From NCBI RefSeq assembly GCF_000003605.2, contig NW_003155738.1, positions 657,807 through 696,015 on the forward strand: 38,209 nucleotides of DNA, given 5' to 3'. The stretch's first letter is position 1. Each line of letters begins with the position of its first letter. Below the pieces are notes generated by a model. The model worked only from the letters and a program-made list of their open reading frames with translations. It made no database searches and had not been told where the DNA came from. Both the position numbers and the translations under genes were made by a program. Source of the DNA: Saccoglossus kowalevskii (taxonomy: Eukaryota; Hemichordata; Enteropneusta; Harrimaniidae). Below are positions 1 to 38,209 of this stretch, piece by piece.

Positions 1-370
1 GATACTCTTTTGATGGTGTGATAAGCCTCACCAAAAAAGACATTCATATCGGGTCTACTGTTCATTTCCACTATTCCCATGGCGGCTACACATTTGCTGT
101 GCCAGGAACTATGTATCCATTTTTTAAAATAACATCAACTCTTCTAAAATTAACAGTTTGATACCTGCGCTGTCATCGGCAACAGTGGTATTATGTTGCA
201 TAGCAACGTTGTTATAAGATGTGATTTTCCGGAAGTTTCAGGTTTTGAGCGAGCCGACTCTTTAACCCAAGCATACTGGACAAGAAGTACGAGCGCTCAT
301 TCGCAGCCACAACAAGGATAAAGTTTCAATCTGATTTACAGCGATTTGAACGTGTCAGTATTTGCTTATC

Positions 371-1522
371 ATCACAGTCATATTATGAGTAATAATTGGT
401 CAATACCACTTTCATATTATATGTAATAATTAGACTATATCACAGTCATATTATGAGTAATAATTGGTCAATAATCAGTCATATTCTATGTAATAATTAG
501 ACTATATCATAGTCATATTATGAGTAATAATTGGTCAATACTCAGTCATCGTATATGTAATAATTAGTCTTTATCACAGTCATATTATGTGTAATAATTG
601 GTCAATACCACTTTCATATTATGTGTAACAATTGGTCAATACCACAGCCATATTGTGTGTAATAATTGGTCTATATCGAATGCATATTATGTATAATGAT
701 TGGTCTATACCACAGTCATATTATGTGCAAAAATTGGTCAATACCACATTCATATTTTGTGTAATAATTGGTTTATACTACTGTAATATTATGTGTAGTA
801 GCTAGTCTATATCACAATCATAATTTGTGTAATGATTGGTCATTATTACAGTCATATTATGTGTAATAATTGGTCAATACCACAGTCATATTATGTGTAA
901 TGATTGGTCAATACCACATTCATATTTTGTGTAATGAGTGGTTAATACCAAATTCATATTTTGAGTAATAATTTGTCAAGACCACAGCCATATTATGTGT
1001 AATAATTGGTCAATACCACAGTCATATTATGTGTAATAATTGATCAATACCACAGCCATATTATGTGTAATAATTGATCAATACCACAGCCATATTATGT
1101 GTAATAATTGGTCAAGACCACAGCCATATTATGTGTAATAATTGGTCAATACCACAGCCATATTATGTGTAATAATTGATCAATACCACAGCCATATTGT
1201 GTAATAATTGATCAATACCACAGCCATATTATGTGTAATAATTGGTCAATACCACAGCCATATTATGTGTAATAATTGGTCAATACCACAGTCATATTAT
1301 GTGTAATATTAGTCAATACCACAGCCATATTATGTGTAATAATTGGTCAATACCACAGTCATATTATGTGTAATATTAGTCAATACCACAGTCATATTAT
1401 GTGTAATAATACGTCTATAACACTGTCAAATAATGTGTAATTATTGGTGTATATCACAGTCATATTATGTGTAATAATTGATCAACACCACAGTCATATC
1501 ATGTGTAATGATTGGTTAATAC
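371..1522. repeat. 34-bp AT-rich minisatellite, about 34 copies
   Basis: The unit reads catattatgtgtaataatt followed by ggtcaataccacagt, 34 bp in all. Copies at the left end are more divergent (gag for gtg, degenerate flanks), while those from about 840 to 1400 are nearly identical. A few copies carry the same short deletion (taatattagtc in place of taataattggtc), so blocks of several units were probably duplicated together. No reading frame runs through it. The 370 bp to its left hold nothing I recognise. Confidence 0.95.
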
Positions 1523-2416
1523 GTGTTGACGTCGGAGTAAATTGTCATTGTCATGGGTCATAGACAAATTTAAAAGATTTTTAATAAACTATCCTCAATT
1601 TGGTGTTCTCACTTCTTTGACACTTCTTCAGAGCTATGAAGAAAATGATACCACGGAAAGTTATATCACCCGGACGAGGATATACTATGAAATATCTAAA
1701 ACACCAGTCGTCATGTAGCGCGCATTTGAATTTCGTGCACACGGTATATTATATAAAATCAATTAAGTCGCCCTCAAGAGACCATAAAATTCAACTTGTT
1801 ACAGGATATTCATAATTTAATCACATTCAACAATTTGCATTTGCATTTGCTTATTTCAGTAAATTTCACTGACTATTGGTAATAGAACTAAAACAGCTTT
1901 TAAGGAACCAGTTTGAAATCTGATAAAAAAAATATGTTACATTCACTTTTCCCCGTGTAAACCCCAGGTAATTGCGATTCATATTTCAAAATCTAATTCA
2001 TCATACGAAACTTATCTTCTAAACATCCCTCCTCTATCCGGAATCGATATTTGTTATCATTATGTGATGCTAATGTCAAAATTGCAGTGGCTACTAAACA
2101 GTGTTCTTCCTTTGAACGTTTGGATGCCAGACTGTTGATAAGTGATGGCAGTACGCCCTTATTCACTAATTTAACCTAAAGATAATACAGAGGATTGTGT
2201 GAACCTTATTCGTACTCCAAAGATCACATATACCTTCTTGGGCATTACACTCCTAATAACAGCAATAATTTCAAAAATAAAACCCAAAACTTTTAATGGG
2301 TGCTATATGCTAGTTTATCTCAATGCTTGGGTTTACATAAGCCGTAAGGGCCCAAACTGTGATAAAGAATTCATCTCAAAATATTACGTTATTATCATTT
2401 TCTACGAAACAAATGG
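1523..2416. other. no gene recognised
   Basis: AT-rich sequence between two minisatellites. An 85-codon frame crosses 2199-2456, but it has no family resemblance and runs into the next repeat. I see no splice-bounded exon, RNA gene or mobile element here. Confidence 0.5.
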
Positions 2417-2439
2417 GTGGAGTATCTCCTTGTTGGTAT

Positions 2440-2645
2440 CATTTGCTACGAGGTAGATCAATCCATCAATCCATCCATCCATCCATCCACGAGTGGAATA
2501 TCTCTTTACCTTGTTGGTATCATTTTCTACAAGGTAGATCAATCCATCCATCCATCCACGAGTGGAATATCTCCTTACCTTGTTATGATCGTTTGCTACG
2601 AGGTAGATCAACCCATCCACGAGTGGAATATCTCCTTACCTTGTA
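2440..2645. repeat. ~70-80-bp tandem repeat with variable CCAT runs
   Basis: Three to four copies of a unit made of gaggtagatcaa, a variable run of (atcc), then cacgagtggaatatctcc and ttaccttgttggtatc. Copy length differs mainly through the number of CCAT steps. Several overlapping open frames on both strands translate this repeat and should not be taken as genes. Confidence 0.9.
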
Positions 2646-2649
2646 TCTC

Positions 2650-3903
2650 TTCACTTTTCAGCATTAATTGGACTGGAATTTTCAGTTCCTGTCAATTGAT
2701 TTGATGCGCATTCAGGTCGTTTGAGCTGGGATGAAAGTTCTTTTATAATTTTATAATTTCCGATTTCCCGACACATTCTCAGAGGCACTCAGCTGCGTAC
2801 CAAAGTATCAACTTAGCGTGTTCAAAACTGTTCCCTGCAAGGATATGAGTAAAGTGATTTTTGTTTCTGGTAAATGTGACGCATTCAGTACCAGGTGGTT
2901 ATTACGCAACATTTTAAAAAATAATTGCGGATAATATAGTTTAATTAGATAGTTAGTCATTTTGATGGCAGCCTCTTGGTCCTGTTCTTCTATTTCCCTC
3001 TTCATATCCTCTAAAATGTCGCCGGCCTTGTGGTCGGTACTACTACTTCCTGTTTATTGGTGACCCGTTTAGCTCATGACTGGTTGATTAATGTATGACG
3101 TAGTTTGAGCGACAAGTCTCAGCAGGAACTTCACCGGGCAATTTCCACGTAATGCCACATTAGGGCGTTTACATGCTATAACAGTCCCTCAGGCCTCGAC
3201 ATTCTAAATTATGGCTAAAATTTTTGTTTTGATGGGTGGAAGATGTGTTTATTGTTTGTTGAGTCATTGTTTAGACACCCTGCAGCTTGAAGTGATATGG
3301 TCCAAATCAAAATTTGATATGTCGTTGTCTTCTAAAAACATAGCATCAAAATGATTTCTGTTTATTTATTTACTGAAAATTAGCCACTGAATATGATGTC
3401 GGGAATAAATGGTATTCTGAATTATTCTAATTATTGCTGGCAATATTCCAATATGAATTGGGAACAAACTGTGACACCAACACTCGTCGTTATATTGTTA
3501 TGCTTCTATAATAAAATTTATAGATTGTAAAATATTAAGATGAAAAAATATCCAACAAATTAATTTGTATATGGTAATTTATTTTAAACAATTCAGTGAA
3601 AATATTATAAAATAAAATAAATTAAATAGAAATATTATGTGTATTTTTGTATGTGGAAACTTGGCTGGCCCACTCAAAAATATAAAGATGTGGGGTCTGC
3701 AGTTCTTTGTTTTTTTTTGTTTTTTATTTGTGAAAAAGGTGATATTTTAAAGACTGCAAACAATAAAACATTCACAGTGCAAGGCTCGTTCACCAACATG
3801 TCTCTTCTCTTGCTTTAGTGTGAAAGTACATGGTTCAGTGACTCTTATTTGTTTAAATATTAGAATTTCTTTTATTTGGGAAGGTTTTCAATAAAAATAG
3901 AAC

Positions 3904-3904
<1 letters not shown>
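2650..3904. other. no gene recognised
   Basis: AT-rich intergenic sequence with homopolymer T runs near 3710. A 65-codon minus-strand frame (2808-3005) shows no recognisable domain. Nothing here is supported as a feature. Confidence 0.45.

Positions 3905-3958
<54 letters not shown>
3905..3958. repeat. (TA)n microsatellite
   Basis: An uninterrupted TA dinucleotide run of about 27 repeats, followed by aattctttt. Confidence 0.98.
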
Positions 3959-3961
<3 letters not shown>

Positions 3962-4296
3962 CTTTTAAAAGATTCTTTTCATTAGTAAATACGCCCTCAC
4001 GCAACAATAATTAGAATGAGTGGTGGTAAACTGTTTGATCTATTGGAATGAGTATAGAAACCATTAATGCTGTAGGGTGTAATTGTCCGTTCTATATTTC
4101 GCTTGAACATATCACACAATGAGCGAAAAGCTTAACATTTGCAGGGTTAAAATTTTGTTTTCTAATTGATAGACCTTGAAGCTTAAATAACTAACATCTG
4201 GTTCTTATCAGCAGTTAAATGTAGACTATTTGAAGTATTGATGTTATGTGTGCTATGGATTGTTGGAGAAGACACAGAAGAAAAAGAAAGAGAGCA

Positions 4297-4429
4297 ATGA
4301 AGAGGACAGTGGAAGGCACCTACATTAGCAGAAAAAGAAAACGCTGCTTTAATTCCCCAAGTAGTACACCTCGTAGATTAAAAAATATCAAAAGATTTCA
4401 AAGAACATAAAATGAAAAAGAGTGCTAAG
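4297..4429 (+). pseudogene. candidate first exon of a DUF6589-type protein (frame broken)
   Basis: From the ATG at 4297 the frame gives a basic, Ser/Thr/Pro-containing stretch (ISRKRKRC, then SPSSTPRRLKN) like the basic N-terminal tails of DUF6589 proteins. It stops at a TAA at 4408, yet one base over the frame is open (KMKKSAK) and ends exactly on a good donor, AAG|GTTAGT at 4429/4430, in phase 0 with the next exon. This implies a one-base frame break near 4406-4411; alternatively translation starts at the ATG at 4412. The low-complexity sequence makes the family link weak on its own; its support comes from the next two exons. Confidence 0.35.
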
Positions 4430-4527
4430 GTTAGTATTCCTTTTAAATATATTATTATATTTGTTAAATATAGGGACAATAGTATGAACATTTTAAATTA
4501 TAAATATTCCTCTATTATATTCAACAG

Positions 4528-4653
4528 AAAACAACTTTTGTCAAGAAAGCTCTGATGGCAATTCAAAAACATGACTATGAGTCAACAGTAAATATTCTTT
4601 TTTGTAGTAGTGTTAGAGCCAGGAGACAAGTGCTGAATAGTGTATGCAACAGG
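4528..4653 (+). pseudogene. exon, N-terminal helical region of a DUF6589-type protein
   Basis: Bounded by tcaacag| and AGG|GTAAAC, 126 bp, phase 0 at both ends, 42 codons without a stop. The product (FVKKALMAIQKHDYESTV, then VRARRQVLNSVCNR) has the helical 'a short repeat of growing/depleting stalks' look that precedes the DUF6589 core: a Lys/Tyr-containing helix and then a second helix ending before the 'E...' helix. It continues in frame into the exon at 4778. Type is set to pseudogene because the neighbouring exon is frame-broken and no following exon was found close by. Confidence 0.4.
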
Positions 4654-4777
4654 GTAAACTCATTTATGACAAGCATAAGGATGTTTCAATGAGATGGCAG
4701 TTTCCGAAAGACTAAACTTAGGAATAAACTACAAATAGGAAAAAATGTTTGTTTTAAATATTTTTTTTAAATTTTAG

Positions 4778-4871
4778 ATAGAAACGGAAGTAGGAAATTA
4801 TGTGAAAAATAGTAAAGCCAAACTTCTGACAAAAGAAACGTGTGAAACTTTTCAGTGGGACTTTGTAATTG
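4778..4871 (+). pseudogene. exon, N-terminal region of a DUF6589-type protein (F-x-W-D motif)
   Basis: Starts after attttag| and ends on G|GTGAGA, 94 bp, 31 codons plus one base. It encodes IETEVGNYVKNSKAKLL and then TCETFQWDFVIG, which matches the layout of DUF6589 N-termini (E-rich helix, then F-x-W-D/E before an acidic helix). Phase fits the preceding exon (phase 0). The next exon should begin in phase 1; none of the acceptors from 4880 to 5560 gives a convincing continuation. The rest of a DUF6589 protein appears only from 15.9 kb, beyond 11 kb of repeats. Whether both pieces are one gene is unresolved. Confidence 0.4.
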
Positions 4872-5580
4872 GTGAGATAAATGCAAATCTACTTGTGTGA
4901 AGTGTGATTATACGTTCAGCTTTAACAACACAGAGAAATTATGACATAGTAGTGTCAGTTATTCTATACACTTCAGTAAATATACTACCGGTATATTACG
5001 TATGCCATTTTTGTAATAGTGGTATACTTATTATAAGTTATTTTTATTCTTTTCAGCCAAGAAGATGGTACATGCGGAAAATTAACCCCTGCATATGGTA
5101 CATTGATGTATAGGATACTTCATTTAAAAAGAAGAAAAATTAAATATCATACAAGGATTCAATTCCATTTAGATGTACAAAAGTGGCTATAGCCAGAATG
5201 GGAGAATGAATGATTCTATTGTATTGGAATTGTTGTAGCTGATGCAAATATAGTTATTCGTCCGTATGTCCGTGGTCATATTTCAGAACCATCTGGATAT
5301 ATGCACATGTCGTTTACTGATTCAATCCAAGATGGCTGACTCGCAGCCATTTAGTTTTTTGAAAATATAATATCCTATGCATGCATGTCTGAAAATTCGT
5401 TTCGCGATTGGATCGAAGATGGCCGACTGGCAGTCATCTTGTTTATTTGGAATTATTGTATCGTGAACATGGTTTATCATTTTTATTCAAATTTGTTATA
5501 TATATTGTACATTTAGCTTACCTGTTTGTGTCACAATCAAATCAAAGATTGCCGACTGGCATCCATATGTTCTTCTAATT
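4872..5580. other. intergenic or intronic, with two GGCC-palindrome repeat fragments
   Basis: Around 5326-5357 and 5411-5441 short inverted motifs (aagatggctgactcgcagcc; aagatggccgactggcagtc) belong to the same dispersed family as the 12.5-13.7 kb array. No exon or RNA gene recognised. Confidence 0.5.
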
Positions 5581-6261
5581 TTCAAGAACAAGTTGTCGAT
5601 GCTGTTGGCACGTAGTGGGTTTTAAGCTATTAACACACAGTGCAAAGTTGTTCAAAGTGATTGCAAAGTTGTATTTGTATATATGATCTAAGTTGTTCGC
5701 ATATAGAAACGCGCAGTTGTACAGTCGCCAAATTTAATAAAAGCCAGTTGAAAGCAGCTTATAGATGTTCACATGAGCTGACTGTAAATTGTTAGAAAAC
5801 AGCGTGCAAAGTGGGAAAAAGCGAAGGAAATTTTGGCGGAGTTGCTTGTATATTTAACCTAAGTCATTGCCATGACAACCCCGCAGTTAAATTTCGAAAA
5901 CATTACATAAATGTATCGAGAATGCATCATATATAAGCAGATTATCACAACAGCCAGCCGCAAAATCGACAGAAAACTGCTTACAAAGTTGTGAAAAGCG
6001 ATTGCAAAGTTCGTAGTTTCATTCGGGATTGTTATCTGTGATATCATATTAACAAGTCCCATAGTTAAAAGTTCGAAAATTTGAATAAATATTTCGTAAA
6101 TTGCTGTTAAATTACCGTAGTGATACTCCTTGTATGTAGAGGTCATAGGTCTATTCTAGAAGGTACTTGTGCAAGCGATATCGATTTTAAAACATCCAAA
6201 AACATGAAAAATGCCGCTAATTTGGCTTAATTTCAAACAATCCTGCAGCTGTGTGGTTAGG

Positions 6262-6372
6262 TGACCGACAAATGTTTTAAGTAAAGCACAATCAGGCGTG
6301 GTTAGTACTTGCATGGGAGTAAACGTGCTGTTGAATTACCCTGAGTAAACGTGCTGTTGAATTTGTTTTTGT
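6262..6372 (+). repeat. 5S rRNA-derived segment, copy 1
   Basis: Holds aagcacaatcaggc followed by gttagtacttgcatgggag, corresponding to the box A/IE and box C part of 5S rRNA. The 3' part is internally duplicated: gagtaaacgtgctgttgaa occurs twice around 6318-6362. Followed by a T-rich stretch. Pol III activity is not implied; the 5' half of 5S is barely recognisable. Confidence 0.7.
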
Positions 6373-7224
6373 TTAGTTTCATCACACCCATGGAAAAGAT
6401 ATAAGGCAACGTTCCTGCATTCTTTCTTACTGTGATGTCAATCATTTATAGTGCAAAATCGTGAAATTTTTGTAACTTTTTTAATTAATGGAAAATTTTC
6501 AAATTCCTTCTAATTTTCAAGAACAAGTTGTCGATACTGTCGGCACGTAGTGGGTTTTAAGCTGTTAACACACCGTGCAAAGTTGTTCAAAGTGATTGAA
6601 AAGTTGTGCAAAGTTATTGCAAAGCTGGTAGATGTATTTGTATATATGATCTAAGTTGTTCGCATGTAGAAACGCGCAGTTGCGAAGTCGCTAAATTCAA
6701 TAAAAGCCAGTTGAAAGCAGCCTATAGATGTTCACATGAACCGACTGTAAATTGTTAGAAAACAGCGTGCAAAGTTGGAAAAGGCGAAGAAAATGTTGGC
6801 GGAGTTGCTTGTGTATTTAACCTAGGTCATTGCCATGACAACCCCGCAGTTAAATTTCGAAAACATTACATAAATGTATCGAGAATGCATCATATATAAG
6901 CAGATTATCACAACAGCCAACCGCAAAATCGACAGCAAACTGCTTACAAAGTTGTGAAAAACGATTGCAAAGTTGGTAGTTTCATTCGGGATTGTTACCT
7001 GTGATATTGTATTAACAAGTTCCATATAGTTAAAAGTTCGAAAATGTGAATACATATTTCGTAAATTGCTGTTGAATTACCGTAGTGTTACTCCAGCATG
7101 TAGAGGTCACAGGTCAGTTCTAGAAGGTACTTGTGCAAGCGATATCGATTTTAAAACATCCAAAAACATGAAATAACGGCCAACTCCGTTTAAATTCAAA
7201 TAATCCATGCAGCTGTGTGGTTAG

Positions 7225-7320
7225 GTGACCGACAAATGTTTAAAGTAAAGCACGATCGGGCGTAGTTAGTACTTGCATGGGAGACTCCCTGAGTAAACCT
7301 GCTGTTGAGTTTTTTTGTTT
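7225..7320 (+). repeat. 5S rRNA-derived segment, copy 2
   Basis: Reads gtaaagcacgatcgggc, then ttagtacttgcatgggagac, then tccctgagtaaacctgctgtt and a run of seven T. This parallels eukaryotic 5S rRNA (AAGCA..GTCGGGC..GTTAGTACTTGGATGGGAGACC..CCTGGGAATACC..GTGCTGT) in order and spacing. The upstream acggccaactccgttt may be a trace of the 5S 5' end, but with about 20 extra bases in between. Confidence 0.75.
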
Positions 7321-8067
7321 CATCACACCCATGGAAAAGATATAAGGCAAAGTTTTCAAATTTCTTCTAATTTTCAAGAACAAGTTGTCGATGCTGTCGT
7401 CACGTAGTGGGTTTTAAACCGTTAACACATCGTGCAAAGTTGTTCAAAGTGATTGCAAAGTTGAGCAAAGTTATTGCAAAGCTGGTAGATGTATTTGTAT
7501 ATATGATCTAAGTTGTTCGCATGTAGAAACGCGTAGTTGCGAAGTCGCTAAATTTAATAAAAGCCAGTTGAAAGCAGCCTATAGATGTTCACATGAGCGG
7601 ACTGTAAATTGTTAGAAAACAGCGTGCAAAGTTGGGAAAAGCGAAGGAAATGTTGGCGGAGTTGCTTGTGTAAGTAATTGTCATGACAACCCCGCAGTTA
7701 AATTTTGAAAACATTACAAAAATGTATCGAGAATGCATCATATATAAGCAGATTATCACAACAACCAACCGCAAAATCGACAACAAACGGTTACAAAGTT
7801 GTGAGAAGCGATGCAAAGTTAGTAGTTTCATTCGGGATTGTTACCTGTGATATTATAACAAGTCCCATAGTTAGAAGTTCGAAAATTTGAATACATATTC
7901 CGTAAATTGCTGTTAAATTACCGTAGTGTTACTACAAGTATGTAGAGGTCATAGGTTAATTCTAGAAGATACTTGTGCAAGCGATATCGTTTTTAAAACA
8001 TGCAAAAACATGAAATAGCCGCCAACTCGGCTTAATTTCAAATAAACTATGCAGTTGTGTAGTTAGG

Positions 8068-8160
8068 TGACCGACAATTGTTTAAAGTAAAGCACAATCG
8101 GGCGTAGTTAGTACTTGCATGGGAGACTCCCTGAGTAAACCTGCTGTTGAAGTTTTTTGT
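8068..8160 (+). repeat. 5S rRNA-derived segment, copy 3
   Basis: Nearly the same as copy 2: aaagcacaatcgggcg, agttagtacttgcatgggag, actccctgagtaaacctgctg, then a T run. Better preserved than copies 1 and 4. Confidence 0.75.
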
Positions 8161-8765
8161 TTCATCACACCGATGGAAAAGATATAAGGCAAAGTTTTCA
8201 AATTTCTTCTAATTTTCAAGAGCAAGTTGTCGATGCTGTCGTCACGTAGTGGGTTTTAAACCGTTAACACTCCGTGCAAAGTTGTTCAAAGTGATTGCAA
8301 AGTTGTGGAAAGTTATTGCAAAACTGGTAGATGTATTTGTATATATGATCTAAGTTGTTCGCATGTAGAAACGCGTAGTTGCGAAGTCGCTAAATTTAAT
8401 AAAAGCCAGTTGAAAGCAGCCTATAGATGTTCACATGAGCGGACTGTAAATTGTTAGAAAACAGCGTGCAAAGTTGGGAAAAGCGAAGGAAATGTTGGCG
8501 GAGTTGCTTGTGTAAGTAATTGTCATGACAACCCCGCAGTTAAATTTCGAAAACATTACATAAATGTGTCAAGAATGCATCATATATAAGCAGATTATAA
8601 AAAAGCCAATCGGAAAATCGACAAAAAACTGCTTACAAAGTTGTCAAAAGCGATTGCAAAGTTGTTAGTTTCATTCGGGATTGCTACCTGCTATATTATA
8701 TTAACAAGCCCTATAGTTAAGAGTTGGAAAATGTGAATAAATATTTCGTAAATTGTTGTTAAAAT

Positions 8766-9266
8766 ATGGTATTTCTTGCGGCACGAAGTAAGGCCAGAAA
8801 TAGATGTTAGAGGGCGCATTTGGCATACCGCATTGGCTTGTGGTAGTGTATTGTGTGACTTGGTCAGTCTAGACGTTGCCAAGTCACAGCCAGCAGCTCG
8901 TCAAGTGTGTATTTTTTTTAATTATTTTCTAGCATTTCAAGAGCTCTTGGATAGCATGCATTATTATTTCGTTTAGAATATATTAGGGTGAAACCCGCCA
9001 CCCTCCCTCAGACGCATTCAGCATGTGGCGGGTGTAGATTTCCAGGCTTATTTTTCCCTTCATCACGTGGGTTTTTTAGCTTTGGTTTTTTCTACACTGC
9101 TTTTTGCGCCGGCTACAGGGCACTTGGTGTAGTTATTTACACATTGTATTATTGTATTGTAAATAATGATTATTAATAAATGGCGATTCGCTCGTGGCAG
9201 CGTGACAACACTCTGAATATTCGGCTGTGCCTACCTTTTTGTTAACCACTGTTGTAAAAACAAAAC
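8766..9266 (+). mobile_element. ~500-bp insertion in repeat unit 4, solo-LTR-like
   Basis: Comparison with sister units gives the empty site: they read gttaaattaccgtagtg (for example at 7913-7929), whereas unit 4 reads gttaaaat, then about 500 bp of unrelated sequence, then accgtagtg at 9267. The insert is GC-richer than its host, starts near TGG (8767) and ends near a CA (9262 or 9267), and carries AATAAA at 9175-9180, as an LTR would. A clean target duplication is not seen (aaata/aaaca at best). Two short open frames on the plus strand (8776-8976 and 8988-9176) lie inside it and have no recognised domain. Strand is inferred from the polyadenylation signal. Confidence 0.55.
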
Positions 9267-9414
9267 ACCGTAGTGTTACTCCAAGTATGGAGAGGTCATA
9301 GGTCAATTCTAGAAGGTACTTATGCAAGTTATATCGATTTTAAAACATCGAAAAACATGAAACAGCCGCCAATTCGGCTTAATTTTAAATATTCCATGCA
9401 GATGTGTGGTTAGG

Positions 9415-9503
9415 TGACCGAATAATGTTTAAAGTAAAGCACAATCGGGCGTGGTTAATACTTGAATGGGAGACTTCCTGAGAAAACGTGCTGTTGAATT
9501 TTT
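9415..9503 (+). repeat. 5S rRNA-derived segment, copy 4
   Basis: Reads aaagcacaatcgggcgtggtt, aatacttgaatgggagac, ttcctgagaaaacgtgctgtt and a T run. Substitutions at several otherwise conserved positions show independent decay. Confidence 0.7.
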
Positions 9504-10560
9504 TGTTTGTTTTATCACACCCATGGAAAAGATATAAGGCAACGTTCCTGCATTCTTTCTTACTGTAATTTCAATCATTTATAGTGGAAAATCATGTAAT
9601 TTTTGTAACTTGTTTAATTAATCGAAAGTTTTTAAATTCCTTCTAATTTTCAAGAACAAGTTGTCAATGCTGTCGGCACGTGCAAAGTTGGAAAAAAGCT
9701 AAGAAAATGTTGGTGGAGCTGCTTGTATTTTTAACCTAAGTCATTGTCATGACAACCTCGCAGTTAAATTTCGAAAACATTAAGTAAATGTATCGAGAAT
9801 TCCTCATATATAAGCAAATTATTACAACAGCCAACCGAAAAATCGACAGAAACATGGAAAAGATATAAGGCAACGTTCCTGCATTCTTTCTTACTGTGAT
9901 GTCAATCATCACCGTGGAAAGTTGTTCAAAGTGATTGCAAAGTTGTGCAAAGTTATTGCAAAGTTAATAGATGTATTTGTATATATGATCTAAGTTGTTG
10001 GCATATAGAAACGCGCAGTTGTGAAGTCGACAAATTTAATAAAAGCCAGTTGAAAGCAGCCTTTAGATATTCACATGAGCTGACTGTAAAATGTTAGAAA
10101 ACAGGGCGCAAAGTTGGAAAAATCGAAAGAAATTTTGGCGGAGTTGCTTGTATATTTAACCCAAGTCATTGTCATGACAACCGCGCATTGAAATTTCGAA
10201 AACTTTAAAGAAATGTATCGAGAATGCCTCATATATAAGCAGATTGATACAACAGCCAACCGAAAAATCGACAACTAACTAATTACAAAGTTGTGAAAAG
10301 CGATTGCAAAGTTATTGCAAAGTTGGTAGATGTATTTGTATATATGATCTAACTTGTTCGCATATAGAAACGCGCAGTTGTAAAGTTGACAAATTTAATA
10401 AAAGCCAGTTTAAAGCAGCTTATAAATGTTCACATGAGCTGACTGTAAATTGTTAGAAAACAACGTGCAAAGTTGGAATAAGCGAAGGAAATGTCGGCGG
10501 AGTTGCTTGTATATTGAACCTAAGACATTGTCATGACAACCGTGCAGTTAAATTTCTGGA

Positions 10561-11171
10561 TAACCGATCATTACGTTAACGGTATACGGCGTATTCTTGT
10601 GTTCTTCCACGTGTCCTTACTAGGTTTAGATTGACAACTGTTACACATGTCACAACAGTTGAACAATGACAAGATGGAAATTTTACATGACGACTTATGT
10701 GATTAGGCTGTAACATTTAACGCATTTTAGCTGCCGCGTATCTTGTTTATTCCAGATACCTAAATCATAACACCAGTGCATTGCCTTGCCCATGTCTGCG
10801 AAATTACGTTTTCTTATTTATTTAACTTACATTATTACAAAAATAAACACAATTGATTACAGCTTGCCGACCCTCTAAGCTCATATAAAGTCTGCCCCTG
10901 GACACAATGAGGTTTCACCCATTTCTCAGAGAATAAACATTTCAAAAACAAGAGCGTTGTAAAGCTTCCCGTTTTCTTGTCGGTGGTCAAATACAAATTG
11001 AATGTGGTATCGAAGCCAAGACGTTCGGAGAAGGCAGTGATCACCGCACGAACAGAGACTGAAGCAGTTATGAGAGTGTCTCTGATTTTTCCTTTGAAAT
11101 GCTCTCAAAAATTCTCTTCGCTCTTGGTCATCAAACTTAGAAAAACTTCCCGCTGTCTCGGCAAATGACGG
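10561..11171. other. unassigned sequence between the repeat array and the BEL remnant
   Basis: A hairpin-forming pair caactgtt/aacagttg lies at about 10635-10662. Overlapping minus-strand frames of 69 and 121 codons occupy 10835-11291; the longer one overlaps the BEL pol remnant antisense at its start, and neither resembles a family I know. Composition is GC-richer than the flanks, so this may belong to another insertion. Confidence 0.3.
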
Positions 11172-11726
11172 GACTTTGAATCCCGACAACAATGTCGCTG
11201 GCTCGCTAATAACGATCAAATTACCTACAATAAGAAAGAAGGTGCACGTATACAAGACAACTCGGTTATTACGAAACGAATAGTCGTACAAGAAACTTCA
11301 AGTTTATACGATCCGCTTGGATATTTAACGCCCGTTGTCGTGAAAGCGAAATTGTTCATACAAAAACTGTGGAAAAACAACATTGACTGGGATGACCCAT
11401 TAAGCGACGATATGCATTGGCAATGGAAAGATATATCAACTGTCTTAAGCGCCGTAACCAAGACAACAATAAAACGCATACTTTGATATGGAAATGCTAG
11501 AATTGTGTGATCCGTTGATATCAAAACTTCATCTGGACGTAAAAACCGCCCGCTGACAAAACTGTACCCATCAAATGTGTGTGCAAAGCCCGACAATGTG
11601 TCCACCGAAGACACCCAAGAATCACCCGCTGCTAAACGCGTACCAGATCCTAAAATTATTAATCACCGAGCCTCTACTAGAACTGCAGCCGCTATCGCTC
11701 GACTACGAATCCAGGACATTAATTGA
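11172..11726 (+). pseudogene. BEL/Pao retrotransposon pol remnant, internally deleted
   Basis: One reading frame, interrupted by TGA at 11484 and again at 11508-11510, encodes two separated parts of a BEL/Pao polyprotein. The first (VITKRIVVQETSSLYDPLGY, then LTPVVVKAKLFIQKLW and W-D-D-P-L) is the region just after the reverse transcriptase palm typical of Pao pol. The second (SVDIKTSSGRKNRPLTKLYP) matches the C-terminal DUF5641 domain that follows the integrase, and ends with an Arg/Ala-rich tail and a stop at 11724-11726. The RNase H and integrase regions that should lie between are missing, as are gag, protease and the RT core upstream. It is therefore a deletion derivative, not an active copy. 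The 3' LTR follows directly. Confidence 0.8.
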
Positions 11727-11728
11727 CA

Positions 11729-12150
11729 TGAGAATTGTGAACTGAACTGACTGAACTTAACATTACTCTAATTCGTTTATGATGTTTGTGTGATCTATGT
11801 CTCAATGTATTTTTAACTGCAAGCTTGAATCTATATTTATCGATATTAATTTCAGTAGTTTTTTGTCTTCGAATTTTATTATGTGCGTTTATGATCGATA
11901 TCAATTTATTGTTTAGTTTTTTCCTGATTTATATTTCTCGGCCCGGAGAAATGTCGAAAAGGATTCAATCATGTACAAGGCCATATCCATTATAACCAGT
12001 CATGTACAAGGCCAATATTTAATTTGAGTATATAAGTAGGAGACGAAACGTCTCTACTTTAGTTCGTTCAATAAAGTCATATGTTGCAGTTTCATACGCG
12101 GTTTCATTATTCCATTCCTGAACTTGAACCTACTCTTTTTAACAATTCAC
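11729..12150 (+). mobile_element. 3' LTR of the BEL/Pao element
   Basis: Begins TGAGAATTGTGAA right after the pol stop and ends near AACAATTCACA, giving TG..CA with imperfect short inverted ends. Inside are a TATA box (tatataag, 12029-12036) and AATAAA (12070-12075) about 35 bp apart, the usual U3/R layout. No matching 5' LTR was found in the window, so the 5' part of the element is lost. The exact 3' boundary is uncertain by several bases. Confidence 0.6.
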
Positions 12151-12469
12151 ACAGTGTTTGCTTTAAAAAACACACAGTTGCGTTATTGGATAGCAAAGTT
12201 TGGATAGACAAGCATTGATAATGCATAGACCCCGTTCAGTATTAGCTGTAGTCGATGTAAATGTTCAATACAAGTGGCATGTAGAAATGAAAGATCAACA
12301 CAGATTATAGATTGTATTACTGTCAGTATAGTACCTACGTGGAAATTTTGAACTGAATTGGACTATATCTTAGAGACGAAAGAGCATGAAAGAAAAACGC
12401 AGCCAGTCGGGTTGTTGTTCAAGTATCTCCAAAAGAAATATGGCTTGCGCCGTAACCTAATATGTAAGG

Positions 12470-13750
12470 TCATCATACAACATTTGAACTGAATCACGCC
12501 CTGTTCAGCTACAAGAAACAGTTCCGGACATGTTACAGAATGGGATTTTACGTTTTTTTGACAAAATGGCCATCATTTTGGCAAATTTGATCAAATCTCA
12601 AGACAAAACATGTTGTTGTGTTACCTTGCAGTATACTAGCTATGTACAAAGTATTAACTTTGAACTGAATCAGGCCATATCTTTCAGAGGAATCAGCACA
12701 AAAAGGAAAAAACAAAATGACAGTGAGTCTGCTATTTTGATTGAGACTTAGAAAAAAATATGACGTGCACCTGTAACCCAATATGCATGATCACCATACA
12801 AAGTTGGATTGAAATCGCCCTGTTCATCTGCAAGAAACAGTTCCGGACATGTTACACAATGATATGCTACGTTTTTTGACTAAACAGCCACCATTTCGAT
12901 AAATTTGATCAAATCTCAAGACAAAATATGTTGTTGTGTTACCTTGCAGTATACTACCTATGTACAAACTTTCAGGTGAATCAAATCAGGCCATATCTTT
13001 CAGAGGAATCGGCACAAAAAAGGAAAAAAACAAAATGGCCGCCAGTCGGCCATTTTGGTCCAAATTTTGAAAAATTATGACAAGCACGTGTAACCCAATT
13101 TACATGATCATCATACAAAGTTTGATTGAAATCGCCCTATTCAGCCCAGAGAAACAGTTCCGGACACTTTACAGACTGTGATTTTAGGATATTAAACAAA
13201 ATGGCCATTTCGACAAATTTGATCAAATCTCAAAACAAAACATAGTGTTGTGTTATCTTTAAGTATAGTACCTATGTAAAAACTTTTAACTGAATCAGGC
13301 CATATCTTATTGTGGAATCAGCACAAAAACGAAAAAAACAAAATGGCTGCCAGTCGGCCATCTTGGACCGAATCTCGAAAAAAAGGTGACGTGCACCTAT
13401 AACCTAATATGAATGATCACCATACAAAGTTTGATTGAAATCACCTTGTTCAGCTCAGAGAAACAGTTCCGATCACGTTATAGACTATGATTTTAGGATA
13501 TTCAACAAATTTCATCAAATCTCAAAACAAAACATGGTGTTGTGTTATTTTGAACTGAATCAGGCCATATATTATGGAGGAATTGGCACAAAAACTAAAA
13601 AAAAAAAAAATGGCCGCCAGACGGCCATATCGGACCGAAACTCGTAAAAAAAAGTTACGTGCACTTATAACCCAATATGCATGATCACCATACAAAGTTT
13701 GATTGAAATCACCCTGTTCAGCTCCGAGAAACACTTCCGGACACGTTCAA
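12470..13750. repeat. ~300-bp tandem repeat with a GGCC palindrome, about 5 copies
   Basis: The phrase catacaaagttt/gattgaaatc recurs at about 12473, 12790, 13107, 13416 and 13690. Each full unit holds cctgttcagc..gaaacagttccgga, a gatcaaatctcaagacaaaaca block, caggccatatctt, then a near-palindrome such as aaaatggccgccagtcggcc (13031-13057; also near 13340 and 13607). Units 4 and 5 carry internal deletions. Fragments of the same family occur elsewhere in the window. The 70-80-codon frames within are not conserved in phase between copies and are not genes. Confidence 0.9.
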
Positions 13751-13959
13751 ATATCAGAATTTAGCATGTTTGAGAAACAAAATGGCTTTGTCCGAATGGG
13801 GACTACAAAAACGTCATTCATTACGTACCGGTACTTCGGAGTCTGCCATTGTCGCGAAGACGTACAACCACGTGACCCGTATCTCCAGCAATGGCGGCGG
13901 ATAAAAACTATGTTTACAAACAAACTCTTTTCAGTGCTGTCATGTTGCCATGATTGAAC

Positions 13960-15600
13960 ATATCGGCATTTTGAATGCATGATGCTTAGAGAGAATGGGT
14001 AAACTGATCATGTGTGGTTAATTCTATTAAAGAGTGAACAAATGTCAATTCTCGTCCATATTGCATCTTTAAACAGGCTGATAATATAGATAATTATATT
14101 ATAGCATTATCAATACCAGTGGATTTTATGACGTCATTGCAGCAGATTATTCGCGATAATGTATTACATTATTGAGCATCAAGGCCCTGTCCCATGAATA
14201 TGAATACAATGTTGTTTTCGAAAACGAATGAAGAAGAAACTATTGAAAAAGGAGAAAAATTGGTAGATAACAAGTATTTAATACGAAAATCGGCATCAAA
14301 TAAAACGGTCCATAACCAATAACAACAGATTTCAATATCGAAATCAGACAATACTGTGAGGGCATCGTCGTCTGCTCTGTACGCTAACGCGCGTTCGGTC
14401 GAAGCGTTCCATCTAGTACGCGCGCTTCTAGATTCCGCGACTAATGGCGCTGTCCTGGTGGCCTCCTGATCAGTTCGCCAGTGTTGTTGAAGTGAGGGTA
14501 ACCGAGGATGATTTATCCAAGCAAATGCGATAAACGAAATAGGGGTACAATGTATGTCTACGAGTACAGAGAGATGAATTTGTTCTGTTTTTGTAGTGAG
14601 TAGTACTACAAAATTTGCGAAACGAGATCGACGAAAGACCGACGTGACTTGTATTTCCTCGGCGTCGACTCCCGGTAAATGTAACAGTCCGGGCACAGTT
14701 TGCATAAATAAATGAAAGTATCCGTATTCTCAGGTGTGTATCTGTTTATTTATACAGTGAGAATAAAATCACTGTTGGTTCTCCTTCTAGGATAGCTAAC
14801 ACCCACTAGATTTCCGGTCATGTTCGTAAGTTTCGTTTGGCTTCAAAAAATCCGTCAAATCCCCGCCCTCCCGTGGAATTTAAAATAACTATTACACAGA
14901 CAGGACAGTTGCCAATAATATCTACCTTGATTGTTTGAAAACACTAGTGGGATGGGGAAACGATGCAACTACGTACATGTACCCCGGGTACGCACGACTG
15001 TGGTACGCACCCCTACGCACAGTCGGCCCAGCTGGACCACAGCGGCGATCTAGCGTAGTGTAGTGCAAGGCCGCGGTGGACACCGATACGGCGTACCAGT
15101 CACGGTGTGCCGTTCGCTCGGGCGATCACTGCAATGCTACTCCACACCACACATTCACTCGAAATGTAAATGAGTTCAATACAATAATATTTGATGGATT
15201 AAAACTAGTTTCTTTCTTAGTTTGCCATATGAGATTGTGGAAACAATTTCCAGAAAGACATTTTAAATTATTCACATTCACGGGCCAGTGACTGTGAAAC
15301 TATTCCGTTCACTGTAGATTTTTCTCCAAATTTTCCGCTTTTTAGAGGCAGCAAATCCACTGGTAATGACAACGCTACAAAATAATAACAATAATGAACT
15401 CCCCGACAACCCTCATTATTGTTTAAATAAAAGCAGTAAATTAATCCCCACATATTGTGTTATATCAGTGTGTATGTTGAATGGATCCTAGGTTTCTGGC
15501 ACAAATGTATATTCGTTTCTTAATAACAAAACATATAAGTAATATTTATCTCGAGATTCGACATGTTATTATATATTATAATATTACATTAAAGGGCGGT
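13960..15600. other. CpG-rich interval, possible promoter region; no gene recognised
   Basis: From about 14350 to 15170 CpG is far more frequent than in the flanks, with cgcgcgttcggtcgaagcg near 14388 and cggtgtgccgttcgctcggg near 15103. Both strands are open over 14330-14470, including a 178-codon minus-strand frame (14169-14705), but I recognise no domain and see no supporting splice pattern. A promoter or first-exon region for a flanking gene is one reading; an unannotated insertion is another. Confidence 0.3.
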
Positions 15601-15633
15601 AGTTCCCGCGCGTGCGAGAACTTGGCAGAACAA

Positions 15634-15836
15634 CTATGTCACATCAGAACCTGGTGGAAGAAAATCTTATCAATAGTGATGATGACATTGTCAGTGAGAA
15701 TGAAAGTGATCTGAGCTATCTTCTAGTAGTAGTAATGATGGTGATGACGATGTTACAGATGAGGATGAAAATACCACTAGGAGCAGACGCTCACTTTTTG
15801 AATGTGACAGAAATGAAGATTATGAGCCTATAAATA
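15634..15836 (+). pseudogene. acidic low-complexity segment, possibly coding
   Basis: An ATG at 15634 opens into NLVEENLINSDDDIVSENES. After a frame change near 15720 a second frame continues SNDGDDDVTDEDENTTRSRR. Together they give an Asp/Glu/Ser-rich stretch like the acidic N-termini of many transposon-derived proteins. It lies 100 bp before the first recognised exon of the DUF6589 gene. The frame change may be real decay or an unrecognised short intron. No domain can be assigned. Confidence 0.25.
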
Positions 15837-15942
15837 TAGTGACTGTTGACAAATGTTAGCTATGTTAATAATACTATCCTACAAAATAATCAATAACCTT
15901 AGCAGTGGCAAATTTTAATTCCATTTTGTCTTTTCTATACAG

Positions 15943-16184
15943 CTACTGGATATAGCTTATGTTGGAACAATGTCCAGAAACTCAGTTTGACTCGCTATCA
16001 CACATCAGTGAAGCAAAATCAATTTCTCATGTTGGCCATGTGCTTCGCCACCCAAAACAGAATACAGTCTAGGGACTTTGAAGAGGACAAAAGAAAATCA
16101 GCGTCAAATATTCCTCTGAGTTGCTTCCTATCATCAAAAGAAGACTGGAATAGACTGAAACAAAGAATGGAAATTATCTCAAAA
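15943..16184 (+). pseudogene. DUF6589-type protein, exon with the W-x-N-V / Q-N motif
   Basis: Acceptor ttttctatacag| is followed by an open frame (two bases of a split codon, then 80 codons). It encodes GYSLCWNNVQKLSLTRYHTS, then NQFLMLAMCFATQNRI, an acidic/basic linker, and IPLSCFLSSKEDWNRLKQ. This matches the part of DUF6589 proteins where an Asp/Asn-Asn-Val segment precedes a 'N-Q-x-L' helix and the 'W/F-L-P-s' linker. The donor is taken at AAA|GTAAAA (phase 0), which fits the next exon; the frame stays open to a TAA at 16281-16283, so a later donor is possible. Confidence 0.55.
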
Positions 16185-16344
16185 GTAAAACACATACTAA
16201 GAAGAAAAGCAAGAAAAGTTGTTAGTTTATCACAGATTACATGTTCTGAATTTGTCACACCTTGCACTTTAAGTATGTTTTAAAAAATGAAACGATTTGT
16301 GGAAATTCAAGATTTAATACCAGATGTTTACAATGTCCTTGTAG

Positions 16345-16587
16345 GTTAACTTAGGAGTGGTACATGAAAACCCAGGCAGTGGAAAAGATGTTGTTGCCAA
16401 CATGAAACATCTAAAGAAATACGTTCCAACTCGGCCCAATGTGATACTATGTAATGGGGATCAGTCCTCTGTTGAAAGGATGATAGAAGCCAGGATATCA
16501 ATGGCAGCTAGTGAAAATCCGGTTAATAGGTTTGCTTGGCTTGAACCCACACCACCACAATTTCACAGGCGTGGCATAGTATTGCAC
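16345..16587 (+). pseudogene. DUF6589-type protein, core exon (G-D-Q-x-S-V-E-R-M motif)
   Basis: This is the most diagnostic exon of the gene: 243 bp, phase 0 at both ends, flanked by ccttgtag| and CAC|GTAATG. It encodes VNLGVVHENPGSGKDVV, LKKYVPTRPNVILCNGDQ, SSVERMIEARISMA and WLEPTPPQFHRR. The pattern V-P......GDq.(s/t)VERm.eA...... L.P.P..FH is the hallmark of DUF6589, a domain found in large, lineage-expanded animal and fungal proteins of unknown biochemical function, commonly thought to be transposon-related. The Gly-Asp followed by Glu-Arg and the FHrr end are intact here. It should join an exon near 17043, but the phases do not match (0 versus 2), so a short exon may be missing or unrecognised. 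Confidence 0.65.
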
Positions 16588-17042
16588 GTAATGTGCTTAT
16601 ATAGTGTCATTTTATTTATAAATATATCAGTATTTATGTATATGTGAGTAGACTGTTTTCTTTTGAATAGAATTAAAACTCGAAAATGGTGTGCGAAATG
16701 GTGCCTCTCGATTGTTATTGTGATGTCGTCAGCATTTTTATTCTGAAAGAAAAATCAACAAATTAGACCTTATGAACTGTTATGTGTGATGCATCATTAT
16801 TTCAAACACTATAATGGTTATTCTGTAAATCAATATGTCAGAGTTCTGATTTGGGTTCTTGAATATTAAATTCATTTTTATCATACAATGCCTTTGAGGT
16901 AAAGAAAGAAAAACATGACGTGTAATTTTATTCACATTTGAACTCACTATTTTATTTTATTTGTTGTTGAGATACAATGATAGAAACCTGTACATTTCCA
17001 AAGATGCCGTAACATTATTCTTCTTTTGTAATTATTTTTTAG

Positions 17043-17269
17043 GACATTATGGATACTATGTACTCACCAAAAGTGCTGGCAGTCGTGGTACACTATACAA
17101 CATACGTACCATTTTCAAGCACAAGAATGTAAAGACAAAAGTCATGGATAATTTGAATGAAGTAACTAATCTGATTAATTTTACTACTGAAGGTTTTGTG
17201 ATACTTCTCGAACTTACATTACTGCAATTGGAAGTCATTGACAGCATTCCAGTAGACTTTAAATTCCAG
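17043..17269 (+). pseudogene. DUF6589-type protein, exon with the K-G-T-L-Y motif
   Basis: Acceptor attattttttag|, donor CAG|GTGTGA; two bases of a split codon plus 75 codons. It encodes TKSAGSRGTLYNIRTIFKHK, NVKTKVMDNLNEVTNLI and a Leu-rich helix ending VIDSIPVDFKFQ. In DUF6589 proteins a (K/R)-G-T-L-(F/Y) segment followed by 'V...V...fN....f' sits just after the GD..VER core, so order and content agree. The frame upstream of the acceptor is also open, but reads through the polypyrimidine tract and is not coding. Confidence 0.55.
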
Positions 17270-17279
17270 GTGTGAATGG

Positions 17280-17396
17280 TTGGTTGTCACCAAGATTGGC
17301 ACATGATTTGAAATGGAACAGGACTGCAAACCAGGTGGAACAGGTACAATATTCCACTAGATCTGGTGAACGAATTTCTTAATAATGAATTCAAAG
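17280..17396 (+). pseudogene. DUF6589-type protein, N-I-P-L-D-L segment with two frame breaks and a lost donor
   Basis: Three frames must be joined to read the family motif: LAHDLKWNRTAN, then P-G-G-T-G, then NIPLDLVNEFLNNEFK. The breaks fall near 17330 and 17347, each equal to one missing base. NiPLDL.nE.lNr.fK is a recognised late motif in this family. The segment ends AAAG at 17396, followed by GGGAGTG where a consensus donor would read GTGAGTG; the next exon (18156) would complete the split codon correctly (G + AT = Asp). Taken together this looks like a decayed exon. Confidence 0.5.
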
Positions 17397-18155
17397 GGGA
17401 GTGTGTTTACTTAAGTTGTCAAATGAAACATGACATACACATACACATGGCACAAAATAAATATATTTAGAAGATATTGTTCATATGACAAAACGTTATA
17501 CCCGGTAATTGGATGAGTTGATAATGTTCAATATTATGAGATGTGTTTTTGCCTTGCCATATCACAACCATGATAGTTTATATAGTTGTTGCCATGGCAA
17601 TTGCAATATTACAGGTTACAAATTTCATAGAAGTACTTACCAAATATCAAAGCAATTGAGCTGGTAGTTTTCAAGAAAAAGTCAAAATTTAAATTTTAAA
17701 GGACGATGGACAGACGGATGGCAACAAACAATCACTTGTATGAATAGCTGCATCTCCAATAACAGCAGAGCTAAAAATTGTATTTTCAACTTTTTTTCTG
17801 AGAAGTATTAGCCTGATGACTTTAATACACATAAATTTGTTTTGGCGAACATGTGACCTAATATTTGGTCTTGGTATGAAAATATGAAAAAGTTGTATGT
17901 GTACAGGAGTCAAAAATATTAATCCTATTTAAATCAGTTTGCTGCTTCTTGACTGCAGTCAAGACAAATTATGAAAACATTGTACATGAAAGTGGGTTAT
18001 TCAGGACCAATGATTGCTACAGTATAATTCAGTGTGTGTGTACAGGAACATATTCCAATATACTATGTACATCCTGTAGAAATCATTTTGCACACATTCA
18101 TAATGAAATCATATAGTATATTTTTTTAAATGAAAAACAACTTATATTTTCACAG

Positions 18156-18504
18156 ATAATTTGAAACATAGTCATGGCCAGTATACAGACACCCAGGTTG
18201 CTCGAGCTAGTCAACTTGTTGGGAGCCTAGGAAGAAAATGAACCAAGCTTATTTTGCAAAAGTTGTGGATATCCATATCTGCAAGGTCACTGCTACCATA
18301 GAATCTTATAAAGATGATGTAAAAAAGTTTATAAAAACTTATAAGAATGATAGACTGTTTGAGATAGTTCAGGGTAGAAAATTTACTGACTTTGCAAACT
18401 TTGAACATAAAATTGCAGTCAGAGAACCTTGTAAACTTAAAGAAACATTAAAGAGATATTCTGTCAATTTAGATGATGAAATCAGATGTCTGCCAACAAA
18501 ATAA
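18156..18504 (+). pseudogene. DUF6589-type protein, C-terminal exon with one-base frame break
   Basis: After ttttcacag| the frame encodes NLKHSHGQYTDTQVARAS and QLVGSLGRK, then meets TGA at 18238-18240. One base over, an 88-codon frame starts at the same A run (ggaagaaaatgaacc) and continues with a Lys/Tyr-rich tail (SYKDDVKKFIKTYKND, then LFEIVQGRKFTDF) to a TAA at 18502. A single missing A in the run at 18233-18238 would fuse the two. This fits the C-terminus of DUF6589 proteins ('fK d.l.......t..... RaS....'). Sequencing error in a short homopolymer cannot be excluded, but three other lesions in the gene favour true decay. Confidence 0.5.
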
Positions 18505-19600
18505 TGATTTTGCATGCAGTTTATTTGGTGAGTACATGTAATAATAAAATATATTGCCAAAAATTTAATTTCATACTTGTATAGTTAATAGAGGTGAGAA
18601 TATATCAATATTATTGTTACGAGCAAAAAATTCAAACAAAATTTTAATAGAGATAATATGGTACCTGTTTCATCACAATGAATCGCATACAGTAATTGTT
18701 ATATTAGTAGCACATGGAAATATATGTTACATTTTATAGATCAGCCTACTCACAATGCTGTATTCGCTCTAATAGAAGTGCATATCCAATATAAATGTAC
18801 ATTACACTAAACATGTTATTCTATGGAGAAGGTTTGTGAGATTGCAGGTATATTTGCCTAAGTGGTAAGAACATCCAGTACTCTGGAAATGAAATGTGTG
18901 AAAAAGGTTCAGGCAAGATATCAAATACTAAAGTGACAATAGCTGTGATTTTGAACAATTTTTTGATAAAATATAACCTCCTAAAGGTGGCCAAATCTTA
19001 CTGAAATATTATTTAGACACAATTGTGCTTTAAAAAATGTGATGCGAAAACTAAGGGTCAAATAGTCGCCATTTTTTGAAATCTGTCACATGATTGAGGT
19101 CATAAAAAATGTTGACACATGACATACATAAATATAAAATCAACAGTGAGAGACCGCCAGAAAGAAGACAACGTATTTGACATTTCGCCAAGGGTCTCCG
19201 GTAAGTTATCTTGTACCGTAATCCCCAAGGATCGCTCGACAAAACTGCATTTCAATAGACGCCGCCCTCTGGAGACAAGGATAAAACCCTGTTGCCATCT
19301 GTTGCCACTTGCAAGTGATGTACAACGTTGATATAGCATATATGCTAAACTTTCAGTATTCACATTTCAGCAATGGCCTTTACAAATTGGCACTGATGAC
19401 ATAGGAAATGTTTTATTGAAAATAAAAATTGGGGAAAAAAGATCAATAGTTGCAGCTATTGTCACTTTAATAATTCATTTTTTCAGCAAAACAGAATATT
19501 TATATTTTTAACTTGTGAGAGTGATGTTTCACATATTTGCAATTTGGTAATGCTACTTTAAGGGGTTGTATAAGTGTACACCTCTCATTGTTTGCAAAAA
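18505..19600. other. intergenic, no gene recognised
   Basis: Space between the converging DUF6589 (+) and RecQ-like (-) remnants. Overlapping frames on both strands near 19051-19363 share a GC-richer patch (gacgccgccctctggagac) and do not resemble any family I know. The 3' ends of both genes may extend into it. Confidence 0.4.
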
Positions 19601-19619
19601 AGAGATCTAAAGCTTGTTT

Positions 19620-20043
19620 TGACATGGACACAATTGTCTGCACACACAGCAACGTGCAGTAATGACAGGTACATAAGTCACATGACATATTACAATGTGG
19701 TTTATCACAAATGTCTTGCAGATAATGTTGGTCCATTTCATGTATACTTAAAACATGCAAAATTTCAAATCTCAGACAATTCATATTTCTATTAATAAGT
19801 TAATAAGTTTTTCAGAAAATTGTCTTATCTTCTTCATATCTAAATGCATCTATGTTCGGCGTGCATAGCAGTATGCCTCGCCATGGCATCGTCCAACTTC
19901 CTGCCAGTATTGCAGCACATTGTTGCTTCCTCCCCAGTGTATTATGATCCCAATATCTGGTATATTAATCCCATTCCAGAAGCAACTGTTGCAACAACAC
20001 ATCTGATGCTGCTATCGGGCAGTGAAAACTCTGCCAACACCCT
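19620..20043 (-). pseudogene. RecQ-like helicase, motifs V-VI and zinc-binding end, broken
   Basis: Reading down from 20043: RVLAEFSLPDSSIRCVVATV, A-S-G-M-G (motif V), a one-base break at about 19970, then INIPDIGIIIHWGG and YWQEVGRCHGEAYCYARR (motif VI). An in-frame TAG follows at 19850-19852, and after a further frame change comes NCLRFEILHVL and CDKPHCNMSCDLC, which resembles the RecQ zinc-binding module (C-x-R..iL, then a Cys cluster ending in CD-x-C). Motif VI normally reads QE.GRaGRdG; here the second Gly-Arg is lost (GRCHGEA), removing the arginine finger. Acceptor is probably atcaaaag| or the upstream ctgaag|. At least two frame breaks and one stop make a working protein unlikely. Confidence 0.6.
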
Positions 20044-20815
20044 CTTTTGATCTTCAGCTTCGAAATACAGATACATGGTACATGTCAACCATTCTATTTT
20101 TTACACTTTTTTTCTTCTCTATGTATGCATGTTCACCCAGTTTAACCATCTTTTACCAGCCTGGGTGTTACTTCTGTAATTTGTTATATATTTGTTTTAA
20201 AAATATTTGTTTTATTTATTTCTGTGTTCATTTCATATTCATTGTATTTAAAAGGGCATTTGAAGGCTGTTGATTTTCTGATTATGCCAAATTTCTTTTA
20301 ATTTGGTTCTCCTTGACACATCAATACTGATTTGAAAACTATGAATTTAGTTTCTTCGACATGAATATATGTCAGCATCATTGTAATGATGTGTATCAAG
20401 TTCCAATACTAAGCTAAACAACATAATACCATAGACGTGTGGAATTATACAACTTGTGTAATCCATACCATCATTTTAAATGCAATATGGATAAACAACA
20501 TGTACATTTTAAATATTGCTGTTTTGTATAGACATAACAGTGCTGATTTTCCAATATGCATGTGCATCTATGCTTTTGGTACCTACGATAACAATCAATA
20601 CAATTAGTGTTTTCGATTTCTCAACTAATACTTTTGAGTGTCCTGCAAATGGAATATTTTTTAGCTACCGATAAATCATAATCTGATTTGGTCTACAGTA
20701 CAGTGTATCCAACAATAATATTTAAGAAAGTGTTTGTTTTCGTCCATAATGCATCTTTAATAGATGGATTGAAATTAAATTTCTATTCATTGCTGAATGC
20801 CTGTGGCAGGGCTAC

Positions 20816-21003
20816 TTGCCTAGATTCAGAATTGAAGTGCATTCATAAACACATCCTTCCCCAACCCCAGGGTTAAATGACATCCATATACTATTTGTGT
20901 CGATGACTGGAAAATAGTCTGCGGCAATATTAAAGAACAAAACACAATTTCCTTAAAGAATCCCATGCCTACTTCACTTTTCATATTTAAGTATAGGTTT
21001 GGC
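20816..21003 (-). pseudogene. RecQ-like helicase, exon between motifs III and IV
   Basis: Acceptor tgtatag| gives G to complete the Arg codon left by the upstream exon (AG|G), so the junction reads D-R-P-N-L-Y-L-N, the classical RecQ '(n/d)RpNi.l' segment. It continues through EIVFCSLILPQTI and QIVYGC, the position of motif Ia/IV (ktIiFc.s...), to GLGKDVFMNAL. The frame stops at 20834; one frame over, NSESRQ leads to a possible donor AGGCAA|GTAGCC at 20816/20815. A one-base break is therefore likely near 20835. Confidence 0.5.
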
Positions 21004-21113
21004 CTATACAATAATATACATAACAATTCAATATTTGTTAGTCAGGTACTTCATTATTTTACCGTTATAAAATGCATGCAATAAATTATTTAGGGACTTG
21101 ATAATAGTATTAC

Positions 21114-21286
21114 CTGTCAGGATGTTTAGCAACTACAAAAACATCACTATCATCAAGATGCAGCACTTTGAAAAAAAAATCTTGATACTTTCTGTTATTG
21201 TTGCTGACAATATCAAAATACTCGCACTTGTTAAGTGTCTTCGAAAATCACCAACTTGTTTATAAATAGGCCTAAATGTTTCACCC
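21114..21286 (-). pseudogene. RecQ-like helicase, motif III exon with homopolymer frame break
   Basis: Acceptor tctcacgatag| at 21288/21287 and donor GACAG|GTAATA at 21113. The first G completes Trp with the upstream TG, giving W-G-E-T-F-R-P-I-Y, the segment after motif II in RecQ proteins ('c.s.WGhdFRp.Y..l'). Then come DFRRHLTSASILILSATITE (motif III, S-A-T in place of T-A-T) and, after a run of nine T (21171-21179), FKVLHLDDSDVFVVAKHPDR in a shifted frame. One more T would restore the frame. The exon therefore carries either a real lesion or a homopolymer miscall. Confidence 0.65.
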
Positions 21287-21451
21287 CTATCGTGAGAAAT
21301 AAAATAAACATGGCATTTCATTAAATTGTATTATTGCGAGGAGTATTTCATGGACTTATTCATTCTAGAATCGATACCAATTTTTCACGAAAAAAAAAAC
21401 AAAACCAAAAAAAACATAACTTTGTTTTAACTTTTAAAAAAATGTTGTTAC

Positions 21452-21596
21452 CATGTACTTATGACATGAGCCTCATCCAGTGCTACAAGGCATACACCTT
21501 TATGGTACACATCTGAATCTAACATAAATGACCACTCATCTATCTCAAACATGAATTTTGGTGACATAAACACCACGTTGTATATACCATATCGTC
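21452..21596 (-). pseudogene. RecQ-like helicase, motif II (DEAH) exon
   Basis: This 145-bp exon is intact. Acceptor is attattttgag| at 21598/21597 and donor ACATG|GTAACA at 21451/21450. It encodes RYGIYNVVFMSPKFMFEIDE (the motif Ib region, '..y..vf.sPe.l....') and GVCLVALDEAHVIST plus the first two bases of Trp. LDEAH is motif II, the Walker B ATPase site of superfamily 2 helicases. RecQ-family helicases unwind DNA 3' to 5' using ATP. The exon with motif I (the Walker A, GxGKS/T) should lie at higher coordinates on this strand; I could not find it between 21.6 and 24.2 kb. The group is close to the large set of RecQ-like genes expanded in some invertebrates, not clearly to BLM, WRN or RECQ1. 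Confidence 0.7.
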
Positions 21597-21929
21597 CTCA
21601 AAATAATTGGTGAAATAGTTTCGGGACCCATCGACAGTAGAAAGGTAGAAACTTGAGGCGAAAATAATAAAAAAAACGGCTGTTTACGGTCCGACGTGAT
21701 TTTAGGTCGGTAAAATAGGGTAACTCGCATAAGATGGAACTGTAGCTCCCTGGTTCGCGTTAACACCGCGACGAACGAAATAACCGATAGCAAAACCAAG
21801 CGAGCTACAGAACTGCAGCTTGATGGAATGTTGTTGAGTTCACATGTGTGGGTATGGCACCTCAAGTTTCTTCTTACTGGAAAAGATAATTTTGTAGTTG
21901 TGGTTAGAATAAAATTCAAACACAAGTTA

Positions 21930-22335
21930 ACACTTGCACGACTTTTGGCCACGATTTGTCGTGGCAAGTTGTGGCATTTTTGGGCACGAACTGGGAGGCT
22001 CCCGCACTGTTCACGACTAGTTCACAAATGCATACCCATCAGTGTCCACCCGTGAACTGCTCGTGCCATGCGCAAACTGTTCGTGAAGTGCGTAAACTAG
22101 TCGTGAACTGCTCGTGCCGTCAATGCGTGAATTACACGTGACCGTGTCCGTGGGAAGGCACCAATTCGTGAACATGTCTTGAACTCGACGTGAGCTGTTC
22201 GTGAGCTATTCGAGGCAGTTCGTGACAGTCGTGGCATGGCGCGCACTGCTACGCATCGTCCCGACGAGTTCACGAACAGTTTGCGCATAGTTCACGCCCC
22301 GGTCGCTACATTTTGTCGTGGCCAAAATTTTGAAC
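21930..22335. repeat. CGTG-rich element with 12-bp terminal inverted repeat
   Basis: A GC-rich island in AT-rich surroundings. Its edges carry ttttggccacga (21943-21954) and the exact reverse complement tcgtggccaaaa (22316-22327). Between them, variants of TCGTGAACT, GTTCACGA and CGTGCC recur every 10-16 bp on both strands, and a 17-bp direct copy, cgtgaactgctcgtgcc, occurs at 22051 and 22102. No open frame is credible. It may be a foldback-type or MITE-like element, or a degenerate short satellite. Confidence 0.6.
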
Positions 22336-23850
22336 ATTTCACTGGTACGGCGGTAGATACGTGGCAATTATATAACTTTATTCAGAAGATGATGTCGGAT
22401 ACAAGGCACCTCGTTAGTTAGCGAAATCATTCAAATATAACTTGGTAAAACGGGATTCCATATGCCAAAATCCATTGTGAAGGACCTACAGTTGCTTAGT
22501 AAAAGAGGCCATTCACGATGTGTAATCAAGGATTAAAATTTGCATAAACTCGGGAGTTGTAAATCTATAACGTAAATACCAAATGAACTGTTGATAAGGA
22601 GTCATGAGCAAGGGTTCTGTGCTAAGAGTTGGAGGGAAGGGGATAGGAAAGAAAAGATTTTTTTGCCATAGTTACTCCAACTCCATGTGATAGCAGTAGT
22701 TGAAATGTGTATGTATCTATATTCTCCTATGCCATTGTCAGCGCATCCTATGTGTACAGGAGCCTAAAACGAATATTGGTCTATTTTGTTTAAATTATTA
22801 GCAAAAAGGTCTATGGATGGATCTGCCTATAGATTGCATAGATTGTTTGCAAGGTTTGTTTGTGCTGTGAAAGCGCTGAGGAGTGTTTGTGCAAATATTG
22901 AACCTCTGAAGTATTCAGAGTGCAAGATCTGGTGCTCTCTGTTAGCAAGGGAGGTTACTATGTCCGTATTACCATAGAACAGCGTCATTCATGACCTGAA
23001 TGTCACGAAGGCGTACAGTTATCTCTGAACAGCAGTCATATAGTCCCTCCTACCTAATAAGTATAAAATGACAGTTACTGCATGTCAACTTGTACAGAAT
23101 AATTGAGACACCCTTGGTTATTTTTTGAGAAACTAACCAACAACCCTGGCAGTGCACTGGGAGCTAGCTGGGAAAAACTGTTGAATATGTCCAGTTTCAT
23201 GGCCAAGAAGACCAGCCACTGAAGTTGCATCAGATGGTGGTTTTCCAGATTGTCATATACCCACTAATCTAATAGATTTAAAGTACAGGCTTTAATGTAT
23301 GTCAAATATGTGCAATGCAACCACCAATTAAGTATTTTTGTCAAAATCATTGAATCTAATGCGAACATGAATAAATTGATATTGTGATTTTACTAGGGAT
23401 ATTAAGTAAACTTTTCAAGTATAAAATAATCCAAAAAATGAAGATTTCCCATTGCATTACATGTATACACTTTCGAAGTGTTTTCTATATAAATGGTATT
23501 TCTAAACTCAGAGCTTCAGACAATGATGTGATTTGAAAATGTAGATTGCTTCTGCTAGAGAAAACATTCATGATATGCAACCCGAACTTTGTTGAAAGAG
23601 TCTAGTTTATTAACAAACAAACTGTTATGAATGTCAAGTCCTGTGGAATAGCCTTGTTGCCCTAAACTACATAGCATGACACTGTAATAAGGTTCACCAT
23701 AGTTGTAAGGTGGGCAATTAACAACAACTTGCAGATAAAATGAACCACAGATTGCAGAAATTCTACCTGTAGAGCAGCCTGAAACTAAGATGTGTGAGTA
23801 CTGTGTCCCATGTCATGAATTAACCTCCTGCAATTTAATGACTATACACT
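22336..23850. other. no gene recognised
   Basis: Unassigned sequence where the N-terminal exons of the RecQ-like gene would be expected. I found no Walker A motif with fitting splice sites. A 63-codon plus-strand frame at 22786-22977 has no recognisable domain. Confidence 0.4.
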
Positions 23851-23851
23851 G

Positions 23852-24013
23852 CTAACTTGAACTGGAATATGATCTGCTTCCTTCAATTTGGGCTGTAGAG
23901 CTTCCTTGCACACAAGATTGGACATTAATAATTATATTAGGTATCAGTGACATGGTACTTGGTGGGTGTTCAACATCTTGTACAGCAACTTCCTCATCCA
24001 AGAACTCTTGCAT
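23852..24013 (-). CDS. 53-codon open frame, unrecognised
   Basis: ATG at 24013 to TAG at 23852. The product begins MQEFLDEEVAVQDVEHPPST and ends in a Ser-rich tail. The frame stays open upstream of the ATG to beyond 24055, so it may instead be the 3' part of an exon. It lies about 200 bp downstream of the SLC37-like stop codon on the same strand and upstream of the RecQ-like exons. It could be a first or linker exon of the latter, but no motif supports that. Chance is also possible at this length. Confidence 0.15.
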   Translation of the reverse strand: MQEFLDEEVAVQDVEHPPSTMSLIPNIIINVQSCVQGSSTAQIEGSRSYSSSS

Positions 24014-24167
24014 GGTTATGATGTAGCAATTGAACTGCCAGGATGTTATGTGATGCCCGGTAAGAAATTAGCCAAACTCTGTTCCACGGATCAATGTTAA
24101 GACATGCACAAATGCATATACATATTAATCATAAAGTTTAATTGTATCCACCATTCAATATAATTAA

Positions 24168-24193
24168 ATATATATATATATATATATATATAT
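24168..24193. repeat. (TA)n microsatellite
   Basis: Thirteen TA steps, immediately downstream of the transporter stop codon. Confidence 0.9.
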
Positions 24194-24200
24194 TTTAATA

Positions 24201-24206
24201 TTTATT
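24201..24206 (-). promoter_or_regulatory. possible polyadenylation signal of the SLC37-like gene
   Basis: AATAAA on the minus strand, 11 nt past the TAA at 24218-24220. It is very close to the stop and lies in AT-rich sequence, so a later signal may be the one used. Confidence 0.3.
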
Positions 24207-24217
24207 TATAATATAAT

Positions 24218-24408
24218 TTATATTAATAAATCATCCCTTGATTCAATTTTTAAATTTGATTGTTTTTTAACTAAAGATGCCCTGAACATTGATAGGGCAC
24301 CAATGAGAGAGGTTAAAATCATGAAGTAAAAGACCACCATCCAATTATAATACTGGACAATAACACCAATGATTGGTCCTTGAAGTATAGTACCAATGGT
24401 TCCAAAAC
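24218..24408 (-). CDS. SLC37-like, last exon (TM11-TM12 and stop)
   Basis: Acceptor catgtttcgtag| (24410/24409); 191 bp to TAA at 24220-24218. Encodes FGTIGTILQGPIIGVIV, YYNWMVVFYFMILTSLIGAL and a short polar C-terminus (KKQSNLKIESRDDLLI). The junction with exon 10 reads I-N-G-F-G-T-I-G, the site of the family's dG.Gs.Ga motif, so no exon need be hidden in the assembly gap. Confidence 0.85.
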
Positions 24409-27400
24409 CTACGAAACATGAATGATAAAAAGGATAACTAGGTTAATATTCAGGTCAAATGCACAGATTCTAGTATTTGATCCATTAGAAGTCCATTTCC
24501 AAAAGAAAAATGTTTGGATGAGATTCTAAGTTCAACAACTTACAGATTTATTGTAATAAATTGTTAATGCGTTTTCCAAGAAAGTATATTTATTGTCAAG
24601 CAAATATAGTTAATGTTCACTCAAAGTACAAAAGTGCTATCATCTATTACATAGACTTAATTAAGCATGNNNNNNNNNNNNNNNNNNNNNNNNNNNNNNN
24701 NNNNNNNNNNNNNNNNNNNNNNNNNNNNNNNNNNNNNNNNNNNNNNNNNNNNNNNNNNNNNNNNNNNNNNNNNNNNNNNNNNNNNNNNNNNNNNNNNNNN
24801 NNNNNNNNNNNNNNNNNNNNNNNNNNNNNNNNNNNNNNNNNNNNNNNNNNNNNNNNNNNNNNNNNNNNNNNNNNNNNNNNNNNNNNNNNNNNTCCCAAAA
24901 AATAATTACATTAACTTTTGTGTCTATTTTGGAAACTCAAATGAACTGATGACCAAATTTCAGCAAAAACAACAACCATCTTATTTGTAAACCATTATTA
25001 CTTACTGCTGCCAAGTTTAAAGGATGTCAGACAAATGGGCAGAAAGATGGACTCATAACACAAGTCCCGTCTTCAAGCCGCATCTGAAAGGGAGCATCCA
25101 AGACTAAAACAACGTGACCTTGATTCAATATAAATATAATTACAACTTTGAAACAAATTTCCTACCATTTATAAAGCCTGACAATGATGATTGTATATTT
25201 CGTCCCATTGCTATTTCCAGTGGTAAAGTACCAGACAAGATAGCATCCGGTCCACAGTTACACATACCACATAACAACAGGCATGTGACTTGAAACATCC
25301 AGCCATAGTCACTTGTCAATAAAAATAATATAAATCCAATTGCACTTAGAATAATAGCTACCATAACACCCAATATAGTTTTACCAGCAAACCACCTGAG
25401 ATGATAACAAAAAGTATTACAACAATTGTTCTTATGCAATAGTACCATCGTTATCCTAGTTAGGTCTTACAAATACAGGATATAATGCTATTTTTATAAA
25501 TGTTATCTTTTATACAAATAATGTTATTCAGACAATAGGACTATTATAAATGTTATCTGTCATACAAATAATGTTATTCACACAATAGAATAGACTATTG
25601 TTGTAAATGTTGTTCGTCATACAAATGTTATTCACACAATAGGACTATTATATATGTTATCTGTCATACAAATAATGTTATTCACACAATAAGACTTATA
25701 AATGCTATCTGTCATTCAAATGTTATTCACACCATAGAATAGGACTATTGTTATAAATGTTGTTCGTCATACAAATAATGTTATTCACACAATAGAATAG
25801 GTCTATTGTTATAAATGTTGTTCGCCATACAAATAATGTTATTCACACAATAGAATAGGACTATTGTTATAAATGTTGTTCGTCATACAAATAATGTTAT
25901 TCACACAATAGAATAGGTCTATTGTTATAAATGTTATCTGTCGTACACATTATGTATATTATTCAAAACATTTATTCAGGACTATTGTTATACAGGACAG
26001 GTGACAAAAAAAGTTGTGTTGTGTTTTTACCTGTCTACAGTGTATCCTAAAACAATACTACCAGCTACACCACCAATTTCAAATGTTGTGGACAACATTC
26101 CAGCTTCAGATTTTCCATATCCAAGCTTTGAAACAAAACACAAAAAAATAAGCAAACAACAAAAAATAAATAAGTAATGTTCACAATCGATACAGATTTG
26201 AGTTAATACAACATACTCACAAATTGGTGAAGGTACATTGGTAACCACATGTACATACAATATCGGACAATCTTAACACAAAACATAGTTATTGAAATCT
26301 CTGCCAACATTCTGCAAGAAACGACAATAAGTAGTGTGTGAGTGTATGACAATGAATGACATTTTACTTAGGCGTAATGATTGCCTATGCCAAGTCTACT
26401 AGATTTTTACTGTAAGATTGTTAATAAGTATTCAGCTATGAAACAAATCTCGATCTTTGCATCCAGAAATGTTTAAATATTGTATGTTTCATTCCTTTCC
26501 AAATGACACAAAACTGGTAATAGTATAACATTTGTCAAAATTACAAGATTTTACTGATAGATACAAAATTAACAACTACAAATTCAAAGCTTTCAGTTAC
26601 TGAGGATTGTTAATGGCCCTGTTTAATATGCACAAGTACATCGGATCTGAGTACATACATGCAGTTCATAATACAAAAAGGAAACAGGAAGTTGATTAGT
26701 GGTCTGGTTCCAATTGGTATGCAAGTGATTTTCGAATTTAATTTGCTGTTGGAATGTTTATTTTGTAACACATATTTCTTGCATATTTCCACCAAATATT
26801 TATTAAGAAAGCAAAAATATTGTTACAGTCAAACATGTATTAGCAAACACCCCTATATAAAGACCATCTGCCTATAGTGACCACTATTGGGCAGTCCCAA
26901 GGTATAATGTACAAGCAGCCTGTCTTATGTGACCACCTTTTTTGCAGATTTTCATTGGCTTAGAGCCAAAAAAAATAATTAGCATAATGTCAAATTTATG
27001 AACTGGTGATCCATACAAAATAATCCAACTTTCCTACAAGGCCAATTGTCTATAATAACCATTTTAATGATGTCCTCTGGGTGGTCACTATAAACAGGAT
27101 TGATTCTATAACCAATTCAATGTTATGTTAAGTAGTGAAAACATGTAAATCCCCATGGCAAAACTTGGAATTAAATTTTGTTTTCCAGAGACTAAATATT
27201 TTCCACGATTTTCTATTGTTAGTTTTGCAAGTCTTTTCATAATTTTAGACTAGAAAATTCTAATTAATATTCTGTTTTTAGTGTTGTATGGTTATCCAAT
27301 ATCATCCATTTAACGTCAAGGTGGTCACACCACGTTGTGTTAGATATGGGACCCACGCATGGGATTATAAATGTGCACTGCTTGATGACCGAGATGATTT

Positions 27401-30400
27401 TAGTGGTGTAACTAAATAGCTTAATTAATAGATTTATAATCACTTTAGTTGTACTCACGGAACTTTCCATATTTGCCAAAATGTTAATTGTTGTTGTGTA
27501 GAAGTGGATTCTGAAATATTTACTGAAAAAGAAAAAGTTACCAACGAAAATCAACAGAAAACTCTGGCTACAGTGTTGATCTCACAAGCAGAGGTAAGGA
27601 AGGGGGTCTTTTCCTCAAGAATATCTTGTTATTAACATTGAGTTCTAGCTTCAGCATTTTGTGTATAGTATTGTAGAAAGTCATACAATTTGAGTAATCT
27701 AATCATATTTGTGCACACAAAGCAAAAGAATATCGTTTCAAATATCGTGAGAATGTCAACCTTTCTCAAATTGTAAATCAACGCAACAACAGAACTTTTA
27801 AAAATAACCCTCACCATTTAATGTCAATGTCTACACTACTACATACATTATAATGATTTTAATATCACAGTTATGCAGTCAGTGACCTTTTGTTACACCA
27901 ATCATTACCTGTATCTACTTCGATGTGTGATTTATTTGGTTTCTTGAGCAACAAAGACACTAAGATCCCAAGAAATATCTGTAATGCAAAAAAATAATCC
28001 TGTCCAAATCCTGTCATTAATTGTACACTTAACACAGTAATAGCTGTATGAAACCTTGCTATTATATTCACAGTATACTTCAGTTCTGCAATGATTTTGA
28101 ATACAAATTTACTTCCATCATCTTTGATTAATTCAACTCTTGATGCTAAAATGCATAACTGTAATTCTCTTTTATATGGCTTGCTCACTGCACAACACAA
28201 TCTTTCACAAAAGAATTGCAATGTCCTCTCTATTAAACCTACACTGGCTTCCTATTACTTATAGATTAATTTAAAATTCTGTTATTCACATGCTCATAAT
28301 AAAGGGCTTCATCCTACAAAGAAATTCTAAGAAATCTGTATTTCTAGCAACAAACACTTAATTGCTATATGTACATCCAGATTTACATCTTAGGAAGATC
28401 ACTCATATGAACAACCAACTTATACTCTTTAGAATAAACTATCAAACGTCCAGGTCTCAATGTGAACATCTTTAATTTGAGGTGGTCATTGTACCATGCA
28501 TGCATGAGATATGGGTCTCATATGAACAAAGATGGCGACTTTGACTGTTGCGTAGACAAACGAGTACAAATTGAGACATTTCTAAGCTTTAATTCTTTAA
28601 TTTAATTCTTTAGGGGATTGGAAGATATCGAAGGAGTCACTGGCAGTAATTAGTGCAAGTCGCACCCAGGTCAGGACTCGTACTCATGATTTCATTAGAA
28701 GAGTGCATTGGCTTGTGGGAAAATCAATGTTTATCAGCACAAATATTGCACATGCCCGGTACGACAAACACTACCCTTTAAATCCAGACTCAAAACTGTC
28801 TTTTTCAACATGCAATTTGTAAATTGTGAGCACCACTGATGGTTAGCTTCATGCTCATTTTGTTTTAATCATGAACTAGCCTACTAGTAGCTGCATTCAC
28901 TGAAAGCATACAATAAACAAAACACATACATATGCACTCATGTCAAGTTCATGGATTACTCTGAGACTGTACATTTCAATTGCTGAGCAGTGAAAACCAT
29001 TATTTTCGACTGATAAAAGGTTTTAAAGGTGATTCATTTCATTTTAATTAGTTTTCTCCATCCACAAATCATCATGTTTTTTGTTTAATTACTCTGCTTT
29101 GATAGCTCAAGTTACACCAAGTAAAAAATTAATAACATAGAAAAGATGCAGTGATGGCTCAGAGACAATAAGCAGTCTCACAATTTGAAAGAACATTTAA
29201 TGAAAGAATTAAAGCATAGAAAAAACTCTGTTTGTTGAGAGCATTCAGAGGTACATGAATCAGTAATAGGGTGCATTTAAAATTGTTTCAAAACTTCAAA
29301 TTCAAAGAAGCAAGGTGAATTATATACTTCTGCAATTTGACCCTAAGTTTATATGAATATTAAAGCAAAAGAATAAATTTCTGGAAGCAAGTTAATTTAA
29401 ATCTGATAAATGTTTTTTGATATATCAAAAATCTGTCAATTTATGCAAATTTGGGTAATCAACGTACATATATTTCACCTCTAAACTTAATTCCATCATC
29501 TCAAAGAACCATTGAAATGGGAAGGTACTTGATATATCAGTGGAACAACTTAAAAATGCCTAAATTATGTAATTAGGATCATTTATGTAATAGAGTAATT
29601 AACATGCAGTTTCAAACATATACTAAAGCACCTATTTATCAAGTCTAATCAAATCTGATAAGTGGTTATTGATATATCTGTAGAGAAGGTAAACATAGAC
29701 TGATTCCCAATCAGTATACAGTGCAAACATAGGTTTTACCTCTTTCACATTATGCAAATTCATGCAAATTAGATAAATATTATCTACAGATTGCAACCTA
29801 AAATAATCATATCTGTGGATTATCCCAGGGAATCTATGTACCAAATGTCATTGAAATTTATTGCTTGGTTCTTGGAAACAAGTGAAATTGGCTAATTAAT
29901 ATGCAAATGAGATAACTAATATCCGCATATTGCAACCAAAAACTAATAAGGTCTCCATATAATCGCAGAGCATCTATGTGCTAAACGTCATTAAAGTACG
30001 TTTGATGGTTCTTGAGAAATGAAAAAATGATTGAAAATAGCTAATTTATATGCAAATTAGGTAATTAAATATGCAGAGATAGCAACCATAAACTAAACAA
30101 GAGGTGACAACTATATAATAGTTTCACCTTTGCAGTATTATACTAAAAAAATAAAGGACTATGTCTGCCCTCCAAGATCAAAGCGACTGCATCATTAGAA
30201 AGTTCCATGTATAATAAAGAAGCTTACCACTATGAAAGAGGGTAAAAGAAATGTGCTTCTCCATCCATACATACTCTGTAAATAAACCTGCAACATAAAA
30301 TATAGAGATTTTACTTATTTGAGTTATTTATATTTAATAATATCACATTTTCCATATTAGTTTATTGTGGTATATCATTACAATGCTTTATTATATCAAT

Positions 30401-33400
30401 TATGAACTCCCTACAGGGCTATATTAGACAAAAATAAATTGTGTCATTCTGAGAATATTAAATAAATTGGTAAGGTATGTCAAATGAAAAAAAAATTCTT
30501 TCATCATAAAACCTCTGTGCTAGCTTGATGGTTAGTCAATACAACATTTTCTCAATTTATTTAAAATCCTTTTTGAGTGATTTCACATCACTTTTTCATG
30601 ATTAGTCAAAACAAATTTAGGTTTTGCAATAAAATCTACAGAAAGGTTATTGGAATCACAAACATTTTTTAACTCGAACTAAAATAGATTTCAAGTGAGA
30701 TAGTGTGAGAGCTCAGACATGCACAATTAATCAAGCATAATGAAGAACTTTCATGTATGTATAATGTAATACCACAATGTATGGTATATTGTACTTACTG
30801 CTAATGATGTGCCCATAACTCCACCAGCAAAGACACATGTGTCCCATGCACCAAGTATGGTATATTGTACTTACTGCTAATGATGTGCCCATAACTCCAC
30901 CAGCAAAGACACATGTGTCCCATGCACCAAGTATGGTATATTGTACTTACTGCTAATGATGTGCCCATAACTCCACCAGCAAAGACACATGTGTCCCATG
31001 CACCAAGTATGGTATATTGTACTTACTGCTAATGATGTGCCCATAACTCCACCAGCAAAGACACATGTGTCCCATGCACTAAGTATGGTATATTGTACTT
31101 ACTGCTAATGATGTGCCCATAACTCCACCAGCAAAGACACATGTGTCCCATGCACTAAGTATGGTATATTGTACTTACTGCTAATGATGTGCCCATAACT
31201 CCACCAGCAAAGACACATGTGTCCCATGCACTAAGTATGGTATATTGTACTTACTGCTAATGATGTGCCCATAACTCCACCAGCAAAGACACATGTGTCC
31301 CATGCACTAAGTATGGTATATTGTACTTACTGCTAATGATGTGCCCATAACTCCACCAGCAAAGACACATGTGCCCCATGTACCAAGAATGGTATTCAAT
31401 TGTTGCCCACTAAACCACTCGCCCAATCCCTTGATACAGCTTGGCCAAATCTGGGACTGTAAGAATTAACAGAGAATTATCACAACAGTACTATCATGTA
31501 GATGTCAATTTCAGTACCACATTTGGATTAGCCAACAGACTGGATTGTGGTAAATGCAAATGCCAGGCTATGAGTTTTATATATTACTATATTATACTAC
31601 AGTCATATCAAATGAATAACACATTTAATATCTCAAGTTAGTTGTTTTCTAAAATTATCAAGAGCTCCCAGTTCTTTTTTTACAGCTGCACATAGCATTT
31701 GAATACCAATGCAGCATATTAGTCATCAAATGTGCTAGTAAGCTAGCAATGTTTCTTTCATACAAGCATCCTGCACCTGCTTTTAAAAATTGGAATACCA
31801 ATACATGACTTTTTCTATTACATGCAACGTGGAAGATACCATTATTGTAAGGTGTAAACTATGTACAGACTTTTGAAAATTGTTTATAACAAGCCATGCA
31901 AGGCACATTCCCTGTTAGTCATTAAATTTTAAGTAGTTTTGTTTATAGTAATATAGAAGCTGATGCTAAATGATCGTCAAGTCATCTTGTATCTGATCAT
32001 CAAACGAGTACTTGTCCATATTGAGATATTGCTCTGGAACAGCAATAATTAAAACAAAATGGCTACCAGTTGGACATTTTGAATACATCTGTATATCTCT
32101 GTTGTATAATGATTGAACAAAATTTGAACATAATCAGTCAAAGCATGTCAGAGGCATGGCTCTAGAACTGCATTAAAATAAAATGGCCGCCAGTCAGCCA
32201 TTTTGAATCAGATCTGAAAAACAAAATGATGTGCATCAAGGACCAGTCTAATGTGTGTACCAAGTTTGAATGAAATCCATCCATATATAGATGTACTCAA
32301 CCTCATCAGAACTACTTGTCTGAAGCTTGGCTTGTCATTGCTAACTGAGTAGCAAATGTGCTTACTAACATGCTGCATTGGTGTTTCAATGTTACATGTG
32401 ACAGTAGTAATCCCATAGGCAATATTTTGATAAACTGCAGACTCTACAGAGTACATATGTTTTATAGAACAGATAAATGTTAATCCAATAAGATACAATT
32501 ATGGTATACTGCCCACCATACAGAAATGCACTTGTCCTATAGAAAAGATGTACAATATTATGGTACACTGTAAGCTCCACAGAAGAAAATTTTCATTCAA
32601 TAGAACTGTTAATACAAATCCTATACATGTAAGGCAAGATTACAATTAAGGATAATTCACTCACCTGAGCTGCTCCATTGCAAAATAATAAAAAAGCAAA
32701 CACAGGATAACTTGACCACATCCCAAAAGTGACCTAAAAATTAAAATGTCACACAAAAATCATCACAATATATACCATAAAACATGTTAATTTAATTTGG
32801 GTTCATCACGGAAATTAACAACCAAATTGTGATACAGAAATTGGCTCTATAAATGCTTATGGCGATGTGACAATTACTGTAATTTATTTTTGCTGTAGTT
32901 AATTTTCACTGAAAAGACTGTTTGAGTGTTCTGTATGGAATTTATTTTCACTGATTTTTGTTGAGATGAATATATTATACAAAAGGTATATACTTACAAA
33001 AGTTATATATACATAAAGAAAGGTATGTATGCTGGATTAAATTTTTCACTAAATCATCCCTTCAGCGAAAATAGCAGAAATAACAGTAACAGTGGTCCTG
33101 TTATGTTACATTTCATATGCAAAGGCAGCTAGAGGGTGTCACACTGCATTGTATTTTACATACTTTGTGTGTTGTTTAGGAACAATATCAAACATGATGT
33201 GTCTTGTCAATCACCTCCCTTAACCTTTTTACCACCATTACCAAACTCACAAAATAGTCCCATGTATAGTCTGCACTTTCCCTCATTAGATTGGGACAAA
33301 AATAACCAAATTTTTGGAGCAAAAACTGATAAATGACTCAAATTTTGTCAGTTGGCTCCAAAATTAGGGTTCATTTTCAGAAATATTGAAGAATATAAGA

Positions 33401-36400
33401 AAAAATGCAAACAAATTAGGGTGAGAAAGTCTGTTTAGACTGTTATGAAAAAGTTTAATTTTTAATTTAATTGAAAACTATTCCTTCTTATTTGTGTAAA
33501 CCAATAAAGCTATCGGTATATATAAAGCAACCATTGTCCACAAAATATTGTATACAAACAACAAGCCAGCATTTCCCTACAATTACTCTAGAGATCAAAT
33601 GAGATGTGTACTTACCATAGAAATACTTGATATTATTAAACAGCTCGATAAAACTTTCCTGGCACCAAACCTATCACCAAATGATCCTAAAAATAACTGT
33701 CAAACAAGTCATTGTAAATGAGATAGGCCTCACCAATTATTTAGTGTCTTTGTATGTCATAATAATGACTCACTAATTACTATGTGGCCTTGGATATAAT
33801 AACTAAATTCAAGTGGGAAAAATGAGTATTTGAATGGTTATTATCTTTTGAAGGAAACTATAACAGTTCACACTAGCAGCAGTGGGTGTGGTGTACTCAA
33901 TTTTTGGGAGAGAAATATGAACACATTCAACACATGTATATTGGATCCACTCGTTCACACACAAAAAATAAAATACAGCTCACCTACCTTATGTCATCAT
34001 ATCAAGCTTAAAATTGGCCAAGTCAAGTCCAAGAATGTACTTAAAAATTAACTCATTGCAAAAAAAGTCATATATAAAGATTGTATACCTTCATTTAAAA
34101 TACAAAACTGGCTAACAATTATAATGCAAACTAGCACAAGTTTTCACCAAAACAATCAGATTACACATACTACCATGTTGTGCCCGGTATCAAGTCTATA
34201 AATTTCATCCACAAGTGCTAAAAATTGGCTCTATATCATGCAAATTAGGTCATTCATATGCACATGTGGAATATTGCACTCATATACCAAATCTCCTGGA
34301 AATATTTATGAAAACAGACAGTGGACTGATACACTGACACATTTTTGCTTAGATAATTTGGAGATAAACACAATAAAGACAAAACCGCATAAAAAACTCA
34401 GCTTGTTTTTCGCATGCACCATTCATCAAACTAATAACATTTTTTGTACTACAGCAGTGGTTTTAATTTATGACAGTCAACTTAATCAGCTGTCTATCAA
34501 AATTGAGGATAAAATGAGTTCTTTTATTTGTAAGAAATTTCATATCATGTAAATACATGTAATTTATTTTCTAGTCATCTGTATATTGCAGAGTCACAAA
34601 ATTTTGTTGACTTGATTATACGACTTTGCAAGCTTTTTGTACTATCCTCATTGTGTACTGAATGTTAAAGACCATAAGCATACTGTAAATGCATTAATTA
34701 TTTTTAATTTCATGTTAAATAACAATAGAACTCATTGTTTCTCAAAATAGTGAAATTTTTAAATGCCAGTGAAAATATATTGTTTCATGGTATCCATGTA
34801 GAATTCTGTTGTTTGTTATAAAGTGAGTGAAAAAAGTAGTTTCAGTGCATGATGAAGATCATATAACAGCTGAATGAAAACTTATATCTCTCAGGGAATT
34901 TCTCACTGCGGATATACATATTGTGCATGTGACAATGAATGATATCATATTCGTAGTAAGAAAACACATGTCAACATGCAAAGCACAAATTAGGAAGTAT
35001 AAAAGTTCTCATTCATAATCATTGTGTCTCAATCATAAAATGAACAAAGTACATATATTATTTGTGTTCCACCTCAAAACTTCACACATGTGAGGATAAT
35101 TTATCTCATCGTCCTGCGCAGAGTGAACAGTTTTATTGCTTCAACAATTTTGCATATGCAAAAAGCATATGATGTTACAGTACTTGTGTGACTAGCTTGA
35201 GTCACATGAGTTGCGCTCTCAGAGGTGCTCCAAACCCAACACACGCCTGACATAACGATGTAGTTTTTCACTTCCCCCGGCGATTTTTTTTGTCCATACC
35301 AATCAAATTGCAGGAATGTCGGATAGTGACGGCCATCAAAGAGTAACCATTCATGGCAGAGTTTATTTGTTTGTTGGCATAATGTGTGATAAGATGCTGG
35401 CAAATTTCCGCCCAATGTTTATCATCTTGTTGCAAATAGTCTGTGATTATTGCTGACAATGCAAACACAACTTTGTGTAACTATGACCACCAAAATGAAT
35501 ATTCATTGAAACTAATTACAAAAGGCTAGACATTTGCGAATTCGCAGTATTGATCTTGTCGACGAGACTTACACTATTCTGTCAGGTGTTAGTGAGGTCT
35601 GATGCTGTTCGGCCGGCGAAGGTGCAACTCACACATGTCAGGCTACTGAGTCATCTGACGAATGGATTGAGTCAGCCATCTTGATAAACCAAAGTGATGT
35701 GCATCAACATCCAGTTATGATTATTCCATTCAACAAGTTTGAATCAATCAACACCCAAGATCCGGTGGACATGTCAAAATTGCTCAAAGTATATACAATG
35801 CTAGTCGGCCATCTTGGGTTGAATTTACAAAATCGAAGGCATGCGTCCGAGGGATGTGCATCAACTACTTTTAATGGTCAATCCTTCCACCAAGTTTGAA
35901 GTAGAACAGCCTACACTTGCTTAGAAACTGGTTCAGGACATGTCAGAATACCTGATTTTAGTGTGTTTTCACAACAAAAATGACCACCAGTCGGCCATTC
36001 TTGACACAACCTTAAAATCATCGCACTTGCATACAGTATGTATCAAACTTGATGAGAATCTGTCAAGGTGTGTCTGAGATATAGCTTTGGACAGATGCAT
36101 ACACAGAGAATAATCCAAATGGGGACTAAAAAACGTTAATAACGTTGGAAAGTGCTTAATTGATCTCTAAGAAAATAACTCCACACGTTGATTGTGTTTT
36201 GGATATACCAGTGTGACCAATGTAATGTACAAAGCTGACATTACAAAATGTTTTGATGATAATTTACCTTGATCGATTTTCTACCTTCACAAAATGTTGT
36301 CTGTTTAATTATTCATTGTTCCAAAAAATGAATGCCAATACAATATTTGCTTTATAGAAGTGTATTTCTAATAGAAGTACATGTAATCCTAACAGTTGAA

Positions 36401-36637
36401 TGTATTGTTTACTGGAACATTAAAATATGACTTCTTATATGCACATAGACAAACCTCTGTTATTTATTTAAGCAAACTAAAAAAAAACTTAATAAACAAA
36501 GTTCTCAGAAGTTTCATAAAATTAAAAATGTTCAAGCATTATACCTGTATAGCTGCATACGGTAAGAGTAATGACGTATCCAACCATCCTAACTGAGTCT
36601 TGCTTAAACCGAGTTCTGATTCCAAGTCTGCCTTAAT
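24218..36637 (-). CDS. SLC37/OPA-type sugar-phosphate exchanger, 11 exons, 5' end missing
   Basis: Eleven exons join in phase, with GT-AG at every junction, to give 385 residues and a stop. The protein is a 12-TM major facilitator of the SLC37 (organophosphate:phosphate antiporter) family, which in animals exchanges hexose- or glycerol-phosphate for phosphate, usually at the ER membrane. Seen: the MFS signature GSFGDRFGARK after TM2 (residues 35-45), N-G-A-A-Q-S-Q-I-W-P in TM4, a YGW segment before TM6, a short charged loop, then IVRYCMYMWLPMYL (TM7), STTFEIGGVAGSIVLGY (TM8 loop) and GFGTIGTILQGPIIG near TM11. Visible exons: 36637-36545, 33696-33616, 32733-32665, 31456-31331, 30287-30228, 27978-27909, 27510-27459, 26311-26221, 26125-26031, 25395-25166, 24408-24218. 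The family is ~430-530 aa, so about 40-60 N-terminal residues (TM1) are not seen. The central loop is much shorter than in human SLC37A3. I cannot say which SLC37 member is nearest. Confidence 0.85.
24670..24892. other. assembly gap, 223 N
   Basis: Lies in the last intron of the SLC37-like gene. Apparent reading frames across it are artefacts. Confidence 0.99.
25166..25395 (-). CDS. SLC37-like, visible exon 10 (TM9-TM11)
   Basis: Acceptor catctcag| (25397/25396), donor AATG|GTAGGA; 230 bp. Begins with the last base of Arg, then WFAGKTILGVMV, two hydrophobic helices, CNCGPDAILSGTLPLEIAMG and SSLSGFIN. GPdA...........lg corresponds to the GPyaLittavsaDLG region of other SLC37 proteins. Confidence 0.85.
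25490..25960. repeat. ~58-bp intronic minisatellite
   Basis: About eight copies of ggactattgttataaatgt, then tgttcgtcatacaaataatg and ttattcacacaatagaata, with several shortened copies at the left. It lies in the intron between visible exons 9 and 10 of the SLC37-like gene. Confidence 0.9.
26031..26125 (-). CDS. SLC37-like, visible exon 9 (TM8)
   Basis: Acceptor gtttcaaag| (26127/26126), donor GACAG|GTAAAA; 95 bp. Encodes LGYGKSEAGMLSTTFEIGG and VAGSIVLGYTVDR. 'e.a..lst.fdiGGi.Ggi..G..sDr' is the family pattern after TM7. Confidence 0.85.
26221..26311 (-). CDS. SLC37-like, visible exon 8 (TM7)
   Basis: Acceptor tttcttgcag| (26313/26312), donor CAATTT|GTGAGT; 91 bp. Encodes MLAEISITMFCVKIVRYCMY and MWLPMYLHQF. 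K-(L/I)-V-x-Y-x-x-x-x-W-L-P-x-Y-L is the strongest SLC37 signature in the gene. Confidence 0.85.
26840..27095. mobile_element. possible MITE with TATAGTGACCAC ends
   Basis: tatagtgaccac at 26873-26884 has an exact inverted copy, gtggtcactata, at 27081-27092. Similar weaker phrases (ctatataaagacca; cttatgtgaccacc) occur around and between them. Short non-coding elements rich in 'ctata..gacca' motifs are common in marine invertebrate introns. No target duplication identified. Confidence 0.4.
27459..27510 (-). CDS. SLC37-like, visible exon 7 (loop, W-x-x-W-K-V-P)
   Basis: Acceptor aaatatttcag| (27512/27511), donor GTTCC|GTGAGT; 52 bp, two split codons around 16 whole ones. Encodes STSTQQQLTFWQIWKV with Pro completed by the next exon. 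It matches the SLC37 region just before TM7 (f..a...pgv). Too short to show up as an open frame by itself. Confidence 0.8.
27909..27978 (-). CDS. SLC37-like, visible exon 6 (TM6 and loop start)
   Basis: Acceptor gcattacag|, donor GATACAG|GTAATG; 70 bp, 23 codons plus one base. Encodes IFLGILVSLLLKKPNKSHIE and VDT: the end of TM6 and the first part of the cytosolic loop. The longer open frame that covers it (27871-28221) runs through intron sequence. Confidence 0.8.
28230..30227. other. intron between SLC37-like visible exons 5 and 6
   Basis: Contains the ATGCAAAT-type repeat described separately, and a gatatgggtctcatatga segment near 28510 that resembles gatatgggacccacgc near 27344, so a second dispersed repeat may be present. 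No exon recognised between 28.0 and 30.2 kb, and the phase of the flanking exons does not require one. Confidence 0.4.
29430..30090. repeat. ~140-bp degenerate tandem repeat with ATGCAAAT motifs, 3-4 copies
   Basis: Copies share (t)atgcaaat(t/g)ag, 'attgcaacc(t/a)aaa', 'gggaatctatgta/gagcatctatgtg' and 'ggttcttg'. The phrase gcaacc recurs at about 29797, 29933 and 30080. A related single fragment occurs near 34240 (catgcaaattaggtcattca). Confidence 0.7.
30228..30287 (-). CDS. SLC37-like, visible exon 5 (TM5-TM6)
   Basis: Acceptor tttatgttgcag| (30289/30288), donor ATAGTG|GTAAGC; 60 bp, residues 124-143: VYLQSMYGWRSTFLLPSFIV. An AG twelve bases inside would drop VYLQ but keep the frame. YGW before the next helix is a family feature. 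Confidence 0.85.
30781..31388 (-). repeat. 76-bp minisatellite made from an exon end and its splice donor, 8 copies
   Basis: Units start at 30781, 30857, 30933, 31009, 31085, 31161, 31237 and 31313, each exactly 76 bp and almost identical. On the gene strand each unit holds 58 bp of coding sequence (residues up to GVMGTSLA), the donor GCA|GTAAGT and 18 bp of intron. The copy at 31313-31388 is continuous with the real exon and carries its private variants (gtgcccc, tgtacca). The others fall into two subtypes, gcacca (copies 1-3) and gcacta (copies 4-7). None of the extra copies has an acceptor. The intron therefore contains seven extra consensus donors. Confidence 0.95.
31331..31456 (-). CDS. 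SLC37-like, visible exon 4 (TM4-TM5), source of the 76-bp repeat
   Basis: Acceptor gaattcttacag| (31458/31457), donor TTAGCA|GTAAGT (31330/31329); 126 bp, residues 82-123. Encodes SQIWPSCIKGLGEWFSGQQ, then TWGTCVFAGGVMGTSLA. The last 58 bp, the donor and the next 18 bp of intron form the unit repeated downstream in the gene. The first donor met by transcription is assumed to be the one used. Confidence 0.85.
32030..32300. repeat. dispersed GGCC-palindrome repeat, intronic copies
   Basis: aaaatggctaccagttggac (about 32057) and aaaatggccgccagtcagcc (about 32181) with flanking gatctgaaaaacaaaatgat and accaagtttgaatgaaatcc match the 12.5-13.7 kb array. Lies in the intron between visible exons 3 and 4. 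Confidence 0.75.
32665..32733 (-). CDS. SLC37-like, visible exon 3 (TM3-TM4)
   Basis: Acceptor aatttttag|, donor GCTCAG|GTGAGT; 69 bp, residues 59-81. Ends in FCNGAAQ, which runs into SQIWP of the next exon; human SLC37A3 has N-G-L-L-Q-S-T-G-W-P here. Confidence 0.85.
33616..33696 (-). CDS. SLC37-like, visible exon 2 (MFS motif A)
   Basis: Acceptor tttgacag| (33698/33697), donor TCTATG|GTAAGT; 81 bp, residues 32-58. LFLGSFGDRFGARKVLSSCL holds the TM2-TM3 signature G-x-x-x-D-R-x-G-x-R-K. An alternative AG ten bases inside (ttttttag|gatc) would break the phase with exon 1, so the longer form is chosen. Confidence 0.85.
33750..36540. other. large intron between SLC37-like visible exons 1 and 2
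   Basis: No exon needed by phase and none recognised. Open frames of 66-104 codons (for example 34238-34552 and the pair at 35101-35468) do not resemble any family. It contains the repeat fragments at 35.6-36.1 kb. Confidence 0.45.
35640..36120. repeat. dispersed GGCC-palindrome repeat, 2-3 degenerate units
   Basis: gagtcagccatcttgat (35669), gtcggccatcttgggttgaa (35805) and atgaccaccagtcggccat (35979), each followed by gatgtgcatcaa-type or aagtttga-type segments seen in the 12.5-13.7 kb array. Units are about 150 bp apart. Confidence 0.7.
36545..36637 (-). CDS. SLC37-like, visible exon 1 (TM2)
   Basis: Acceptor gtttcag|, donor ATACAG|GTATAA; 93 bp, phase 0 at both ends. Encodes residues 1-31: KADLESELGLSKTQLGWLDT and then SLLLPYAAIQ. 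'Gls...lG.ldt.fl..Ya' is the SLC37 pattern from the TM1-TM2 loop into TM2. An upstream phase-0 exon with TM1 is needed. Confidence 0.85.
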
Positions 36638-36640
36638 CTG

Positions 36641-37940
36641 AAACACAAAGATTATTATAGTGATAGTCAAGATGAACATATCATCAGTAAAAATAGGTGA
36701 AATTTTGTCATACACTGGACAGAATGTAACTAATTATCAGTCAAGTTATTACAAAATTAACAAATTAATTAAGCCAAATATCATAATAATAATAACTTCA
36801 ATGACATTAATATTCATTTTTTGAATTGAACTAAGTCAAATGTCATATGCAACAGATTGCAACGTTCAAGTTAGGTTTTGTTTTTTTTTCCCCATGTCAA
36901 ACTCATCAATATAACATTATGGAGAGCATGTGTGGGAGTAGTGTATGAGAGGAAGTTCCACTCTCCATCAGTTTGAAGGAGATATATACATTCTCAAAAA
37001 TATAACCAATCAGTGAAGTGTGTTGTTGTTTTTTCAATCTCAGTAAGAAATGAACCAGATAGGTTGACTCTCAACACGATGTTTTCATTGGAGAAAATGT
37101 TTTTGCCAATGTGTTGAAATGAAAGTTCTTGCTCTGTTGGTGCAAATTCCAAAAATTCAAAACCTCCAAAACAATGACAATATTGAGCCTTAAACATTAG
37201 TTAACTGGTATTTACTGAAAATTTGTAAGGATATTAAATCTCAAACATCATGGAGATTGGATATAGTAGCTGATTACTATTGAATGGTAATGATTCAAAA
37301 ATATTTTTAATATTGGCAGTGAAAATAAATATAAGGTCTCACTAGCCGAGATCTGGTTCGTATTATCCCCACATGTGTACACAGTATGCTTCATCGCACT
37401 ACTATGGCAAAGTTGCTGACAGCTGGTGTTCCCAATTCAGCCATAACAACGCTAACAAGCGAGTCGGCAACAGCTGTTGTTTATTCACATCAGCATGACA
37501 GTCTACTTATATATATGAATGTAGTCATATCATAGGTAAAACAGGTTACCATAGGATTCCAGAAATGTCAATTGCTAAGCGAATTCATCACGACACAGAT
37601 ACAGTATCAGTACATGTCAGCCAACAAAATGTTTTTCAAGTACACCAAACTTACAGTGACCCAGTTAAACTGACCTAGGCTTCTAATACAGCAAATAACG
37701 CATACTGACTAACAGTTCTACTACTTGAACAAACCGGATATCTACAATATGTAAGAAATGTATTATACTCTAATACAAACTCCCATAAAATCATAAAAAA
37801 CATGATGTTCTGAAAAGATTTGATAATTTTTTACTTTAAAAGAATATTTTAACACTCTCCATTTTTTAACTCAATTTAGTACTTGTATAATGCTGACTAG
37901 ATGTTCAGTGGTTATTCAATAGATTGGAATGTTTTTTATT
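36641..37940. other. upstream of the first recognised SLC37-like exon
   Basis: The N-terminal exon(s) with TM1 should lie here or beyond the window. A slightly CpG-richer patch at 37340-37500 holds a short minus-strand frame starting MAELGTPAVSNFAI, but it has no good donor and no TM1-like segment, so I do not call it. Confidence 0.3.
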
Positions 37941-37944
37941 TTGT

Positions 37945-38209
37945 TATTCATCAGTGCAATGTAAGCCTTCCCATTGCTCATTCCTGTGTAGATGTGCTTA
38001 CCATATTTCGTCTATTAGTAGTGCAATGTAAGCCTTCCCATTGCTCATTCCTGTGTGGATGTGCTTGCCATAGTTTCTCTATTAGTAGTGCATGTAAGCC
38101 TTCCCATTGCTCATTCCTGTGTGAATGTGCTTACCATAGTTTCTCTATTAGTAGTGCATGTAAGCTTTCCCATTGCTCATTTCTGTGTAGATGTGCTTGC
38201 CATATTTCC
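37945..38209. repeat. 66-67-bp minisatellite at the right edge, at least 4 copies
   Basis: gtaagccttcccattgctca recurs at 37961, 38028, 38094 and (with one change) 38160, and the array continues past the window. On the minus strand each unit contains ctatggtaagcac or atatggtaagcac (copies with gcaagcac lack it), a good match to a splice donor. Confidence 0.9.

Follow-up and report, generated by a model that had tools for sequence, protein, structure and literature searches.

The window analysed here (the whole stretch of DNA, 38,209 nucleotides) contains a gene in which the end of one exon, together with its splice donor, is repeated in tandem within the following intron. The locus raises the question of how a gene fares with eight consecutive donors at one exon, and whether such an array is a splicing device or a repeat that splicing puts up with.

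The host gene

The host gene lies on the minus strand. Five consecutive exons, all in phase 0 (exons A to E, Table 1), give an open stretch of 143 aa that matches MFS_1 (E 2.8e-28) and, among solved structures, SLC37A4 (E 2.5e-16) and SLC37A2 (E 1e-11). An approximate peptide for the second half of the gene again matches MFS_1 (E 6e-15). Judged by these matches, the predicted product is an SLC37-type transporter. The alignment of the 143-aa stretch to SLC37A4 is gap-free over query residues 5-139 and so passes uninterrupted across exons D and E, indicating that donor 1 joined to exon E yields the expected protein.

The intron just before exon D holds a 59-nt inverted repeat (31693-31751 and 32336-32394, 80% complementary, 584 nt between the arms), possibly a small mobile element. 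Another intron of the gene contains a second minisatellite of about 50-58 bp in about 8 copies (25494-25935), which lies off the exons.

Table 1. Features of the array and its host gene in the window, and homology-backed exon-end arrays elsewhere in the genome
Feature	Position in window	Strand	Period x copies	Evidence or remark
76-bp minisatellite, 8 units	30781..31388	-		TRF, unit table, shuffle control
Founder unit, joined to exon	31313-31388	-		Unit table; seven copies follow
Units 2-5, identical, TAG-type (CTTAG), exon-near block	31009..31312	-		Unit table
Units 6-8, identical, TGG-type (CTTGG), block beyond	30781..31008	-		Unit table
ATACCAT, exon-side copy of breakpoint microhomology, in exon D	31389..31395	-		Sequence, unit table
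ATACCAT, intron-side copy, end of unit 8	30781..30787	-		Sequence, unit table
Donor 1, GTAAGT	31325..31330	-		G(+1) 31330; sole donor joining exon E in frame without a stop
Donors 2-8, GTAAGT	30793..31254	-		G(+1) 31254, 31178, 31102, 31026, 30950, 30874, 30798
In-frame TAG hit on read-through past donor 1, any later donor	31307..31309	-		Unit table, sequence
Exon A, phase 0	36545..36637	-		Exon model
Exon B, phase 0	33616..33696	-		Exon model
Exon C, phase 0	32665..32733	-		Exon model
Exon D, 126 nt, phase 0, end ...GVMGTSLA	31331..31456	-		Exon model; family from profile and structure matches
Exon E (VYLQSMYGWRSTFLLPSFIV), phase 0	30228..30287	-		Exon model
USP5/13 UBA exon array			80 bp x 9.9	UBA_7 E 5.4e-23; PDB USP5 E 1.7e-25
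MBOAT7-like exon array			85 bp x 13.3	PDB E 2.3e-12; sub-threshold Pfam match, E 9.4e-5
Vps8 exon array				Match E 1.6e-17
HSP70-type exon array				Match E 2.5e-4, just under cut-off
Dynein heavy chain exon array				Match E 0.0015, under cut-off

Anatomy of the array

The 76-bp repeat is confirmed: TRF reports period 76 over 30779-31395 (8.1 copies, 99% match, score 1185), against a top score of 72 in 20 dinucleotide shuffles of the window. Each unit is composed of 58 bp of exon end and 18 bp of intron, the latter beginning with GTAAGT. Taking unit 2 as the reference, units 3-5 are identical to it, units 6-8 differ at one base, a G that they have in common with the founder, and the founder differs at four. 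At 3 of its 76 bases the founder differs from every copy. One of these three is the breakpoint base, where the copies have the intron-side A after ATACCAT and the exon has T; because the copies carry the intron-side base, this apparent private variant marks the junction and is no mutation. Beyond it, founder and copies are separated by two substitutions, the polarity of which needs a relative.

The unit table bears out the first-pass annotation in its central observation, an exon end and donor tandemly amplified within their own gene, and in the near-identity of the copies. Its eight 76-bp units are present but not exact, being a founder, four TAG-type and three TGG-type copies, and its lengths of 58 and 18 bp are right, but the donor lies within the 18 intronic bases and is not additional to them. 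The exon-joined unit is indeed the founder, but the argument from private variants is weak, and its status follows instead from joining the intact exon: in seven other arrays compared, the exon-joined unit was more divergent than every copy in only two (L027 and L035).

The array is seen at one locus and as one allele in the assembly, and no second haplotype or paralogue was matched in the genome assembly. The assembly is a gapped draft, with, for example, a long N run beside the window, and the exact unit number of 8 is less secure than the array itself. A search with the exact unit pattern and a protein-level search, both in the same collections of viral contigs and genome contigs, returned no relatives, and Rfam and tRNA searches of the window gave zero matches.

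Origin of the array

The unit starts in the exon at the junction of AATACCAT and TCTTGG, and past the last unit the intron continues at the junction of ATATACCAT and ACATTG. The breakpoint microhomology is 7 bp, ATACCAT, and slippage or unequal exchange probably took place at this common word. A tandem duplication between its two occurrences, one 58 bp into the exon and one just within the intron, would by either route have doubled the exon end and its donor; the breakpoint itself is observed directly. The duplicate would then have grown to the seven intronic copies, presumably by block duplication; the two blocks of identical units are plain in the unit table.

We also considered, and rejected, the idea that founder and copies came to differ through quasi-palindrome correction. 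On paper the altered bases would close a 12-nt palindrome and make a donor hairpin more stable, but random transition triples fold at least as stably in 107 of 400 cases for RNA, 59 of 400 for the top DNA strand and 88 of 400 for the bottom strand.

Donors and the consequences of donor choice

The eight minus-strand GTAAGT words are spaced 76 nt apart. Donors 2-8 would add between 76 and 532 nt to the message, and in each case, as also on intron retention, translation would meet the same in-frame TAG 21 nt beyond donor 1, giving a protein that ends in ...GTSLAVSTIYHT. Were a TGG-type unit to lie next to the exon, the donor 2 product would be open but out-of-frame. Since every later donor meets the same TAG, the earlier claim that any slip past donor 1 truncates the message holds, and the accompanying frame arithmetic for donors 2, 3 and 4, although correct, is moot. 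The description of each copy as a consensus donor needs qualifying: positions +1 to +6 are consensus, but position -1 is A instead of G. Because of this A, the array donor has the weakest U1 duplex energy (-7.0 kcal/mol) of the five modelled gene donors (the others range from -7.2 to -13.0). In U1 pairing the eight donors rank best among the 83 GT sites of exon D and the intron.

Predicted 6-nt accessibility is 0.026 for donor 1 in the array, against 0.036 in a single-copy form, 0.056-0.067 for donors 2-4, about 0.3 for donors 5-7 and 0.09 for donor 8. Donor masking by RNA structure was rejected, as these accessibilities give donor 1 no advantage and, if anything, the opposite. The 721-nt array RNA is more stable than 20 shuffles (z -4.1); tandem repeats often fold more stably than shuffles.

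Among competing donors, SRSF1 can favour the intron-proximal and hnRNP A1 the intron-distal site (PMC5585400). Since such factors can steer the choice, it is a genuine prediction that donor 1 is preferred. One reason for such a preference may be exon size: the exon is 126 nt long with donor 1, but from 202 nt (donor 2) up to 658 nt (donor 8) with the later ones.

Recurrence of donor arrays in the genome

The array belongs to a class that recurs across the genome. We searched all 4830 contigs (572,110,611 bp) for three successive CAGGTAAG words, at spacings of 38-68 and 69-99 nt. Among the matches listed, at least 16 contigs are represented in the 38-68 nt scan and at least 18 in the 69-99 nt scan, with a union of at least 24. 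Of these 24 listed arrays we inspected 14, chosen by eye and partly for coding-looking units, which makes the sample non-random; the ten contigs left out are 131, 808, 998, 1685, 1919, 1938, 2797, 2921, 3119 and 3517.

Nine of the 14 inspected arrays start where an open exon ends, each with an AG acceptor upstream. Homology backs five of the nine (USP5, MBOAT7, VPS8, HSP70 and dynein; Table 1), with no match to solved structures for the Vps8-like and dynein-like exons, and the other four rest on an open frame plus acceptor (L030, L032, L035 and L037). A weak match to Prominin (E 0.014) was obtained for L030; L032, which by eye we take to resemble a glucose transporter, finds no Pfam support as one. 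One further case, L034, is a plausible exon-end array with a short exon, and at L028, L029, L033 and L036 the stretch is taken up by array or gap, which hides any exon context. The natural arrays hold 3 to 12 exact donor copies within the inspected stretches.

In the USP5- and MBOAT7-like genes, the product of splicing donor 1 to the following exon lines up with the known protein, with zero insertion. Read-through was followed in 11 arrays (that of the window, the nine clear cases and L034). An in-frame stop lies ahead of the next exact donor in nine, and in the other two (L026 and L032) use of donor 2 would shift the frame by an extra 80 or 52 nt; at L038 a variant donor 40 nt on precedes the stop, and its use would shift the frame. 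No second donor gives an in-frame product in any of the 11 arrays examined. By our estimate about one in-frame case would be expected by chance, so this absence is no sign of selection.

At L039 (contig C669) a pyrimidine-AG tract is directly followed by GTAAG (TCTTTACAGGTAAG), and its copies look like zero-length-exon (recursive) splice sites as well as exon ends. On contig C3119 a large satellite of 67-bp units, each containing TCTCAGGTAAGATGG, accounts for many tandem donor words among the matches listed in the 38-68 nt scan.

Targeting of donors or chance

Raw triple counts favour the donor word over its reversed control: 2272 against 241 at 38-68 nt (about nine-fold) and 2259 against 211 at 69-99 nt (about eleven-fold), counts that are inflated in that one large array gives many overlapping matches, and with more than 2000 places of each scan outside the matches listed. 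Triples of plain GTAAGT at 62-92 nt spacing numbered 11450, fewer than the 29928 of their reversed-word control. As single words, donor and reversed word occur 10484 and 6670 times, a ratio of 1.57. In the 38-68 nt scan, over the contigs up to C3119 that the listings of both words cover, distinct contigs number 16 for the donor word and 7 for the reversed word. Raw counts thus exceed the control, but in distinct arrays the donor word is not clearly ahead of it.

Minisatellites are in any case common here. Arrays cover 8.5% of the DNA within the span of the SLC37-like gene, so that it is no surprise to find one array on about twenty exon edges. Across the 127,047 readable bases of the window plus 20 stretches near it, 16 arrays of period 25 or more, one of them counted twice where stretches overlap, make up 4.4%. 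We read these data as minisatellite birth that does not spare exon ends, rather than one that seeks them, with raw counts that leave room for targeting. Ordinary intronic minisatellites abound in the window; the 76-bp array, unlike them, includes 58 bp of coding exon and a donor.

Other features of the window

A 34-bp minisatellite of 34 copies occupies 373-1522, and a 69-bp array at 2472-2644 repeats a donor-like CAAGGTAAG on the minus strand, with no upstream exon identified. A 66-bp array of 3.9 copies at 37953-38208 contains GTAAGC, enters the long N run just past the window and may be coding. Several 21-bp repeats (AAAGTTGTGCAAAGTGATTG-like) between 5972 and 9966, often about 850 bp apart, suggest a larger tandem duplication. 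A BEL/Pao retrotransposon remnant lies at 11169-11486 (Pao peptidase A17, E 1.6e-20), and a match to DUF6589 at 16345-16647 stays below threshold (E 7.6e-6; 25.3 bits, cut-off 27).

Discussion

By its anatomy the array belongs with the amphioxus 'mirage' minisatellites of Adh3, the globins BflGb6 and BflGb9 and troponin C, with a similar array in PGBD5; troponin C and PGBD5 are the additional cases of a later account (PMC3902484). The unit of the present array crosses a real exon-intron boundary, with 58 bp from exon D and 18 bp from the intron, and the first authentic site leaves the frame intact, as the phase-0 joins and the SLC37A4 alignment indicate. It differs from the amphioxus arrays in repeating a donor only, in its SLC37-type gene and in recurring at many genes of one genome. 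The amphioxus arrays are reported to leave regular splicing undisturbed (PMC3087553, PMC3902484). Length variation between haplotypes or somatically is a further trait of the class; for the present array the assembly holds a single allele. The mirage class is already described; what is new here is its recurrence across the genes of one genome. A literature search covering few subscription papers found no description, outside amphioxus, of mirages that form a genome-wide class.

In human IFI6 (6-16/G1P3), according to a paper by Turri, a minisatellite reportedly provides multiple splice donors, and in this the two loci are alike. Two downstream repeat units of the IFI6 minisatellite are used and yield isoforms (PMC4526556). 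The present 76-bp unit contrasts with this: each of donors 2-8 meets the same premature in-frame TAG, and alternative functional isoforms from downstream donors are not predicted.

We think it likely that the array is a near-neutral mirage minisatellite of a recurrent class, with donor 1 productive and the copies serving as decoys. Donor 1 is in phase with exon E, and through its presumed use the gene would keep working, with donors 2-8 sitting in the intron as decoys. A message made now and then from a later donor would terminate 7 codons beyond the usual end of the exon and probably be broken down, and the array would be selectively near-neutral. Overall the repeat looks like a recurrent DNA-repeat accident tolerated by splicing, not a switch built for the SLC37-like gene. 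Two precedents are points against this reading: SRSF1 favours intron-proximal sites among competing donors (PMC5585400), and human IFI6 does use downstream repeat donors (PMC4526556).

The IFI6 precedent, together with the early TAG common to every later donor, is also what speaks for a graded splicing switch or NMD buffer, in which donor number sets the truncated fraction and so tunes transporter level. We regard this as unlikely. The same anatomy is found at unrelated genes, the stops and frame shifts on slipping (11 of 11 arrays) are what a random intron gives, with about one open in-frame case expected by our estimate, and the near-identity of the seven copies suggests youth rather than long selection. 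Still less credence, next to none, goes to a U1 sponge, whereby intronic donors bind U1 snRNP and either shield the message from premature polyadenylation or titrate U1. The array does offer eight good U1 sites, and its own intron has three AATAAA and one ATTAAA downstream, but these poly(A)-like words lie at least 200 nt downstream of the array in AT-rich DNA and may be chance words, and the other four donors modelled in the gene are all stronger than that of the array. The switch or buffer and the sequestration of U1 had both been proposed in the first-pass annotation. They find no support here: the sequence offers nothing for either, like arrays stand at unrelated conserved genes, and amphioxus arrays are reported to leave regular splicing intact.

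Expansion of one or two real units by the assembler is very unlikely. A draft with long N runs invites the suspicion, but two contiguous copy types and a distinct founder are unlike a simple assembler loop, and such arrays have been verified in amphioxus (PMC3087553, PMC3902484). Intron gain in progress, with repeat units recruited as new exons or introns, was proposed for the amphioxus globin mirages (PMC3087553), and the TAG-type units do place an AG 24 nt past the preceding donor. The pyrimidine tracts of the array AGs (0.47-0.59) are, however, weaker than that of the authentic acceptor (0.71), and a one-unit exon from AG to donor would be 52 nt and frame-shifting, and we give this reading only a very slim probability.

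The mitochondrial code bears on the lineage of the host. On the mitochondrial contig (17,037 bp), the COX1 frame includes seven in-frame TGA codons and lacks AGA and AGG; its single AAA stands at a Lys position. Nine COX1 ATA codons fall in the part aligned to the best-matching solved COX1, opposite Ile in five cases, Met in one and Leu or Val in three. In mitochondria of cephalochordates, molluscs, annelids, arthropods and vertebrates ATA encodes Met. ATA read as Ile argues against all of these groups and is compatible with hemichordates, echinoderm-like groups or non-bilaterians, so that the host is probably not an amphioxus. That mirages were first described in cephalochordates is a matter of history and has no bearing on their mechanism.

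We therefore advance, tentatively and as something short of an expectation, the broader proposal that in a lineage outside the cephalochordates exon ends became donor minisatellites at many conserved genes, under a near-strict rule that the first donor wins, with about a dozen identical downstream donors tolerated. The choice among equal donors is an old question that has mostly been addressed with built constructs. If the proposal is true, this genome would be a natural genome-wide experiment on 5' splice-site choice, in which decoy number differs between genes and perhaps between individuals. Natural arrays in conserved genes of one genome would make the donor rule readable directly from RNA-seq. 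They also extend an amphioxus curiosity to what is probably another lineage, and are material for testing intron gain via tandem duplication.
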